A stretch of 64,000 nt of DNA from Chryseobacterium piscicola (GTDB taxonomy: Bacteria > Bacteroidota > Bacteroidia > Flavobacteriales > Weeksellaceae). The notes under the pieces are model-generated. The model searched no databases, was not told where the DNA came from, and was given only the letters and a program-made list of their open reading frames with translations. The DNA is taken from positions 186,001 through 250,000 of the forward strand of contig NZ_FTOJ01000005.1 in NCBI RefSeq assembly GCF_900156685.1. The letters are read 5' to 3'. Each line of letters opens with the position of its first letter. Position 1 is the first letter of the stretch. The position numbers and the translations under genes were made by a program. Shown here one piece after another: positions 1-64,000 of the stretch.

Positions 1-1304
1 ATTTCTCCGTCTTTGTTAGGATTTTCTTCCTTTGTTTCAATTTGCTTTTCAGGGCGGTTTCTTTGTCTGGTAATTTGTATGAGCCCAAACTTGCTCGGAG
101 GAAGAATTTTGTGGCGGGCTTTATCTCTCCCCATTTCTACACGCAGATGTTCGTAGAGATCTTTTCTGTGCTCAGGATTGGTCATGTCAATAAAATCTAT
201 TACGATGATTCCACCCATATCGCGCAATCTCAGCTGTCTTGCGATTTCTGTAGCAGCCATTTTATTCACATTCAGCGCATGTTCTTTGCTTGCAGAAGTT
301 CCTAAAGTAATATTGTTTCCAGAGTTTACATCTACCACATGCAGTGCTTCTGTGTGTTCTATCACAAGATAAGCACCTTTAGAACTTGGGATATTTACAT
401 GTTTTCCGAAGCTCTGCTTCATTTGTTTTTCAACATTGTAATATTCCAAAAGAGGAATGTGCGTGCTGTGATATTGTACAATGTTTTTTCTTTCTGGGGC
501 AATTACTTCAAGATACGCTTTCATTTCAGAAACCATTTGTTCATCATCACAAATGATATTCACAAAATCCTGATTAAAGTTGTCTCTGAGGATTGCTGAA
601 GCTTTATCGTCTTCACTCAAGACCTTTGCAGGAACTTTATTTTTCTGAATATTTTTAAAAGTACTTTCCCATTTCTGAACCAGCTGATTCATATCATTGT
701 GCAAATCTGCAACCTTTTTACCTTCTGCTACCGTACGGATAATTACCCCGAAACCTTCAGGCTTTATGCTGTCTATTAAGGTTTTAAGGCGGTCTTTTTC
801 TTCGGTAGTTCTTATTTTTTTAGAAATAGAAACTTTGTTGTCGAAAGGGATGAGGACCAAAAAACGTCCGGTAAGTGAAATTTGTGTAGAAATTCTAGGA
901 CCTTTTGTAGAAATAGGTTCCTTGGTGATTTGCAGCAGAACAACGTCGTCTTTTGCAATAACCTTTTCTATAGTTCCGTTTTTGTCTATTTCTGGTTGAA
1001 TCTCAAAATTCTTTAGACTCGAAGAGCTTTGGCTTTTTGAAATGCTGTCTTTCAGAAATTTTTTATAGGTGAGAAGTTGTGGCCCGAGATCTTGATAGTG
1101 AAGAAACGCATCTTTATCATAACCAATGTTTACAAAAGCTGCATTAAGGTTCGGAGCTAATTTTTTTACTTTTCCGATGAATAAATCGCCTACTACAAAG
1201 TCATTTTTGTCTTCTTCCTCATGAAGTTCGCATAGTTTTCCGTCTTCTAGCAAAGCAATTTTGGTAAAATCGTCTTCATGCGAAACCAACAGTTCTTTCT
1301 TCAT
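1..1304 (-). CDS. rng: Ribonuclease G/E family protein (partial, C-terminus beyond window)
   Basis: The minus strand reads open from an ATG at 1304 (MKKELLVSHEDDFTKIALLE) to the window edge, about 434 codons. The N-terminal part has the S1-type RNA-binding region (DFVVGDLFIGKVKKL, NAAFVNIGYDKDAFLHY). The catalytic part has the two acidic metal-binding motifs of the RNase E/G family, HVVDVNSG and IVIDFIDM, followed by FGLIQITRQR. This family makes single-strand cuts in RNA and takes part in rRNA maturation and mRNA decay. RNase G-type proteins of Bacteroidota are about 500 residues, so the end is missing here. It lies downstream of HU and the 29-residue gene, but a hairpin at 1453-1500 separates them, so it probably has its own promoter in 1305-1450. 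Family assignment is secure; the choice between G and E naming is convention. Confidence 0.93.
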   Translation of the reverse strand, partial: MKKELLVSHEDDFTKIALLEDGKLCELHEEEDKNDFVVGDLFIGKVKKLAPNLNAAFVNIGYDKDAFLHYQDLGPQLLTYKKFLKDSISKSQSSSSLKNFEIQPEIDKNGTIEKVIAKDDVVLLQITKEPISTKGPRISTQISLTGRFLVLIPFDNKVSISKKIRTTEEKDRLKTLIDSIKPEGFGVIIRTVAEGKKVADLHNDMNQLVQKWESTFKNIQKNKVPAKVLSEDDKASAILRDNFNQDFVNIICDDEQMVSEMKAYLEVIAPERKNIVQYHSTHIPLLEYYNVEKQMKQSFGKHVNIPSSKGAYLVIEHTEALHVVDVNSGNNITLGTSASKEHALNVNKMAATEIARQLRLRDMGGIIVIDFIDMTNPEHRKDLYEHLRVEMGRDKARHKILPPSKFGLIQITRQRNRPEKQIETKEENPNKDGE

Positions 1305-1452
1305 TTTGTTGTAAGATAATTTTTTTAGATTGAGGAAGTGTTTTTTTTTGAAATCCTGATTTTTTAAAATTACTAATAAAATCAATATATCGTAATAAAA
1401 TCTTTAAAAGATATTATTTCTTCTTCCTCCGAATCACACTTTGTACAAATAA

Positions 1453-1500
1453 AAATATAGTCGGTGGTTATTAAATAATTTAAAAAACACCAACTATATT
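1453..1500 (-). terminator. Hairpin terminator after the HU/29-aa transcript
   Basis: An inverted repeat pairs AATATAGT-c-GGTG with CACC-a-ACTATATT (one G-U pair), with an A/T-rich loop. Read on the minus strand the stem is followed by TTTTTATTTG. It sits just after the 29-residue gene and before RNase G. Confidence 0.6.
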
Positions 1501-1525
1501 ATTATATTAAAAATCTCATGTGAGA

Positions 1526-1615
1526 TTATTTTTTCTTATGTCTGTTTGCTCTTCTTCTTTTCTTTCTCTTGTGTGTCGCAACCTTGTGTCTTTTTCTTTT
1601 CTTTCCGCTTGGCAT
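1526..1615 (-). CDS. 29-residue extremely basic protein (candidate ribosome-associated peptide)
   Basis: An ATG at 1615 opens 29 codons ending in TAA at 1526-1528. The product begins MPSGKKRKRHKVATHK and ends RRANRHKKK. More than half of the residues are Lys, Arg or His and there are no acidic residues, a composition seen in small ribosomal proteins. It starts 38 bases after the HU stop codon, so it is probably cotranscribed with HU, and a hairpin follows it. I recall near-identical short proteins in many Bacteroidota genomes, usually called hypothetical; a role as a lineage-specific large-subunit ribosomal protein is possible but I cannot confirm it. The clean start, stop and composition argue against chance in such AT-rich DNA. 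Confidence 0.75.
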   Translation of the reverse strand: MPSGKKRKRHKVATHKRKKRRRANRHKKK

Positions 1616-1653
1616 AATTTTAATTTTTTAATACGAGTTAATATTCTATTAAT

Positions 1654-1944
1654 TTATTTTACTGCAACTTTAGTTTTTACTTTCTCCACAAAAGATTTTG
1701 ATGGCTTGAAAGCAGGAATATTGTGTGCAGGTATTTCGATTGCAGTGTTCTTAGAGATGTTTCTTCCCGTTTTTGCTGCTCTGGTTTTAACGATGAATGA
1801 TCCAAAACCTCTTAAGTAAACATTATCCCCATTGTACATAGAAGTTCTGATCTCCTGCATAAAAGCTTCTACAACTTTCTGTGTTTCATTCTTTTCTGTT
1901 CCCAATTTATTTGAGATGGTGTTTACCAATTCTGCCTTTGTCAT
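1654..1944 (-). CDS. hup: HU/IHF-type DNA-binding protein
   Basis: This 96-residue protein starts MTKAELVNTISNKLG, the typical HU N-terminal helix. It continues with the beta-arm region VYLRGFGSFIVKTRAAKTGRN, then the IPAHNIPAFKPSKSF block that is diagnostic for HU. Length matches the family (about 90-100). HU dimers bend and wrap DNA without strong sequence specificity and help to organise the nucleoid. It has a clear promoter 30-60 bases upstream and is followed by the 29-residue basic protein. The Lys/Val-rich tail after KPSKSF is usual for Bacteroidota HU. Confidence 0.95.
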   Translation of the reverse strand: MTKAELVNTISNKLGTEKNETQKVVEAFMQEIRTSMYNGDNVYLRGFGSFIVKTRAAKTGRNISKNTAIEIPAHNIPAFKPSKSFVEKVKTKVAVK

Positions 1945-1973
1945 TTCCTGTATAATTTTAAATTTTAGGTGTG

Positions 1974-2006
1974 CAAATTTAGTTAAAAAAATTGAATATT
2001 AGCAAA
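1974..2006 (-). promoter_or_regulatory. Promoter of hup (TTTG-N21-TAAATTTG)
   Basis: On the minus strand TTTG (2006-2003) is followed after 21 bases by TAAATTTG (1981-1974), matching the Bacteroidota -33/-7 consensus. The expected start of transcription is near 1969, giving a leader of about 25 bases before the ATG at 1944. Confidence 0.7.
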
Positions 2007-2076
2007 TTAGTAAAAATATTTTTATGTTTAGAATATGAATATCTGGTAAAGAAAATGTGAAATAATCTTTAAATAT

Positions 2077-2279
2077 TACATGTTGCGATTGTAACATCCT
2101 TTCTCTATAAAGAATCTTATGAGGTAAAGTCTGGTTTTAAGGCCTAGTTTTTCAGTTTATCTGTTGATATAAGTATTGATTGTACAGGTGTTGAAATAGA
2201 TTTTTTTACCGAATTCTTTCTTATTAAACCCTTTGTAGTAAAATTTCAGCAACTGAATTTCGGGGGGAAAGAATTTGTG
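2077..2279 (-). pseudogene. Decayed LuxR/NarL-type regulator, C-terminal HTH remnant
   Basis: The minus strand from about 2279 encodes a recognisable LuxR-type DNA-binding domain: FFPPEIQLLKFYYKGFNKKE, then FGKKIYFNTCTINTYINR, an in-frame TAA at 2159-2157, then TEKLGLKTRLYLIRFFI. It aligns without gaps to the usual pattern (PREIEVLKLICEG..NKEIA..LFLS..TVKTH....EKLGVKNR..LV.YAI), and the stop falls inside the recognition helix region. There is no start codon in frame and further stops lie upstream. Short stretches up to about 2420 in other frames (for example DHIADYTEQLTRQHF) may be more of the same gene, possibly the membrane-anchored TPR/LuxR type common in Bacteroidota. It is almost surely not functional as a full regulator. 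Confidence 0.65.
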
Positions 2280-2706
2280 CTGACTGTTTTTTTTACTTGT
2301 TATCTATTGTTGTACAGAAAATGTTGCCGTGTTAATTGTTCTGTATAATCAGCAATGTGATCTAAGGTATTAGTATCGGCTTTCCTTTATTCTTATTTCT
2401 TTTATAAGAGAGCTTTTTTTTACAATAAGATATAAAAAGTATGATCCAGCAATGGTTTTTCTAATTTTTTTTTTGAAAAATAGTAATCACTATCGATTAT
2501 AGAAAACCGAACAATGTAGTTTGTAATTTTGTTTATATAATGTGTACCCATAGCAACTACGGACACAATCTAAAGTAAAAGATTTTATTAGTACAAGATT
2601 ACTTCAACTGTAAAGCTTTACAATTTAGCAAAGAGAAAATTAATTTATAACCAACAACAATTCTTTTTTACGTCATAAAAATCTATCCAAAACAATCCCA
2701 TTTTCT
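2280..2706. other. Gene-free AT-rich stretch before polA
   Basis: No intact reading frame, RNA gene or strong hairpin was found. The part up to about 2420 may hold upstream remains of the LuxR-type pseudogene on the minus strand. The rest shows only T- and A-rich runs. Confidence 0.5.
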
Positions 2707-2714
2707 TATATTTG
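2707..2714 (+). promoter_or_regulatory. -7 box of polA (TATATTTG); excludes the upstream TTG start
   Basis: TATATTTG matches TAnnTTTG. It overlaps a potential TTG start at 2712, so translation should begin at the ATG at 2730 instead. No good -33 TTTG was seen at the usual distance. Confidence 0.55.
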
Positions 2715-2729
2715 TTGATTATTCAAAAT

Positions 2730-5564
2730 ATGGACGCAATACAAGACAAAAGGCTTTTTCTTATCGATGCTTATGCAATGATTTTTAGAGGATATTATGC
2801 GTTAATCAGGAGTCCGAGAATTACAAGCGCAGGAGTTGATACCTCTGCGATTTTTGGTTTTACAAACTCTTTGATTGAGCTAATAAGACGTGAAAGACCA
2901 ACCCACTTGGCGGTGGTTTTTGATGTCGGACAAGCAAGTGTAAGAACCAACGATTTCGCTGAGTACAAAGCCAATCGTAGCGAAACCCCCGAAGCTATAA
3001 GAATTGCCATTCCATATCTTCATAGAATTTTAGTTGCTATGCATATTCCGCATTTGGGTGTAGAAGGTTATGAAGCGGATGATTTGATTGGAACACTTGC
3101 GTGCAAAGCAGAAAAAGAAGGATACACTACCTTTATGGTAACTCCAGATAAAGATTTTGCACAATTAGTTACCGATAAAATAAAAATGTATAAACCAGGA
3201 TTAAAAGGAGGTGACATTGAAATTCTGGGAGTTGAAGAAGTTAAAGCAAAATACGGAATCGAAGATCCAAAACAGGTGATAGATTTCCTTGCAATGATGG
3301 GTGATGCAGTAGATAATATCCCAGGATTGGATGGTGTTGGTGAAAAAACAGCCATGAAGTTTTTGCAGGAATACGGAAATATCGAAAATCTTTTAGCCAA
3401 TACAAATCAATTAAAAGGTAAGTTAAAAGAAAAAATTGAAGCCTCAGCAGAACGTGGAATTTTATCTAAAAAATTAGCCACCATTATTTGCGATGCCCCA
3501 GTAGAATTTCATCAAGAACAGTATGACCTTGAAACTCCTGATTTTATAAAAGTAAAAGAGATTTTCGATGAAATTGAGTTCACAAGACTGTATGAAAATC
3601 TTTATCGTGCATTTGCACCTGCTGAAATAGTTACTTTAAAAACCACAACGGTAGAATCTAATGCCGACAACCAAAAAACGCCAACCAGTAACCCAAGCGG
3701 TCAACTCGATCTTTTCGCAAATTTTGAAGAACTTGATCAGGCAACTTCTACCAAAGAAACCATTATAGGAAAAGATCACTTGTATCAGTTTGTAGATAAT
3801 CCTAAAGCGCAGAAAATATTAGTTCAGAACCTTTTAAAACAGAAAGCCGTTTGTTTTGATACCGAAACCACTTCTTTAAACGAATTGGAAGCTGAATTGG
3901 TGGGAATGAGTTTCTCCTACAAAAAAGGTTTAGCCTATTACATTCCGCTTTCGGAGGATAGGGATGAAGTTGTAAAGACACTCGAAATTTTCAGACCTTT
4001 TTTTGAAAAAGAAGATATAATTAAGATTGCCCATAATTTGAAGTACGATTATAAAGTGCTGAAGCAATACGATATTACCGTGAAAGGTGCCATGTTTGAT
4101 ACCATGATTGCCCACTATCTTCTAAATCCTGATGGAAGACACGGAATGGATTATCTTTCTGAAGTTTATCTCAATTATAAACCCGTTTCCATAGAAACTA
4201 TTATAGGGAAAAAAGGAAAAAATCAAGGGAGTTTCAGAGATGCAGATCTTAGAACACAGACAGATTATGCCGCAGAAGATGCAGATGTAACTTTCCAATT
4301 ATACGAATTATTTTCGCCACAGTTAAAAAAAGAAAACCTCGAAGATCTTTTCTACAACATAGAAATGCCCTTAATGGAAGTTTTGGCTAAAATGGAACTC
4401 GAAGGAATTTCTTTAGATGAAAAATGGTTAGCTCAAGAAAGCATCGACCTTGAAAATGATTTAAGACAATTAGAATCCAAAATATTTGAAATTTCTGGTG
4501 AAGAATTTAATATGAATTCGCCAAGACAGTTGGGTGATGTATTGTTTGATAAAATGCAGCTTGACCCGAAAGCAAAAAAAACAAAAACCGGACAGTATGC
4601 CACTTCAGAAGATGTTCTTCAGAAACTATCCTCAAAACACGAGATTATTCAGCATATTTTAGAATACAGAACTTATCAGAAATTGAAATCAACTTACGTT
4701 GATGCCTTGCCGTCTCAGATTGATAAAGACGATAATCGTGTACATACCAATTTTTCACAAACTACGGCCGCAACAGGACGTTTGGCGAGTGTAAATCCTA
4801 ATTTACAGAATATTCCGATACGTACCTTGAGAGGTCAGCAAATCCGGGGAGCTTTTGTTTCCGCTGAAGGAAAAAAAATTATCTCTGCAGATTATTCTCA
4901 AATAGAATTGCGTCTGATTGCTGAAATTTCCGGTGAAGATAATATGATAAAAGCATTTCAGGAGGGTGAAGATATTCACGCTTCTACCGCCGCAAAATTA
5001 TTTAATATCCCGTTGGAAGAAGTTTCAAAAACGCAAAGAAGCCAGGCAAAAACCGTCAACTTCGGAATCATATATGGGCAAGGAGCTTTTGCTTTGGCGG
5101 AGCAAACCGGCATGTCGAGAACAGAAGCTAAACAGATGATTGAAGCCTATTTTGAAACCTATCCGAAATTGAAATTATATATGGCGGAACAGGTAAAAAA
5201 AGCCAGAGAAATAGGTTATGTAGAAACGATTTTGGGAAGAAAGCGTCATTTGAAAGATATTAATTCTGGAAACTTTGTCGTTCGTGGTCACGCGGAAAGA
5301 AATGCTGTAAACGCTCCGGTTCAGGGAAGTGCTGCAGATGTAGTGAAAATGGCAATGATTAAAATTCAAAAAGAACTAGAAAAAGAAAAGCTAAAAACAA
5401 AAATGCTGCTCCAAGTACATGATGAATTGGTTTTTGAATCTCCAATAGATGAGGTAGAAGTAGCTACAAATATTATAAAAACCGAAATGGAAAACGCTAT
5501 CGAAACGCAGGTTCCCTTATTGGTAGAGGTTGGAGTAGGGAAGAATTGGCTGGAAGCGCATTAG
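2730..5564 (+). CDS. polA: DNA polymerase I
   Basis: 944 residues from the ATG at 2730 (MDAIQDKRLFLIDAYAMIFR). Residues 1-300 form the 5'-3' exonuclease (YEADDLIGTLA, TPDKDFAQLV, GDAVDNIPGLDGVGEKTA). Residues about 365-540 form a 3'-5' exonuclease that keeps the catalytic pattern DTET (from D377), HNLKYDYKVL and YAAEDADVT, so proofreading should be active, unlike the degenerate domain of Bacillus or Thermus enzymes. The polymerase domain follows, with motif A DYSQIELRL (D721), the O-helix region RSQAKTVNFGIIYGQGAF, and motif C HDELVFE (H897). It fills gaps in repair and removes RNA primers. It stands alone, with degraded DNA on both sides. Confidence 0.97.
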   Translation: MDAIQDKRLFLIDAYAMIFRGYYALIRSPRITSAGVDTSAIFGFTNSLIELIRRERPTHLAVVFDVGQASVRTNDFAEYKANRSETPEAIRIAIPYLHRILVAMHIPHLGVEGYEADDLIGTLACKAEKEGYTTFMVTPDKDFAQLVTDKIKMYKPGLKGGDIEILGVEEVKAKYGIEDPKQVIDFLAMMGDAVDNIPGLDGVGEKTAMKFLQEYGNIENLLANTNQLKGKLKEKIEASAERGILSKKLATIICDAPVEFHQEQYDLETPDFIKVKEIFDEIEFTRLYENLYRAFAPAEIVTLKTTTVESNADNQKTPTSNPSGQLDLFANFEELDQATSTKETIIGKDHLYQFVDNPKAQKILVQNLLKQKAVCFDTETTSLNELEAELVGMSFSYKKGLAYYIPLSEDRDEVVKTLEIFRPFFEKEDIIKIAHNLKYDYKVLKQYDITVKGAMFDTMIAHYLLNPDGRHGMDYLSEVYLNYKPVSIETIIGKKGKNQGSFRDADLRTQTDYAAEDADVTFQLYELFSPQLKKENLEDLFYNIEMPLMEVLAKMELEGISLDEKWLAQESIDLENDLRQLESKIFEISGEEFNMNSPRQLGDVLFDKMQLDPKAKKTKTGQYATSEDVLQKLSSKHEIIQHILEYRTYQKLKSTYVDALPSQIDKDDNRVHTNFSQTTAATGRLASVNPNLQNIPIRTLRGQQIRGAFVSAEGKKIISADYSQIELRLIAEISGEDNMIKAFQEGEDIHASTAAKLFNIPLEEVSKTQRSQAKTVNFGIIYGQGAFALAEQTGMSRTEAKQMIEAYFETYPKLKLYMAEQVKKAREIGYVETILGRKRHLKDINSGNFVVRGHAERNAVNAPVQGSAADVVKMAMIKIQKELEKEKLKTKMLLQVHDELVFESPIDEVEVATNIIKTEMENAIETQVPLLVEVGVGKNWLEAH

Positions 5565-5577
5565 TAATGTTTTTAAA

Positions 5578-5955
5578 ATAACATTTATTAGAAATGTCGA
5601 GGAAATTCAGCAGAAAAATTTAAAAGTAGAAACCTACCGCATTATTAAAAACAAAACTGAGAAGGATAATGTTTTTAATAGAGCACATTTATTCATTAAT
5701 GATTTTGAATTGACAATTGTAGTGCAAGCTATTAAATTTGGAATATTCAAAAGTAAGGTGATTAATTAGATGGTGGATATGAGTTTGAATCTTATAATTA
5801 TCACAGATAAGTTTTTGGCTCCCATGAATGAAAAAATGATAACACAAGTTATTGATTATCAGCTTAATATTATTTTAGGATCTAATGCGGTTTTGAAAAT
5901 CTACGACATTAATGAAGATATAAAAGATACATTAATGAAGTTTATTAATTCTTGA
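5578..5955 (+). pseudogene. Unidentified gene remnant split by an in-frame stop
   Basis: One frame stays open from about 5578 to 5955 except for a TAG at 5767-5769. The first part reads RNVEEIQQKNLKVETYRI...FNRAHLFINDFELTIVVQ, the second ITQVIDYQLNIILGSNAVLKI. The first half has no start codon in frame. An ATG at 5770 could make a 61-residue peptide but has no promoter or other support. The amino-acid pattern looks like real protein rather than noise. I do not recognise the family. It sits beside the Imm22-like gene and may belong to the same decayed polymorphic-toxin type locus, which is only a guess. Confidence 0.35.
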
Positions 5956-5984
5956 AATAGTTTGATGAATCTGGTTTCCTAAAA

Positions 5985-6014
5985 ATAAATTATAGTATCA
6001 AAATGATACTATAA
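5985..6014 (-). terminator. Terminator of the Imm22-like gene
   Basis: TTATAGTATCA (5990-6000) pairs perfectly with TGATACTATAA (6004-6014) around a 3-base loop. On the minus strand the stem is followed by TTTATTTTTA, just after the stop of the gene at 6019. Confidence 0.65.
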
Positions 6015-6018
6015 AATC

Positions 6019-6405
6019 CTAATATTCAAACTCAACTCCGCCCAAATACACCAAAGAAAAATCATCAGTTTCTACAGAACTAGGCTTTGGAATTTGCCCT
6101 TGGCTCACCAAAACAAGCGAGTTGATTTCAAATGTAAGATTCATATCATTGATTCTGTTGTACAATATCGGCAGCCATTGTTCGGCAAAAGAATATTCTG
6201 AAAAATGCTGGATGCTTTTTTCAAAGCCATATTCCATCAAATCCTGATCAAACCAAACAGTTTCCTGCGACTCTGCAAATTTTGATATATAGGTGTCATC
6301 AGATTCTTCTTCAATATAGTAATTCTCATCTTCATCCACAAAGTGGTAAAAATCTTCCTCCGTTTTGAAATTCCCTACCCAAAAATCTAAAATCTGTTTA
6401 TTCAT
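6019..6405 (-). CDS. Imm22-like immunity protein (orphan)
   Basis: 128 residues, strongly acidic, starting MNKQILDFWVGNFKTEEDFY. The FWVGNF..EE.F opening, the acidic tract VDEDENYYIEEE, SKFAESQETVWFDQDLMEYG and the C-terminal VYLGGVEF fit the immunity protein 22 (Imm22) family, whose members neutralise toxins of polymorphic toxin systems. No signal peptide or membrane segment, so it would act in the cytoplasm. No toxin gene is intact next to it; the remnant at 5578-5955 is the only candidate neighbour. Orphan immunity genes are common and may protect against toxins of other strains. Family call is by recognition of the motif pattern and should be treated as likely, not certain. Confidence 0.65.
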   Translation of the reverse strand: MNKQILDFWVGNFKTEEDFYHFVDEDENYYIEEESDDTYISKFAESQETVWFDQDLMEYGFEKSIQHFSEYSFAEQWLPILYNRINDMNLTFEINSLVLVSQGQIPKPSSVETDDFSLVYLGGVEFEY

Positions 6406-6748
6406 AAAAGTATTCTCAAAAATTTAAAGCCCAAAGATAATACTTTAGGGTTTGGTTTCAAAACAACAATCATTGACAAATTTTTATAGGTAAGAAAGCG
6501 TAGTACTTTGTTTTTTTTATTATTAATCTCATTAAAACTAGCCTCTAATATTGTGAGATAAATGTAAATTTGAAAGTGTAATGCAATGTATTTCGTACTA
6601 TATTATTAAATTTTGTGATATTGATTTTGTTTAAATTAAATTCTTGTTTGGTTATTGTTAATTCTTAGTTAAATATTTTTAAATATTTTATGTTTAAAAT
6701 CACAAAATATTTGTAAATTTTTGCAAATAGAGTATTGTTTGCTAAGAT
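6406..6748. other. Gene-free AT-rich region upstream of the candidate small RNA
   Basis: Very AT-rich; no intact reading frame, RNA gene or strong hairpin seen. It separates the minus-strand Imm22-like gene from the plus-strand transcript candidate. Confidence 0.5.
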
Positions 6749-6756
6749 TATTTTTG
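6749..6756 (+). promoter_or_regulatory. -7 box candidate for the 6.8-kb small RNA (TATTTTTG)
   Basis: TATTTTTG fits TAnnTTTG. The nearest upstream TTTG (6720-6723) is 25 bases away, longer than ideal, so strength is uncertain. Confidence 0.4.
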
Positions 6757-6947
6757 CATCAACAAGTTTATTCTAAAAAAGATTCTAAAAACACAACAAT
6801 TAGTGATTAAACTGATGTTGAATAACTGTTAAGAATCTACTTGTTTTGAGTTTTAAAGAAATGTTTTTTTAGATAAAGTTTTTAAATAATTAAAATTTAT
6901 AAACTTTAGTTTTTAGTTGGGGCTGCGTTGTAGAACGCAGCTTTTTT
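6757..6947 (+). ncRNA. Candidate structured small RNA ending in a strong terminator
   Basis: A plus-strand transcript of roughly 185 bases can be drawn from a TATTTTTG box at 6749 to a strong intrinsic terminator at 6922-6947, yet no protein-coding frame lies between. The 5' part can fold: AACAAGT near the start pairs with ACTTGTT, and the neighbouring AGATTCT pairs with AGAATCT, enclosing a further CAACA/TGTTG pairing. A second hairpin (AAAGTTT with AAACTTT) precedes the terminator. No neighbouring plus-strand gene explains the terminator; the closest gene (6955) runs in the opposite direction. It resembles no RNA family I can name with confidence; a 6S-like RNA is one possibility by size and stem-with-bulges shape. 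Confidence 0.4.
6922..6947 (+). terminator. Strong intrinsic terminator with no coding gene upstream
   Basis: GCTGCGTT (6922-6929) and AACGCAGC (6934-6941) form an 8-bp GC-rich stem with loop GTAG, followed by six T on the plus strand. In the minus direction there is no T run. Confidence 0.85.
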
Positions 6948-6954
6948 GTTTACT

Positions 6955-7506
6955 TTAAACCCTCAGTATTCCTCTGAACCCTCTTGATGCATAGTATGAT
7001 TGTACACCATTGTGATACAGAAAAACAAAGTTGAATCTTCTATCACAGAAAAATGCGCCACCCAATTTTCTTATGTCTTCAGGGGTTTTTATCCAACTTG
7101 ATGTTTTTTCGTCAAACTGAGCCAAAGATTGAAGTTCACGATATTGTTTTTCATCCAAAAGCTCAATACCCATTTCCTCTGCAGCATTTACTGCAGAATC
7201 TTTTGGCTTGTTTTCTTTTCTTGCATCAAGCGCTTGGTGATCATAGCAAAAACTTCGTCTACCAGAAGGGCTTTCTTTTGAGCAATCGCAGAAAATGATT
7301 TCAGATTCTATTTTTATTACATCGGGTTCGCCACCTGTTTGTTCCATTTTATAGAGACTTAGAAGTTTTGCAGAATCTTTTTTGAGTTTATTCTCAATAA
7401 CATTCCAACTGAGATCTTTTATTTGAAATCTGTTTTTTTCTATCCTTTTTTTTAGAATATTTAAAAACTCATGACTCTCTTTGTCTGACAATTTCTCCGT
7501 TGCCAT
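6955..7506 (-). CDS. DUF4256 family protein
   Basis: 183 residues from the ATG at 7506 (MATEKLSDKESHEFLNILKK); an in-frame ATG 33 bases earlier is possible but adds a stretch not seen in relatives. Features of DUF4256: MEQTGGEPDV, DCSKESPSGRRSFCYD, MGIELLDEKQYRELQSL, SWIKTPEDIRKLGGAFFCDR, VFLYHNGVQSYYASRGFRG. The family is widespread in bacteria, cytoplasmic, and of unknown function. It is monocistronic, divergent from the M16 peptidase and convergent with the candidate small RNA. Confidence 0.88.
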   Translation of the reverse strand: MATEKLSDKESHEFLNILKKRIEKNRFQIKDLSWNVIENKLKKDSAKLLSLYKMEQTGGEPDVIKIESEIIFCDCSKESPSGRRSFCYDHQALDARKENKPKDSAVNAAEEMGIELLDEKQYRELQSLAQFDEKTSSWIKTPEDIRKLGGAFFCDRRFNFVFLYHNGVQSYYASRGFRGILRV

Positions 7507-7659
7507 ATAGCTAATTGTTTTAAAATAAAAATTATTCAATTTTTCATCTACGTGAATTTAGTGAAATATAGCTCAAAATGGAGTCATCTTATATTGAATT
7601 TTCCAATTGATTGTGAATTACCATTGTTACTTTATCTATTATATTAAAACTTTTTTAGG

Positions 7660-7667
7660 TAAATTTG
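7660..7667 (+). promoter_or_regulatory. -7 box of the M16 peptidase gene (TAAATTTG), possible leaderless start
   Basis: TAAATTTG ends 4 bases before the ATG at 7672. With the usual spacing transcription would begin at or next to the A of the ATG. Confidence 0.55.
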
Positions 7668-7671
7668 TTTT

Positions 7672-10536
7672 ATGCATACAGAAAAGCAAACACAAACACC
7701 TTCTATACAAGAAGAATATAAATATAAAAGTGTAAAAGGTGACGACAATAATGTACGAATCTACATACTAAAGAATGGTTTGGAGGTATTTTTGGCTCAA
7801 AATTTTGATGCACCAAGAATTCAGACTTTTATTCCTGTAAAAACGGGTAGTAATAATGATCCGGCAGATAATACAGGTTTAGCACATTACCTTGAGCACA
7901 TGATGTTTAAAGGAACTTCAAAAATTGGAACACAAGATTGGGAGAAAGAAAAGATTTTGCTAGACAAGATTTCTGACCTTTATGAACAACACAAAGCGGA
8001 GCAAAACCCAGAAATTAAAAAAGAAATCTACCGCAAAATTGATGAAGTCTCTCAGGAAGCTAGCAAATTTGCTATTGCCAACGAATATGATAAGGCAATT
8101 TCTTCTCTAGGAGCCTCAGGAACCAATGCTCATACTTGGTTCAACGAAACTGTTTATAAAAATATTATCCCAAATAACGAACTTGAGAAATGGCTTAAAA
8201 TTGAAAAAGAAAGATTTTCAAGTTTAGTACTGCGACTTTTTCATACAGAGTTGGAGTCTGTTTATGAAGAGTTTAATCGTGCGCAAGATAATGATTCCCG
8301 TTTGGTAAATTATGAATTGATGGACGCTCTTTTTCCTACACATCCTAACGGACAGCAAACCACACTGGGAAAAGCCGAACATCTTAGAAATCCTTCTATG
8401 AAAGCTATTCATAAGTATTTTGAGGAGTATTACGTTCCTAATAATTATGCGCTTGTGTTGGTAGGAGATTTAGATTTTGATAAAACAATCAGATTAATTG
8501 ATCAGTATTTTGGAAGTATTCCCTACCGTGAGCTGCCTGTTAAAGAGAAAATTATAGAAAAACCACTTACTGAAATCATTAAAAGAACAGTTCATAGTCC
8601 TACAACACCAAGAGTTCAGTTGGCTTGGCGTACTGATAGCTACGGTTCGAAAGAGGCGCTTCTGGCAGATATTCTTGCCAATATATTAAGCAATAGAGGA
8701 GAGGCTGGGCTTTTGGATTTAAATATTAATCAAACTCAAAAAATGCTTTGGGGGCAGGCTTATTCTTTAGGTTTAAAAGAATATGGATATTTCTCACTCG
8801 TTGCAGTGCCAAAGGAGTCTCAGACTTTAGATGAAGCTAAAGATTTAATGCTCGAGCAGCTAGATTTAATAAAAAAAGGAGAATTTCCAGACTGGATGCT
8901 TCCAGCGATTATCAACGATTTTAAACTTCAAAGAATGAAAGCGTTGGAAACTGCGGAAGGATTGGCAATTAATCTTTATGATACCTATATAAAGGGCAGA
9001 ACTTGGGAGCAAGAACTCAATGAAATGGATGATTATGCTGCTATAACGAAAGAGGAAATAGTGAACTTTGCAAATGAATTTTTAAAAGAAAATTATGTTA
9101 TCATTTACAAAGAAAAAGGTATTAATGAAAAACTTTTGAAAGTAGAAAATCCTGGAATTACACCTATAAAGATCAACAGAGACGCGCAATCTGATTTTCT
9201 TAAGGAAATTCTGAACGATAAAACCGAAGATATAAAACCTGAGTTTATTGATTATGAAAAGGAAATTTCTGTAGAATTAGTACATTCAAAAAAACTAAGT
9301 TGCGTTAAAAATAAATATAACGAAATTGCCCAACTGTATTTTATTTTTCCAATAGGAAGCGATCACGACAGAGATTTGGGGCTTTCTATGCAAATTCTAC
9401 AATATCTTGGTACAGATCGTTTTTCTGCAGATGAATTAAAAAAAGAGTTCTACAAAATAGGCATCACAAATGATTTCAAAACAAGCACAGATCAACTTAC
9501 CATTACTTTAGCAGGTCTTGAAGAAAATATTGAAGAGGGAGTGAAATTGCTTCAGCATTGGATGAAGAATGTGCAACCCAATCAAGAAATTTACAATCAG
9601 TTTGTAGAAACGGTGCTGGAAAACAGAACGGCTGTAAAGAAAGATAAAAGTAGAATCATGCAGGCACTTACCAATTACACAAAACTGGGCCCGGTATCAA
9701 GATTTACCCAAGTTATTTCAAAAGAAGAATTGGAAAGTGCAGATGTAGAAATCTATACAAAAAGGATCAAAAATATGTTTGATTATCCTTATCAAATTTT
9801 TTATTACGGAAAAAATACTAAAGAATTTAAAAACTATATTGCACAATATATCACTCCAGAAACTCTGGAAATCCCTATTAAAAAAGAATATACCGAAACA
9901 GAAACAGGCGGAAATGTGTATTTCGTAAACTATGATATGGTGCAGGTAGAAATGAGTAAAATTGCCAAAGGAAAAGATGTAGATACTACGCAGTTTGGCA
10001 AAATCAATGTTTTTAATGAGTATTTTGGTAGAGGATTGTCTTCTATTGTATTTCAGGAAATCCGAGAGAGTAAAAGTTTGGCTTACTCAGCCTATGTTTC
10101 ATATTCTCCAAATTCTGAGCTTTATCATCCAGATTACGTTACTTCTTACATTGGTACACAGCCAGATAAACTGCAGATTGCAGTTGATACAATGTCTGAT
10201 TTGATGTCTGAACTTCCAGAAATTCCTGCTCAGTTTGAAAACGCAAGAAATGCTGCCCTGAAGCAGATTGCTTCAACTAGAATTACAAGAACAAATATTT
10301 TCTTTAATACGTTGAGGCTTCAGAAATTAGGGGTGAATTACGATATCAGAAAAGATGTTTACAGCCAGATTGAAGATTTAGATTTTAATGAAATGAAAAA
10401 TTTTTATGATAATAATGTAAAAACACTCAACTTTAATACCGCTTTGATGGGTAATAGAGAAAGCATTAATCAGGAGGCGATAGAAAAAATGGGGGTGTTT
10501 CAGGAGCTAAGTCTGGAAGATATTTTTGGATACTGA
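7672..10536 (+). CDS. M16 family zinc metallopeptidase (insulinase/pitrilysin type)
   Basis: 954 residues. The inverted zinc motif HxxEH is present as HYLEH at residues 72-76 inside TGLAHYLEHMMFKGT, and a downstream acidic region (LESVYEEFNRAQ) supplies the third ligand. The protein has the long double M16 layout: an active N-terminal half with the peptidase and M16_C parts, then an inactive C-terminal half without HxxEH. It starts MHTEKQTQTPSIQEEY with no signal peptide or lipobox, so it is predicted cytoplasmic, whereas many Bacteroidota M16 proteins are exported. M16 enzymes degrade peptides held in an internal chamber. It has its own -7 box almost touching the ATG and shares a two-way terminator with the convergent S46 peptidase. 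Confidence 0.93.
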   Translation: MHTEKQTQTPSIQEEYKYKSVKGDDNNVRIYILKNGLEVFLAQNFDAPRIQTFIPVKTGSNNDPADNTGLAHYLEHMMFKGTSKIGTQDWEKEKILLDKISDLYEQHKAEQNPEIKKEIYRKIDEVSQEASKFAIANEYDKAISSLGASGTNAHTWFNETVYKNIIPNNELEKWLKIEKERFSSLVLRLFHTELESVYEEFNRAQDNDSRLVNYELMDALFPTHPNGQQTTLGKAEHLRNPSMKAIHKYFEEYYVPNNYALVLVGDLDFDKTIRLIDQYFGSIPYRELPVKEKIIEKPLTEIIKRTVHSPTTPRVQLAWRTDSYGSKEALLADILANILSNRGEAGLLDLNINQTQKMLWGQAYSLGLKEYGYFSLVAVPKESQTLDEAKDLMLEQLDLIKKGEFPDWMLPAIINDFKLQRMKALETAEGLAINLYDTYIKGRTWEQELNEMDDYAAITKEEIVNFANEFLKENYVIIYKEKGINEKLLKVENPGITPIKINRDAQSDFLKEILNDKTEDIKPEFIDYEKEISVELVHSKKLSCVKNKYNEIAQLYFIFPIGSDHDRDLGLSMQILQYLGTDRFSADELKKEFYKIGITNDFKTSTDQLTITLAGLEENIEEGVKLLQHWMKNVQPNQEIYNQFVETVLENRTAVKKDKSRIMQALTNYTKLGPVSRFTQVISKEELESADVEIYTKRIKNMFDYPYQIFYYGKNTKEFKNYIAQYITPETLEIPIKKEYTETETGGNVYFVNYDMVQVEMSKIAKGKDVDTTQFGKINVFNEYFGRGLSSIVFQEIRESKSLAYSAYVSYSPNSELYHPDYVTSYIGTQPDKLQIAVDTMSDLMSELPEIPAQFENARNAALKQIASTRITRTNIFFNTLRLQKLGVNYDIRKDVYSQIEDLDFNEMKNFYDNNVKTLNFNTALMGNRESINQEAIEKMGVFQELSLEDIFGY

Positions 10537-10567
10537 TTTAATTATTCCCGGTTTTTTAATTATTTAA

Positions 10568-10608
10568 AAAAAATATGCTTAAAAAAACATTTTTTAAGCA
10601 TATTTTTT
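10568..10608. terminator. Bidirectional terminator between M16 and S46 peptidase genes
   Basis: A near-perfect inverted repeat (ATATGCTTAAAAAA paired with TTTTTTAAGCATAT, flanked by A and T runs) with a 3-base loop. The flanking A and T runs give a T tail in both directions between two convergent genes. Confidence 0.85.
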
Positions 10609-10626
10609 GCGTATCAGTTAAAAAAA

Positions 10627-12756
10627 TTACTTCACAATCTTCATCTCATCAACCAACCATTTAGAGTCGGCAAATTTATCGATGACGAAGAGAATGTATT
10701 TTGTATCAACCATAATATTTCTGCTGAATCTTGGGTCATAATTAATGTCGCTCATTGTTCCTTCCCATTGTCTGTCAAAATTTAAACCTACAAGATTTCC
10801 TTGAGCATCAAGTGCCGGCGAACCAGAATTTCCACCTGTTGTATGATTGGTTGCTGTAAAACCTACAGGAACATCACCAGACTTATCTTTGTAGATTCCG
10901 TAATCTTTCTTGTTGTACAGGTCTACCAATTTTTGCGGAACATCAAACTCGTAATCTCCTGGAACGTACTTTTCTATAACTCCCGACAAATGGGTCTGGA
11001 AATCATAAGATACAGCATCTCTTGGGCTAGAACCTTTTACTTTACCATAAGTTACTCTCATAGTAGAGTTGGCATCTGGGAAAAATTTTCTTTCCTTATC
11101 CGTTTCCATCTGCTGAGCCATAAATTTCTTCTGCAAGGCATCAATTTTAGTCTGAAGAGAAGTGTACTGTTTATCTACTGTTTTAGAATAAGTATCTTTT
11201 AAACTGTTGAAAAGAATATACATCTCGTCTTTTTTGATGGCTGTAACCAATTGATCAGGATTCGAAAATGCTTTATCAATATCTGAGGAAAGACTCGCTC
11301 CGTTTACTTCAGATCTACCAGTAATTACAGAATTTTTAGATAGATTTTCAATGGTTTGAAGATTTTGAGACTCATTTTTATACTTTTCAAATCCTGCAGG
11401 CAGATAAGTAGGAGCAGTTTTGTTGGCATACAAAGCAAGAAGTTTAGCGGTAACTTTTGCATCCAATTCTGCACTATAATCTTTGTAAAATGACGCGAGT
11501 CGATTTTTGAAAGCAACAGTGTTTTTTTCATCCATTTTCCCAGATTCTACAGCTGCAATGTAGTTTGAAAACAGGTTGGCCAGCGCAAGAGTTTCAGCAT
11601 TTCTGATGGTCTCTGTATAATAAGCGTTGTTTAAAGCATAAGGCGCCTGCTCATTATAAAGTTGTGTAAGCTGATCGAGAGTTATTTTAATATCCGGGTT
11701 TTTGGAAATTAAAGTCTGCTCGTAAGTTGCTTTTTTCTGAACTGCATTCGATTTTTTCAAGCCTTCCACTTCCCCGATCCATTTCTTCCAGTAGTTGGCT
11801 ACAGAAGCATATTTAGAAGCGTATTTAATTCTGGTGGCGTCATCAGCGCGCATTTTTTCGTCTAAAGTTTTCAGAGCAACATCACGCACCGCAATTCTTG
11901 CAGGATCAGTGTCTCTCATGATTTTATCTACTGCAATTGAAGGAAGATATTCTGTAGTTCTTCCCGGAAATCCAAATACAAATGTGAAATCGTTTTCTTT
12001 TTTATCTTTAATAGAAACCGGAAGGTAATGTTTAGGCACATAAGGCACGTTATCCTTAGAATATTCTGCAGGTCTGTTGTTTTTATCAGCATAAATTCTG
12101 AACATCGAAAAATCTCCTGTATGTCTTGGCCATACCCAGTTGTCTGTATCTGAACCAAATTTTCCTATACTTTGAGGCGGTGCTCCCACCAGGCGGATGT
12201 CTTTGAAGGTATCTGTTACAAAAGCATAATATTTGTTGCCGTAATACATAGATTTTACCATTACTTTTTGTCCGGGTTCAGTTTTAATAGTCGACTGAAC
12301 TTTTTGAATATTGGCATTGATCTGAGCAGTTTCCAAATTAGGATTACCTTCTAGAATCTCTTTGGTAACGTCTTTTATATCCACTATGAAATCTACGGTA
12401 ACTCCAGGGTTTGCCAGTTCTTCACTATTGTTTTTTGCCCAAAATCCATTAGACAACAGATCATTCTGAACCGTAGAGTGCGATTGAATTTGGCTGTAGC
12501 CACAGTGATGATTGGTTAGTAAAAGACCTTTTGGCGAGATAATCTCGGCAGTACATCCCCCGTTAAACTGTACCACTGCATCTTTGATGCTTGGTTTTTG
12601 TGTATTAAATATATCTTTGGCAGAAATTTTCATACCCAGATCCTTCATTTCCTTTTCATTAAGCTCAGTAGGGATCCACATTCCGCCGTATTGCTGTGCA
12701 ATTCCCACAGAAAAACTGAAAAATGCAGAAGCAATAAGAATATTACGTTTTATCAT
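10627..12756 (-). CDS. dpp11: S46 family dipeptidyl-peptidase, DPP11 type (Asp/Glu-specific)
   Basis: 709 residues with a signal peptide (MIKRNILIASAFFSFSVGIA, cut after AQQ). The chymotrypsin-like fold shows the catalytic His in TNHHCGYSQ (H83/H84), the Asp region SDTDNWVWPRHTGDFS, and the catalytic Ser S644 in TGGNSGSP. Eighteen residues after that Ser lies R662 (LNFDRQWEG). In the S46 family this position is Arg in DPP11, which binds acidic P1 residues, and Gly in DPP7. The enzyme would release dipeptides with Asp or Glu at the second position from peptides in the periplasm, feeding amino-acid use. Single gene, convergent with the M16 peptidase. Confidence 0.93.
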   Translation of the reverse strand: MIKRNILIASAFFSFSVGIAQQYGGMWIPTELNEKEMKDLGMKISAKDIFNTQKPSIKDAVVQFNGGCTAEIISPKGLLLTNHHCGYSQIQSHSTVQNDLLSNGFWAKNNSEELANPGVTVDFIVDIKDVTKEILEGNPNLETAQINANIQKVQSTIKTEPGQKVMVKSMYYGNKYYAFVTDTFKDIRLVGAPPQSIGKFGSDTDNWVWPRHTGDFSMFRIYADKNNRPAEYSKDNVPYVPKHYLPVSIKDKKENDFTFVFGFPGRTTEYLPSIAVDKIMRDTDPARIAVRDVALKTLDEKMRADDATRIKYASKYASVANYWKKWIGEVEGLKKSNAVQKKATYEQTLISKNPDIKITLDQLTQLYNEQAPYALNNAYYTETIRNAETLALANLFSNYIAAVESGKMDEKNTVAFKNRLASFYKDYSAELDAKVTAKLLALYANKTAPTYLPAGFEKYKNESQNLQTIENLSKNSVITGRSEVNGASLSSDIDKAFSNPDQLVTAIKKDEMYILFNSLKDTYSKTVDKQYTSLQTKIDALQKKFMAQQMETDKERKFFPDANSTMRVTYGKVKGSSPRDAVSYDFQTHLSGVIEKYVPGDYEFDVPQKLVDLYNKKDYGIYKDKSGDVPVGFTATNHTTGGNSGSPALDAQGNLVGLNFDRQWEGTMSDINYDPRFSRNIMVDTKYILFVIDKFADSKWLVDEMKIVK

Positions 12757-13121
12757 TAGAAAATTTTTTGCCTAATTTAAGAAATTAATGCTTGGTATAA
12801 AAGCAAAAAACCTCCCGAATTTCTTTAATATAGGCTTTTACATTGCTGTAATGTTCAGTAATTAAATGATTTTTGGATAAAAAATACTAAAAATTGAAAT
12901 AAATTAAGGAATTTTAATCAATATTCACATTTATTTATTGTTTTATATGATTGTCTGCAATCTGTTATTAGTGAAAATATTTTGTATTTCTTGGCCAAGT
13001 ATAGGCCGTTGTATAACTTATAAACAATCAGTATTTTAAACGTCTTGTTTGCCCTTGCTTTAAATTAAACATGATAATGAATAGCGGATATTAAACAGCT
13101 TTAAAATATCAAAATTTTATT
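12757..13121. other. Gene-free stretch between S46 peptidase and MgtC genes
   Basis: 365 bases, AT-rich. It must contain the S46 peptidase promoter on the minus strand near 12760-12850, but no box fits the consensus well. No intact frame or clear RNA gene was seen, and no strong terminator for the mgtC-like gene. Confidence 0.45.
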
Positions 13122-13766
13122 CTAAAACTGAAAAGAATTTATTTTTTCATCAGACATCATTTGTAGGATAAAATTTTCATGATTATCATTTTTTCCCGTG
13201 AGAAGCCAACTGGTGACGGAGCCTTCTTTAGAAAATTGTTGCTTAATCATAACAGATTTTAAATGATTGTCTTTAAATAATATTTTGCAATATTCTAAAT
13301 CGTTTTTGTGTGAAACATTTATTTTATACTCTCGTATTTTGTGATTTTGATCAATGTAATTTTGAAAATAGGTAAGCGAACTAAGTATCAGCAATACCAA
13401 AACAGTTCCTAGAAATGACAAATAGACATAGCCCGATCCCACTGCCATTCCTATAGATGCAGTAGCCCAAATCGTTGTGGCAGTAGTGATTCCGTCAATT
13501 TTATTGTCGCCTTTAAAGATTACTCCTGCACCCAAAAAACCTATTCCCGTAATGATATTTGCTGCCAAACGATCTGGGTTATCTACGCCAATTTTAATGG
13601 AAAGAATAGTAAAAAGACAAGATCCAAAACAAACCAAAATAAATGTGCGTAGACCCGCAGATTTATTTCTGTATTCTCTTTCGGTGCCAATGCATAAACC
13701 AAGAAAAACCGAAATGAAAATAAGCAGTAATTCGTTTTGGATAGAGTGGTCTTTAAGGAAATCCAT
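13122..13766 (-). CDS. MgtC/SapB family membrane protein
   Basis: 214 residues with about five membrane segments in the first 135 residues and a cytoplasmic C-terminal domain. The MgtC signature is clear: LGLCIGTEREYRNKSAGLRT, FGSCLFTIL, ITGIGFLGAGVIFKGDNKIDGITTA (read in pieces), and TIWATASIGMAVGSG. The tail (EYKINVSHKNDLEYC...) resembles the ACT-like domain found in part of the family. Members are linked to growth at low magnesium and to modulation of the F-type ATPase in pathogens; the role in environmental Bacteroidota is not settled. Single gene next to a decayed region. Confidence 0.9.
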   Translation of the reverse strand: MDFLKDHSIQNELLLIFISVFLGLCIGTEREYRNKSAGLRTFILVCFGSCLFTILSIKIGVDNPDRLAANIITGIGFLGAGVIFKGDNKIDGITTATTIWATASIGMAVGSGYVYLSFLGTVLVLLILSSLTYFQNYIDQNHKIREYKINVSHKNDLEYCKILFKDNHLKSVMIKQQFSKEGSVTSWLLTGKNDNHENFILQMMSDEKINSFQF

Positions 13767-13840
13767 TATTATTTGTTTACATAAAATTACAATAATTATT
13801 GATAAAAAATGGCAAATTCATTTCTCTAATGTAAAATAAA

Positions 13841-14109
13841 ATGAATTATAAAAGTGCAAAAGAAAAAAAACTCAACGGAGAAATGTATAAGGACACAAAT
13901 GTATTTTTATCACAAGTAGAAAACTCTGGAGTATGCACTTCCAATTACAATGGGAATATAACAGTTATTTTGGCGCGGAGTTTAGTATGCTTTCTGGAGT
14001 TGAGATGAAAGACAACGCCATAATCTGAGCGGGAAGTGTAGTCACAAAAGATATGCCTGCCAATGTTCTGGCCGTTGGAACACCTTGTAAAGTTATCCGT
14101 AAAATTTAG
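13841..14109 (+). pseudogene. Sugar O-acetyltransferase (Maa/LacA type) pseudogene
   Basis: An ATG at 13841 opens a segment matching the N-terminal Maa domain (SAKEKKLNGEMYKDT; family pattern KEKMLAGELYD). Shortly after, in shifted frames, come PITMG and then NSYFGAEFSMLSGVEMKDNA, an in-frame TGA at 14026-14028, and AGSVVTKDMPANVLAVGTP ending KVIRKI. These are the last coils and C-terminus of a left-handed beta-helix acetyltransferase. The middle (more than 100 residues of a roughly 185-residue enzyme) is missing, at least one frameshift is present, and the TGA replaces the expected Gly codon GGA. The gene is dead. Confidence 0.85.
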
Positions 14110-14141
14110 AATGTTTTAATTTTTTAATTTCTTAATTTCTC

Positions 14142-14303
14142 CCAGATTCTGCAGCTTATTTGCATTACAACACACTCGTTCAAGTAGGTTTTATGCTGGC
14201 AAATGCGGATGGAAATGGCTTCAAAGCCAGCTTCGGAAAATTCTCAGTAAAGCATCTTCCCGACCAGCGCCGTCTGGAATGCTTGAAGAAAAATCAGAAG
14301 TAG
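14142..14303 (+). pseudogene. DUF1349-like gene remnant (C-terminal fragment)
   Basis: An open frame without a start codon reads PDSAAYLHYNTLVQVGFM, LANADGNGFKASFGKFSV, KHLPDQRRLECLKKNQK and stops with TAG at 14301. The VG.M.A...G.GF.A.F..F pattern is that of the C-terminus of DUF1349 (concanavalin-like, once called regulation of enolase protein 1). Only about the last 53 of roughly 200 residues remain. It lies 32 bases after the acetyltransferase pseudogene and before a strong terminator, so both probably come from one decayed unit. Confidence 0.6.
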
Positions 14304-14313
14304 ATTTAAAACA

Positions 14314-14350
14314 AAACTCTCAGAAATCTAAATCTGAGAGTTTGTTTTTT
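14314..14350. terminator. Terminator after the decayed region, shared with ligA
   Basis: AAACTCTCAGA (14314-14324) pairs with TCTGAGAGTTT (14333-14343), an 11-bp perfect stem, followed by GTTTTTT on the plus strand. On the minus strand TTTTGTTTT follows, so it can also end ligA. Confidence 0.85.
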
Positions 14351-14385
14351 ATACTGCATCAAAAGTCTGAACTCTTGAGTCTTTT

Positions 14386-16398
<2,013 letters not shown>

Positions 16399-16405
16399 TT
16401 AAAAG

Positions 16406-16413
16406 CAAAAATA
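16406..16413 (-). promoter_or_regulatory. -7 box of ligA (TATTTTTG)
   Basis: The minus strand reads TATTTTTG, 20 bases before the ligA ATG. No -33 TTTG at the ideal distance was found. Confidence 0.45.
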
Positions 16414-16553
16414 ACCAAAGTAATTTCAATTTAAAAAAATAAGATAATTAAATAATGTGAGAATATTAAAATAGCTTAACACGCCTTAACAGTCTGATAT
16501 TTCATCTGATAAAATCTGTGTTTATAATGTGTTAATATTATGTTGCAGTTTAA

Positions 16554-16586
16554 TTAAAAAAATGTTAAAACTCCCTTAAACAAAGG
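16554..16586 (+). promoter_or_regulatory. Phased direct repeats (Pho-box-like) before the TonB receptor
   Basis: Three units with an exact 11-base period begin TTAAAAA (16554), TTAAAAC (16565) and TTAAACA (16576). The last ends 20 bases before the -7 box at 16603, so the array covers the -33 region where an activator of the OmpR/PhoB family would bind. The same arrangement occurs before the SusC gene at 20730-20773. Confidence 0.6.
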
Positions 16587-16602
16587 GATGAGGAAGTCAG
16601 GA

Positions 16603-16610
16603 TACCTTTG
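16603..16610 (+). promoter_or_regulatory. -7 box of the TonB receptor gene (TACCTTTG)
   Basis: TACCTTTG fits TAnnTTTG, ends 20 bases before the ATG at 16631, and has no -33 TTTG; the phased repeats take that place, as expected for an activator-dependent promoter. Confidence 0.7.
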
Positions 16611-16630
16611 CACATCTAATTTTAACAAAA

Positions 16631-19600
16631 ATGAAAAGAGTAAAGATTGTATTAGGATTATTGTTTTTAGGAATGGGTACTATGGCTTACGCTCAGACAA
16701 CTCAAGCCTCAATAATTGGGAAAGTGAATGGCGCAGGAAACGTGGGACAAGACAAAATTAAAGTAACAATTGTAAATGAATCTACAGGCTTTAGAACAGA
16801 AACAGTAACCAATTCTAGAGGAGAATACATTTTTAAAGAAATTCCTTTGGGAGGACCTTATACGGTGATTGTAAATGATGAGAAAAGAGAAGGCTATAAT
16901 GTGAATTTTGGAGATCAGGTTACGGTAAACATGAGTCTTGAGAATTCTGATGAAAAAGCTATCGGAGAGGTAGTAATCGTTGGGAATTTAAAAAACAAGA
17001 TTGGAAACTTGGGTGCTGCCACAGCAATTACTGCTAAAAATATTGGAATCTTGCCTGTAAATGGTAGAAACTTTACCAACCTTACCGAATTATCACCTTT
17101 GAGTGGTAAGGGTGGAAACTTATCGGGTCAATTAGGATCCTCAACCAATTTTACGATTGATGGGATGACTGCAAAAAACCCAACTTCTGCAGGTTCTACT
17201 ACAAGCAGAAGTAATGCTCCTTACTCAATTTCTATTGAGGCGGTGCGTGAATTTAAAATCACGACCAACCAATATGATGTTACATTAGGAAGAAGTGGAG
17301 GCGGAACGGTAAGCGCAGTAACAAAATCTGGAACCAATACGTTTACGGGAAGTGCTTGGGAATATTTAAGAACAGGATGGCTATCTAGTAAATACGATAT
17401 CAGAGGAAATGAGCGTGTGAATGATTTTTCAACATCTCAGTTTGGGGTGTCTTTGGGCGGTCCGATTATTAAAAATAAATTGCATTTTTTTGCAGCATGG
17501 GATCATCAGATCGATTCAAAACCTTTGCTTATTGCAGATGTTCAGAGTAATGCAGATGCGTTGAGACTTGGAGTAACCAAAGAATCTTTGAACCAGGTAC
17601 TCAATATCGGAAGAGCGAAATATGGTGTTGGGAATACGCCGCAATTTGGATCTTTTGATAGAGTAAGAAATTCTGATGCAGGATTTTTACGTTTAGATTG
17701 GCAGATTAATGAAAAAAACTTGCTGACCCTGAGAAATAATTTTACTTACGATTTTAATAAAAATGGATTGCAGGATAATACCGCAATTAATTTCTTTGAA
17801 TCGTATGCCAATGATAAAAATTTAGATAACAGTCTCTTGATGACTTTGAGATCAAATCTAAAACCTAATTTAACCAACGAATTAAAAGCGCAATATCTAT
17901 ATACTTTCCAAGACAGTTATCAAAATGATGAGTTGGGCAGAACGGTTCCAAGGGCAATTGTAGAGCGTGTAGCTTCTACGATTGACGGAAAAAGTTTTAC
18001 GACTAATATTCAAATGGGTGGACATCGTTTTGCTCAGGAGGGATTCAAAAATAATGTTTTCCAATTGGTAGATAACTTATATTACAATACCGATAAAATA
18101 AAATATACTTTTGGAGCAGACTTAATGTTTACAAGATCAAAATCGATCTACGGAAGTGAAGTTAACGGTAAATTCCAGTTCTTGGGAATTGATAATTTTA
18201 ATAATCTTACGCCTTACAGATATTACAGAGAAGTGCCTTTGGTACAAGATACATCGGTGAAATCTAGCATTTATAATTTAGGATTGTACGGTCAGATGCA
18301 GACCAAAATTGCGAAAGGTTTAGACTTAATGGCGGGTGTGAGATTTGATTACGGAGGCTATCCTAAAGCAGAATTCAACCAAAAATTGTTTGATCAAATG
18401 GGAATAAGAACCGATAACAAAATTAAATCCTTTATCATTCAGCCGAGATTCCAGTTGGATTGGAATATGAATGAAGGAAATAAAGATTTCTTAAAATTCG
18501 GAGCAGGAATTTTCTCATCAGATATTAATAACTATATGATAATTAATAATTTGGTGTTTGATGGGAATCATTTTGCTACAGTAGATGTCAATCCTACTCA
18601 GATTGGTCTTACGCCAAATTTCCCTGGGTACAGAGCAGATTATTCTACCGTTCCTTCGCTGCAGCAATATCAGCTTCCTACGATTAACTATACCGGAAAT
18701 GATGCAAAAATTCCGATTGTTTACAAAGCAAATATTTCTTATACCCATTTCTTCAACGAGAGATTAAGAGCAGGGGTTGCAGGATACATGGCTTTAGGTA
18801 GAAACAACTATTTCTATTATGACAGAAACATGGTTGCCAATCCTTATTTTACCTTGGGTAATGAAGGCGGAAGAGGTGTATATGTTCCTTTGAGCGCTGT
18901 TAATCCCGCCAATGGAACCATGAATTGGAAAGATGGAAGAATTAATAAAAACTTCGGTCGAGTTTTAGAGCTTGTGAGTGATGGTAAAGTCAATCAGTTT
19001 TCATTTGTAGTAGATACAAGCTATCGTTACTGGAAAGATGGAGAAATTACTGCAAGTTACACATGGTCAGACATTAAAGACAATACTTCATACAACGGAA
19101 ATGTAGCCAACACTGCAACATTGTCTACTTTGGTACAAAGTGATCCCAGAGATTTGAGAATGTCTTATTCTGATAATCAGTTTAGAAATAAAGTGGTTGT
19201 ATATGGAAACTCTCCTACAATTGCCGGATTTACTTTAGGAATCAGATATTCCGGAATTGGAGGTACACGCTTCTCTGTAACTTCCGGTGGAAACGTTAAT
19301 GGGGATTTTGTAGATACCAATGATTTAGCCTATATTTTCCCAAGTCTTACCCAAACTTTAATAGATAATCCTGAAGTGGGTGATGCATTAAAAAACTATA
19401 TTACAGACTACAACAACCAGATTGCCGAAAGAAATGGCGGTAAAAATGGTTTCTTCGGTGTTTGGGATTTTCGTATTGCCAAAAAAATTAAATTTGAAAA
19501 GATTGGAGGTTTCGAACTTTCTGTAGATATCTTCAATGTTGCCAATATGCTGAATAAAGAGTGGGGTGTCAATAAATCTTACGGAAATACAGCACTTTAT

Positions 19601-19720
19601 AGAATTACAGGTTTCGATCCTATTACCAAACAATTTAAATATAACTTAAATACAAGTGGTTTAGAGCCATTGTCGGGAAATCCTTACCAGATTCAGTTAG
19701 GAGCCAAATACACGTTCTAA
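16631..19720 (+). CDS. Oar-like TonB-dependent outer-membrane receptor
   Basis: 1029 residues with a signal peptide (MKRVKIVLGLLFLGMGTMAY, then AQ). Residues about 25-110 form a carboxypeptidase-regulatory-like beta-sandwich (ASIIGKVNG...RGEYIFKEIPLGGPYTV). A TonB-box-like segment GEVVIVGNL follows. The plug domain contains LPVNGRNFTNLTELSP, NFTIDGMTAKNP and GRSGGGTVSAVTKSGTN, typical of the Oar family, and the rest is a large beta barrel ending in an aromatic residue (IQLGAKYTF). It probably imports a ligand across the outer membrane with TonB energy. It lies directly before the phosphodiesterase gene and shares phased promoter repeats with the SusC gene, so a phosphorus-containing ligand is a reasonable inference. 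Confidence 0.9.
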   Translation: MKRVKIVLGLLFLGMGTMAYAQTTQASIIGKVNGAGNVGQDKIKVTIVNESTGFRTETVTNSRGEYIFKEIPLGGPYTVIVNDEKREGYNVNFGDQVTVNMSLENSDEKAIGEVVIVGNLKNKIGNLGAATAITAKNIGILPVNGRNFTNLTELSPLSGKGGNLSGQLGSSTNFTIDGMTAKNPTSAGSTTSRSNAPYSISIEAVREFKITTNQYDVTLGRSGGGTVSAVTKSGTNTFTGSAWEYLRTGWLSSKYDIRGNERVNDFSTSQFGVSLGGPIIKNKLHFFAAWDHQIDSKPLLIADVQSNADALRLGVTKESLNQVLNIGRAKYGVGNTPQFGSFDRVRNSDAGFLRLDWQINEKNLLTLRNNFTYDFNKNGLQDNTAINFFESYANDKNLDNSLLMTLRSNLKPNLTNELKAQYLYTFQDSYQNDELGRTVPRAIVERVASTIDGKSFTTNIQMGGHRFAQEGFKNNVFQLVDNLYYNTDKIKYTFGADLMFTRSKSIYGSEVNGKFQFLGIDNFNNLTPYRYYREVPLVQDTSVKSSIYNLGLYGQMQTKIAKGLDLMAGVRFDYGGYPKAEFNQKLFDQMGIRTDNKIKSFIIQPRFQLDWNMNEGNKDFLKFGAGIFSSDINNYMIINNLVFDGNHFATVDVNPTQIGLTPNFPGYRADYSTVPSLQQYQLPTINYTGNDAKIPIVYKANISYTHFFNERLRAGVAGYMALGRNNYFYYDRNMVANPYFTLGNEGGRGVYVPLSAVNPANGTMNWKDGRINKNFGRVLELVSDGKVNQFSFVVDTSYRYWKDGEITASYTWSDIKDNTSYNGNVANTATLSTLVQSDPRDLRMSYSDNQFRNKVVVYGNSPTIAGFTLGIRYSGIGGTRFSVTSGGNVNGDFVDTNDLAYIFPSLTQTLIDNPEVGDALKNYITDYNNQIAERNGGKNGFFGVWDFRIAKKIKFEKIGGFELSVDIFNVANMLNKEWGVNKSYGNTALYRITGFDPITKQFKYNLNTSGLEPLSGNPYQIQLGAKYTF

Positions 19721-19738
19721 AAATTTAATATTATCTTT

Positions 19739-19776
19739 ATGTAAAAGTCTTTCGGGGCTTTTACATTTAATTTTCC
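19739..19776 (+). terminator. Hairpin between the TonB receptor and phosphodiesterase genes
   Basis: ATGTAAAAG (19739-19747) pairs with CTTTTACAT (19758-19766); TTTAATTTT follows. It lies 18 bases after the receptor stop codon and 20 before the next ATG, so it could also be an attenuating intercistronic hairpin. Confidence 0.5.
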
Positions 19777-19786
19777 AATTTATATT

Positions 19787-20533
19787 ATGAAAAATTTTAT
19801 CTTAGGTTTAGCAGTTTTAAGCGCAGCATTTATGAACGCACAAACCCAAATTATCGCACACAGAGGTTATTTTCAAACCAATCCTCCAACCACAGAAAAT
19901 TCATTGAAATCTCTGGAGAACGCTCAGAATCTCAAGATTTATGGAGCTGAATTTGATGTGAGAATGACCAAAGACGGTGTTGCTGTAATTAATCACGACG
20001 AGCATCACGGAAATATGGAAATTTCAGAAACAAATTTTAAAGAACTTCAAAAGCGAAAACTTTCAAACGGAGAACAGTTTCCCACTCTGAAAGATTATTT
20101 AAAGAAAGGAAAAAAAGATAAATCTTTAAAATTGATCGTAGAAATAAAGCCAGATAAAACCAAAGAAAAAGAAGATGAGTTAACAGCAAAAACCATCAAA
20201 TTGATAAAAGATCTGAAACTCGAGTCACAAAGCGAGTTTATTTCTTTTAGTTTAAATATCTGTAAAGAAATTAAAAAATTGGAACCTTCATTCAAAGTTC
20301 AGTATTTGAAAGGAGAATTGTCTCCACAGCAGATCAAAAACGAAGGTTTGGATGGTATAGACTATCACTACAGCATTTTTCAGAAAAACCCGACTTGGAT
20401 TTCTGATGCAAAATCTTTGGGACTAATCACCAATTCGTGGACGGTAAATGATGTTGCCATTTATGATGAACTTAAAAAACAGGGAATTGATTTTGTTACG
20501 ACCAATATTCCGGAACAGTTAAAGAATAAATAA
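19787..20533 (+). CDS. Exported glycerophosphodiester phosphodiesterase
   Basis: 248 residues with a signal peptide (MKNFILGLAVLSAAFMNAQ). The GDPD family TIM barrel is shown by AHRGYFQ (H25, R26), TTENSLKSL (E38), YGAEFDVRMTKDGVAVINHD (metal-binding Glu/Asp and the second catalytic His) and VEIKPD. The C-terminus has the usual GLITNSWTVND...GIDFVTTNIPE. It would hydrolyse glycerophosphodiesters from deacylated phospholipids to glycerol 3-phosphate and an alcohol in the periplasm. It follows the TonB receptor by 66 bases with a hairpin between, and precedes the SusC/SusD/phosphoesterase genes, supporting a joint role in phosphate or glycerol-phosphate supply. Confidence 0.92.
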   Translation: MKNFILGLAVLSAAFMNAQTQIIAHRGYFQTNPPTTENSLKSLENAQNLKIYGAEFDVRMTKDGVAVINHDEHHGNMEISETNFKELQKRKLSNGEQFPTLKDYLKKGKKDKSLKLIVEIKPDKTKEKEDELTAKTIKLIKDLKLESQSEFISFSLNICKEIKKLEPSFKVQYLKGELSPQQIKNEGLDGIDYHYSIFQKNPTWISDAKSLGLITNSWTVNDVAIYDELKKQGIDFVTTNIPEQLKNK

Positions 20534-20554
20534 CTTTTACTTTTAATTAGATTG

Positions 20555-20588
20555 ATGTCTTGCAGTTGTCCTGTAAGACATTTTTTTT
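20555..20588 (+). terminator. Terminator of the phosphodiesterase gene
   Basis: ATGTCTTGCAG (20555-20565) pairs with CTGTAAGACAT (20571-20581, one G-U pair), followed by a run of T to 20588. Confidence 0.8.
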
Positions 20589-20729
20589 ATAAAGATTCTG
20601 AAAAATACAGAGAAAGATCATAAAGTTACATCCAAAACTTTGTATGCAGTGCATTAAGCTTCATTAATGTCTCTAAATGAGTGTATGATAGAGAGATAGC
20701 TTTATTTGTTAAGATAAATTAATAAATCG

Positions 20730-20773
20730 TTTAATAATTATTTAAAATATGTTAAAACCTTATTAAAACCTTA
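20730..20773 (+). promoter_or_regulatory. Four phased 11-bp direct repeats (Pho-box-like) before the SusC gene
   Basis: Four consecutive 11-base units begin at 20730 (TTTAATA), 20741 (TTTAAAA), 20752 (TTAAAACC) and 20763 (TTAAAACC); the last two units are identical. The final TTAAAAC ends 19 bases before the -7 box at 20789, the same geometry as before the TonB receptor gene. PhoB/OmpR-type activators are known to bind direct repeats with 11-base spacing. Confidence 0.65.
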
Positions 20774-20788
20774 GTCATAATGTCGTTA

Positions 20789-20796
20789 TAATTTTG
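20789..20796 (+). promoter_or_regulatory. -7 box of the SusC gene (TAATTTTG); excludes the TTG start at 20794
   Basis: TAATTTTG fits TAnnTTTG and overlaps a possible TTG start at 20794. Translation must therefore begin at the ATG at 20815, which also gives a normal signal peptide. Confidence 0.7.
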
Positions 20797-20814
20797 CGCA
20801 AACAAAAATTAGAT

Positions 20815-23793
20815 ATGCGTAAGGATACTCAAAAATTGCTTCTCTTATCCGTTTTAGGGTTGGTAAGCGTCAATATGGCGGCTCAGCAACAGATAAAGAA
20901 AGATACAGTGAAGAATATTGAAGAGGTTGTTGTTACAGCTCTCGGAATCAAAAGACAAGATAAATCATTAGGTTATGTAGCAGAAAAGGTAAATTCTGAG
21001 GTTTTTGAAAATATTCAGAACAACAACTGGGCTCAAAATCTGGAAGGTCGCGTTGCGGGTTTGAAAATTCAAACAGCAGGAGGTGGGCCTTTAGGTTCGT
21101 CTAGAATTACATTGAGGGGTGAAAAATCTTTTAATCTTGATGGTAATTACGCTTTAATTGTAGTAGATGGAGTTCCGTTAAGCAATTCAACCACTGGAAC
21201 AGGAACGGCAGCTTATGGAGCAGGAACAGGAGGAGATTTGCCAATCGATTTGGGAAATGGTTTAAACAGCATTAATCCGGATGATATAGAATCTGTAACG
21301 GTTCTGAAAGGAGCTTCTGCAGCAGCATTGTATGGTTCCAGAGCGGCAAACGGAGCATTGATGATCACTACAAAATCCGGGAAAACAAAAAATGGAAAAA
21401 TTAAAGTGTCTTTCAATTCATCATTAAGTTACGATTCTGTTTTAAAATGGCCAGATTATCAATATCAATACGGGCAGGGAACTTTAGCTAAGAATACTGC
21501 CGGGCAGTTTTTCTATTCTTACGGGGCTTCTGCGGATGGTGTAAGTACAGGAGGAACGAGCAGTGCTTTCGGACCAAAATTTGATGGACAATCTTATTTT
21601 CAGTATGATCCTAACCTTTTGGGCCAAAGCGCACAAAGACAATTGTGGCGACCTTATGAAGATAACATCAAAGGCTTTTGGGAAACGGGTGTTACCTCAT
21701 CCAACAATGTTTCTATTGAAAACAGCAGCAAAAAAACAAGCTACAGAGCCTCTCTTACTTACCTTGATAATAAATGGATGATGCCCAATACAGGTTTCAA
21801 TCGATTTAACATGGCGTTCTCATTCGATCATAAATTAACAGATAAATTCAAAATTTCAACCAGATTCAATTACGCAAATACAAAAAGTGACAACCTTCCG
21901 GGAACGGGTTACAACAATCAGTCGATTTCTTATTTTATGATTTTTCAGAATCCGAATGTTGATCTGGCTTGGTACAAACCCATTTGGAAACCAGGGCTAG
22001 AAGGCATTGATCAAATTCATCCTTTCAGCAGTTTTATTGATAATCCTTACCTCATCGCTTATGAAATGCTGAATGGTGTTGAAAAGAAAATGATCACAGG
22101 AAATATTTCCGGAACGTATGATTTTAATAAGAATTTCAGCTTATTGGTAAGATCAGGTATTGAAATGCTGGATGAAGAAAGAACAACCAAAAGACCATAC
22201 AGTTCTGCTAATTATTTGAAAGGATTCTACAGAGAGCAATATATTAAGAATAATGAATTTAATAATGATGTACTTTTTACATTCAAAAAAGATTACAACA
22301 AGTTCAATGTAAGTGCGAATGCAGGTGCAAGTGTACGTTATAATGAATATGTAATGACAGATTACCGTGCAGAAGGGCTGAAAGTTGCCGGAGATTACAG
22401 TCTCAATAATGCTATTTCTCAGCTTGTAAAAGTTCCGAAACCTTATGATCAGCAGACCAATTCTGTGTACGGATTATTAAGTGTGAATTATGATAATATC
22501 GCATTCATAGACGTTACAGGAAGAAACGACTGGAGCAGTACACTTCCTACACAGTACAGATCTTTCTTTTATCCTTCTGTAAGTACAAGTTTTATTATTT
22601 CAGATATTTTTAAATTATCTAGTACGAAATTTAATTATTGGAAGTTGAGAGCTTCTTGGGCGAAAGTAGGCGTTTCTGGACTTCCTTACCAGTTACATAA
22701 ATACTACACTCCGGATGATTTCATTGGCTCGGTTTTAACTCCGGGAACTTATCCCAATCCTCTACTGAAGCCTGAAGATAATACGAATATTGAAGCCGGA
22801 ATGGATTTTTCTGTTCTGAAAAACAGATTGAGTTATAATTTTACTCTTTATCAGAACGATACAGACAACCAGATAATTACAATACCTACACTTTTAGAAT
22901 CAGGTTATTCTAGCAGAATCATCAATGCCGGAAAAGTAAGAAACAGAGGTGTGGAAATGAGTATCAATGCAATACCTTTCAAAACTCAGAATTTCAGTTG
23001 GAATGTTTCTGCCAACTGGACGCTGAACCGAAATAAAATCCTCACATTACCAGACGAGTTTGCGGGGCAAAACTCATACACCATTTCTACCGTTGCTGGT
23101 GTTCTTTATTACAATGCAGTTGTAGGAGGGTCTTTAGGAGATTTGTATGGATTTAAACTGATGAGAAATGCCAATGGCGATGTGGTTTACGATGCTCAAA
23201 CAGGGTTGCCGGCAAGACCAGACAGAGTAGAAAAAGTAGGCAATGCATTCCCAAAATGGAGAGCCGGACTTCAGAACGATTTTAAAATCAAAAATTGGCA
23301 GATCAGCTTTTCTTTCGATGGGCAATATGGTGGAATGGCTTACTCACAAACTCACCACAAAATGTCTGAACAAGGTAAACTAGAAAATACTTTGATGGGA
23401 AGAGAAAATCCTAACGGAACCATCGTAGGACAGGGCGTTGTTCTTAATCCCGACGGATCTTACAGCCCGAATACAAAAGCTGTTGGTTTAGCTGCTTACT
23501 ACGGAGATTATTACCGAAGAGCCAATGTGGAAACCAATACTTTCGATACTTCATTTATTAAACTCAGAGATGCAAGAATTGCCTATTCTTTCTCTAAAGA
23601 TGTGATTGCTCCTTTGAAGCTTACCGAGCTTACTTTAGCAGTTTATGGTAAAAACCTCTGGATGTGGACCAAATTTCCACTGTTTGATCCTGAAGTTGCC
23701 TCACTCAATGATTCTACAATCACGCCGGGTGCGGAAATAGGTCAGTTACCATCGGCAAGAACTGTAGGTTTTCAGGTTAATTTAAAATTTTAA
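20815..23793 (+). CDS. SusC/RagA-type TonB-linked outer-membrane transporter
   Basis: 992 residues from the ATG at 20815 (MRKDTQKLLLLSVLGLVSVN...AAQQ signal peptide). A TonB box IEEVVVTALGI follows directly; the N-terminal carboxypeptidase-regulatory domain present in most SusC proteins is absent. The plug domain carries the SusC signature: NLEGRVAGLKIQT, ITLRGEKS, LIVVDGVPL, IESVTVLKGASAAALYGSRA and ANGALMITTKSG. The rest is the 22-strand barrel, ending TVGFQVNLKF. SusC forms a complex with the SusD lipoprotein, whose gene follows after 10 bases, and takes up ligands too large for porins. The gene is the first of a SusC-SusD-phosphoesterase operon controlled by the phased repeats upstream. 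Confidence 0.95.
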   Translation: MRKDTQKLLLLSVLGLVSVNMAAQQQIKKDTVKNIEEVVVTALGIKRQDKSLGYVAEKVNSEVFENIQNNNWAQNLEGRVAGLKIQTAGGGPLGSSRITLRGEKSFNLDGNYALIVVDGVPLSNSTTGTGTAAYGAGTGGDLPIDLGNGLNSINPDDIESVTVLKGASAAALYGSRAANGALMITTKSGKTKNGKIKVSFNSSLSYDSVLKWPDYQYQYGQGTLAKNTAGQFFYSYGASADGVSTGGTSSAFGPKFDGQSYFQYDPNLLGQSAQRQLWRPYEDNIKGFWETGVTSSNNVSIENSSKKTSYRASLTYLDNKWMMPNTGFNRFNMAFSFDHKLTDKFKISTRFNYANTKSDNLPGTGYNNQSISYFMIFQNPNVDLAWYKPIWKPGLEGIDQIHPFSSFIDNPYLIAYEMLNGVEKKMITGNISGTYDFNKNFSLLVRSGIEMLDEERTTKRPYSSANYLKGFYREQYIKNNEFNNDVLFTFKKDYNKFNVSANAGASVRYNEYVMTDYRAEGLKVAGDYSLNNAISQLVKVPKPYDQQTNSVYGLLSVNYDNIAFIDVTGRNDWSSTLPTQYRSFFYPSVSTSFIISDIFKLSSTKFNYWKLRASWAKVGVSGLPYQLHKYYTPDDFIGSVLTPGTYPNPLLKPEDNTNIEAGMDFSVLKNRLSYNFTLYQNDTDNQIITIPTLLESGYSSRIINAGKVRNRGVEMSINAIPFKTQNFSWNVSANWTLNRNKILTLPDEFAGQNSYTISTVAGVLYYNAVVGGSLGDLYGFKLMRNANGDVVYDAQTGLPARPDRVEKVGNAFPKWRAGLQNDFKIKNWQISFSFDGQYGGMAYSQTHHKMSEQGKLENTLMGRENPNGTIVGQGVVLNPDGSYSPNTKAVGLAAYYGDYYRRANVETNTFDTSFIKLRDARIAYSFSKDVIAPLKLTELTLAVYGKNLWMWTKFPLFDPEVASLNDSTITPGAEIGQLPSARTVGFQVNLKF

Positions 23794-23803
23794 AATCAAG
23801 CTC

Positions 23804-25252
23804 ATGAAAAAAATATTTTTATCTACCGCAATTGCTTTGTCAATTTTAAGTGTTACTTCTTGTGACAGAACTTTTGAAGAAATCAATACCGATACCAGTA
23901 AAATAAAAAATCCTTCTGTAGGCAGTTTTCTGGTTCCTATTCAGTATGATATGGGATCTTACGGTTACAATAGAGCAGATGATTTTACATTTGATATTAT
24001 GCAGGTCGCTCTATCTTTTCCAAATGAAGGAACTACAGTGAGCCGTTACTATCTTACAGAAAGTACAGGAAACGGATACTGGAATACAAGTTATAAATGG
24101 CTTAAACAGGTTAAAGAACTCAACGAAGCTGCCAAAAAAGAAAACAACAACAATTATCTAGCGATTTCAAAAGTTCTGAATGCTTGGATTATGGCAAATC
24201 TTACTGACGCTTTTGGTGATGTTCCGATGACCGAAGCACTTCGTCTGGAAGAAAATATAATGAAACCGAAGTACGATAAACAAAAAGATATCTATACATT
24301 CCTTTTGAATGACTTAAAAGAAGCTAACGCACTTTTTGATACTACAAAAACTTTAAGCGAAGGAGATCTTTTCTTTCAGGCAAATTCAAATGTTGCAGGA
24401 ATCGTAAAATGGAAAAAATTCTGTAATTCTCTTTCTCTAAGACTTTTAACAAGAGCTTTGAAGAAAAATGGCGAATTGAATATCAATGAAAGAATTGCTG
24501 AAATTGTAAACAATCCTACTGTTTACCCTATTTTTCAAAGTATTACAGACGGAGCCGTTTTAGATATTTCGGGAATTGCACCATTAATGCCACCCATCGC
24601 AAGACCACAAGATTTTACGGCATACCGTGCTACAGGAGAGTTTTTCACTCAGACTTTGGTAGACAATAATGATCCAAGACTGAGTATGTTTTTCACGCAG
24701 GCAAAATCTATCCCCGGAAATGCGAATATTGGTTACAAAGGCGCGCCTTCTGGTTATGCCTTGGGAACTTCATTCAATTACCAACCTTCCAATCTTAATC
24801 AAAATTTAGCAAAAGCTCCGCTTAAAATTTTAGTGATGCCTTATGCAGAGTTGCAGTTTGTTTTATCTGAATTGGCATTTAAGGGCATTATATCCGGAAA
24901 TGCACAGACTTTCTACGAAAACGCTGTAAAAGCAACTATTGAACAGTGGGGAAGTACAATGCCAACAAATTATTTTGCAAATCCTAAAGTAGCTTACAAT
25001 GGTACTTTAGAAAGAATTATGCTTCAGAAATACGTAGGATTGTTCTTTGTAGATCATCAGCAATGGTATGAGCAGAGAAGAACAGGATTCCCGGTTTTAC
25101 CAAACAACGGAGGTCTTTTCAATAACGGAAAAATGCCACAGAGAATGCCTTATCCTACCGTTACAAAAGTTCAGAACTATGATAATTATATTACTGCTTC
25201 ACAAAATATGGGCGGTGATAATATCAATACCAAAATGTGGTGGAATCAGTAA
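23804..25252 (+). CDS. SusD/RagB-like surface lipoprotein
   Basis: 482 residues with a lipoprotein signal peptide (lipobox SVTSC, C20). After the cysteine comes the SusD-like start DRTFEEINTDTSKI. The helical TPR-like core contains NAWIMANLTDAFGDVPMTEA, a hallmark of the SusD_2-type proteins, and KWKKFCNSLSLRLLTRAL. The C-terminal part has LQKYVGLFFVDHQQWYEQRR. SusD proteins act as lids over SusC barrels and help to capture the ligand at the cell surface. The gene starts 10 bases after SusC and is followed after 28 bases by the phosphoesterase gene. The ligand cannot be read from the sequence. Confidence 0.93.
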   Translation: MKKIFLSTAIALSILSVTSCDRTFEEINTDTSKIKNPSVGSFLVPIQYDMGSYGYNRADDFTFDIMQVALSFPNEGTTVSRYYLTESTGNGYWNTSYKWLKQVKELNEAAKKENNNNYLAISKVLNAWIMANLTDAFGDVPMTEALRLEENIMKPKYDKQKDIYTFLLNDLKEANALFDTTKTLSEGDLFFQANSNVAGIVKWKKFCNSLSLRLLTRALKKNGELNINERIAEIVNNPTVYPIFQSITDGAVLDISGIAPLMPPIARPQDFTAYRATGEFFTQTLVDNNDPRLSMFFTQAKSIPGNANIGYKGAPSGYALGTSFNYQPSNLNQNLAKAPLKILVMPYAELQFVLSELAFKGIISGNAQTFYENAVKATIEQWGSTMPTNYFANPKVAYNGTLERIMLQKYVGLFFVDHQQWYEQRRTGFPVLPNNGGLFNNGKMPQRMPYPTVTKVQNYDNYITASQNMGGDNINTKMWWNQ

Positions 25253-25280
25253 TTGAAATTCAATAAAAAATAAAAGTAAA

Positions 25281-26864
25281 ATGAGCATAAAATTCTTAGT
25301 ACCAAGTTTATTAATCTCGGCAATGGCATTTTCTCAAACATCTGTTTCAGGATATGTGTTTGAAGATTTAAATAAAAATAATAAAAAAGAAAACCGCGAA
25401 AGAGGAGTTGAAAACGTAGCCGTGTCCAATGGAGCGCAGGTGGTATTAACTGATAAAAACGGAAGGTACAGCTTACCGATTCAGCAAGATCAGACTATTT
25501 TTGTAATCAAACCTTCTGGTTTTAAATTGCCTTTAAATTCAAACAATCTTCCACAGTATTATTATCAGTACAAACCAAAAGGTTCACCTGAAGATTTCAA
25601 ATATAAAGGTGTTTTACCAACGGGAGCGCTTCCAAAGGAAATTAATTTCGCTTTAGAAAAACAGGAAGAAAGCAAAAATTTTGACATCCTTGTTTTCGGA
25701 GACCCACAACCTTACACAGAGAAAGAATTAGATTATTTCAAGAGAGCAATTGTAAATGAAGTAAAAGGTACGAAGAAAAATGCCGTTTTCGGAATTAGTT
25801 TGGGTGATTTGGTGGGAGATAATTTAAGTTTACAAAAGCCTTACGCAGATGCGATGAAAGAGATTGGGCTTCCGTGGTACAATGTAATGGGAAATCATGA
25901 CATGAATTACGAAGCAAAAGAAGATATTCTTTCAGATGAAACTTTTGAGTCCAATTTCGGTCCTGCAAATTACTCTTTCAACTATGGGAATGTGCATTTT
26001 ATGGTTTTAGATGATATTTTATATCCCGATCCCAGAGACGGAAAAGGATATTGGGGAGGTTTCCGTGAAGATCAGATTCAGTTTATCCAAAATGATCTAA
26101 AGCTTGTAGACAAAAATAAACTGATTGTAGTGTCTTTTCATATTCCTTTGGAGCATACCAATGAAGACAACTTCAGAAATACAGACCGCCAAATATTATT
26201 TGATGCACTTTCACCGTTTGCAAATGCATTGCTCTTATCAGCGCACACACACATTCAGCAACAGATTTTCTACGGGAAGCCTCAAGGCTGGAAAGGTGAG
26301 AAAGATCTTCATGAATATAATGTAGGAACTACTTGCGGCGATTGGTGGTCCGGAACTTCAGACGAAATAGGGTTGCCAACTTCTACGATGAGAGATGGTA
26401 CTGCAAAAGGATATTCTTTTATCAGTTTTAATGACAATCAGTATAAAGTAAAATATAAAACAGCTGGAAAACCAGAAGATTATCAAATCAAATTATACCT
26501 TCCGAAAGTGATTCCTTTTCCTTCAAAAACTTCAGCCAAAGTAGTGGCAAATTTCTTCATAGGAAGCAAAAAAGACAAAGTGGAATATAGAATAGACAAT
26601 GGCAAATGGACAGTTATGGAATATAACGAAACGATTGATCCCAATTTTGCCCAGTCCGTTTTTAAATGGGACACCACGCAAGAGCTTTTCCCGGGAAGAA
26701 GACCATCTAATCCGGATTTGTCAAAACATATATGGATTGGCGGATTTGGGAATAAGCTCACTCTGGGAAAACATACAGTGGAGGTAAGAGCTTCAGATAT
26801 GTATGGAAATCAGTTTACAGCTTCAGAAAATTTTGAAGTAAAAGACAAGATTGTTATTCCTTAA
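25281..26864 (+). CDS. Exported calcineurin-like metallophosphoesterase
   Basis: 527 residues with a signal peptide (MSIKFLVPSLLISAMAFSQ). Residues about 22-95 form an N-terminal beta-sandwich (VSGYVFEDLNKNNKKENRER...DKNGRYSLPI) of the MetallophosN type. The catalytic domain shows all metal-binding motifs: FGDPQPY, ISLGDLVGDN, MGNHDMN, SFHIPLEH and SAHTHIQQ. A C-terminal beta domain (about 375-527) follows, as in the MetallophosN/Metallophos_C proteins of Bacteroidota. Third gene of the SusC-SusD operon, so it probably releases phosphate or cleaves a phosphodiester from the imported ligand in the periplasm. Substrate unknown. Confidence 0.93.
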   Translation: MSIKFLVPSLLISAMAFSQTSVSGYVFEDLNKNNKKENRERGVENVAVSNGAQVVLTDKNGRYSLPIQQDQTIFVIKPSGFKLPLNSNNLPQYYYQYKPKGSPEDFKYKGVLPTGALPKEINFALEKQEESKNFDILVFGDPQPYTEKELDYFKRAIVNEVKGTKKNAVFGISLGDLVGDNLSLQKPYADAMKEIGLPWYNVMGNHDMNYEAKEDILSDETFESNFGPANYSFNYGNVHFMVLDDILYPDPRDGKGYWGGFREDQIQFIQNDLKLVDKNKLIVVSFHIPLEHTNEDNFRNTDRQILFDALSPFANALLLSAHTHIQQQIFYGKPQGWKGEKDLHEYNVGTTCGDWWSGTSDEIGLPTSTMRDGTAKGYSFISFNDNQYKVKYKTAGKPEDYQIKLYLPKVIPFPSKTSAKVVANFFIGSKKDKVEYRIDNGKWTVMEYNETIDPNFAQSVFKWDTTQELFPGRRPSNPDLSKHIWIGGFGNKLTLGKHTVEVRASDMYGNQFTASENFEVKDKIVIP

Positions 26865-26888
26865 TTTTAATACTTATAGTTACTTTCT

Positions 26889-26916
26889 AAAACCGGCTTA
26901 CTTGTAAGCTGGTTTT
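26889..26916 (+). terminator. Terminator of the SusCD-phosphoesterase operon
   Basis: AAAACCGGCTTAC (26889-26901) pairs with GTAAGCTGGTTTT (26904-26916) with one G-U pair; TTTTATATT follows. Confidence 0.75.
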
Positions 26917-26970
26917 ATATTAAATAGAATTTACTAATCATCTTATTTACTTAAATCAAAATAATAAACG

Positions 26971-27000
26971 TTTGTTTAAAAAAATGGTTTCGTAAATTTG
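26971..27000 (+). promoter_or_regulatory. Promoter of the FabG-like gene (TTTG-N18-TAAATTTG)
   Basis: TTTG at 26971-26974 and TAAATTTG at 26993-27000 match both Bacteroidota promoter boxes; the ATG follows at 27020. Confidence 0.8.
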
Positions 27001-27019
27001 TGCCATCAAAAATTGAATA

Positions 27020-27733
27020 ATGAATTTAAAAGGAAAAAATGCCATCGTTACTGGTGGAGGAAGAGGTTTGGGTAAGGCTGTAGCTTTAATTCTTGCCAAT
27101 GAAGGCGTAAATATAGGTATTACAGGAAGAAATGAGGAAAACCTTAAAATGACTGTTGATGAAATTCAAAAATTGGGAGTGAACGCAACTTACGCTGTCT
27201 TCAGTATAGATAACGAAATACACGTAAAAGCAGGTATAGAGTCTATTGCAGAACAATTGGGAGGCGTAGATATTTTAATAAACAATGCAGGAATTGGAGA
27301 TTTCGGTTCTATTGAAGAAATGCCATCCGAAGTTTGGGAACAGGTTATTAAAACCAATCTTTTCGGAGTATATTATGCAGCAAAAGCAGTTTATCCTTTT
27401 ATGAAAGCAAAAGGGGAGGGCGATGTTATCAATGTAGCTTCTACTGCAGGTTTGAAAGGAGGTCCCAATATGTCGGCTTATGCAGCATCAAAAGCGGCCG
27501 TAGTTTCTCTATCTCAATCCATGATGGCAGAATGGAGAAAGCAAAACATCCGCGTTGTTACTTTAACGCCTAGTACAATTGCTTCAGATATGTCGATTGA
27601 TGGAGGTTTAACAGACGGAAATCCGGATAAAGTCCTTCAGCCGGAAGACTTCGCAGAATGGGTAAGAGATATTTTGAAAATGAACAGACGTGCTTTAATT
27701 GCAAATGGTTCTATTTTTTCTACAAACCCCTAG
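27020..27733 (+). CDS. Short-chain dehydrogenase/reductase, FabG-like
   Basis: 237 residues with the classical SDR layout: NAD(P)-binding TGGGRGLG (residues about 10-17), NNAGIGDFG (about 90), catalytic Ser in INVASTAGLKGG, and YAASK for the Tyr/Lys pair. An arginine in GRNEENL after the second strand suggests preference for NADP. FabG enzymes reduce 3-oxoacyl-ACP, but many close relatives act on other ketones. The gene stands alone and is not next to other fatty-acid genes, so a secondary 3-oxoacyl reductase or an unrelated ketoreductase are both possible. It has a near-consensus promoter and its own terminator at 27889. Confidence 0.9.
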   Translation: MNLKGKNAIVTGGGRGLGKAVALILANEGVNIGITGRNEENLKMTVDEIQKLGVNATYAVFSIDNEIHVKAGIESIAEQLGGVDILINNAGIGDFGSIEEMPSEVWEQVIKTNLFGVYYAAKAVYPFMKAKGEGDVINVASTAGLKGGPNMSAYAASKAAVVSLSQSMMAEWRKQNIRVVTLTPSTIASDMSIDGGLTDGNPDKVLQPEDFAEWVRDILKMNRRALIANGSIFSTNP

Positions 27734-27736
27734 CTG

Positions 27737-27812
27737 AGAAGTTAGATTTTAGAAGTTAGAAATTAGTTTTATAAATGCCGAATTTCTCTTTCTCTTAAGT
27801 ACTTTAAGTACT
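27737..27812. repeat. TTAGA-rich short repeat and 9-bp tandem repeat
   Basis: Just after the reductase stop codon lies a run of related units (GAAGTTAGA, TTTTAGAAG, TTAGAAATTAG). At 27795-27812 the 9-mer TTAAGTACT occurs twice in tandem; it is also self-complementary over AAGTACTT. A similar TTAGATGTTAGA run is found at 48372. The remainder of the gap to 27888 shows no gene. Confidence 0.5.
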
Positions 27813-27888
27813 TGGTTTTCATGAAACAAAAAGATGAAGGTTAGTTAAAAATACGCAATTCTTCAACTACAAATAATAAAATCAATGG

Positions 27889-27915
27889 AAGCGGACTTTA
27901 GTCCGCTTTTTTTTT
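27889..27915 (+). terminator. Strong intrinsic terminator
   Basis: AAGCGGAC (27889-27896), loop TTTA, GTCCGCTT (27901-27908), then a T run to 27915. Confidence 0.9.
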
Positions 27916-28018
27916 GTGTCAATAGATCAGCTTTAGCCAAAACCTTATGCTCTTACTGTTTTATCTAATCTTAATGATTAAATTTATTAATCTTTCAATT
28001 TATAATTTTTTAAATATT

Positions 28019-28026
28019 TACTTTTG
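28019..28026 (+). promoter_or_regulatory. -7 box of prmA (TACTTTTG); excludes an upstream TTG start
   Basis: TACTTTTG overlaps a possible TTG start at 28024, so the ATG at 28042 is the start; leader about 11 bases. Confidence 0.6.
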
Positions 28027-28041
28027 CAACAAATTACTCAC

Positions 28042-28869
28042 ATGCAAAATTATTTAGAATTCGATTTCAAAATTTCTCCGCTTCAACCTTGGAGTGATAT
28101 ATTAATGGCTGAACTTATTGAGATAGGTTTCGACAGTTTTACCGAAGAAATTAATGGTATTTTGGGATATATTCAAAAAGATTTGTTTACAGAAGACGAG
28201 TTGAAATCTCTGCCGCTTTTTCAGAATGAAGAAGTGAAAATAGAATATACTTTCACGGAAATGCCCAATATCAACTGGAACGAAGAATGGGAAAAGAATT
28301 TTGAACCCATTAACATTGATGATAAAGTTTTAATAAGAGCAGAGTTTCATGAATCTGTTCCGGGAATGCACGAAATTATCATTCAGCCAAAAATGTCGTT
28401 CGGAACGGGCCATCATCCAACAACACACTTGATGATTCAGCAAATGATGGATATTGATTTTAAAGACAAAAAAGTATTGGATATGGGCTGCGGAACTTCG
28501 GTTTTGGCTATTTATGCAAAACAAATTGGAGCCGGAGAAACCAAAGCGATTGATATAGACGAATGGTCAGTTGAAAATTCAAAAGAAAATGCTGTAAGAA
28601 ACAACGTAGAATTGGATATTGAACTGGGAACTGCAGACAATTTAGGAAAAGAAAATTATGATGTAATCTTAGCCAACATCAACAGAAATATTCTTATCTC
28701 AGATATTCCTACCTATGTTTCTGTTTTGAATAATGGTGGAAAATTATTGCTGTCTGGTCTTTGTTTCTTCGATGTAGACGATATTTTGGAAGTTTGCAGA
28801 GAAAATAATATTGAACTCAAAAAACAAATTCAGAGAGAAGAGTGGGTAAGTCTGCTTTTGGAAAAATAG
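28042..28869 (+). CDS. prmA: Ribosomal protein L11 methyltransferase
   Basis: 275 residues from the ATG at 28042 (MQNYLEFDFKISPLQPWSDI). The N-terminal ferredoxin-like substrate domain is followed by the SAM-binding methyltransferase domain with MSFGTGHHPTTHLM, VLDMGCGTSVLAIYA, IDIDEWSVENSKENA and LANINRNIL, all typical for PrmA. The enzyme trimethylates several amino groups of L11 in other bacteria. The family match is clear; length is a little below the E. coli enzyme (293). Single gene, 108 bases before an exported SH3-like protein. Confidence 0.93.
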   Translation: MQNYLEFDFKISPLQPWSDILMAELIEIGFDSFTEEINGILGYIQKDLFTEDELKSLPLFQNEEVKIEYTFTEMPNINWNEEWEKNFEPINIDDKVLIRAEFHESVPGMHEIIIQPKMSFGTGHHPTTHLMIQQMMDIDFKDKKVLDMGCGTSVLAIYAKQIGAGETKAIDIDEWSVENSKENAVRNNVELDIELGTADNLGKENYDVILANINRNILISDIPTYVSVLNNGGKLLLSGLCFFDVDDILEVCRENNIELKKQIQREEWVSLLLEK

Positions 28870-28977
28870 ACTTCTATATATTGTGCAGGTTTAATGATGT
28901 AAAAAATATTTTGTGATATTTATTCTTTTAATTATAGTAATAAATACGCTTTTCTTTCAACTTAAATTTAAAACAAA

Positions 28978-29820
28978 ATGAGAAATTTTCTGACTTTAGC
29001 CCTTGTGTGTTTTGTTCAATTTTTTTTTACACAAGATGGTGATTATGTCTATGCAAATGGCATTTTTCAATTTGAGGAAAACAAAACGCAGAAAATTTTT
29101 ACAGATTGGTCCAGAGTCCGCCAGTCTCCAGATGTGAATGCAAAGATTTTGGATTCGCTTCATACAAATAAACAGATTTTAATTCTGAAAAAGGAAGAAC
29201 AGATATTAAAATTAGGTGAGAGAGCTGCTAATTGGTACAAAATATCATATCAAAAAGAAGATCAGAATTTTGAAGGTTTTCTTTGGGGTGGAAATCTCTC
29301 CGTGGGATTTAGAAATAAAAATGGATACGATTTTCTGTTTGGTATAACTAAAACAATCAATAAAAAAAATCCTGATTTTGATGGCTCATTTCCTCAGAAT
29401 TATGCATCTATCAAGGTTTTGGAAGGATATGTTCTTTTGGATGAAGTTCCCTTTGAAACCGGTTCTGGCGAAAGTTTGAGCTACGGAACTTTTGTAGTGG
29501 AAAGCAATCATAAACTTAAAGATGTAGATTTCACTTTAAAAGCGATGGTTTCTGGTGAGGCTTGTGGTATTGCAAGTTATGATCAGTATGTTCTGTTTAG
29601 AGATAAAAAACTCATTGCACTGCCTCAACTGATGAATGTGGGCGATGCGGATGTATATTATCATTCAGAAAAGTTTATTTTTCCTAATGACAAAGGGGGA
29701 ATTCCCAATACCTTCGTTTTTAAAATGGAAGAAATGGAAAAGGACGAAAAAGACCGCGAGAAATTTAAACGTGCTTCAAAAACCTACCTTTGGAACGGAA
29801 ATTCTTTCAAAGCAAAATAA
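28978..29820 (+). CDS. Exported SH3-like domain protein of unknown function
   Basis: 280 residues with a short N-terminal signal sequence (MRNFLTLALVCFVQFFF) and no lipobox. Residues about 40-100 look like a bacterial SH3 domain (WSRVRQSPDVNAKILDSLHT, ILILKKEEQ, RAANWYKISYQKEDQ, FEGFLWGGNLSVG), a fold that often binds peptides or cell wall. The remainder (about 110-280) is a beta-rich region with no motif I recognise (AMVSGEACGIASYDQYVLF). It probably resides in the periplasm. It could be cotranscribed with prmA but the 108-base gap suggests otherwise. Confidence 0.75.
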   Translation: MRNFLTLALVCFVQFFFTQDGDYVYANGIFQFEENKTQKIFTDWSRVRQSPDVNAKILDSLHTNKQILILKKEEQILKLGERAANWYKISYQKEDQNFEGFLWGGNLSVGFRNKNGYDFLFGITKTINKKNPDFDGSFPQNYASIKVLEGYVLLDEVPFETGSGESLSYGTFVVESNHKLKDVDFTLKAMVSGEACGIASYDQYVLFRDKKLIALPQLMNVGDADVYYHSEKFIFPNDKGGIPNTFVFKMEEMEKDEKDREKFKRASKTYLWNGNSFKAK

Positions 29821-29879
29821 AAGCGCTCATTTCATCTAGAAATAAACGCCTTCATCAAAATTATATGGAATTTGCTAAA

Positions 29880-30182
29880 TTAAAAATACTTCTTGCATAG
29901 GTATTCTACATTGGTATTCAGTAACTTATTTTTATTGAGAAAATATTCTAAATTTTCAAACTCTTCCTTAGTGGTGTTCAGATAAAGCTGGAACGAGCCA
30001 AAATCATTTCCGTTGAAGTATTCTACATTTGCATTTACAACCTTGTAGTGCACCCCCATCTCATTATAGATTGCATTAAGGAGAATATCAAATTTCATTT
30101 TCCCATTAAGCTCTATTTCCAAAATAAGTTCTTTATGGTTAATGTTGTGTTTCTGTGGCAGAAATAGTTGCTTTGTAATCAT
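29880..30182 (-). CDS. Stand-alone NIL-domain protein
   Basis: 100 residues. From about residue 18 the sequence fits the NIL domain that forms the C-terminus of the methionine transporter ATPase MetN: LILEIELNGKMKFDILLNA, NEMGVHYKVVNANVEYFNG, DFGSFQLYL and EYFLNKNKL. In MetN this ferredoxin-like domain binds methionine and inhibits transport when the amino acid is abundant. Here no ATPase domain precedes it: an in-frame TGA lies two codons before the ATG, and a near-perfect promoter with an inverted repeat lies upstream. It is therefore a free-standing gene, perhaps a small amino-acid sensor, rather than a simple truncation. No transporter gene is adjacent. Confidence 0.8.
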   Translation of the reverse strand: MITKQLFLPQKHNINHKELILEIELNGKMKFDILLNAIYNEMGVHYKVVNANVEYFNGNDFGSFQLYLNTTKEEFENLEYFLNKNKLLNTNVEYLCKKYF

Positions 30183-30220
30183 GGCTCAATTATTTTTAAA
30201 CAGGCTCTTAAAAGACAAAA

Positions 30221-30263
30221 CAAAAATAGTAAAAATAAATAGTCTACAAAATTAATAGACTAA
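30221..30263 (-). promoter_or_regulatory. Promoter and operator-like inverted repeat of the NIL-domain gene
   Basis: On the minus strand TTTG (30251-30248), 19 bases, TATTTTTG (30228-30221). A perfect 7-bp inverted repeat, TAGTCTA (30241-30247) and TAGACTA (30257-30263) with a 9-base spacer, straddles the -33 box, where a repressor would block RNA polymerase. Confidence 0.65.
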
Positions 30264-30313
30264 TAGTTTTTAATTTTAACATAAAAAATGCAGATGATAG
30301 TTTTTTTATGGTT

Positions 30314-30955
30314 TTACAATTCTTTTATTCTCATGATTTTATCAGAACTAGCCAATCCGTTCGGGTTGCAGCCCAATTCACCTTCAGGAACTTTAATGTT
30401 TTTGTTATCGTAAAAATTTTGCCAAAATGTATTGGTTTCCCCGGTTTTGGGATCGATGAAAGTCATGGGTTCAAGCTTGAAAATTTCATCTTTTCTAAAA
30501 GCTCTTTCGATAAAATCTGAGCAATAGAATGAGTTTTCGTCTAAAATATAATTGAAATTATAAGGTTTTCCAAGCATTGAATCTGCCATCAATAAAGCAT
30601 TTGGAATACTTTTCATGAATTCCGGTTTCATACGGTAGATTATAATATTCTGCTGATCTTTTTTCTGATCTTTAATAAAATCATTTAAATTTTGCCGGTT
30701 CGATCCTTTTTTCGGCGAAGCGTGAAGCACAGAAAACTTTCCGTTTTTAATTTCTAAAATTCCGATGTGATCAAATTTCTCATCCTTATTTTTTTGGGTA
30801 ACGTTATTAATTGCTCCAGATAATCCTGAATTTTTTGCCGTTACAAAAAGTAAATCTCCATTTCGTAATTCATTTTTCACTGAAGATGAGCAGTTTATAA
30901 TAGTGAGAATTGCTGCTAAAAGGAAAATAAATTTAGCGTTTAATATTTTTTTCAT
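30314..30955 (-). CDS. YiiX/YebB-like permuted papain-fold lipoprotein
   Basis: 213 residues from the ATG at 30955 (an ATG nine bases earlier is less suited to a signal peptide). The signal MKKILNAKFIFLLAAILTII ends at a lipobox Cys (C22). The domain matches the circularly permuted NlpC/P60 type (YiiX/YebB): RNGDLLFVTAKNSGLSGAI, catalytic His in KFDHIGIL, LGKPYNFNYIL and the catalytic Cys in SFYCSDFIERAF. Such enzymes are thought to cleave amide or ester bonds in cell-wall peptides or lipids. The start overlaps the end of the DUF1801 gene by 23 bases, which suggests translational coupling. Confidence 0.85.
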   Translation of the reverse strand: MKKILNAKFIFLLAAILTIINCSSSVKNELRNGDLLFVTAKNSGLSGAINNVTQKNKDEKFDHIGILEIKNGKFSVLHASPKKGSNRQNLNDFIKDQKKDQQNIIIYRMKPEFMKSIPNALLMADSMLGKPYNFNYILDENSFYCSDFIERAFRKDEIFKLEPMTFIDPKTGETNTFWQNFYDNKNIKVPEGELGCNPNGLASSDKIMRIKEL

Positions 30956-31388
30956 AAAGATCAATCCAATTTTGTACGGTCATTTTTTTGATTAATTCGG
31001 CAACTAAATCAAACGGAATTTCATTATTGTGTTTAAATCTTATACAAGATTTCCCCATATCAAGTTTTCTTTTAGAATATTTTGGAAATTCTTCTGTAAA
31101 CCAAGTCAATATATCATCATTGGCGTACATTCCCATGTGGTACAGCGCAATAAAATTTTTCTGAGATGCCAAAGCGATAAATGGAAGCGATTTCCCCGGA
31201 GTACAATGATAACCAGCGGGATAAGTTTCCAAAGGAACATTCCAAGTAATCATACCGCTGCTCAGGGTTTCTTCAAAACCATCAGGTAAATTTTTTTTAA
31301 TGGTATTATAGAGTTTTATGAAAGCTTCTTGTCTTTCTTCGGGAATTTGAGATAAATATTCTGCTATAGAATCTGCAGGTATTTGCAT
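30933..31388 (-). CDS. DUF1801 domain protein
   Basis: 151 residues starting MQIPADSIAEYLSQIPEERQ, with the DUF1801 pattern: RQEAFIKLYNTIKKNLPDGF, SSGMITWNVPL, LPFIALASQKNFIALYHMGM and MGKSCIRFKHNNEIP near the C-terminus. Members are small cytoplasmic proteins related to the frataxin-like YdhG fold; function unknown. It is the upstream gene of a two-gene unit with the YiiX-like lipoprotein, overlapping it by 23 bases. Confidence 0.88.
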   Translation of the reverse strand: MQIPADSIAEYLSQIPEERQEAFIKLYNTIKKNLPDGFEETLSSGMITWNVPLETYPAGYHCTPGKSLPFIALASQKNFIALYHMGMYANDDILTWFTEEFPKYSKRKLDMGKSCIRFKHNNEIPFDLVAELIKKMTVQNWIDLYEKNIKR

Positions 31389-31433
31389 AATTGATTTTTT
31401 TTATTCAAATAAACAAAATTTAAATTAAACAAA

Positions 31434-31461
31434 AACGGCTGTACAGATATGCACAGCCGTT
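31434..31461 (-). terminator. Terminator of the T9SS cargo gene
   Basis: AACGGCTGT (31434-31442) pairs with ACAGCCGTT (31453-31461). Read on the minus strand the stem is followed by TTTTGTTTAATTT, 24 bases after the stop codon of the gene at 31485. Confidence 0.85.
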
Positions 31462-31484
31462 TAAAATAATAATTCAAAAAAAAT

Positions 31485-34073
31485 TTATTTTTTAATGATT
31501 TTCACGCTTTTTTGTGATCCATCATTGAAATACATATTCAGTAAATACAATCCTGAGTTCAGAGAACTTAAATTAATTTCTTTACCAGGGTTCTCAATAG
31601 TTTTAAGATTTCTGCCGGAAACATCTGTTACTTTTAATGTTTTGATGTCTTTAAACTCGGAAATATTAATCAAATCAGTAAAAGGGTTTGGATAAACTTT
31701 TACATTCTTTTTAGCAGAAGAAATCTCATTAGTAGCAAGCAAAGGATTTTGTTTTACTTCTACATTATCCAGCAACACATCATCGTAAAAATAACCGTTT
31801 CCGCTGACATTTTTGTTCACGTTAAATCTTACCTGAATGGTTGCTCCTACGTAAGACGCAGGCAGGGTAATGCCAACTGGTCTCCATATATTTGCATTAG
31901 ATTTCTCAGAGAAAAAGTTTACCCATCCATTTCCGTCATTTACTTCAACAGTTAAACTGTTATCATCATAAGTAGATGGTGAAACGGTTGTTGAGGTTGA
32001 TGTTGAATGATTTTTGAACCATTCAAACGAAATATACGGTGATGTAAGACCAGCTAAACTGATTGGTGGTGTAAGTAGGTAAATGGTATTGGTTCCGGCA
32101 CCAGTGTATGGCGAGCTGGCGTCTACCCAAGCGTAAGTTCCTGCAGCTCTTCCGTTATTGGCTAAATTTGCTCCGTAATCTGCAGACCCTGAAAATTTCC
32201 AAAGCAAAGTGGCTGATGTTGATGATGGGTTAGTATTTGTCCAGCAATTGGGCATATTTCCACTATCAAATGCCATTGTAAAAGGTGCGTTCAAAGTAGC
32301 ACAGGCTGTTGTGAAAGTTGCCGGTCCGTACCAAGTGCTTTTATCTGTGGTACTGCATGCAGACCTTATCCATACAAAATAAGTAGAGGCGGGAGAAAGT
32401 CCACTCAAAGGAGCTGTAAGAGTTGTACTTGTTCCCAAAGCTGCTGTAGCAGATGTGGGTGCAGTATTGTTTGTAGAATAGTAGTATTCATAACCAACGC
32501 CTGGTGCGGTGGCAGGAGCATTCCAGGCTATGCTTGCGCTATTCGTGAGTATATTTGATGATGACAGAGCGGAAGGAACAAAGCAAGTAGGCTTAGGTTC
32601 CCAATATACATCATCCCAATAATAAGATTTTGCATCTGCTGTATTTTTTATTGCAAGTCTTGCATTGGCAGGTACAGATGACGGTATAATCACGCCATAT
32701 TCTGTATCAGCAGCAGTGTACGCTGTATTGTTAATGCTTAATGCCTGTAGAAGCACAAATGTAGATGCGTCAGCAGGGTTTGTTACATATCCTACATTCA
32801 GAGTGCCTGTTGCTGCAGAAACTTTTGCTTTCAATCTTAGCCAGTTTGTTCCGGCATTTACATTAGAAAATTCTGGCAGTACAACCACGCTTGTTGCCTG
32901 TGATGCTGTACTGTATTGATAAATGTTTCGCGTACCTGAAGCAGGAGCTGAAGCAGAAATTGTCATAGAGCCAGTGGTGCCAGCTAATCTTACCCAGCAA
33001 TCTGGTACTATATTACCTGTTGTATAAGAGTCAAAGTTTTCTGCCATAGAAGTCACAGGGCCACATAATGTTTTGAATGTTCCCGAGAAAGACCATACGC
33101 TTTGCGCTGTTGCGGAACTGCAGTTAGCTCTTACCCAATAGTAATATGTGGTATTAGAGTTTAAGCTGGATATTGTAGTTGAATTTCCTGCAATTCCAGT
33201 TAGGTTTGGTGTTGATAAAGTGGTAGGTGCTGTATTGGTTGTACTATAAAATATATCGTACGCAGTAGCAGTAGTACCGTTTGCGGGCGTCCAAGAAATT
33301 GCTGCGGTGCTTGGTGTAAGTGTACCTACAGCATTCAATGCTGGAGGCGCACAATCTGAATAGGCATCTGCAGAAAGAGCAAAAATATTAGAATGACCCT
33401 GAGCGCTCGATGTTTTTGTAATCGTTACGCTTTGGATTGGTTTGCTCTGGTTTGCTGGATCAATGTTTAATATATTTTGATAAAGTCTGGGATTAGTACC
33501 ACTTCCGGATTCAAGTACATCGTTGGATCGGTTGATTCTTCCAAATCCCTGAACTGCAAACCCTGCTGTATTATACCAGTCTGCAATTACCACTCCTGTG
33601 ATAGTTTGAGATGTGTTGTCTGTGAAATTTACGACTACTGTTACGGTAGATGTACCGCTTCCTGTTGTTGCGAGCAAATAGAGTTTGAATGCCGCTTTCG
33701 GCGTTGCAAAAACCAATGTTCCGCTGTCATTTTGATTAGAAAGCTTCAGAGAGTTGTTGGCGCTGTAATTTGCTAAAGTATAGCTCAGTCCTGGTGTTGT
33801 AGTAACTACACTATTAATTGTTTGATTAACAGGCAGACCGTATGTAAGGGCTGGGCTGGTTATTGTTGACTGGAAATCCTGTGAAATAAATGTAAAAGAA
33901 ACTCCGTCTACATCAGTACTTGTTGAGGAAAGCGATGGGCCAACACCATTTGCAATTACATCTGCATTAAAACCTGATGCAATAGGCATTGTTTGATAGT
34001 TCTGTGCAGATGTGTAGGAGCTTATGGCAATACCCAACACACCCAGCACAAGAGCTGGTTGAAGTTTTTTCAT
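31485..34073 (-). CDS. Large secreted protein with fibronectin III domains and T9SS type A sorting signal
   Basis: 862 residues with a signal peptide (MKKLQPALVLGVLGIAISSY...AQ). Residues about 25-240 form a beta-rich domain of unknown type. Two fibronectin III domains are visible (about 243-335 and 490-585; ISWTPANGTTATAYDIFYST, NTTYYYWVRANCSS, TYFVWIRSACS). Each is followed by a jelly-roll-like module beginning AENFDSYTTGNIVPDCWVR or MAFDSGNMPNCWTN, of the choice-of-anchor or MAM-like type. The last 75 residues are the type IX secretion sorting domain (KVYPNPFTDLINIS, LKVTDVSGRNL, LNSGLYLLN). It is exported by the gliding-associated secretion system, none of whose genes are in this window. 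Probably an adhesin or matrix protein; no enzyme motif was seen. Confidence 0.88.
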   Translation of the reverse strand: MKKLQPALVLGVLGIAISSYTSAQNYQTMPIASGFNADVIANGVGPSLSSTSTDVDGVSFTFISQDFQSTITSPALTYGLPVNQTINSVVTTTPGLSYTLANYSANNSLKLSNQNDSGTLVFATPKAAFKLYLLATTGSGTSTVTVVVNFTDNTSQTITGVVIADWYNTAGFAVQGFGRINRSNDVLESGSGTNPRLYQNILNIDPANQSKPIQSVTITKTSSAQGHSNIFALSADAYSDCAPPALNAVGTLTPSTAAISWTPANGTTATAYDIFYSTTNTAPTTLSTPNLTGIAGNSTTISSLNSNTTYYYWVRANCSSATAQSVWSFSGTFKTLCGPVTSMAENFDSYTTGNIVPDCWVRLAGTTGSMTISASAPASGTRNIYQYSTASQATSVVVLPEFSNVNAGTNWLRLKAKVSAATGTLNVGYVTNPADASTFVLLQALSINNTAYTAADTEYGVIIPSSVPANARLAIKNTADAKSYYWDDVYWEPKPTCFVPSALSSSNILTNSASIAWNAPATAPGVGYEYYYSTNNTAPTSATAALGTSTTLTAPLSGLSPASTYFVWIRSACSTTDKSTWYGPATFTTACATLNAPFTMAFDSGNMPNCWTNTNPSSTSATLLWKFSGSADYGANLANNGRAAGTYAWVDASSPYTGAGTNTIYLLTPPISLAGLTSPYISFEWFKNHSTSTSTTVSPSTYDDNSLTVEVNDGNGWVNFFSEKSNANIWRPVGITLPASYVGATIQVRFNVNKNVSGNGYFYDDVLLDNVEVKQNPLLATNEISSAKKNVKVYPNPFTDLINISEFKDIKTLKVTDVSGRNLKTIENPGKEINLSSLNSGLYLLNMYFNDGSQKSVKIIKK

Positions 34074-34277
34074 AAATACAGTTTTTTTAAGTTTAATGTA
34101 AAACTATGAAATAAATCAATACAGATGGTTTTTTATTTAAATATTTTTAAATAAAATATGGATAATATTAAGATATATTTAAATTGTAATCAGTTGCATT
34201 GGTTTATTTTAAATTATTTTTGAGTTATTAACGTTTTTATCGTAAATAGAATTTAATGCTTATTATTTGCTTTCTCA

Positions 34278-34320
34278 ATCATATAAAATCGTATGATGAT
34301 AAAATATTTTATTATTTTTG
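34278..34320 (+). promoter_or_regulatory. Promoter with inverted repeat before the aminotransferase gene
   Basis: TATTTTTG at 34313-34320 is the -7 box. A perfect inverted repeat ATCATA (34278-34283) and TATGAT (34292-34297) lies where the -33 region should be, so it may be an operator. Confidence 0.5.
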
Positions 34321-34339
34321 CTGATACAAATTCTAAATA

Positions 34340-35539
34340 ATGCCAAACATCTCAAACAGAGCTCAGAATATGCCGGCGTCACCGGTTAGAAAGCTGGTTC
34401 CATTTGCTCAAAAAGCAAAACAAAACGGTACAAAAGTATATCACTTAAACATCGGTCAGCCCGATATTGAAACCCCGGAAACAGCACTCAAGGCTTTAAA
34501 AAATATTGACCTTAAAGTATTAGAATATGCTCTTTCTGAAGGGAATTTAGAATACAGAACTGCACTTAGAGACTACTATCATTCACTGGATTTCACAGAT
34601 CTTACACCAGATAATTTTATCGTTACCAATGGAGGATCTGAAGCTTTGAATTTTGCAATCTCTACTCTTTGCGATGATGGTGATGAAGTAATCATTCCTG
34701 AACCTTATTACGCCAATTATAATGGTTTTACAAGCACATTTAATGTAAATGTTGTAGCTGTTCCTTCTACCATTGATACGGGTTTTGCTCTTCCTCCAAT
34801 TGAAGAGTTTGAGAAAAAAATAACGGCAAAAACAAGGGCTATCATAATTTGTAACCCGGGAAATCCTACTGGTTATCTTTACACCCGTGAAGAACTTCAG
34901 AAATTAGCAGAAATTGCCTTAAAATACGATATCGTAATTATTTCTGATGAAGTTTACAGGGAATATGTTTATGACGGAAAACAGCCAATTTCAATGCTGG
35001 CTTTTCCTGAATTAGCAGATAACTGTATCATCATAGATTCAGAATCCAAAAGATATTCAATGTGTGGTGTAAGAATCGGTTGTCTGGTTACTCGCTCAAA
35101 GAAAATTCATGATGCGGCAATGCTTTTTGCGCAAGCGAGATTAAGCCCCGTTCTTTTAGGTCAAATTGCAGCTACTGCAGCACACCAAAACGATGGAGCA
35201 TACATCAGAGCAGTAAGAGAAGAATATACCCATAGAAGAAATGTCTTAGTAGAACAGTTGAACGCTATTCCGGGAGTAATTTGCCCAAAACCAAAAGGTG
35301 CTTTCTATTGCGTAGCTGAGCTTCCGGTAGATGATACTGAAGTTTTTGCACAATGGCTTCTAGAAAAATATACAAATAACGGCGAAACTATTATGGTTGC
35401 TCCTGCGGGAGGTTTTTACTCTGATCCAGAATTAGGAAAAAAACAAGTGAGAATAGCTTACGTTCTTAAAGAGCAGGATCTTCGCAGAAGTGCCGAAATT
35501 CTTAGAGATGCACTTGAAAAATACAATTCCGAAAGATAA
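34340..35539 (+). CDS. Class I/II pyridoxal-phosphate aminotransferase
   Basis: 399 residues. Fold type I motifs: HLNIGQPDIETPE near the N-terminus, TNGGSEALNFAI for cofactor phosphate, NPGNPTGYLYTREEL with the Asn contact, ISDEVYREYVY with the Asp that binds the pyridine nitrogen, and the Schiff-base lysine K237 in SESKRYSMCGVRIG. The closing KKQVRIAYVL carries the Arg that binds the substrate carboxylate. Relatives are annotated as aspartate or broad-range aminotransferases; the true substrate cannot be read. It may be cotranscribed with the lipoprotein and murB genes (gaps of 26 and 1 bases). Confidence 0.92.
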   Translation: MPNISNRAQNMPASPVRKLVPFAQKAKQNGTKVYHLNIGQPDIETPETALKALKNIDLKVLEYALSEGNLEYRTALRDYYHSLDFTDLTPDNFIVTNGGSEALNFAISTLCDDGDEVIIPEPYYANYNGFTSTFNVNVVAVPSTIDTGFALPPIEEFEKKITAKTRAIIICNPGNPTGYLYTREELQKLAEIALKYDIVIISDEVYREYVYDGKQPISMLAFPELADNCIIIDSESKRYSMCGVRIGCLVTRSKKIHDAAMLFAQARLSPVLLGQIAATAAHQNDGAYIRAVREEYTHRRNVLVEQLNAIPGVICPKPKGAFYCVAELPVDDTEVFAQWLLEKYTNNGETIMVAPAGGFYSDPELGKKQVRIAYVLKEQDLRRSAEILRDALEKYNSER

Positions 35540-35565
35540 ATTTTGATTAAAAATAAATATCAGCA

Positions 35566-36036
35566 ATGAAAATATCTGGTTTGAAAATCTTCTTTCCTAT
35601 GCTTTTATTGCTGATTTTTTCTTGTTCTGAAAAATCAAAATCTGAAAGAAAAACAACAGGTGAGGAGACTATACAGTACGTCATCTTTTCTAAAGTAGGA
35701 GGAAGAGGTGGAAATTATAAAACCATTAAGATTACTCAGGATTCCATAGTTTTATCTCTCGGAAATACTTCAAAAAACGATCATAAAACTTGGAAAAAGG
35801 CATTGTCAGATAAAAATCAAGCAGAAATCTTCGGAAAATTGAAAATAAATCAGCTTGCCTTTATAAAAAGCTCTGAAAGTGTTCAGGTAAAAGAGGAGGC
35901 AGATGAAACTTTTCAAATCAAAACCAGTCGTACGTCCTATGTTTTTGTAAATGCTTACAACGACGAATACAATTATCGCCAGCTCAAAAACTTTAAAATT
36001 CACCTCGAAAAAATTATTCCCAGAGAATACCAATAA
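35566..36036 (+). CDS. Small lipoprotein of unknown function
   Basis: 156 residues with a lipoprotein signal peptide (MKISGLKIFFPMLLLLIFSC, lipobox Cys C20) followed by a polar SEKSKSERK stretch. The mature part has short beta-strand-like segments (IQYVIFSKVGGRGG, FQIKTSRTSYVFVNAYN) and no motif I recognise. Its stop codon is one base before the murB ATG, so the two are surely cotranscribed. The functional link to murB is not obvious. Confidence 0.8.
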   Translation: MKISGLKIFFPMLLLLIFSCSEKSKSERKTTGEETIQYVIFSKVGGRGGNYKTIKITQDSIVLSLGNTSKNDHKTWKKALSDKNQAEIFGKLKINQLAFIKSSESVQVKEEADETFQIKTSRTSYVFVNAYNDEYNYRQLKNFKIHLEKIIPREYQ

Positions 36037-36037
36037 A

Positions 36038-37051
36038 ATGGAAAAACAATTTTCATTACAATCTTTTAATACCTTCGGTGTAGAAGCGAAAGCTAACTAT
36101 TTTGCAGAGGTAAATTCTATAGAAGAATTAATCCAAACCCTGCAACTCTACAGCTCTACAAACCTCCAAATTCTTTTCCTCGGTGGCGGAAGCAATATTC
36201 TTTTCACAAAAGATTTTGAAGGAGTGGTTATCAAATTAAACTTAAAAGGAATTTCTGAGGAAATTTTAAATGATAATGAAGTGCTGGTTACTGCAAAAGC
36301 AGGTGAAAACTGGCATGAATTTGTGCTTCACTGCTTAAATAAAAACTATGGCGGACTAGAAAACCTTTCTCTTATTCCGGGAAACGTAGGAACATCTCCC
36401 ATGCAGAATATTGGTGCTTACGGAACTGAAATTAAAGATGTTTTTGTAAGCTGCAAAGTTTTAAACCGTGAAACAGGAGAGTTGAAGGTTTTTGATCTCG
36501 AAAAATGCAGATTTGGTTACAGAGATTCTATTTTTAAGCAGGAAGAAAAAGGAAAATATGTAATACTTGAAGTTAGTTTTAAATTAACAACGCAGCAGCA
36601 TACAATCAAAACTGAGTATGGAGTAATTAAAACTGAACTACACAATTTAGGAATAGAAAATCCCACCATTCAGGATGTTTCCAAAGCAGTTATTAATATC
36701 CGACAAAGCAAACTTCCTGATCCTAAAGAATTGGGAAATGCCGGAAGTTTCTTTAAAAATCCCACGATTCCTTTGGTTCAATTTGAAGATTTAAAATTAA
36801 AATTTGAAAATATTCAGGGCTATCCGAATGGAGATTTTGTAAAAGTTCCTGCCGGCTGGCTTATCGAGCAATGTGGGTGGAAAGGAAGGCAGATAGGAAA
36901 TGTTGCATCACACAAACTTCAGGCTCTGGTAATCATCAATGCAACCGGAAATGCAACCGGAAAAGAGATTTTCGATTTTTCGACTGAAATTATTAATTCA
37001 GTAAAAGAAAAATATGGTATTGAGCTGGAGCGCGAAGTGAATATTATTTAA
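36038..37051 (+). CDS. murB: UDP-N-acetylenolpyruvoylglucosamine reductase
   Basis: 337 residues from the ATG at 36038 (MEKQFSLQSFNTFGVEAKAN); longer upstream starts would run back into the lipoprotein gene in another frame. FAD-binding motifs LFLGGGSNILFT and LSLIPGNVGTSPMQNIGAYG are present, as are the substrate-binding YRDSIFK and the catalytic serine region NAGSFFKNPTIP. Length and the C-terminal part fit type I MurB (as in E. coli). The enzyme uses NADPH to make UDP-N-acetylmuramate in the cytoplasm for peptidoglycan. It follows the lipoprotein gene by one base and ends at a strong terminator. Confidence 0.96.
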   Translation: MEKQFSLQSFNTFGVEAKANYFAEVNSIEELIQTLQLYSSTNLQILFLGGGSNILFTKDFEGVVIKLNLKGISEEILNDNEVLVTAKAGENWHEFVLHCLNKNYGGLENLSLIPGNVGTSPMQNIGAYGTEIKDVFVSCKVLNRETGELKVFDLEKCRFGYRDSIFKQEEKGKYVILEVSFKLTTQQHTIKTEYGVIKTELHNLGIENPTIQDVSKAVINIRQSKLPDPKELGNAGSFFKNPTIPLVQFEDLKLKFENIQGYPNGDFVKVPAGWLIEQCGWKGRQIGNVASHKLQALVIINATGNATGKEIFDFSTEIINSVKEKYGIELEREVNII

Positions 37052-37078
37052 AATGATGATATTTACTTTTAAAATAAT

Positions 37079-37118
37079 AAAAAAGCATTCTTTTAATAGG
37101 TTAAAAGAATGCTTTTTT
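37079..37118. terminator. Bidirectional terminator between murB and the antiporter gene
   Basis: AAAAAAGCATTCTTTTAA pairs with TTAAAAGAATGCTTTTTT around TAGG; T runs on both strands between two convergent genes. Confidence 0.9.
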
Positions 37119-37137
37119 ATTAATGGTAAACAAAAGA

Positions 37138-39420
37138 TTAAGGATTAGAAATAATCAAAGTGGAAGGGATGTCAGATAACCAGAGGCTTTTAGAATCAAT
37201 CAGTCCGCGCCAGCTTTTTTTGCTAATCAGCATCAGGTTCTGAGCTTGCAGAAAATCTTTTTCAATTTGTTTTTCGTTGTATAAAGTAATGTGATTTGGA
37301 GCCACTTGTTCGATGCTTCTGATGAGCTCTTTCACCTCAATGTTGTTCTTTATCTGCCCTGCAATATCTAGGATAATAATCTGAGAATTGTTATTATTAA
37401 TCAGTCTTTTTGCGTATTCTAGCAGATAAAAATCACTCAAATTAAATATTGGAATGAAAACTCTGTCTGCAGAAGCAAATTTTCTGTTTACCAAAACACC
37501 CACGGGGATATTGGTATTATCCAAAATCTGCAAAGTAGAATCATCGAACGGAGAATTATTAAAAATATTGCTTTTTCCTTTTACGGTATTGAGTAGTTTT
37601 TCAGGATTAATAATTTTTGTGGTAAAACCGAGAAGTCTTCCGAGCAAACTTCCTTCATACATTGATTTCCCGAGCATAATTAAAAGAAGATCGTAATTTC
37701 CTTTATTTGAAATGCTTGTAAGGTCATTTTCTATATCAGTAGAAACTTTAAAGAGTGTTGTTACTTCAAGTGAAAGCTCCTTTGAAGTTTCAATGACGTT
37801 TTTAAACTGTTCTTTTTCGAAATCTTCTATATCAAAAGCGTGCAGTTCGTCTACAGGAGCAATATTCATGGCGGTAATATTCTTGTTACTATGCATTTTG
37901 CGGCTGAGATTATCGGCGAGTTTTAGCAATGTACTTCCAGATTCCGGAGTTTCAAAAGACAGAAGAATTCTGTATTTCGCATCATTTTCGTCATTTTCTT
38001 CCTCTTCCAATGAAGATTTATTTCCTTTAAATAAATAATTAATGAGATCAAGACAAGGTCCGGTCATAAACGTGGTAAATAATGCCATGATGACGAGCAT
38101 TGCAAACAATTCTGGTCCTAAAACGCCTAAATCATATCCTATGTTCAATACAATCAGCTCTGTCAGTCCTCTTGTATTCATCAAAGCACCAATTGTAAGA
38201 CTGTCTTTCCAGCTTAATTTTAAAAATCTGGCCGTTAAAGCACTTCCTACAAATTTTCCTATGACGGCGGTAAGTATAATAAATCCACCTATTTTCCAGA
38301 GATGTAAATCATTTAATAACCCAATTTGTGTTCTTAAACCCGTGAATACGAAGAATAACGGAAGCAATAAAACTAAAGCAACATCTTCAATTTTTTCTAT
38401 GAAAAGGTTTCGGAATTTCACGTTTTCCGGCATTATTGCACCCGCCATAAAAGCTCCAAACAGGGCATGTATTCCGATAACTTCTGTTGCGTACGATGAG
38501 ATAATCAATATTAAGAAAAACACGGCTACTAAACCTTTGCTTATAAAACCTTTACCTTTTTGAGATTCTGCAATTCTATGTAAGAATGGTCTCACCGCTT
38601 TAATCATGATAAAAACATACACAATCGCCAAGATAATTACGAAAATAGATCCTGAAAAAGATCCTGCTTTTACCACCGCAATTACGGCTGCCAAAATACA
38701 CCATGCAGTGATGTCGTCGGCTGCTGCACAAGTGATAACAACGGTTCCAATTTTAGTTTTATGAAGGTTTCGTTCTTGTACAATTCTTGCAAGAACCGGA
38801 AATGCGGTAATGCTCATTGCAATCGCTATAAATAAAGCAAATGAACTGAACTGAATTCCTTCCGGCGCAAACTCTTTATAAATAAAATAAGACAAACCAA
38901 CTCCCAATGCAAAAGGTATGATTATACTTGCGTGGCTGATTACAACTGCATCGTGTGCTTTTTTTCTTAAAACACTCAAATCGAGTTCCATTCCTACGAT
39001 GTACATGAAGAGAATTAAACCAATCTGACTTAAAAACTGTAAATTTCCTAAGGATTCTTTCGGGAAAATAAATGCTGAAAGTTCGGGAAAATAAAAACCA
39101 AAAAGGGAAGGCCCTAAAACAATACCTGCAATCATTTCGCCGATAACGGAAGGTTGTTTTAGTTTAACGCAGATCCAGCCGAATAGTTTTGCCACCATGA
39201 TTATGGTAACAATTTGTGTAAGCAAAAGTGCTAATGGATGATGCAGATTAGATAAAAAAGAATCGGTAAATGTTTCCCACATCGTATTTCCGGTAGCTTT
39301 GTTTACCGGAATTTTTTCTCCAATTTCAAGGGTTTTTCCTTCTACAAAAAAACAATACATCAATGCCGAGAAAAAGATAATCGTCGCTACATAAAAAATA
39401 ATATTTCTATATTTCCCCAT
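37138..39420 (-). CDS. CPA2-type cation:proton antiporter with C-terminal soluble domain
   Basis: 760 residues from the ATG at 39420 (an ATG six bases earlier is equally possible). One N-terminal membrane helix precedes a periplasmic loop, then about 12 helices of the Na+/H+ exchanger type: KLKQPSVIGEMIAGIVLGPS, LILFMYIVGMELDL, and the ion-binding pair AADDITAWC. After about residue 465 comes a cytoplasmic region that resembles two UspA-like halves (YRILLSFETPESGSTLLKLA, RVFIPIFNLSDFYLLEYAKR). Similar proteins in Bacteroidota exchange K+ or Na+ for protons and the soluble part is thought to regulate them. Single gene, convergent with murB. Confidence 0.9.
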   Translation of the reverse strand: MGKYRNIIFYVATIIFFSALMYCFFVEGKTLEIGEKIPVNKATGNTMWETFTDSFLSNLHHPLALLLTQIVTIIMVAKLFGWICVKLKQPSVIGEMIAGIVLGPSLFGFYFPELSAFIFPKESLGNLQFLSQIGLILFMYIVGMELDLSVLRKKAHDAVVISHASIIIPFALGVGLSYFIYKEFAPEGIQFSSFALFIAIAMSITAFPVLARIVQERNLHKTKIGTVVITCAAADDITAWCILAAVIAVVKAGSFSGSIFVIILAIVYVFIMIKAVRPFLHRIAESQKGKGFISKGLVAVFFLILIISSYATEVIGIHALFGAFMAGAIMPENVKFRNLFIEKIEDVALVLLLPLFFVFTGLRTQIGLLNDLHLWKIGGFIILTAVIGKFVGSALTARFLKLSWKDSLTIGALMNTRGLTELIVLNIGYDLGVLGPELFAMLVIMALFTTFMTGPCLDLINYLFKGNKSSLEEEENDENDAKYRILLSFETPESGSTLLKLADNLSRKMHSNKNITAMNIAPVDELHAFDIEDFEKEQFKNVIETSKELSLEVTTLFKVSTDIENDLTSISNKGNYDLLLIMLGKSMYEGSLLGRLLGFTTKIINPEKLLNTVKGKSNIFNNSPFDDSTLQILDNTNIPVGVLVNRKFASADRVFIPIFNLSDFYLLEYAKRLINNNNSQIIILDIAGQIKNNIEVKELIRSIEQVAPNHITLYNEKQIEKDFLQAQNLMLISKKSWRGLIDSKSLWLSDIPSTLIISNP

Positions 39421-39426
39421 AATCAT

Positions 39427-39794
39427 TAGTCATTTTATTAAAGTGCAAATTTCATAAGAATAAACGGATGTTTGAACTCTGTTTTTTTGAAATGTAACAA
39501 ATACTAAAAATAATGTAATGAAAACTATTTTGACGCAAGAAGAAAAACGATTTCTTTTACCTGATGACCAATAATGAAAGACTCAGGAAGTGAAAATTTA
39601 TATAATAGATGTATTTTTTTTTGAATACTTCCAATGCTTAAAAATCTAAAATTTCGGATATTGGCTGCCTATTAATGTATTGATGATTTTAAAAAAGAGT
39701 GCTAAACGAGCAGTAGTGATAAAATCCGTATGAGCTTCGTGTTGATATTACAGGATTATTATGAAAAGCAGACAGTGATAAAATCTTTCACACG
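39427..39794. other. Gene-free region between the antiporter and response-regulator genes
   Basis: 368 bases with no convincing frame; the longest start-to-stop peptide noted (MKTILTQEEKRFLLPDD, from 39518) has no support. The 12-mer AGTGATAAAATC occurs twice (near 39715 and 39775). No strong terminator hairpin was seen after the response-regulator gene. Confidence 0.45.
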
Positions 39795-40505
39795 CTATTT
39801 CCCAAACATTTCCATTATAGAATTTCGGTAAGTTTCGCCAATTTGCAGCTTCAAAAAATGATCTGATCCTGTAGAAATAGTCGTGATAATTTCGTTGGTA
39901 GATAAAACTTTTACAGAAGACAAAGCAATGATTTCTTTTTTGTTGACTTGTGCAAAATCTTTCGGCGGAAGCATTTCCAAAAGAGATTTGAAATTGAGGT
40001 TTTTAAGGACAATTACCGTTCCGTCTTTCAGTATAATATCTTTATCGCGGCTGTCGATTTCGGAGGTTTTGATGTAAGAAATCTGTTCAGTGAATATTGT
40101 AGATTTACCGATGTTGGTATTCCATTCTATGAATTCTTTTTTGTGAGTTTTTGTTAAAATAATTTTAGCTTTTTCGAATGCCTGTATCAGTCTTTCAATT
40201 TTAATTGGTTTTCTTACATAATCCACCACATTCAAATCATAGGCTTCGGCTGCGTATTCTTTATAGGCTGTCGTAAAAATAATTTTTTTGGAACCTGAGA
40301 TAAGCTCGGCAACCTGTAAACCTGTCATTCCTGTCATTTCAATATCCAAAATACAGAGATTGCAGTCTATGTTTTCTATTTCGCTCAGGAAGATTTTAGG
40401 GTCATTAAAAGCCTTTACCACTTCTACATCTTCTATTTGTTCGCACAAGAGTTTTAGGTAGCTTATTGCCAGCAATTCATCATCAAGAATAACGCATTTT
40501 ATCAT
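39795..40505 (-). CDS. LytTR-type response regulator
   Basis: 236 residues. Residues 1-118 are a receiver domain with the acidic pair in ILDDELLA, phosphoacceptor D54 in CILDIEMTGMTGLQVA, Thr in IIFTTAYKEYA and Lys in VVDYVRKPI. Residues about 135-232 form a LytTR DNA-binding domain (ISYIKTSEIDSRDKDIILKD, LEMLPPKDFAQVNKKEIIAL). LytTR regulators bind direct repeats and often control surface, polysaccharide or metabolism genes. The gene overlaps the end of the partner kinase gene by 23 bases, so the two form a two-component system. Confidence 0.93.
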   Translation of the reverse strand: MIKCVILDDELLAISYLKLLCEQIEDVEVVKAFNDPKIFLSEIENIDCNLCILDIEMTGMTGLQVAELISGSKKIIFTTAYKEYAAEAYDLNVVDYVRKPIKIERLIQAFEKAKIILTKTHKKEFIEWNTNIGKSTIFTEQISYIKTSEIDSRDKDIILKDGTVIVLKNLNFKSLLEMLPPKDFAQVNKKEIIALSSVKVLSTNEIITTISTGSDHFLKLQIGETYRNSIMEMFGK

Positions 40506-41253
40506 AGAATTTGCCTAAATTGATTGTTAATTCTGCCGTGAAGACACCGTTTTTTGAATTTTTCTGAAGGGTGTAAAAATTATTATAAATCATTTTCAAT
40601 CTCTGATCTAGAGACTGACTTCCGAACCCGCTGTGGTCTTTATGAAGAATGGTTTTCAAAGAAGCTTTATTGCTTACTTTCATAGAAAATATTCCGCCAT
40701 TAAGCTCCATTTGAATAGAAATAAATGAATCTTGTGCTAGAAAATCGGTATGTTTAAAGGCATTTTCAATTAAATCAACAGAAATAAGCGGGGCAAAAAC
40801 TTTTTCCTCAAAAACAGAATCAGATTTATCAATTTTAGATTTAATTCTGAAATCAAAAAGCGGGTTCACCTTTATTTTATTGATTTCGATGAGGCTTATA
40901 GCAAAACTCAATTCCTCTTTCGGACTCACAAATTTGTTATTGCTTTCATAGAGAATATAGTCTAAGACATTCGCCAGTTTATCGAGTGACATATAGGTTT
41001 GGTAGGCGTGAGACTGTACAGAATTCAGAATGTTTTTAAATAAATGAGGATTCAGCTTCGTTCCGATGTGTTCTAATTGTACTTCATTCAGTCTATTTTG
41101 AATGAGTTTATTGCTTTCAGAAAGCTTGATGTTTTTATTCTTTAAATGCTGATTTCGGCCAAAAAGATAAATACTTAAACTCAAAAATAAAAATAGGATA
41201 AAAACTACAATAAAAATCAGATAGTCTTGAATCAAGTAGAGATTGTCTTCCAT
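40483..41253 (-). CDS. LytS-like sensor histidine kinase
   Basis: 256 residues: one N-terminal membrane helix (YLIFIVVFILFLFLSLSIYL), a short coiled coil, then the His_kinase (PF06580) domain with H70 in KLNPHLFKNILNS. The usual box is NPHFLFN; here it is NPHLFKN, with the His kept. The ATP-binding part has LISVDLIENAFKH as N box and a glycine-poor loop around HSGFGSQSLDQRLKMIYN. There is no sensor domain apart from the helix, so it may sense the membrane or a partner protein. It lies 21 bases after a small membrane protein gene that follows ald, and overlaps its response regulator. Confidence 0.9.
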   Translation of the reverse strand: MEDNLYLIQDYLIFIVVFILFLFLSLSIYLFGRNQHLKNKNIKLSESNKLIQNRLNEVQLEHIGTKLNPHLFKNILNSVQSHAYQTYMSLDKLANVLDYILYESNNKFVSPKEELSFAISLIEINKIKVNPLFDFRIKSKIDKSDSVFEEKVFAPLISVDLIENAFKHTDFLAQDSFISIQMELNGGIFSMKVSNKASLKTILHKDHSGFGSQSLDQRLKMIYNNFYTLQKNSKNGVFTAELTINLGKFYDKMRYS

Positions 41254-41274
41254 TCTGGAGGATATTTAAACAGT

Positions 41275-41646
41275 CTATTTAAGCTTTTTCAAAGAATTCA
41301 AAACTGCTTTTTCTGCACATTTTTCAAAAGTAATCTCAAACTTAGGATTTTTCTCAGGATAGGTCAGTAAGTAGCTTGGGCAGGGTTTTTTCTGCGTATT
41401 GCTGCGGTCAAAATCTATTTTTCCTAGAGTAATGATACTGTCTTTTAGAAATTTTTCTTCCACTTTTAAAGCCATCATTTCAGCTTTAAAGTTATCGGAA
41501 TATTGAAATTCTTTAGAAAGTGTTTCGGCAATGACGCGGCTGTTGGGCAAATAACCGCTACAGCTTGCACCTTTGGCATTTAAAACAAAAAATACGATGA
41601 TAAAACCGGGAAGAAGCCCGATTGTGAAAAATTTTATTTTTTTCAT
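41275..41646 (-). CDS. Small membrane-anchored or exported protein, unknown function
   Basis: 123 residues. An N-terminal hydrophobic segment (FFTIGLLPGFIIVFFVLNAK) acts as signal or anchor. The outside part has cysteines in ASCSGYLPNSR, KKPCPSYLLTYP and FEKCAEKAV, which could form disulfides. I do not recognise the family. Its ATG follows the ald stop codon with no gap, and the kinase gene follows after 21 bases, so it sits in the middle of an ald-kinase-regulator run and could be the sensing partner of the kinase, which is speculation. Confidence 0.75.
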   Translation of the reverse strand: MKKIKFFTIGLLPGFIIVFFVLNAKGASCSGYLPNSRVIAETLSKEFQYSDNFKAEMMALKVEEKFLKDSIITLGKIDFDRSNTQKKPCPSYLLTYPEKNPKFEITFEKCAEKAVLNSLKKLK

Positions 41647-42840
41647 TTAGAAAAGTAAAAGATTGATATCATGATAAGTAAGCCCAAAACGGTCGCAAAT
41701 CACTTTTTTTGTATGTCTACCTTTGTACATATAAAGGCTCTGTTTCATTTCGTTTCTTTTGTGAAGCATATTTTCAAAACCACCTTCTTCATCATAATTT
41801 AAGATATAAGACAAGAAAAAATTAGAGATAGCTTTGGTTGTTGTACGCGGCATTTTTGAGGTAAGATTCGGTAATCCACAGTGAATAACGCCGTGTTTTA
41901 TGATATAAGGATCATCCATTGTAGTAAGCTCAGATGTTTCTATTACTTTTCCGTTATCGATGGTAATATCTATTATAACAGTTCCTTTTTTCATGTTTGC
42001 CACCATTTCTTCGGTCACAATTGGCATCATATTCATTCTCGGTAATGCCCCGATTACTACATCTGCACGTCTCAATGCTTTTTTAAGTTCTTTCGGATCT
42101 ATGATTGACGTTGGCACTCTGCTGTCAACCAACGTGTGAAGTCTTCTTAGTTTTGATAGTGAGTTGTCGAAAACCCTAACGCTGGCTCCCAGTCCTATAG
42201 CGGCTTTTGTTGCAAATTCTCCTACAATTCCAGCTCCTATAATGACTACTTCTGCTGGTCTTACACCAGTAATTCCGCCAAGCATCAAACCGTTTGAAAG
42301 CGCTAAAAGTTCTGAGGCATATAAAATAGAAACCGTACCCGCAATTTCGCCAATTAATCTTACAAGAGCCAATTGTTTGTATTCGTCTGAGATAAATTCA
42401 AAAGCAATGGCATTTATTTTTTTCTCCGCAAGTCTGCAGAAATAATCTTTGTCTCTAAGGTTAATCTGTAATGCTGAAACCAAATAAGTATTAGGTTTTA
42501 AGTACTCGATTTCTTCGTCAGTTGGCGGATTTATTTTTAATACTAAATCTTGCCCAAAAGCCTCTTTCGCATCGTTGGTAATTCTTGCTCCAGATTCAGA
42601 GTATTGAAGATCGGTAAAAAAAGATCCTTGTCCGGCACCAGCTTCTATAATGATTTCGTGGCCGTGTTCTACCAAAACCTGTACCGCATCTGGGGTAATG
42701 CAAGTACGCCTTTCGTTGAGGCAAGTTTCTTTGGGAATTCCTATACTAAACTGTTTACCTTTTTTGATGACCTCAAGTTTTTCTTCTTTAGGCATCAGAT
42801 CTTCTTCTGTAAACGGAGTAAAAATATTGGTGGTGCTCAT
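41647..42840 (-). CDS. ald: Alanine dehydrogenase
   Basis: 397 residues. The N-terminal catalytic part has IGIPKETCLNERRTCITP, and the NAD-binding part has VIIGAGIVGEFATKAAIGLG then an acidic residue in VRVFDNSLSKLRRL. GTVIIDITIDNGKVIETS and IIKHGVIHCGLPNLTSKMP fit the alanine dehydrogenase/transhydrogenase-alpha family; length and single-domain form favour alanine dehydrogenase. It is slightly longer at the N-terminus (MSTTNIFTPFTEEDLMPKEE) than Bacillus Ald, as usual in Flavobacteria. It interconverts alanine and pyruvate plus ammonia. First gene of a probable ald-small protein-kinase-regulator unit. Confidence 0.9.
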   Translation of the reverse strand: MSTTNIFTPFTEEDLMPKEEKLEVIKKGKQFSIGIPKETCLNERRTCITPDAVQVLVEHGHEIIIEAGAGQGSFFTDLQYSESGARITNDAKEAFGQDLVLKINPPTDEEIEYLKPNTYLVSALQINLRDKDYFCRLAEKKINAIAFEFISDEYKQLALVRLIGEIAGTVSILYASELLALSNGLMLGGITGVRPAEVVIIGAGIVGEFATKAAIGLGASVRVFDNSLSKLRRLHTLVDSRVPTSIIDPKELKKALRRADVVIGALPRMNMMPIVTEEMVANMKKGTVIIDITIDNGKVIETSELTTMDDPYIIKHGVIHCGLPNLTSKMPRTTTKAISNFFLSYILNYDEEGGFENMLHKRNEMKQSLYMYKGRHTKKVICDRFGLTYHDINLLLF

Positions 42841-42895
42841 TTTTCGGGATGGATTTTGACTGACAAAAAATTAAAAATCAGTCGGTTTCACAAGG

Positions 42896-42925
42896 CAAAT
42901 ATACAGAATATTTATTCGAATTCAA
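42896..42925 (-). promoter_or_regulatory. Promoter of ald (TTG-N19-TATATTTG)
   Basis: Minus strand TTG (42925-42923), 19 bases, TATATTTG (42903-42896), placed at the 3' end of tsaE. A GACTGA/TCAGTC inverted repeat at 42858-42883 lies in the leader. Confidence 0.6.
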
Positions 42926-43319
42926 TTTCTCTTGTCTCGCCGTTATTTTCAATATTCATGGTATGAAAGCCAAGTCCGTGAAGTTCTTCTTCATACACTT
43001 CAGGCCATTCTATAATGCAAAGAAAAGAGTTGTCTAGATATTCTTCAATGCCAATGTCATACACTTCTTCAATGTTTTTTAAACGGTACAAATCAAAGTG
43101 AAATACTTTTCCTTTAGGAGAATCGTATTCATTCACAATAGAGTAAGTGGGAGAGTTGACCTCGTCTTCACTGCCCAAATTTTTCATTAAGATTTGTGTA
43201 AATGTGGTTTTCCCTGCGCCTAAATTTCCTTTTAATAAAAGAATATTGTGCTTCAATTGTGGCAAAATTTCGGCGGCCACATCCTGCCATTGTTCTAATT
43301 TTCTGATCTCGAAATGCAT
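42912..43319 (-). CDS. tsaE: tRNA threonylcarbamoyladenosine biosynthesis ATPase TsaE
   Basis: 135 residues from the ATG at 43319 (MHFEIRKLEQWQDVA). An upstream ATG at 43376 would add 19 residues, but a promoter (TTTG-N18-TAATTTTA, 43367-43338) lies inside that extension, so the shorter form is preferred. Walker A GNLGAGKTT is at residues 31-39, and SPTYSIVNEYD, VFHFDLYRL and LCIIEWPE are the TsaE hallmarks. It works with TsaB and TsaD to make t6A37 in tRNAs reading ANN codons. Upstream and divergent is dnaG; downstream is ald after 71 bases. Confidence 0.94.
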   Translation of the reverse strand: MHFEIRKLEQWQDVAAEILPQLKHNILLLKGNLGAGKTTFTQILMKNLGSEDEVNSPTYSIVNEYDSPKGKVFHFDLYRLKNIEEVYDIGIEEYLDNSFLCIIEWPEVYEEELHGLGFHTMNIENNGETREIEFE

Positions 43320-43337
43320 GTAGTTTATTTGAGGCTG

Positions 43338-43367
43338 TAAAATTAGCAAACGTTTTGCTCTTTCAAA
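43338..43367 (-). promoter_or_regulatory. Promoter of tsaE (TTTG-N18-TAATTTTA)
   Basis: Minus strand TTTG (43367-43364), 18 bases, TAATTTTA (43345-43338); the last base differs from the consensus. It supports the ATG at 43319 as start. Confidence 0.45.
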
Positions 43368-43433
43368 ACTTTTCATTCAGGAATACTTAAAGCTTTGAAA
43401 ATTTAATCATTTTTAAGTGTTTACAGAATTAGA

Positions 43434-43472
43434 TTTGATTATAAAAATACAACTTAAATTTGCCTATTTTTG
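43434..43472 (+). promoter_or_regulatory. Tandem -7 boxes before dnaG
   Basis: TTTG (43434-43437), 17 bases, TAAATTTG (43455-43462), then a second box TATTTTTG (43465-43472) ending 5 bases before the ATG at 43478. The second would give a leaderless mRNA. Confidence 0.6.
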
Positions 43473-43477
43473 CCTAA

Positions 43478-45439
43478 ATGATTTCCAAGCAAACGATAGA
43501 CAAGATATTTTCCACAATCCGGGTAGAAGAGATTGTGGGCGAGTATGTGCAACTGAAAAGAGCGGGATCAAACTTTAAAGGTTTGAGTCCGTTTCATGAA
43601 GAAAAATCACCCAGTTTTGTAGTTTCTCCGAGCAAGCAGATCTGGAAAGATTTCTCAACAGGGAAAGGCGGTACAGCGATTTCTTTTTTAATGGAAATTG
43701 AAAACTTCACTTATCCTGAAGCACTTCGTTATGCTGCCAAAAAATATGCAATAGAAATAGAAGAAGACCGCCAGGAATTCTCTGAGGAAGCGAAAATTGC
43801 ACAGACTGAAAGAGATGTTCTTTATAAAATACATGAGATTGCCAATGACTATTTCCAGAATATTTTGTGGGAAAATGAGGAAGGAAGGTCTATAGGTTTG
43901 TCTTATTTCCGAGAGCGCGAGCTGAAGGATGATATCATCAAAAAATTTCAGTTGGGATATTCTCCCGAAAAGAAAAATTCATTTACAGAGTTTGCTTTAA
44001 ATAAAGGGTATTCAAAAGAAATTTTAGAGAAATCTGGGCTTTCTATTTTTCCTGAAAATTCCCCAGCAGGAATAGACCGTTTCCGTGAGCGAGTGATGTT
44101 CCCAATTCATAGTTTTTCGGGAAGGGTTTTGGGTTTTGGTGCCAGAATTCTCAGAAATAATATTAAAACTGCCAAATATCTCAACTCTCCAGAGACCGAG
44201 ATTTATCACAAATCGAATGTTCTTTATGGTTTAAACCAAGGTAAACAAGCGATTTCTAGGAAAAATATCTGTCTTTTGGTAGAAGGTTATATGGATGTTA
44301 TCTCCTTGCATCTTTCGGGAATAGAAAATGTGGTGGCGAGCTCTGGAACTTCTCTTACGACGGAGCAAATTAAACTCATCAAAAGACTTACTGAAAACGT
44401 AACGATTTTGTTTGATGGCGATAACGCGGGAATAAAAGCAAGCTTCAGAAGTATAGATATGCTTTTGGCAGAAGGTATGAACATTCGTGTTTTGCTTTTT
44501 CCGGAAGGCGACGATCCCGATTCTTTCGCAAGAAAACATCCTCAGGAATATGTAGAAAAATTTATTGAAAACGAGGCTACAGATTTCATTGATTTTAAAG
44601 CGGAAATTCTTCTTAAAGATGCCGGCACAGATCCTATAAAGAAAGCTGAAGCCATCAGAAACATTGTGAAATCGGTTTCGTTTGTTCAGAATGCTTTGAA
44701 AAAAGAGGTTTATTTGAAAGAAGTTTCGAATAAATTTGGACTTTCTGAACAGAGTCTTTTCAATGAGCTGGATATCCAGAAGCAGATTACGCAAAACCAA
44801 ACCCAACATCAGCCAAAAGAACAGCCGAAACCAACGAAATTGGAGATTGTTCCCAAGCAAACAGAATTGGAGGATTCTGTTCAGTTTAATATTATTCATC
44901 AGGAAAATAAACTTATTGATACGATGCTGATGTTTGGCGATATGGTTTTGGAAAGACTAGATGCCAATATGGAGAAATATGAGATTACTGTAATTGAGGA
45001 GATTCTGCATCATTTTGAAGATGAAAATTATGAATTTCAAATTCCTACTAATCAAAAAATCATAGAAAATATTAAAGAAGGGATTGAAAACGAGGAGATA
45101 CGCGCAGGAAATTTCTTTATCACTTTAATGGATGAAGACATTACGCTGAAGGTTGCCGACGCTCTTCTTTCGCCAGACGAATTGAGCGACTGGTCGACTC
45201 GTAATATTTTCCCACCCGTTATGGGCGATCATCTTGGTGCCGAAGTAGAAGCAAATATACTGATTCACAAATATTATTACATTCATCTTCTTATCAGAAA
45301 ACTGACCGCAGATTTAGAAAATCATCGTGAAAATGATCCTGTAACTTATTTTGATTCTATAAAAAAAATAATGATGCTTACAGAGTTTTCTAGACAGTTG
45401 GCTACAAAACTAGAGTGGTCGCCAATTACAAAAGTTTGA
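43478..45439 (+). CDS. dnaG: DNA primase with altered zinc-finger residues
   Basis: 653 residues. The N-terminal CHC2 domain is recognisable (FKGLSPFHEEKSPSFVVSP, KQIWKDFSTGKGGTAISFL), but three of the four usual zinc ligands are replaced: S37, D58 and T61 stand where Cys is expected, and only H40 remains. The Toprim core is intact (NVLYGLNQ, LLVEGYMDVISLH with the catalytic Glu, ILFDGDNAG with the Asp pair). A helicase-binding C-terminal region follows. It makes RNA primers for lagging-strand synthesis. I recall the same cysteine loss in other Flavobacteria, so it is probably lineage-wide. It is divergent from tsaE. Confidence 0.95.
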   Translation: MISKQTIDKIFSTIRVEEIVGEYVQLKRAGSNFKGLSPFHEEKSPSFVVSPSKQIWKDFSTGKGGTAISFLMEIENFTYPEALRYAAKKYAIEIEEDRQEFSEEAKIAQTERDVLYKIHEIANDYFQNILWENEEGRSIGLSYFRERELKDDIIKKFQLGYSPEKKNSFTEFALNKGYSKEILEKSGLSIFPENSPAGIDRFRERVMFPIHSFSGRVLGFGARILRNNIKTAKYLNSPETEIYHKSNVLYGLNQGKQAISRKNICLLVEGYMDVISLHLSGIENVVASSGTSLTTEQIKLIKRLTENVTILFDGDNAGIKASFRSIDMLLAEGMNIRVLLFPEGDDPDSFARKHPQEYVEKFIENEATDFIDFKAEILLKDAGTDPIKKAEAIRNIVKSVSFVQNALKKEVYLKEVSNKFGLSEQSLFNELDIQKQITQNQTQHQPKEQPKPTKLEIVPKQTELEDSVQFNIIHQENKLIDTMLMFGDMVLERLDANMEKYEITVIEEILHHFEDENYEFQIPTNQKIIENIKEGIENEEIRAGNFFITLMDEDITLKVADALLSPDELSDWSTRNIFPPVMGDHLGAEVEANILIHKYYYIHLLIRKLTADLENHRENDPVTYFDSIKKIMMLTEFSRQLATKLEWSPITKV

Positions 45440-45557
45440 TAATTAAAGATTTTTTTTGAAAAAAAGAAGTCATTTTCATTTATTTTTTTCTTAAAGTAAT
45501 ATCTCTGCATTTGTTTCGTTTTTAGTAAATTAAATCTTTTAATTAAAACTAATAACC

Positions 45558-46043
45558 ATGAAGCTAATCTTAAGTCTATGTTTTTTCATCAGCATATTCT
45601 GTTTTTCACAAGAAAAAGAAATTGTAAAAATCCTCAATGATGAACTCAAAAAGGAAATTAAAAATCAATTCCAGCATCCTGATTTTGATGGGGATACGTT
45701 GACACTGACAAAAGAATTTTCAATTGATAAAAATAGAATTCTGAGCGTAGAAATCAAGAAGCAAAATGGTTTTCGTACTTATACTGAGAGACAGGAAGTG
45801 CATCTTTCAAAAATATCAAGTATTGGGAAAGACATTAATACTATCATGAATTCTGATGGTGGAGAGGTGCAGATTAATTCTAAAAGTGTTGACAAAAATA
45901 ATAACCAGCAGACCCGCGGCACCAATAACGGTATTTTTTTTACCTACATGCATTTCAATAACAATGAGTATATTGGTGATAATCTGGTAAAAGCATTTGC
46001 TAAAGCCGGATTTCCGATTAAAAAGTTGTATTGGTATGATTAA
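45558..46043 (+). CDS. Exported protein of unknown function
   Basis: 161 residues with a signal peptide (MKLILSLCFFISIFCFSQ). The mature part is charged and contains LNDELKKEIKNQFQHPDFDG, LSVEIKKQNGFRTYTERQEV and a C-terminal FAKAGFPIKKLYWYD. I do not recognise the family. Its last 8 bases overlap the start of the lipoprotein gene at 46036, so the two are translated together. Upstream is dnaG with a 118-base gap. Confidence 0.75.
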   Translation: MKLILSLCFFISIFCFSQEKEIVKILNDELKKEIKNQFQHPDFDGDTLTLTKEFSIDKNRILSVEIKKQNGFRTYTERQEVHLSKISSIGKDINTIMNSDGGEVQINSKSVDKNNNQQTRGTNNGIFFTYMHFNNNEYIGDNLVKAFAKAGFPIKKLYWYD

Positions 46044-46524
46044 ATTAAAACAAATTTTTGTATTTATTTTTGCCTTTTCGATGTACAGTTGTGGCAATAA
46101 AAATGACATTCTTTTTTCTGATTTTAAAAGTGATTTCAAAGATTCCATAAAAAAATACAAAGCAGAGGAATTTGATTTTAATCATGATGATCTATTGCCT
46201 CAGCAATCTTATTTTATAAATGGAAAACTGAAGTATTTAATCATTAAATCTAATGGAGAGCTTTGTGACAGCGAAGAAATGTATGCGTTTGATTTAAAAA
46301 GTGATTCTCTGATTCTGAAGATTGAAAGATCACAGTGTTATGAAACTTCTGAAAGATCAAAAAATACGAGTGACATTATTTTTGTGAAAACAAAAAAGTC
46401 TACAAAACAGTTTTATGACAATGGAGTTTTTATAAAGACAGAGAAATCTGACAATGATTTTAAGGAGAATAATTTTATAAACGAAATCAAAGTCAACACA
46501 GAAAAGGCTTATAAAAAAAGGTGA
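46036..46524 (+). CDS. Small lipoprotein of unknown function
   Basis: 162 residues from the ATG at 46036, which gives a lipoprotein signal peptide (MIKLKQIFVFIFAFSMYSC, C19). An earlier in-frame ATG at 45997 would bury the signal. The mature protein is rich in Lys, Asp and Ser (FSDFKSDFKDSIKKYKAEEF, LKSDSLILKIERSQCYETSE) and has no motif I recognise. It overlaps the preceding exported protein gene by 8 bases. Both may form a pair at the cell envelope. Confidence 0.75.
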   Translation: MIKLKQIFVFIFAFSMYSCGNKNDILFSDFKSDFKDSIKKYKAEEFDFNHDDLLPQQSYFINGKLKYLIIKSNGELCDSEEMYAFDLKSDSLILKIERSQCYETSERSKNTSDIIFVKTKKSTKQFYDNGVFIKTEKSDNDFKENNFINEIKVNTEKAYKKR

Positions 46525-46597
46525 TTTGAGAATCAAAAGAATAATTTTTTCTTCATAAAATTTCACTTAAAATTTCATCTTTCTGCCATAATGTCCT

Positions 46598-46605
46598 TAC
46601 ATTTG
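46598..46605 (+). promoter_or_regulatory. -7 box of clpP (TACATTTG)
   Basis: TACATTTG matches TAnnTTTG; the ATG is 47 bases downstream at 46653. Confidence 0.55.
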
Positions 46606-46652
46606 TTTGGAACGAAATTAGTCACTCAAAAGAAAAGATAATTTAATTACCT

Positions 46653-47339
46653 ATGGATATTAAAAAAGAATTCAGAGACTTCTCTGTAAAACACTTAGGA
46701 AACAGCGGTCTTGCGACCGATCAATATATGGGAATGTATGGGCCTACCAACCTTACGCCGTATATCATGGAAGAAAGAAGATTGAACGTAGCGCAAATGG
46801 ATGTTTTCTCGCGTTTGATGATGGACAGGATTATTTTCCTTGGAACTGGTATAGACGATCAGGTTGCGAATATCGTGACGGCTCAGCTTTTGTTCTTAGA
46901 AAGCTCAGATTCTGCTAAAGATATTCAGATTTACATCAATTCTCCTGGAGGAAGTGTTTATGCAGGTTTGGGAATTTATGACACAATGCAAATCATTAAA
47001 CCAGACGTTGCAACCATCTGTACCGGAATTGCAGCTTCAATGGGAGCTGTGTTGTTGGTAGCAGGAGAAAAAGGAAAACGTTCTGCATTAAAGCATTCTA
47101 GAGTAATGATTCACCAGCCAAGTGGTGGAGCGCAAGGTGTAGCTTCTGATATGGAAATCAATTTGAGAGAGATGCTGAAGCTTAAAAAAGAATTGTACGA
47201 CATTATTTCTGAACATTCTGGGCAGACCTACGAATGGGTAGAAAAAGCGTCAGACAGAGATTACTGGATGACTTCTACCGAAGCTAAAGAATTTGGAATG
47301 GTAGATGAGGTTTTGCAAAGAGCTAAAAAAGAGAAATAA
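46653..47339 (+). CDS. clpP: ATP-dependent Clp protease proteolytic subunit
   Basis: 228 residues. Catalytic Ser S129 in TGIAASMGAVLL and His H154 in SRVMIHQPSGG are present, with the oxyanion-hole glycines in INSPGGSVYAG and the catalytic Asp in SDRDYWMTSTEAKEFGMVD. The N-terminal extension (about 35 residues before YIMEERRL) is longer than in E. coli, as often in Bacteroidota, and may be removed by processing. Two heptameric rings form the degradation chamber that works with ClpX or another Clp ATPase; no ATPase gene is adjacent. Confidence 0.96.
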   Translation: MDIKKEFRDFSVKHLGNSGLATDQYMGMYGPTNLTPYIMEERRLNVAQMDVFSRLMMDRIIFLGTGIDDQVANIVTAQLLFLESSDSAKDIQIYINSPGGSVYAGLGIYDTMQIIKPDVATICTGIAASMGAVLLVAGEKGKRSALKHSRVMIHQPSGGAQGVASDMEINLREMLKLKKELYDIISEHSGQTYEWVEKASDRDYWMTSTEAKEFGMVDEVLQRAKKEK

Positions 47340-47374
47340 TTATAAAATGCTAATTTGATAATTAACAAATCAAT

Positions 47375-47411
47375 AAAAAAGGGATATAATTTTGTATTAT
47401 ATCCCTTTTTT
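47375..47411. terminator. Bidirectional terminator between clpP and tpiA
   Basis: AAAAAAGGGATATAAT (47375-47390), loop TTTGT, ATTATATCCCTTTTTT (47396-47411). T runs follow on both strands, although tpiA ends 186 bases further on. Confidence 0.9.
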
Positions 47412-47596
47412 TATTTTAAAATATGATTATTCGATTTTAATCGTAGTGTGAAATTTTGAACAGAAAGTTCACAAAGTTTTTCTACTAAAGTTTTCTTTTT
47501 TCTACACAAAGCCGCAATCGCTTATAAAAGCTTGAGCAGATTTTAAGTGATGATTAATTACGAATATTTGAATTTTTAAATAAGCTTATTTTCAGA

Positions 47597-48355
47597 TTAA
47601 TTAAAACCTTCAATAATTTTAGAAAAATCTTCTATTTTCAAGGCGGCACCTCCAATCAATCCACCGTCGATGTCTGGTTGAGAGAAAATTTCTTTCGCAT
47701 TATCTGGTTTTACGGAACCACCGTAAAGAATAGAAACTTCATCAGCCACCTCTTGTCCGTACTTTTGTGCGATAATCCCTCTGATGTGAGCATGAATTTC
47801 CTGAGCCTGCTCAGGAGAAGCTGTTTCACCAGTCCCGATAGCCCAAACGGGTTCGTAAGCAATTACTACTTTCTTAATTTCTTCAGCAGAAAGTGTGAAA
47901 AGAGCAGTTTCAGTTTGAGTTTTTACAACGTCCAAATGTTGTCCTGCTTTTCTTTGTTCAAGAGTTTCACCATTGCAGTAAACAGGAATTAAACCTTTAT
48001 CTAAAGCTAATTTTACTTTTTTATTACAGCTTTCGTCGTTCTCACCGTGGTATTGTCTTCTTTCAGAATGGCCGATTAAAGAACCAGTAGCATCTATAGA
48101 CTCCAGCATATCAGCAGAAAGCTCACCTGTATAAGCGCCACTTTCAAATTCGCTCATGTCTTGAGAAAAAACTCCGATTTCGTCTTTTTCAAAGATGTCT
48201 TTTGCCATCATTAAGTACATAGCCGGTGGAGCAATCCAAACCTCACAGTTGGTTGTATTATTGTTTTTATAATCACGCAATTCTGTCATTAGTTTTTGTG
48301 CGTCGATTACATTTTTGTTCATTTTCCAGTTTCCTGCAACTATTTTTCGTCTCAT
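47597..48355 (-). CDS. tpiA: Triose-phosphate isomerase
   Basis: 252 residues, the normal length. Catalytic residues are all present: K11 in GNWKMN, H96 in IGHSERR and E168 in YEPVWAIGTG; the phosphate-binding loops (IGTGETASPEQ, ILYGGSVKP) fit. It interconverts dihydroxyacetone phosphate and glyceraldehyde 3-phosphate in glycolysis. It is last in a minus-strand run of DUF1599, BT_3928-type, TerB-like and tpiA genes with gaps of 1, 79 and 79 bases. Confidence 0.97.
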   Translation of the reverse strand: MRRKIVAGNWKMNKNVIDAQKLMTELRDYKNNNTTNCEVWIAPPAMYLMMAKDIFEKDEIGVFSQDMSEFESGAYTGELSADMLESIDATGSLIGHSERRQYHGENDESCNKKVKLALDKGLIPVYCNGETLEQRKAGQHLDVVKTQTETALFTLSAEEIKKVVIAYEPVWAIGTGETASPEQAQEIHAHIRGIIAQKYGQEVADEVSILYGGSVKPDNAKEIFSQPDIDGGLIGGAALKIEDFSKIIEGFN

Positions 48356-48371
48356 AGTTTATTTTTTATTT

Positions 48372-48404
48372 TTAGATGTTAGATGTTAGAATTTAGATAT
48401 TAGA
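48372..48404. repeat. TTAGA-rich short repeat upstream of tpiA
   Basis: Units of TTAGATG, TTAGATG, TTAGAAT, TTAGATA and TTAGACC follow one another in the gap between the TerB-like and tpiA genes. A related run lies at 27737. It looks like a low-complexity intergenic repeat. Confidence 0.55.
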
Positions 48405-48434
48405 CCAAAATCTAATTTCTAAATTTCAGTTTCT

Positions 48435-48785
48435 TTATTTTATATTCCAAAGGTTTTTTAAAAGTACATAGAAAGTATGTTCCTCATCAGTCACCACATC
48501 ATCAGCTTTGATTAAAGTTTTAGCAAACTTAATGAAGCTTAGACGCTCTGCTTCTGTAGAATCTTCTAAGAAACACCGTCCGTGAAATTCAAAATGATCT
48601 TTCCATTCTTCAGGTTGTAGTAATGCGATGGTTTCCAATTCGTTATCTAAATTCATTTTAAAAGGAAATTCTTCAGCCAAATATCGCTGCACAAGCATCC
48701 CTTCTTCCGGAGCAAATTCGCCGTCCACAGATGAAAGAATCATCAATAAGTGATATCCGGCTATTGATTTGTTAGATTTTTGCAT
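48435..48785 (-). CDS. TerB-like protein
   Basis: 116 residues, all-helical by composition. SIAGYHLLMILSSVDGEFAP and the later IKFAKTLIKADDVVTDEEHT give the repeated acidic pattern ..D.E...E/EE.. of the TerB (tellurite resistance) fold, which may bind metal or phospholipid surfaces. The name does not imply tellurite resistance here. It lies between tpiA and the BT_3928-type gene, a neighbourhood I recall from other Chryseobacterium-type genomes. Confidence 0.75.
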   Translation of the reverse strand: MQKSNKSIAGYHLLMILSSVDGEFAPEEGMLVQRYLAEEFPFKMNLDNELETIALLQPEEWKDHFEFHGRCFLEDSTEAERLSFIKFAKTLIKADDVVTDEEHTFYVLLKNLWNIK

Positions 48786-48864
48786 ATTATAATTAGATTA
48801 ATTCAAGATTTAAGGTTCACTATTCAAATTTTAGACAATCTTTAGTTTTGGAATTAAAAATTCA

Positions 48865-49977
48865 CTATTTGATGTAATATTTTGCAGGTTGTTTGTCTAC
48901 AATTTTTCCTTTTTCTAGGGTTAAAACATAAGGGTTACTTCTAGCAACTGTTTTTATAGCTGTGGCATCCATCATTGCATTTTTTAATATTTTGAATGTT
49001 GTAGGGATGGTAGAAACGCCGTAAGTAACTGCAGTTTTGTCAGCATTTACTTTCGCTTCAATTTGTTGTAGTAGTTCTGGCGAAACATCTTGCGGATGAT
49101 AAGAAAAAACAAGAACTGCCCTTGGTGCATTGATGATTTCCTGAGTCATATCTGTTCCTGTAGTATCTTCTATTTTAAATTTCGCAATTTCAGATTTATA
49201 GCCTTGTTTTATGAGAATAGATTCATTTTTACCTTCTTCAATTTTCCAAGGCGAACCTTCTGCCCAGTATTCTGTTTTGTTGATGTAGTCATCTTGGTTT
49301 ACCTTTCTTACCTCATTTGTTTTTGAGTTTTTCATAGAGTAAAAAGTCTTGTACTCAGATGGGCTGGCTGCAATTTTTTTCTTTTCGGCTAGCAAATCAG
49401 TCCCTATTTTATAGTCTCTGAAATCAATCATTGGTTCGCTCACAATTCCCACTGTCATCACGTAAATCAAGATGATAGAGCAAATTCCGAGGATAGTATA
49501 TTTGATGCTGGCGTACGGTCTTTTGGTTTCATTAAAAGTGTATTGGTCTGTTTTTTTGAATTCATTTCTGTACAAGATAAAAACAAGAACCAAACCGACC
49601 AAAAGTACGATGTCTTTGATGAAACTTTGCCAAGGGGTAAATTTAATAGCATCTCCAAAACATCCACAATCGGTTACTACATTGAAATAGGCTGAGTAAA
49701 AAGTAAGAAACCCAAAGAAGACACAAAGTGTGATGAGTGCTGAAAGGGTAAATTTTATTTTAAGCTTTAATAAAAGCATCAAGCCTAGCCAAAGTTCTAA
49801 AACTACCATTATTATAGAAAAAAGTAAAGCAAATTTTTCTAAAAATGGCATATTGAAAACCGGAGGCGAAAAATATTCCTCCATTTTAAATGAAAAACCA
49901 ACTAAATCTACGGCTTTCACAAATCCTGATAGAATAAAGATGAGAGCAATGACGATACGTAATAAACCTTTAATCAT
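48865..49977 (-). CDS. BT_3928-type membrane protein (DoxX/MauE-like)
   Basis: 370 residues from the ATG at 49977, one base after the stop of the DUF1599 gene; an ATG at 49998 inside that gene is an alternative. The first 150 residues carry four membrane helices of the DoxX/MauE type (IVIALIFILSGFVKAVDLVG, ALLFSIIMVVLELWLGLMLL) with VTDCGCFGDAIKFTPWQSF, the cysteine motif found in MauE-like redox proteins. A fifth helix (YTILGICSIILIYVMTVGIV) leads to a periplasmic C-terminal domain that may be thioredoxin-like (APRAVLVFSYHPQD...VSTIPTTFKI). MauE-type proteins help disulfide chemistry; the role here is inferred. Confidence 0.82.
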   Translation of the reverse strand: MIKGLLRIVIALIFILSGFVKAVDLVGFSFKMEEYFSPPVFNMPFLEKFALLFSIIMVVLELWLGLMLLLKLKIKFTLSALITLCVFFGFLTFYSAYFNVVTDCGCFGDAIKFTPWQSFIKDIVLLVGLVLVFILYRNEFKKTDQYTFNETKRPYASIKYTILGICSIILIYVMTVGIVSEPMIDFRDYKIGTDLLAEKKKIAASPSEYKTFYSMKNSKTNEVRKVNQDDYINKTEYWAEGSPWKIEEGKNESILIKQGYKSEIAKFKIEDTTGTDMTQEIINAPRAVLVFSYHPQDVSPELLQQIEAKVNADKTAVTYGVSTIPTTFKILKNAMMDATAIKTVARSNPYVLTLEKGKIVDKQPAKYYIK

Positions 49978-49978
49978 A

Positions 49979-50545
49979 TTAAATAGTTTTGGGTTCAAAT
50001 TTTTGTTCTTTTTCGGCGAATTTTATCAGGCAGAAAACGGCATAGTTCAGCATATCAAAATAATTGGCATCCAAACCTTCAGAAACAATCGTTTTTCCTT
50101 GATTGTCTTCAATTTGCTTGGTTCTTAAAACTTTTTGATAAATTAAATCAGTGATAGAAGAAATTCTCATATCTCTCCAAGCTTCACCATAATCATGGTT
50201 TTTCTTTTCCATTAAAGCTTGGGCTTCTGTAGCATATCTATCGTATAGGTTTAAAATATCTTCTTTATTTTCATTAAAATCATTCGAAAGACCTTTCTCC
50301 AACTGAATCAATGCGATAATAGAATAGTTTACAATGGCAATAAATTCTCCTTCCTCACTTTCGTCTATCATCTTGATGTCTGTCATTTGTAGCGTGCGGA
50401 TTCTACTTACTTTAATGTAAATCTGATCGGTAATAGAACTTGGTCGTAAAACCCTCCATGCTGCACCATAATCTTGCATTTTTTTGCTGAAAAGATCACG
50501 GCATTCATTGATGATTGTACCGTACTGTTGTGAAGTTTTTGACAT
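49979..50545 (-). CDS. DUF1599 protein with internal duplication
   Basis: 188 residues made of two similar halves. MQDYGAAWRVLRPSSITDQI (about 23-42) matches NHDYGEAWRDMRISSITDLI (about 115-134), and each is followed by Y.KV.R...IQ. and an acidic stretch leading to a DMLNYA or AIVNYS helix. DUF1599 resembles all-alpha NTP pyrophosphatase-like folds, but no function is established. It lies one base upstream of the BT_3928-type gene and is divergent from folP. Confidence 0.88.
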   Translation of the reverse strand: MSKTSQQYGTIINECRDLFSKKMQDYGAAWRVLRPSSITDQIYIKVSRIRTLQMTDIKMIDESEEGEFIAIVNYSIIALIQLEKGLSNDFNENKEDILNLYDRYATEAQALMEKKNHDYGEAWRDMRISSITDLIYQKVLRTKQIEDNQGKTIVSEGLDANYFDMLNYAVFCLIKFAEKEQKFEPKTI

Positions 50546-50562
50546 AAATTTGCTTAATCTTT

Positions 50563-50570
50563 CAAAGATA
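50563..50570 (-). promoter_or_regulatory. -7 box of the DUF1599 gene (TATCTTTG)
   Basis: Minus strand TATCTTTG, 17 bases before the ATG at 50545; no clear -33 box. Confidence 0.5.
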
Positions 50571-50624
50571 CAAAATAGGTTTTAGGTATAGGAATCACAA
50601 CTTATTTTTTTAAACAGAAGTTAG

Positions 50625-50632
50625 TATTTTTG
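50625..50632 (+). promoter_or_regulatory. -7 box of folP (TATTTTTG), possible leaderless start
   Basis: TATTTTTG ends 4 bases before the folP ATG at 50637. With standard spacing transcription would start at the A of the ATG. Confidence 0.55.
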
Positions 50633-50636
50633 TATA

Positions 50637-51491
50637 ATGCAAAATCAATCGTTATCTCTGAATCATTACTCTCTTAATTGCAATGGAAAATTTGTTGATT
50701 TAAATTCTCCAAAAATCATGGGAATTCTCAATCTTACTCCAGATTCTTTTTCAGATGGTGGGAAATTTAACAGTGAAATATCAGCTTTAAATCATGCAGA
50801 GAAATTAGTGAAGGAAGGTGCAGAAATCATCGATATCGGGCCACAATCTACTCGGCCGAATGCTGAATTCCTAAGTTCGGAAGAAGAGATAAAACGTCTC
50901 GGAAAAATTATTTCTTTCATTAAAAAAGAATTTCCTGAAACACTGATTTCATTGGATACATTTTATGCTGAAACGGTAAAGTTTGGTTTTGATGAAGGAA
51001 TAGACATCGTCAACGATATTTCAGGTGGGCAATTTGATTCTGAAATGTTTACAATCGTTGCGGAAACTAAACTTCCGTATATCTTGATGCACGTTAATTC
51101 ATCTTACGAAACCATGCATGATCAGATTAAATTTCAGGATGTTATATTTTCTATTAATCAATATTTTTCTAAAAAAACTGCAGAATTGCTCAGTTTTGGT
51201 GTAAAAGATATCATCCTAGATCCAGGGTTTGGTTTCGGGAAAACAGTTGAAGATCAAATGAAAATGATTGATGAAGTAGAGTATTTAGGTTTTAATAAAT
51301 ATCCTTTGCTCATAGGGATTTCCAGAAAATCTTTTATTTATAAACCTTTAGGGAAATCTCCATTAGACATTAATGAAGAGACTCAAAAAAAGCATCTGCA
51401 GGTTTTGAAAAAAGGTGCAAAAATACTTCGTGTGCACGATGTTGCAGAAGCAAAAAAAACCATTAGTGATTTTTTAACAAATGAAAAATAG
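50637..51491 (+). CDS. folP: Dihydropteroate synthase
   Basis: 284 residues. Signature sequences: IMGILNLTPDSFSDGGKF (about 27-44), EGAEIIDIGPQSTRPNA (the usual GGESTRPG is changed to GPQSTRPN), VNDISGGQFD, DIILDPGFGFGKTVEDQ and LIGISRKSFIYKP. It joins 4-aminobenzoate to the pterin diphosphate in folate synthesis and is the sulfonamide target. The GPQSTRP form is common in Bacteroidota and keeps Ser/Thr/Arg/Pro. Monocistronic, divergent from the DUF1599 gene. Confidence 0.96.
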   Translation: MQNQSLSLNHYSLNCNGKFVDLNSPKIMGILNLTPDSFSDGGKFNSEISALNHAEKLVKEGAEIIDIGPQSTRPNAEFLSSEEEIKRLGKIISFIKKEFPETLISLDTFYAETVKFGFDEGIDIVNDISGGQFDSEMFTIVAETKLPYILMHVNSSYETMHDQIKFQDVIFSINQYFSKKTAELLSFGVKDIILDPGFGFGKTVEDQMKMIDEVEYLGFNKYPLLIGISRKSFIYKPLGKSPLDINEETQKKHLQVLKKGAKILRVHDVAEAKKTISDFLTNEK

Positions 51492-51496
51492 CAAAA

Positions 51497-51531
51497 AAAA
51501 CCTTTCAAAATCAAAATTCTGAAAGGTTTTT
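51497..51531. terminator. Terminator after folP
   Basis: AAAACCTTTCA (51497-51507) pairs with TGAAAGGTTTT (51520-51530), followed by T; the A run before the stem gives a T run on the minus strand too, facing the convergent DUF5686 gene. Confidence 0.85.
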
Positions 51532-51590
51532 ATTGGTTATTTACTATTGTGAAATGTTCATTGTTTATTAGCAATTTTTAATCCTCATAT

Positions 51591-54032
51591 TTAGAATCCT
51601 AAAATTTTAAATTTAAACTGCACGGCAAAATTATCTTTAAAACCTGGCGTATTATAATGTCCTACACGGTAAAAGAATCCTAAATTGAATTGTGATGAGA
51701 GGAAATTATTCCATTCTAAACCAACTTCGTTATATAAGTGATTAAGGTTTTGAAATTCAAATTGATGAAATTCTGGGTTTTTCATATCACCGATGATTCC
51801 ACGATAAATCAAATCAAAACTTGAAACGTTTTTGCCGATACTTTTAAAATACCACGGAATTCTATGCGTGATATAGGTGCCTACAAATTTATCGCTATAA
51901 TATTGCCCACCTTGCATTGTAGCAAAACCAAGGTAAGAAGTTAAGTTGAAGTTGAAACCTGCTTTGCTATTTCCAAGTCCGTTCATGCTAAAGTTTTTCC
52001 ATATTGGTGCCTCACCGGTGATTAATCCTCCGTAAAGACGAACGCCCGTAACCCCAATTTTTGTTTTGAAATTATGTGAAATGAGTGCGTCAATTCTACT
52101 AAAATTAAGATCTCCACCTAATGTTTTGTATCCTTGCTCATAATTAAAATAAAACTCCGGAAATTGCTGATCATAAGTGTACTTTCCTTGTGAAGTCATA
52201 ATGTTTTTTGAGTTCGGAGAGTATTTTAAAGTGATTGTGGTGGAGGAGATGTCAAATTCTTTTCCAAGATTTTTAAAATTATAATCGAAAAGTGCTTCTT
52301 CTGTGGTTTTTTTTGCTGAAATACTTAATGTAAGTCCGTTGGTAAGGTCGTTTTCATAGCTTACTTTAAATCCTCTGTATCCATTAAATATATTATTGTT
52401 GATTGCTACTCCAGAATTCATAAGTTTCATTCTGAAATTCCAAAGATTTTCTGAAAATCTTCCTGCAGCCATGACGTCGTCAAAATATTCAACTCTGAAA
52501 TAAGAATTTTTTTCAAGTGTTGTTCTGATGTCTACACCTGCACCAAATTTGAAATCTTTATCATAAATTCCGTATGCGAAATAAGCATCGGGAGAGATGT
52601 ATTTGTTGAATCTTTCATTTAGTTTTGCGCCAGCTCCCAATCTGAAGTGCTCGTATTTATTATATCCAATTATTTTTGAAAGATCAAAATCAACCATTCC
52701 CAAACGTAGTTTCCCACGTATAAGTCCGGCAAGCGCTTTTGCTTTTTGGTTGAGTTTGTATTTGTTACTCAAGCTGTCGATTTTGGTGTAAGTAGTGGCA
52801 TCACGTTCAGAAAGTTCTTCTGTTCTGTATTGGTTTATTGTGCTTCCATCGGTGTTTTTGATGTTTATACTGTATCCTTTAAAGTTTTTGGGGTCTGTTT
52901 CAGGATTGCTCTTGAAATCAAAGTAATCCGCAGTAGCGAAGGCATAAGTTCCGAATTTCTTTTTAAGTTTTTTATTTTCTTCTCTTTCTTTTTCGTCTTT
53001 ACTTCCATCAAGATTAAAAGCAGCTGAACCCATTTTGAGTTTATAATTTTCTTTTACCAAAAACCACTTACCATCAATCGGTTTCCAGATGCTGGTAATG
53101 CTTCCGTCAGTTTTCACTTTAGAATTGCTTTCAATTTTTTTTAAGGCATAAGATTCTTTGTCTACATATAAGTATCCGTTGAATTTTCTATTATTTTGAA
53201 TTTTTTTATAACCAACTTCACGAAACCTGATGACGTAGTTTTGTCTTCCGTCAATCTCAATAGAATCTGTAAGGAAAAAGCGGTAAAGATTTCTATTTTC
53301 TTCTTTTATTTCTTTCGGAACGTCGCTTCTGTTAGAGCGGAAAGCAATCAATTCGTAGATTGGCTCTTTCATTCCAGAGATTTTATTATCTAGAATATTT
53401 ATTTTTTCTCCACTTTGGTCTGAATAAATAAATTCTGAAGCTCTCTCCCACAAAAACATTTTGCTAGTTCCCATGAGTTTCATAATATTCACAGATTCTA
53501 GCGAGTCTTTTTTTTCTTCAGCCTTCATTTCTCTTTGAGGCAAATTTTTAATAGAGTCTATCCTGTTTTCTACAAAAGAATTGTAGGCTTTTATGCTGTC
53601 TTCGTCAAGATCCAGAGAAATTTTCTCATACGATTTGAATGAATAAGATTGCAGACTTTTAGGAGAGTTTTGATCGTAATTGTCATTTACTTTTCTAAGG
53701 ATTTCCAATGCTCTTGGGTCACTTTTGTCTGAAAGTAAAACTGTCTGTATGTTTTTTGTTTTTGGGTCTTCTTTGCTTAAGATAACCTCCATCATTTTAT
53801 CTACAACGGCATCATCATTGTAAAATCCGGGAGCCGATATATCTACTTTTTTGCATTTGGATTTAAACTCAAGCACTCCCAAAATGTTGGTTTTGCCTAA
53901 AATTTTATTGTCACACTTTACAGATGCTCCTGAAATTGGGTTTTGGTTTTCGGCATTTTTTACTATAATTTTCGACTGAGAAAAAGACGCAGCAGAAACC
54001 AGTGCGAATAAGATGAGGTAGACTTTTTGCAT
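51591..54032 (-). CDS. DUF5686 outer-membrane protein with regulatory-like N-domain
   Basis: 813 residues with a signal peptide (MQKVYLILFALVSAASFSQS). Residues about 20-95 are a carboxypeptidase-regulatory-like beta-sandwich (NPISGASVKCDN, KTNILGVLEFKS). The DUF5686 part begins with DPRALEILRKVNDNYDQNSP and SLQSYSFKSYEKISLDLDED, followed by MFLWERASEFIY and NRNLYRFFLTDSIEIDGRQN. The C-terminal half (about 480-813) is a long series of amphipathic strands like a 14-18-strand outer-membrane barrel, ending in FKFKILGF. Function of the family is not known. A second copy without the N-domain lies 487 bases upstream, separated by one small gene. Confidence 0.85.
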   Translation of the reverse strand: MQKVYLILFALVSAASFSQSKIIVKNAENQNPISGASVKCDNKILGKTNILGVLEFKSKCKKVDISAPGFYNDDAVVDKMMEVILSKEDPKTKNIQTVLLSDKSDPRALEILRKVNDNYDQNSPKSLQSYSFKSYEKISLDLDEDSIKAYNSFVENRIDSIKNLPQREMKAEEKKDSLESVNIMKLMGTSKMFLWERASEFIYSDQSGEKINILDNKISGMKEPIYELIAFRSNRSDVPKEIKEENRNLYRFFLTDSIEIDGRQNYVIRFREVGYKKIQNNRKFNGYLYVDKESYALKKIESNSKVKTDGSITSIWKPIDGKWFLVKENYKLKMGSAAFNLDGSKDEKEREENKKLKKKFGTYAFATADYFDFKSNPETDPKNFKGYSINIKNTDGSTINQYRTEELSERDATTYTKIDSLSNKYKLNQKAKALAGLIRGKLRLGMVDFDLSKIIGYNKYEHFRLGAGAKLNERFNKYISPDAYFAYGIYDKDFKFGAGVDIRTTLEKNSYFRVEYFDDVMAAGRFSENLWNFRMKLMNSGVAINNNIFNGYRGFKVSYENDLTNGLTLSISAKKTTEEALFDYNFKNLGKEFDISSTTITLKYSPNSKNIMTSQGKYTYDQQFPEFYFNYEQGYKTLGGDLNFSRIDALISHNFKTKIGVTGVRLYGGLITGEAPIWKNFSMNGLGNSKAGFNFNLTSYLGFATMQGGQYYSDKFVGTYITHRIPWYFKSIGKNVSSFDLIYRGIIGDMKNPEFHQFEFQNLNHLYNEVGLEWNNFLSSQFNLGFFYRVGHYNTPGFKDNFAVQFKFKILGF

Positions 54033-54138
54033 AATTATTTTTGACGATGTTTAAATGATTGGTCTTTAGATAAGAATTATCTTTTCCCATAGAAAAAACA
54101 GTGCCAAGAACGATGCAGGTTTATTTGTAAACAGATTT

Positions 54139-54375
54139 TTAATTAAGTTCTGAAATTTTTTCTGAAAATTGTTTTGAAAATTCTTGCTTGTCTTTCTCTA
54201 ATTTTTCTTTATCAGAAGGCAAGATGTAATTGAAAAGAACAGCATTTTCTTCAGTGAGAAAGATGATCTCTTTTTCTTCACCATCAATCATTTGTGAAAA
54301 GATTTCCCACATAGACGCCCCTCTCAATTTAAGTATTTCAAAAAATTGATCGGCTTTTATTTCTATTGTTTTCAT
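54139..54375 (-). CDS. Small cytoplasmic protein of unknown function
   Basis: 78 residues from the ATG at 54375 (MKTIEIKADQFFEILKLRGA); a start at 54438 would add a membrane-like stretch from an AT-rich leader and is less likely. The sequence SMWEIFSQMIDGEEKEIIFL and a charged helical tail (SDKEKLEKDKQEFSKQFSEK) give no family I recognise. It lies between the two DUF5686 genes on the same strand and may be cotranscribed with the downstream copy. Confidence 0.65.
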   Translation of the reverse strand: MKTIEIKADQFFEILKLRGASMWEIFSQMIDGEEKEIIFLTEENAVLFNYILPSDKEKLEKDKQEFSKQFSEKISELN

Positions 54376-54519
54376 TTTAAATTTTATTAATTGCAAAGCT
54401 AAAAAAAATCTGATGAAAATATTTACACAGACGCTCATTACGAGCTACACTCTTCAGGAACTATACCCATTGCTCCACTAAATTTGCTTATAAGGGTTTT
54501 GCTTTAGATAGTATCTAGT

Positions 54520-56784
54520 TTAGAAATGAAGTAATTTCAGCTTAAACTGAAGGGCAAAATTTTCTTTAAAATTTCCTGTTGTATAATAGCCAACACGGTA
54601 AAAAAGTCCAAGATTGAAATAACTTGATAGGAAATTATTCCACTCAAGGCCAACTTCTTGGTACAGTTTGTCGAGTTTTTGAAATTCAAACTGATGATTT
54701 TGAGGTCTTTTCATATCGCCTATGGTTCCTCGTAACACAAGATCTACACTAGAAACATTTTGGCCAAAACTTTTAAAATACCAAGGAAGCTGATGGGTAA
54801 AGTAGTAGGCAAGAAATCTGTCGTTATAGTACTTTCCGCCTTCTAAAGTGGCAAAACCGAGAAAAGAAGTAAGGTTGAAATTAAGATCACGGCTGTTGGA
54901 AGCCATTCCGTTCATTGTAAAGTTTTTCCAGATGGGAGCGTCGCCGAAAACCATTCCTCCGTACAGTCTGAAACCAGTTGTTCCTATTAAAGTTTTAAAA
55001 TTATGAATGAAAAGTGCATCAAATCGGGTATAATTAAAGTCTCCACCGAAAGCATTGAAACTTTTCTCAAAATTGAAATAAAGCTCAGGATTTCTTTGAT
55101 CAACAATAGATTTTCCCTGCGGTGTCATAATATTCGTAGAATTGGGAGAGTATTTTAGTGTAAAAAGGCCATTAAAATTATTAAATCCAGCTCCTTCATT
55201 TCGGAAATTATAATCGTACCGAGCTTCTTCGAAATTTCTTCTTGCAGCAAATGCCAGCGTTAAACCGTTGGAAACATCATTTAAATAGGAAATTGAGACA
55301 CCCTTATAATGAAAATATTTATCGTTGTTGATATTGTTTCCGTAGTTCATCATTCGCATTTTAAAATTCCAGAGTCTGCGATGAAATTCTCCTGAAGCAA
55401 AAACGTCATCTGTGTATTCTATCCTAAAAAAAGAGTTTTTCTCTAAAGTGGTTTTAAAATCAATTCCCAAACCATACTTCCAAGAATCATCTTTGAATCC
55501 GTAAGCGATATAATAATCTGGTGAAATATAGGCATCGTAATTTTCATTGACTTTCGCTTTTATGCCAAGTCTCAATCCTTCATAAAGATTATAGTTCACC
55601 AATTCACCAACATCAAAATCTAAACTTTTTATTCTGATTTGTCCGTTAATTAATCCAGTAGCAAATTTTGCTTTGCTGTCTATTTTATAAATTTTTCCTA
55701 GGCTGTCTATTGTTTTGTAGGTAAGCTTTTCACGGTCGTTCAATGGTTCTGTACGGTAGAAATCGAGTGTTCTTCCATCAGAATTTTTGATGCTGAATGT
55801 GTATCCTTTAAATTCTTGAGCGTTTAGATCCACTGGCGAGTGAAAATCAAAATATTGAGCCGAGAGATAAGCATAAGTTCCGAAGCTTTTTCTGATTTTT
55901 TTTGGACTTGGTTTTTCAGGGTTGTTATCTTTCTCAGTGTCTTCTTCCAGTATCATTCTGCTCATTTTGAGCTTTACTTTTTCGTCGGATAAAAACCATT
56001 TGTGATTATAGTATTTCCAAGTGCTAGAAATAATACTTTCGTCACTTTCTTTGCTATGGTTTTCAATTTTTTTAATCCCAAAAGTTTCGGTATCTATGTA
56101 GATTGTTCCCGTATATTTTTTCTTTTTAATCGCTTTTCTATAGCTTACTTCTCTGAAGTTGATGACGAAATTTTGCCTGCCGTCTATATCCATAGTATCA
56201 GTAAGAAAAAACCTGTACAATCGACGATTTTCTTGCTTAATCTGATGCGGAATTTTATTTCGGTTGCTTTGCAATGTAATCAATTCGTTGATGGGTTGCT
56301 TCAATCCCGATATTCTGTTGTCTAGAATGTTTATTTTTTCGCCGTATTTTTTTGAAAATTTAAATTCCTGAGCACGTTCCCACAGGAAAATTTTACTTTT
56401 TGCAAAAATCTGTCTCACAGAAATTTCACTTAGCGAATCTCTTTTTTTTTTGTTTTTAAATAAATTGATGTTTTTATTAAAAACTTCTTTAAAATTTGAA
56501 ATACTGTCTTGGTCTATATCCAGTGATACTTTTTCGTATGCTTTATAGCTGTAAGAGTCTAAGCTTTTGGGCGAATTGTAGAAGTACAGTAAATCTACTT
56601 TTCTTAAAATTTCCAGCGCTTGAGGATCGCTTTTGTTATCTAGTACAACCGTTTCAATTTCTTGAATGGAATCTGTATTTACCGTGTTTTTTTGCTCATT
56701 TCTGGCATCAACTGTTCCTTTTTTTGATTGTGAAAAACCAAAAATCATCAACAGTACAAGAAAAAAAGATAAAAACTTTTTCAT
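54520..56784 (-). CDS. DUF5686 outer-membrane protein, shorter paralogue
   Basis: 754 residues with a signal peptide (MKKFLSFFLVLLMIFGFSQS). It lacks the regulatory-like N-domain; a 30-residue linker leads directly to DPQALEILRKVDLLYFYNSP and SLDSYSYKAYEKVSLDID. The two copies align along their whole shared length (for instance FLWERAQEFKFSKKYGEKIN with FLWERASEFIYSDQSGEKIN, and the same barrel end: LGLFYRVGYYT with LGFFYRVGHYN). They are clearly tandem duplicates that have diverged. It has a -7 box (TATTTTTG) with an inverted repeat just upstream. Confidence 0.85.
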   Translation of the reverse strand: MKKFLSFFLVLLMIFGFSQSKKGTVDARNEQKNTVNTDSIQEIETVVLDNKSDPQALEILRKVDLLYFYNSPKSLDSYSYKAYEKVSLDIDQDSISNFKEVFNKNINLFKNKKKRDSLSEISVRQIFAKSKIFLWERAQEFKFSKKYGEKINILDNRISGLKQPINELITLQSNRNKIPHQIKQENRRLYRFFLTDTMDIDGRQNFVINFREVSYRKAIKKKKYTGTIYIDTETFGIKKIENHSKESDESIISSTWKYYNHKWFLSDEKVKLKMSRMILEEDTEKDNNPEKPSPKKIRKSFGTYAYLSAQYFDFHSPVDLNAQEFKGYTFSIKNSDGRTLDFYRTEPLNDREKLTYKTIDSLGKIYKIDSKAKFATGLINGQIRIKSLDFDVGELVNYNLYEGLRLGIKAKVNENYDAYISPDYYIAYGFKDDSWKYGLGIDFKTTLEKNSFFRIEYTDDVFASGEFHRRLWNFKMRMMNYGNNINNDKYFHYKGVSISYLNDVSNGLTLAFAARRNFEEARYDYNFRNEGAGFNNFNGLFTLKYSPNSTNIMTPQGKSIVDQRNPELYFNFEKSFNAFGGDFNYTRFDALFIHNFKTLIGTTGFRLYGGMVFGDAPIWKNFTMNGMASNSRDLNFNLTSFLGFATLEGGKYYNDRFLAYYFTHQLPWYFKSFGQNVSSVDLVLRGTIGDMKRPQNHQFEFQKLDKLYQEVGLEWNNFLSSYFNLGLFYRVGYYTTGNFKENFALQFKLKLLHF

Positions 56785-56798
56785 AAAAATAATAGGCT

Positions 56799-56838
56799 CA
56801 AAAATAATGATATAAGTTTAATTTACATATTTGTAAAT
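56799..56838 (-). promoter_or_regulatory. Promoter and inverted repeat before the DUF5686 paralogue
   Basis: Minus-strand TATTTTTG (56806-56799) is the -7 box, 14 bases before the ATG. A perfect inverted repeat ATTTACA (56821-56827) and TGTAAAT (56832-56838) covers the place of the -33 box, as an operator might. Confidence 0.5.
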
Positions 56839-56993
56839 GCTAAATTTAAATTAAAACATCTCGTGTTTTTAAATCTTTAAAAATAAATTGATTTTTAAAG
56901 CCTATCATCAGCACGGTTTTTGTTACCGTTATAATCATATCCTACAAGATACCACACGAAGCAGAAAAATTAGCCTTTTTGGAATTTAAGCTT

Positions 56994-57001
56994 TATTTTT
57001 G
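56994..57001 (+). promoter_or_regulatory. -7 box of the signalling operon (TATTTTTG)
   Basis: TATTTTTG is 40 bases before the ATG at 57042. TTTG at 56978-56981 is too close (12 bases) to be an ideal -33 box. Confidence 0.45.
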
Positions 57002-57041
57002 AGGAATTTTCACACAACACCCCAATCAGAATTAATACCCT

Positions 57042-58511
57042 ATGATCTTAATTGTAGATGATAATGAATATAATCTTTTCTCTCTGAAAAAATTGCTTCA
57101 ATCTCAGGATTTTCCTGTAGATACTGCAGCTTCTGGTGAAGAGGCGCTTACAAAAGCATTAAAAAAAACATATTCTCTCATTATTTTAGACGTTCAAATG
57201 CCAGATATGGATGGCTTTGAAGTGGCAGAAACTCTAGCTGGTTACAGCAAAACTAAAGATATTCCTATCATATTTTTATCTGCAGTAAATACCGATAAAA
57301 GATTTATAACCAAAGGCTACGCATCCGGTGGTAGAGATTATGTAACAAAGCCTGTAGATCCCGAAATTCTTCTTTTGAAAGTAAAGACATTCAATAATTT
57401 GCAAGAGCAAAGTGTTGCGATGAAGAAAAACCAGCAAAGCTTGGAAAAAGAAATCAAGGGACGAAAAGAAATGCAGGTAAGTATGAAATCGAAAATTGAT
57501 CATTTTCATTTGATGCTTGAAGCGCTTCCGCAAATTGCCTTTACTCTCAACCAAGACGGAATTGTAGATTTTGTTAATGGAAAATGGTACCACTATTCAT
57601 CCGTTGAAACACAATTCCCAGAAACCCATTCAGACGATGTTAATATTAATGAAGAATTTCAGAGGTTTAGAAACAAAAAGAAACCTTTTGAGCTTGAAGC
57701 GAGATTAAAAAAATTGCAGTCTGGTGAATTTCGATATCATTTGTTGAAAATGTCTCCGGTTTTCGAAGGAGAAAGTATAAAAAACTGGGTGGGAACTTTT
57801 ACCGATATTGAAGATCAGAAAAAAGTAGAAAAGGAAAAGGACGAGTTTCTGAGTATAGCGAGTCATGAACTCAAAACTCCACTTACGAGTATTAAAGCTT
57901 ACATCCAGCTTCTAGACCGCAAACTTAAACTTCCCAAAGATCAAGCAGAAGCAAGCTACTTACACAAAACCCAGGATCAAATTGAAAAGCTCAATAATTT
58001 GATTACCGATTTGCTTGATGTTTCTAAAATTGATAATGGCAAGCTTAAAATCAACCGAAAACCTGGAAATCTTGAAAATGTAATACAAAATGCTATTGAT
58101 ACAATTATTCAAACGCATGATCACATACAATTGAAAATAGATTGGCATGGGAAAAGACCACAACAGATATTTCCGTTTGATGAAGTACGAATTGAGCAAG
58201 TCATCATCAATTTTTTAACCAACGCTATAAAATATTCTCCCAAAAACAATCAAATCATTATTACGACTTTTGTAGACGATGAAGAAGTAAAAGTAAGCAT
58301 CACAGATTTCGGAATCGGTATTCCTGATTTTAAGCAAGAAGCTGTTTTTAAGAAGTTTTACAGGGTAGAAGAATCTTCTCTTCAATTTCAAGGAATGGGC
58401 ATCGGTTTATATATATGCTCAGAAATTATCAAACAACACCACGGAAGCATTGGCCTTTCAAGTATTGTAAATGAAGGTTCCACGTTTTATTTTACACTTC
58501 CATTAAACTAA
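57042..58511 (+). CDS. Hybrid histidine kinase: receiver-PAS-HisKA-HATPase
   Basis: 489 residues, no membrane segment. Residues 1-120 are a receiver domain (IVDDNEY, phosphoacceptor D50 in IILDVQMPDMDG, K103 in YVTKPVD). A coiled coil (about 120-150) links to a PAS-like domain (about 152-255; HFHLMLEALPQIAFTLNQDG, NWVGTFTDIEDQKK). The kinase core follows, with H275 in FLSIASHELKTPLTSIKAY, N box VIINFLTNAIKYSPKNN and G boxes DFGIGIPDFKQE and GMGIGLYI. A receiver at the N-terminus of a kinase usually lets an upstream kinase gate it. First gene of the signalling operon; the next begins after 4 bases. Confidence 0.93.
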   Translation: MILIVDDNEYNLFSLKKLLQSQDFPVDTAASGEEALTKALKKTYSLIILDVQMPDMDGFEVAETLAGYSKTKDIPIIFLSAVNTDKRFITKGYASGGRDYVTKPVDPEILLLKVKTFNNLQEQSVAMKKNQQSLEKEIKGRKEMQVSMKSKIDHFHLMLEALPQIAFTLNQDGIVDFVNGKWYHYSSVETQFPETHSDDVNINEEFQRFRNKKKPFELEARLKKLQSGEFRYHLLKMSPVFEGESIKNWVGTFTDIEDQKKVEKEKDEFLSIASHELKTPLTSIKAYIQLLDRKLKLPKDQAEASYLHKTQDQIEKLNNLITDLLDVSKIDNGKLKINRKPGNLENVIQNAIDTIIQTHDHIQLKIDWHGKRPQQIFPFDEVRIEQVIINFLTNAIKYSPKNNQIIITTFVDDEEVKVSITDFGIGIPDFKQEAVFKKFYRVEESSLQFQGMGIGLYICSEIIKQHHGSIGLSSIVNEGSTFYFTLPLN

Positions 58512-58515
58512 TAGT

Positions 58516-61500
58516 ATGGCAAAAAAATTCCTGAGAAATTTACAGTATGGATTAGGTTTTTCACTCTTTATATTGATCCTTAGTTCAGTAGCTTCCTTTT
58601 TGAGCTATCAGCGACAGATTAATAACAGAGAAGAACTGTCTAAGAGTAAAAGAGCAATTACAGCCATGAAAGATGTAATGATTGCCCTTTTAGACTCAGA
58701 AACAGGAAACAGAGGTTATCAACTAACAGGGAAAGCAAATTTTTTGGAGCCCTACAATAAAAGCATTATAACTCTTCCTAAAGCGATGGAAAATGCCAAG
58801 GCTCAAGAGATTTCTGATAAGGAGCAATTGGCAAGAATCAACATTTTAGAATCGATCGTTAATTATAGGATTCGCAATGTTCAAAGATTTGTAAATCAAA
58901 GACGTCGCGGTATTGTGATGTCTGAAGATGAGATGATCACAAGTAAAAATAAAATGGATGAATGCAGAAAAATTGTAAGAGATTTTGTAAAGTATGAAGA
59001 AGGTCTGCTGGCTATAAAAAATAAAAATCTTAATACATCTTCTACCACAACATTGGTTTTTATTCTTTTTTCAACATTAATAGCGGTATTGGTAACAATT
59101 TTCTTCTATTTTAAACTTAAAAACGATCTTATAAGAAGAGATATATTAGAAAAACAGCTGAAAGCTAAAGATTTAGAAATTTCTAGAAGAGTAAATGCTA
59201 TTAAAGAAATTGCAAATAGAGTGGCTCACGGAGATTATTCTCTTCAGGCTAAAGATCATGTGCAAGATGATCTTGGAGATTTGGTGGAATCTTTAAACAA
59301 TATGACAGCATCTCTTAAAAATTCTTTTAATCAAATAAATGCCAGTGACTGGAGACAGAAGGGGCTTGCAACACTTAACGAATCTTTGGTTGGAAATAAA
59401 TCTTTGAAAGAGGCTGCTCAAGAATCTCTCAACCAACTTGTAAGCTACGGAAAATGTATAAATGGTGCAATTTATCTACTAGAAGACGGGGTTTTGAAAC
59501 TCACGTCTGCTTTTGGAAGGGAAAAATCTATGAAACCTGCTTTTGACCTGGGAGAAGGTATCGTAGGTGAAGCTTTCGTAAAAAAAGAAATAAAAATCTT
59601 TAGTGATTTAAATGATGAAAACTTTACGGCTTCTTTTGCCGGAAGTGATTTGATTATTAAAAGCATTGTTTTGTTTCCTATCATTTTAGGAAGGCATATT
59701 TATGGCGTAATTGAATTGTCATCGTCAGAAAACTTTGATAAAAATACATTAGATTATTTTAATGAAGGAATTAGAAATATTGCATTAGCCTTGAATGCCG
59801 CAAAAAGTCGTGAAAAAGAACAACGCCTACTAGAAGAAACTCAAACACAGTCCGAAGAATTGCAGGTTCAGCATTCTGAGCTAGAATCTTTGAATACCGA
59901 ACTTGAAGCGCAAACGCAAAAACTTCAAGCCTCAGAAGAAGAGCTAAAAGTGCAACAGGAAGAGCTTATGCAAATCAATGCAGAATTGGAGGAAAGATCA
60001 AGAAGTTTGGAAGAAAAAAATCATTTAATTGCCGAGCGAAATGTGGAAATTCAGAAAAAAGCAGAAGAACTTGCTTTGAGCACAAAATACAAATCGGAAT
60101 TTTTGGCAAATATGTCTCATGAGTTGAGAACACCCTTGAATTCTATATTATTGCTTTCAAGATTAATGGCTGAAAATACCGAAGACAACCTCAATGAAGA
60201 TCAAATAGAATCGGCAAAAGTAATCCAAAGTTCTGGAACAAGTCTTTTGGAACTTATTGATGAAATTCTTGATCTGGCCAAAATAGAATCTGGCAAAATG
60301 ACATTGGAAAATGAAATGGTACAGATTGAAAAAGTGGTGCAGGATGTTAAAAACTTGTTTTTACCACTTATTAGTGAAAAAGGTTTGAAGTTCAATGTCA
60401 ATATTTCAGAAAAAACAACTTTACAGCTTGAAACAGATCGTATGAGACTAGATCAAGTACTCAGAAATCTAATTTCCAATGCAATAAAATTCACATCACA
60501 AGGTAAAATAGATTTTAATATTTCTACACATCCTGAAAAGAAAAATTTCATCATCTTTAGTGTAAAAGATTCGGGGATAGGAATTCCTAAAGATAAGCAA
60601 GCGGTAATTTTTGAAGCTTTTCAGCAGGCAGATGGCTCTACGAGAAGAAAATTTGGAGGAACAGGTCTGGGGCTTTCTATCAGCCGAGAGATTGCCAAAC
60701 TTTTAGGAGGTGAGTTGGTTTTAGAAAGTGAACCCAATGTTGGGAGTGAATTTAGTTTGATAATTCCAATAAAAAATAATGAGGTTGTCTCTCATCATAC
60801 AGCCCAAGAGGAACTTTTGAATGTTATTCAAAATGATGTGGAAGAGATTATTAATCTTTCTGATGAATCCAGAGATGTTCTGAAAGTTTCTACCAATCCG
60901 GTGTATGAAATTCCAGACGAAATAAAAGATGACAGAAATAATATTACAGAAAATGATAAAGTAATTTTGATTGTAGAAGACGACACCAATTTTGCCAAAG
61001 CTTTATTGAAATATTCTAGAAAAAATGGATACAAAGCAGTAGTAATAGTGCGTGGTGACCGTGCAGTGGAAGCTGCGGTAAGATATAAACCGGTGGCCAT
61101 ACTTCTTGATGTGCAACTTCCGATGATGGATGGGTGGCAGGTAATGGATGCTTTAAAATCTGAAGTTTCGGTAAAACATATACCGGTACACATGATGTCT
61201 GTTTTGCAGGTAAAAAAAGAAAGTTTAATGAGGGGGGCAATAGATTTTATCTCAAAACCTGTTGCATTAGATCAAATGTCAGAAGTTTTCAGAAAACTAG
61301 AAGATGCTCTGCAGCAATCTCCAAAAGTTTTGATTGTTGAAGAGAATGATAAACATGCCTCAGCTCTTTCTTATTTTTTAAGTAATTTTAATATTTCGCT
61401 TTCTGTAGAAAATAATGTAGAAGATAGTGTAAAAGCATTTACTAAAGATGATGCAGATTGTGTAATTCTAGACATTGGAACTTCTAAAGGTAACGAGTAC

Positions 61501-62127
61501 GAAATTATAGAAAAAATAAAAAGCTACGAAGGACTAGAAAATCTTCCAATTATTATCTTTACAGAACGCAGTCTTTCTGCTGCCGAAGAGCTGAAGATAA
61601 GAGAATATGCAAACTCCGTAGTGGTAAAAACAGCACATTCTTATCAAAGAATTTTAGATGAGGTAGGGCTTTTTCTTCATTTAGTAAAAGAAAAAAATAC
61701 GCAGGAAAACTATTTCTCTTCCAAAAATTTAGGCTCCCTTTCTGAAGTTTTAAGTGCGAAAAAAATATTGATTACAGATGACGACGCCAGAAATATATTC
61801 TCACTCAGCAAAGCTTTAGAAAAATACCAGGTTGAGGTAGTTGTGGCAATGGATGGTAAACAGGCGATAGAGCAGATGGCTCAGCATCCTGATATTGATG
61901 TCGTATTGATGGATATGATGATGCCCGAGATGGATGGCTATGCAACCATCCGTCAAATAAGGAAAAACCAAAAATATGCAAGATTGCCAATTATTGCAGT
62001 AACAGCAAAATCTATGGTAGGTGATCGCCAGAAATGTATTGATGCAGGTGCTTCAGATTATATTTCGAAACCGGTAGATTTAGATCAGCTTTTATCTTTA
62101 CTGAGAGTTTGGCTCTACGAAAATTAA
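58516..62127 (+). CDS. CHASE3-HAMP-GAF hybrid histidine kinase with three receiver domains
   Basis: 1203 residues. Membrane helix about 13-32, periplasmic CHASE3 domain about 38-170 (LLDSETGNRGYQLTGKANFL), second helix about 177-199, HAMP about 200-260, GAF about 285-435 (GAIYLLEDGVLKLTSAFGRE, LGEGIVGEAF). Residues about 436-520 are a long coiled coil full of Glu and Gln. The kinase core has H535 in FLANMSHELRTPLNSILL, NLISNAIKFTSQG, DSGIGIPKDKQ and GTGLGLSISREIAK. Three receivers follow, with D865 (LLDVQLPMMDGW), D986 (VILDIGTSKGNE) and D1133 (LMDMMMPEMDG). It senses a periplasmic or membrane signal and can spread phosphate through several receivers. Next to cheR and cheB genes; see findings. 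Confidence 0.93.
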   Translation: MAKKFLRNLQYGLGFSLFILILSSVASFLSYQRQINNREELSKSKRAITAMKDVMIALLDSETGNRGYQLTGKANFLEPYNKSIITLPKAMENAKAQEISDKEQLARINILESIVNYRIRNVQRFVNQRRRGIVMSEDEMITSKNKMDECRKIVRDFVKYEEGLLAIKNKNLNTSSTTTLVFILFSTLIAVLVTIFFYFKLKNDLIRRDILEKQLKAKDLEISRRVNAIKEIANRVAHGDYSLQAKDHVQDDLGDLVESLNNMTASLKNSFNQINASDWRQKGLATLNESLVGNKSLKEAAQESLNQLVSYGKCINGAIYLLEDGVLKLTSAFGREKSMKPAFDLGEGIVGEAFVKKEIKIFSDLNDENFTASFAGSDLIIKSIVLFPIILGRHIYGVIELSSSENFDKNTLDYFNEGIRNIALALNAAKSREKEQRLLEETQTQSEELQVQHSELESLNTELEAQTQKLQASEEELKVQQEELMQINAELEERSRSLEEKNHLIAERNVEIQKKAEELALSTKYKSEFLANMSHELRTPLNSILLLSRLMAENTEDNLNEDQIESAKVIQSSGTSLLELIDEILDLAKIESGKMTLENEMVQIEKVVQDVKNLFLPLISEKGLKFNVNISEKTTLQLETDRMRLDQVLRNLISNAIKFTSQGKIDFNISTHPEKKNFIIFSVKDSGIGIPKDKQAVIFEAFQQADGSTRRKFGGTGLGLSISREIAKLLGGELVLESEPNVGSEFSLIIPIKNNEVVSHHTAQEELLNVIQNDVEEIINLSDESRDVLKVSTNPVYEIPDEIKDDRNNITENDKVILIVEDDTNFAKALLKYSRKNGYKAVVIVRGDRAVEAAVRYKPVAILLDVQLPMMDGWQVMDALKSEVSVKHIPVHMMSVLQVKKESLMRGAIDFISKPVALDQMSEVFRKLEDALQQSPKVLIVEENDKHASALSYFLSNFNISLSVENNVEDSVKAFTKDDADCVILDIGTSKGNEYEIIEKIKSYEGLENLPIIIFTERSLSAAEELKIREYANSVVVKTAHSYQRILDEVGLFLHLVKEKNTQENYFSSKNLGSLSEVLSAKKILITDDDARNIFSLSKALEKYQVEVVVAMDGKQAIEQMAQHPDIDVVLMDMMMPEMDGYATIRQIRKNQKYARLPIIAVTAKSMVGDRQKCIDAGASDYISKPVDLDQLLSLLRVWLYEN

Positions 62128-62137
62128 TAGGAAATTG

Positions 62138-62503
62138 ATGAAGAATAAAATTTTGATTGTAGATGACGATCCGAGGAATATTTTTGCATTGAAACTTACT
62201 TTAAAAGCGAAAGGTTTTGAGGTGATTTCTGCCACAATGGCAGATGAAGCGATACAACTGATGAAAGAAAATACAGATCTTATCACTGTTTTATTGGATA
62301 TGATGATGCCTGAAATAGATGGTTATCATGCTCTAGCAATTATTTCTGAGACACCCGAAATAGCCAATATCCCAGTAATTGCTGTAACCGCTCAGGCGAT
62401 GCCGGGAGATAGTGAAAAATGCATTAATGCAGGCGCTAGAGATTATATAACCAAACCGATTAATGTAGAACTTTTGTTGAATGCAATTCAAAATATACTA
62501 TAA
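62138..62503 (+). CDS. Stand-alone receiver (CheY-like) protein
   Basis: 121 residues from the ATG at 62138 (a TTG one codon earlier is unlikely). A single receiver domain: ILIVDDDPRNIFALKLTLKA, D54 in LLDMMMPEIDGYHAL, Thr in VIAVTAQAMPGD and Lys in YITKPINVE. It closely resembles the third receiver of the preceding kinase (ITDDDARNIFSLSKALEKYQ, DMMMPEMDGY, AGASDYISKPV), which suggests duplication. It has no output domain, so it probably relays phosphate or acts by binding a partner. Its stop codon overlaps the cheR start (TAATG). Confidence 0.93.
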   Translation: MKNKILIVDDDPRNIFALKLTLKAKGFEVISATMADEAIQLMKENTDLITVLLDMMMPEIDGYHALAIISETPEIANIPVIAVTAQAMPGDSEKCINAGARDYITKPINVELLLNAIQNIL

Positions 62504-63333
62504 TGTTAGAGCCTAGTATAGTAAAAGATGAGGAAATAGAATATCTCATCAAGGATGTTGATGAACTTTATGGCTACGATTTTTCTAAATACAGCCGCGC
62601 TTCTTTCAAAAGAAGAGTCAATAGATTGTGTCTCATTGATAAATTTACCAGCTTCGCAGAACTACGCTATACCATCATTACAGAACCAGATTATCTGAAG
62701 CGTTTTGTAGAAGAAATTACGGTAAATGTTACAGAAATGTTTCGCGACCCCTCTTTTTTTAAAGAAATCAGAGAAAATATTTTGCCGCATCTAGGTACTT
62801 ATCCTTTGATTAGAATTTGGGTAGCGGGTTGCTCTACAGGTGAAGAAGCTTATTCTATGGCAATTTTGCTAAAAGAAGCCGGACTTTATGATAAATGTTT
62901 AATTTATGGTACAGATATCAATCCTTCGGTTTTAGAAAACGCAAGATCAGGCGTTTTTCCTATGCAACAAATGAAATTGTATTCTGAAAACTACATGCTT
63001 TCGGGAGGGAAAAAAGATTTTTCAGAATATTATACCGCCAATTATGACAGTGTGAAATTTGATAAATCTCTTCAAAAAAAACTCATACTTTCTACACATA
63101 ACTTGGTTTCAGACAGTTCTTTTAATAGTTTTCAACTTATTATTTGCCGAAATGTGCTTATTTATTTTGAAAAAGATCTCCAAGAAAGGGTTTTTAAACT
63201 TTTTGACGACAGTCTCGAGAATTTGGGTTATCTTGCTTTAGGCTCAAAAGAAACAATCAGATTTTCAAATTTAAAAAAATCCTACGAAAGCGTAAGCGAA
63301 CAAAAAATCTGGAAAAAAACAGAGCATCTGTAA
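62503..63333 (+). CDS. cheR: CheR-type protein-glutamate methyltransferase
   Basis: 276 residues. The N-terminal helical CheR_N part has FSKYSRASFKRRVNRLC. The SAM-binding part contains VEEITVNVTEMFRDPSFF, RIWVAGCSTGEEAYSMAILL, LIYGTDINPSVLENARSGVF and FQLIICRNVLIYFEKDLQ, all typical for CheR. No TPR tail and no C-terminal receptor-binding extension. CheR adds methyl groups to glutamates of chemoreceptors; no receptor gene lies here. It overlaps the receiver gene before it and the cheB gene after it by one or more bases (TAATG at both joints). Confidence 0.94.
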   Translation: MLEPSIVKDEEIEYLIKDVDELYGYDFSKYSRASFKRRVNRLCLIDKFTSFAELRYTIITEPDYLKRFVEEITVNVTEMFRDPSFFKEIRENILPHLGTYPLIRIWVAGCSTGEEAYSMAILLKEAGLYDKCLIYGTDINPSVLENARSGVFPMQQMKLYSENYMLSGGKKDFSEYYTANYDSVKFDKSLQKKLILSTHNLVSDSSFNSFQLIICRNVLIYFEKDLQERVFKLFDDSLENLGYLALGSKETIRFSNLKKSYESVSEQKIWKKTEHL

Positions 63334-63920
63334 TGCATAACCTAAAAACAACATATCATCCCGAATTACTGCTTATAGGGGGTTCTGCCGGTAGCTTAAA
63401 TGTTATTATGGAAATGCTTAAAGAGATTGATTTTTATTTAAGTTTTGCCATTGTAATTGTGGTACATAGAAAACCATATTCTACAAGTGTTCTTCCACAG
63501 CTATTGCAACAGATTACAGAATTAGAAGTGATAGAAATTGAGGATAAAATAGATATTGTTTCAAATAAAATTTATATTGCACCTTCAGATTATCATCTTT
63601 TGTTTGAAAATACAAAATCTGTATCTTTGGACAGTTCTGAAAAGATGAATTATTCTAGACCCTCAATTGATGTTACCTTCAGATCGGCTGCGGAAGTTTT
63701 TGGCTCTAAGATGATAGCTGTATTGCTTTCTGGAGCAAATGCAGACGGTGTAGAAGGTCTGAAATATGTGAAAAATAATGCAGGAAAAGTATGGATACAA
63801 AATCCAGATACTGCCCAAGTAGATTATATGCCCAGGATGGGAATACAAAGTGGCGTGAGCGATATCATATTTTATCCTGAAGAACTAGCCCAACTGCTGA
63901 AAAAGTGCAGTAAATTATAA
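63333..63920 (+). CDS. cheB: CheB-type methylesterase catalytic domain without receiver
   Basis: 195 residues. The catalytic triad of CheB is complete: S18 in LLIGGSAGSLNVI, H45 in IVVHRKPYSTSVLP and D138 in LLSGANADGVEGLKYV. The protein starts straight with the esterase domain, so the receiver that normally controls CheB is absent. CheB removes methyl groups put on glutamates by CheR, and can deamidate glutamine. Its start overlaps the cheR stop (TAATG). Without an attached receiver its activity may be governed by one of the free or kinase-linked receivers of the operon. Confidence 0.94.
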   Translation: MHNLKTTYHPELLLIGGSAGSLNVIMEMLKEIDFYLSFAIVIVVHRKPYSTSVLPQLLQQITELEVIEIEDKIDIVSNKIYIAPSDYHLLFENTKSVSLDSSEKMNYSRPSIDVTFRSAAEVFGSKMIAVLLSGANADGVEGLKYVKNNAGKVWIQNPDTAQVDYMPRMGIQSGVSDIIFYPEELAQLLKKCSKL

Positions 63921-63946
63921 AAATTAAAACAAACTAACTGAATAAA

Positions 63947-64000
63947 TGAACAAAAAGAAGATCTTGATTTTTGATGACGATACCACCATTTTAGATGTGG
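63947..64000 (+). CDS. Receiver-domain protein (partial, runs off the window)
   Basis: ATG at 63947 opens MNKKKILIFDDDTTILDV, the first strand and acidic cluster of a receiver domain, up to the window end. It lies 26 bases after cheB and continues the signalling operon. Whether it is a lone receiver or has an output domain cannot be seen. Confidence 0.85.

Follow-up and report, generated by a model that had tools for sequence, protein, structure and literature searches.

Boxes of Bacillus PhoP are TTAACA-like, and cyanobacterial boxes read CTTAACCT. The Pho box of Escherichia coli PhoB reads CTGTCAT and the PHO box of Streptomyces GTTCACC; the ladder of repeats described here has instead a TTAA(A/G) core and serves a TAnnTTTG promoter, and it is a predicted operator, known from sequence. 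Proteomics and RNA sequencing have shown that Bacteroidota take up organic phosphorus through SusCD-like systems, and the literature that we searched gave no operator definition for this uptake. In Flavobacterium johnsoniae, the SusCD pair of PUSI lies with phosphodiesterases and is induced by phosphate depletion, and the PhoBR operon (PUSIV) has a TonB receptor and an FII lipoprotein next to PhoB and PhoR; in this phoR–phoB–Tbdt–FII locus, phosphate depletion raises Tbdt and FII by log2 8.0 and 9.9, and the words 'promoter' and 'motif' have 0 occurrences in the main text of the study (PMC8115612). The PhoB of Bacteroides fragilis (BF1576), also a Bacteroidota protein, binds the pst promoter in EMSA, and its mutant has lowered pst genes and phosphate/sulphate permease; the available text defines no box sequence and has 0 occurrences of 'consensus' and 'direct repeat' (PMC3547664). 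DAP-seq of Riemerella anatipestifer PhoP, an OmpR-family regulator of a related bacterium, gave a motif that likewise holds TTAA, TTTAACA, but this motif is viewed as ArcA-like and linked to virulence and aerotolerance, and the paper has 0 occurrences of 'direct repeat' (PMC9603813).

We analysed a window of 64,000 nucleotides from Chryseobacterium piscicola in which two promoters precede a cluster of phosphorus-type genes (Table 1). The cluster resembles PUSI in that a SusCD-like pair is co-located with phosphodiesterases, and the profile matches agree with the first-pass annotation, which had counted a glycerophosphodiesterase and a phosphoesterase among the controlled genes. It is unlike PUSI in its SusD, which is of PF12771 and not of PF07980/PF14322, and in being headed by the Oar-like receptor and GDPD; we noticed no ECF sigma gene here. 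The listed TTG start of susC, at 20794, falls on the end of the -7 box.

Table 1 Predicted operators, promoter boxes and genes of the cluster (positions in the window)
Feature	Position	Strand	Basis
Oar operator, predicted: TTAAAAAAATG 16554, TTAAAACTCCC 16565, TTAAACAAAGG 16576	16554..16586	+	Three 11-base units, orthologous promoters
Oar -7-type box TACCTTTG	16603..16610	+	Sequence
Oar-like TonB-dependent receptor	16631..19720	+	PF25183; PF13620 just below cut-off (30.2 bits, cut-off 32.3)
Glycerophosphodiester phosphodiesterase (GDPD)	19787..20533	+	PF03009
susC operator, predicted: TTTAATAATTA 20730, TTTAAAATATG 20741, TTAAAACCTTA 20752, TTAAAACCTTA 20763	20730..20773	+	Four 11-base units
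susC -7-type box TAATTTTG	20789..20796	+	Sequence
SusC-like TonB-dependent transporter (PusC-like)	20815..23793	+	Probable ATG start 20815
SusD-like lipoprotein	23804..25252	+	PF12771
Calcineurin-like phosphoesterase	25281..26864	+	PF00149, PF16370, PF16371

The same annotation had described direct repeats starting TTAAA with a period of 11 bases, three units before Oar and four before susC, the last ending 19–20 bases before a TAnnTTTG box (20 at Oar and 19 at susC, from the end of the heptamer), and a missing TTTG at -33. The sequence bears out the observation, with no TTTG at the -33 position of either promoter. The proposed motif TTAAAAC proved too narrow: its TTAA core is present, but we widened the core to TT(A/T)AA because both upstream susC units read TTTAA. 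With the first base of TTAAN and that of the TAnnTTTG box as reference points, the units stand at -49, -38 and -27 before Oar and at -59, -48, -37 and -26 before susC, the positions -27 and -26 being equal to the distances of 20 and 19 bases from the heptamer end.

Scans of one genome gave a mixed picture. The pattern TTAAAACN4TTAAAMC, with at most one mismatch, has three matches in the window, every one of them in the two promoters; shuffled sequences averaged 0.46 and reached three in 1 of 100. For the plain pair TTAAAN6TTAAA we found seven matches in the window against 3.17 expected (3/100 shuffles reach seven). Across the genome, a repeat pair followed by a box at 18–26 bases occurred six times against once in the reversed control; strong sites were confined to these two promoters. 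Three-unit ladders numbered 28 in the genome against 15 in the control, and among 16 such loci inspected by eye, only the ladder of a TolC gene was noted outside the window as being in register with a box. We do not accept simple motif counts from a single genome as evidence: TTAAAACN4TTAAAAC with at most two mismatches was rarer than in the reversed control (350 versus 547), and period 11 alone was not outstanding genome-wide, with 9 of 67 pairs as compared with 3–8 at other periods. The decisive support for the ladder is comparative; a single genome shows little excess.

We therefore rely on orthologous promoters. Of the 69 susC promoters of the family, our own included, 61 had a TAnnTTTG near the matched start and eight were dropped. 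Among the placed promoters, TTAAN stands at -26 in 57/61 and at -37 in 57/61, and TTTAA at -48 in 40/61 and at -59 in 37/61; at Oar, TTAAA is found at -27 in 9 of 11 promoters and at -38 in 9 of 11. Three-unit TT(A/T)A runs were present at period 11 in 51/69 susC regions and in no more than two at each of the other periods between 7 and 15; after dereplication the figures were 16/31 and at most two. All 11 Oar promoters have a TTAA pair at 11 bases, and nine of them have one at 15 bases too. The TT columns of every unit hold 1.2–2.0 bits of information each, and the columns of the spacers behind the last two units 0.02–0.7 bits. Box conservation in promoter set A1 is by construction, because the set was chosen for TAnnTTTG. 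The arrangement is that of a Pho box, with at least two direct-repeat units of 11 nucleotides, part conserved and part loose, and at susC a fixed distance to the promoter (-26 and -37) in place of the upstream element. Repeats stay in phase in orthologous promoters over many genera, and the conserved register and period support one shared operator at both promoters. Chance repeats in AT-rich DNA, which would suit the unremarkable count of period 11 within one genome, have a negligible probability in view of this conservation across orthologues; the comparative counts refute chance.

Phased A-tracts could in principle bend DNA or act in a UP-like manner without any sequence-reading protein. The promoters are AT-rich (mean A+T of 0.76 upstream of susC), and some units contain AAAA. 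The conserved core TTAA, however, includes a TpA step, promoter L047 has TTAAG at -26 and -37 and TTTAAG at -48, and the units of Flavobacterium read NTAACA. Within 40 loci, the three-unit run at 11 bases occurs before susC in 20/20 but before susD in 0/20 and before the phosphoesterase in 0/20, and the upstream regions of other genes in these loci, at 0.73 A+T, carry it in 8/192, a count that is inflated because several loci were fetched as hits of the promoter model. We regard the A-tract explanation as very improbable.

We found five OmpR-family regulators in the genome. PhoB (TIGR02154) is the top curated match for only one of them, at G000:C5:139417-140097. This regulator adjoins a PhoR-like kinase with NCBIfam matches to PnpS and PhoR. 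We name it PhoB-like only, because its score lies below the curated PhoB cut-off (208.1 versus 296.2 on TIGR02154; 191.4 versus 270 on NF053854); its lead over a heavy-metal-type paralogue of the same genome, which scores 203.3 on TIGR02154, is small. A TonB receptor gene, with a lipoprotein gene behind it, is transcribed divergently from the regulator gene; this is the layout of the F. johnsoniae PhoBR locus and is found in 14/14 loci of genus g35, taken as Flavobacterium. Our lipoprotein is without a Pfam or NCBIfam match, so its FII identity is assigned by position.

Promoters of these PhoB-linked receptors carry the ladder as well. For one group of recognition helices, TTAA pairs at 11 bases are present in 27/33 dereplicated promoters and in at most three at other periods; for the other, TAAC pairs at 11 bases are present in 21/24 and in at most one at other periods, where five of the 24 (L217, L220, L223, L272 and L291) belong to the 80 named loci and were included without reading the regulator helix. 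The count left out L386, L391 and L395, in which the divergent gene is no receptor, L397, for which no divergent gene was found, and also L206 and L208 to L211. Flavobacterium shows NTAACA units with an 11-base period at this promoter; that of our own genome is without a three-unit run. A dialect rule based on TAAC pairs 11 bases apart (21/24 versus 2/33) holds only loosely, because 20/24 promoters of the TAAC group have TTAA pairs at that spacing too and because the susC promoters L105 and L106 of this group bear TTAAN ladders by eye. The direct-repeat binding mode of OmpR/PhoB-family activators, on which the annotation had drawn, gains support from the in-phase repeats and from this ladder beside the PhoB-like gene.

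The chief alternative is a copper-type regulator that has a similar ladder of its own. The operator would then belong to another OmpR-family protein, above all to the CusR-like heavy-metal-type one on contig C7, and with five family members there are several to choose from. In three genomes, the TolC gene of an efflux operon that neighbours a heavy-metal-type regulator is preceded by four or five TTTAA units at 11-base steps, those nearest its box CAATTTTG standing at -16, -27, -38 and -49, in the same register as the cluster ladders (counted by eye). At susC, too, TTTAAT or TTTAAG is found in the two upstream units. The susC units near the box, by contrast, are mostly GTTAAAA and not TTTAAG, the divergently transcribed receptor gene next to the PhoB-like one has the same ladder, and the genes of the cluster are those of phosphorus scavenging; annotation at ladder-bearing loci comprises Oar, GDPD, SusCD, the phosphoesterase, the PhoB-linked receptor and an OlsE-like enzyme. 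We consider another regulator unlikely.

Still less probable is that the PhoB-like regulator is the binder but answers to a signal other than phosphate, such as envelope or redox stress, and that there is no functional Pho box. Riemerella PhoP would be the parallel, with its motif likened to ArcA and with Bat and cytochrome genes among its DAP-seq targets, yet the same report describes PhoPR as upregulated under phosphate starvation (PMC9603813). Loss of Riemerella PhoPR raised pstS (PMC5399024), which would argue against simple activation if PhoPR is orthologous. In F. johnsoniae, on the other hand, phosphate depletion is described as the only condition that induced the Pus systems and the receptors; nitrogen or iron limitation did not (PMC8115612).

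We think it likely that a PhoB-like regulator, acting on the tandem 11-base operator, activates both operons at low phosphate. The ladder is predicted to be a tandem operator of the OmpR/PhoB type and most likely a Bacteroidota Pho box; of the annotation's proposal to this effect, the shared, phased operator stands, and we infer PhoB as the binder, activation and the low-phosphate signal. A regulator of this family would bind the units in head-to-tail order; the most likely candidate is the PhoB-like protein, once phosphorylated by the adjacent kinase. The promoter-nearest unit would substitute for the missing -33 element, and the bound regulator would therefore recruit RNA polymerase at TAnnTTTG. 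Oar–GDPD and SusC–SusD–phosphoesterase would thereby be turned on under phosphate scarcity, and organic phosphorus might then be taken up and cleaved by the cell.

More tentatively, and with less confidence than we place in the local explanation, the data may reflect one PhoB code in Bacteroidota, in which tandem 11-base units at about -26, -37 and -48 from TAnnTTTG replace the -33 element and operator and helix change together. Its TAAC dialect would belong to Flavobacterium and some relatives (helix VGGRTIDVHIRKLREK), its TTAA(A/G) dialect to Chryseobacterium and relatives (helix VGERTIDVHIRRLREK), and the heavy-metal-type paralogue would read a sister ladder, TTTAAG. A box in fixed register would make the phosphate regulon readable from genomes throughout this large phylum of environmental and gut bacteria, and the ladder offers a ready case for following the joint change of operator and recognition helix.

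Further candidate targets were considered. For the pit operon of this genus, control by PhoB is not supported, its TTAA units being 10 bases apart and about 40–50 bases before the box. Several DUF47–pit promoters of genera g21, g28 and g10 have TTTAC or TTAAC at 11 bases (by eye), and a TTAACA-N5-TTAACA pair precedes the DUF47–PiT phosphate transporter operon of F. johnsoniae CI04. A search for the pattern in CI04 gave nine hits against eight in the reversed control; CI04 is a different strain from that of the expression study, and neither its phoX promoter nor its pusC promoter was located. GDPD loci without Oar upstream have TTAA pairs at 11 bases in 4/9 and three-unit runs in 2/9, against 3/11 and 0/11 with Oar. 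These differences are not significant and are suggestive of an own ladder at GDPD where Oar is absent (L077, L080 and L087).

A sequence-only model of 46 promoters was run over 60 genomes of the genus, with stricter filters beyond 40 genomes. Hits of model R1 on Oar, susC and GDPD are expected, because it was built from those promoters. We fetched 16 extra hits in the genus and left out G266:C15:5904. Downstream of L150 and L154 no gene start is listed; L155 and L157 belong to the efflux operon, and the protein encoded after L156, 332 residues long, matches no Pfam family. Two targets recurred: a fatty-acid hydroxylase, at seven loci, whose sole NCBIfam match is the ornithine lipid hydroxylase OlsE and whose ladder is about half a turn off register, and a secreted choice-of-anchor-I protein, at four loci, the gene for which lies in L149 one small open reading frame beyond ppk and ppx.

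In the 3.45 Mb source genome, which we judge from its gene content to be Chryseobacterium-like, an Oar-like receptor, GDPD, SusC, SusD and a calcineurin-like phosphoesterase are encoded in this order, and both the Oar and susC promoters carry a ladder, that is, tandem TTAA-core units every 11 bases, upstream of a TAnnTTTG box. On re-inspection of the sequence, all units lay exactly where the first-pass annotation had placed them. Bacteroidota promoters have TTTG at -33 and TAnnTTTG at -7, the form that this annotation had also used, and its statement that the -33 element is absent was confirmed at both promoters. An OmpR-family protein on such 11-base direct repeats would place successive monomers along one helix face, with the promoter-nearest unit occupying the place of the missing -33 element; activation by recruitment would therefore be expected. 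Activation, the identity of the binder and the signal are what we infer.

Ladders in the source genome (G000). Plain positions are those of the window, G000:C22:186001-250000; L158 is a fetched locus on contig C7.
Feature	Units or span	Box
Oar promoter ladder	16554, 16565, 16576	TACCTTTG at 16603
susC promoter ladder	20730, 20741, 20752, 20763	TAATTTTG at 20789
TolC ladder	L158 5400-5505 (G000:C7)	

Within this single genome, the excess over chance was barely there. TTAAAACN4TTAAAMC with at most one mismatch matched three times in the window against 0.46 expected, each time within the Oar and susC promoters, and the pair followed by a box at 18 to 26 bases matched 6 times genome-wide, with a single match when the control was the reversed sequence. 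Period 11 was not commoner than neighbouring periods in a genome-wide scan (9 of 67 pairs).

Comparison across homologues settles whether the ladder is more than chance. We collected 69 susC homologues from the family (30 loci, our own included, and 39 from further sets). Three-unit TT(A/T)A runs occurred at period 11 in 51 of the 69 upstream regions, and no other period in the range 7 to 15 gave more than two; in the dereplicated set the figures were 16 of 31 and at most 2. TTAA pairs were less selective, being found at period 11 in 63 of 69 regions and at period 10 in 50. Register was counted, from the start of a unit to the start of the box, on the 61 promoters that had a TAnnTTTG box close to the matched start. 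TTAAN stood at -26 and at -37 in 57 each; TTTAA occupied -48 in 40 of them and -59 in 37. Conservation peaked at the TT columns of the units (1.2 to 2.0 bits) and fell to 0.02 to 0.7 bits in the spacers following the final two units; partial conservation was seen in the spacer that precedes the third unit. Repeats that were not conserved in orthologous promoters had been named as grounds for abandoning the proposal, and susC homologues keep both register and period.

Across 40 loci the three-unit ladder preceded susC in 20 of 20 regions, Oar in 4 of 12 and GDPD in 2 of 20, compared with 8 of 192 other upstream regions, 5 of these 8 coming from loci fetched because the promoter model matched there. 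Of the eight, three stand before DNA ligase genes transcribed divergently from GDPD, and another three before the TolC gene of an efflux operon.

We searched for further targets using a sequence-only model built from 46 promoters. In our genome it recovered only susC and Oar strongly (E 4.5e-12 and 2.1e-10); the next-best match (E 0.0076) lay within a coding region. Matches at E <=0.001 were present in 59 of 60 genomes of the genus, and among 16 further matches fetched two genes recurred. The first, at seven loci (L142, L143, L144, L145, L146, L148 and L151), encodes a fatty-acid hydroxylase whose sole NCBIfam match was OlsE (63 bits, cut-off 475). Its promoters hold four or five TTAAA units spaced at 11 bases. 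By eye, these lie at -21, -32, -43 and -54 from TACCTTTG and are out of register with it by half a turn, which might reflect repression or a different start site. The second, at four loci (L147, L149, L152 and L153), encodes a type-IX-secreted choice-of-anchor-I protein of ~1018 residues, with the last unit at -26 from CATTTTTG (by eye); at L149 its gene is preceded by ppk and ppx, with one small ORF in between.

Our genome encodes five OmpR-family regulators, whose best NCBIfam matches, all below cut-off, were PhoB-like (one), heavy-metal type (two) and RprY-like (two). Because the PhoB model gave the PhoB-like regulator 208 bits and one heavy-metal-type paralogue 203, the candidacy of the former leans more on its neighbours than on its score. 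A PhoR/PnpS-like kinase gene follows it, and a TonB receptor and a lipoprotein are encoded divergently, an order found in 14 of 14 loci of g35 (taken as Flavobacterium). The corresponding Fjoh_0545 and Fjoh_0546 of F. johnsoniae are reported to rise by log2 8.0 and 9.9 upon phosphate depletion, which also raised Fjoh_3841, a PF13620 receptor, and PusCD1 together with its diesterases (PMC8115612). For B. fragilis PhoB, the accessible text describes an EMSA on the pst promoter without a box sequence (PMC3547664), and our literature search found no paper defining a Pho box in Bacteroidota.

The promoter of the divergent receptor carries the ladder as well. Among 33 dereplicated promoters linked to regulators with the VGERT recognition helix, 27 held TTAA pairs at period 11, against no more than 3 at any other period, and 15 held three-unit runs, which no other period showed. 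In the second group, with VGGRT or VGDRT in those regulators whose helix was read, 21 of 24 promoters held period-11 TAAC pairs, and no other period gave more than 1. Eighty loci, nearly all from records titled Flavobacterium and comprising 59 distinct promoters, gave the consensus CATAACAAGT.c.TAACATGaACTTtACA; its units lie at -37, -26 and -15 from TTTCTTTG (register by eye). No three-unit run was found in the PhoB-linked receptor promoter of our genome. In F. johnsoniae CI04, a TTAACA-N5-TTAACA pair before a DUF47-PiT operon was one of 9 pattern matches (control, 8). Between the PhoB-like gene and the receptor, L162-L174 share another conserved sequence resembling TTCACATAAAGTTAACAATA, in which TTCAC and TTAAC are spaced 11 bases; it lies on the regulator-gene side and may serve control of the regulator gene itself.

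The main doubt about PhoB as the binder is the look-alike ladder of a heavy-metal-type regulator. The TolC efflux operon of three genomes (L155, L157 and L158) has four or five TTTAAG-N5 units at -16, -27, -38 and -49 from CAATTTTG, in the register of the phosphate-type ladders (counted by eye), and their unit code is close to that of the upstream susC units; in our genome, genes for a CusR-like regulator and kinase lie directly upstream of this operon. In Riemerella, PhoP DAP-seq gave the motif TTTAACA (PMC9603813), and pstS was raised in a phoPR mutant (PMC5399024); both would bear on our regulator if that pair is orthologous.

Other repeats were also seen. DUF47-pit upstream regions of the genus (L333-L342) share an element close to TGTTAACAAAACTTAATG, with TTAA spaced 10 bases about 40 to 50 bases upstream of the box, perhaps a site for a different regulator. 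TTTAAA runs every 11 bases lie near gene ends at G000:C12:59223-59261 and C12:63920-63958, in what we read as a stretch with phage-like small genes. At G000:C22:171423-171474 (L121, L374), a pair of minus-strand genes, one amidase-like, flanks four TTAA units with an exact spacing of 11 bases.
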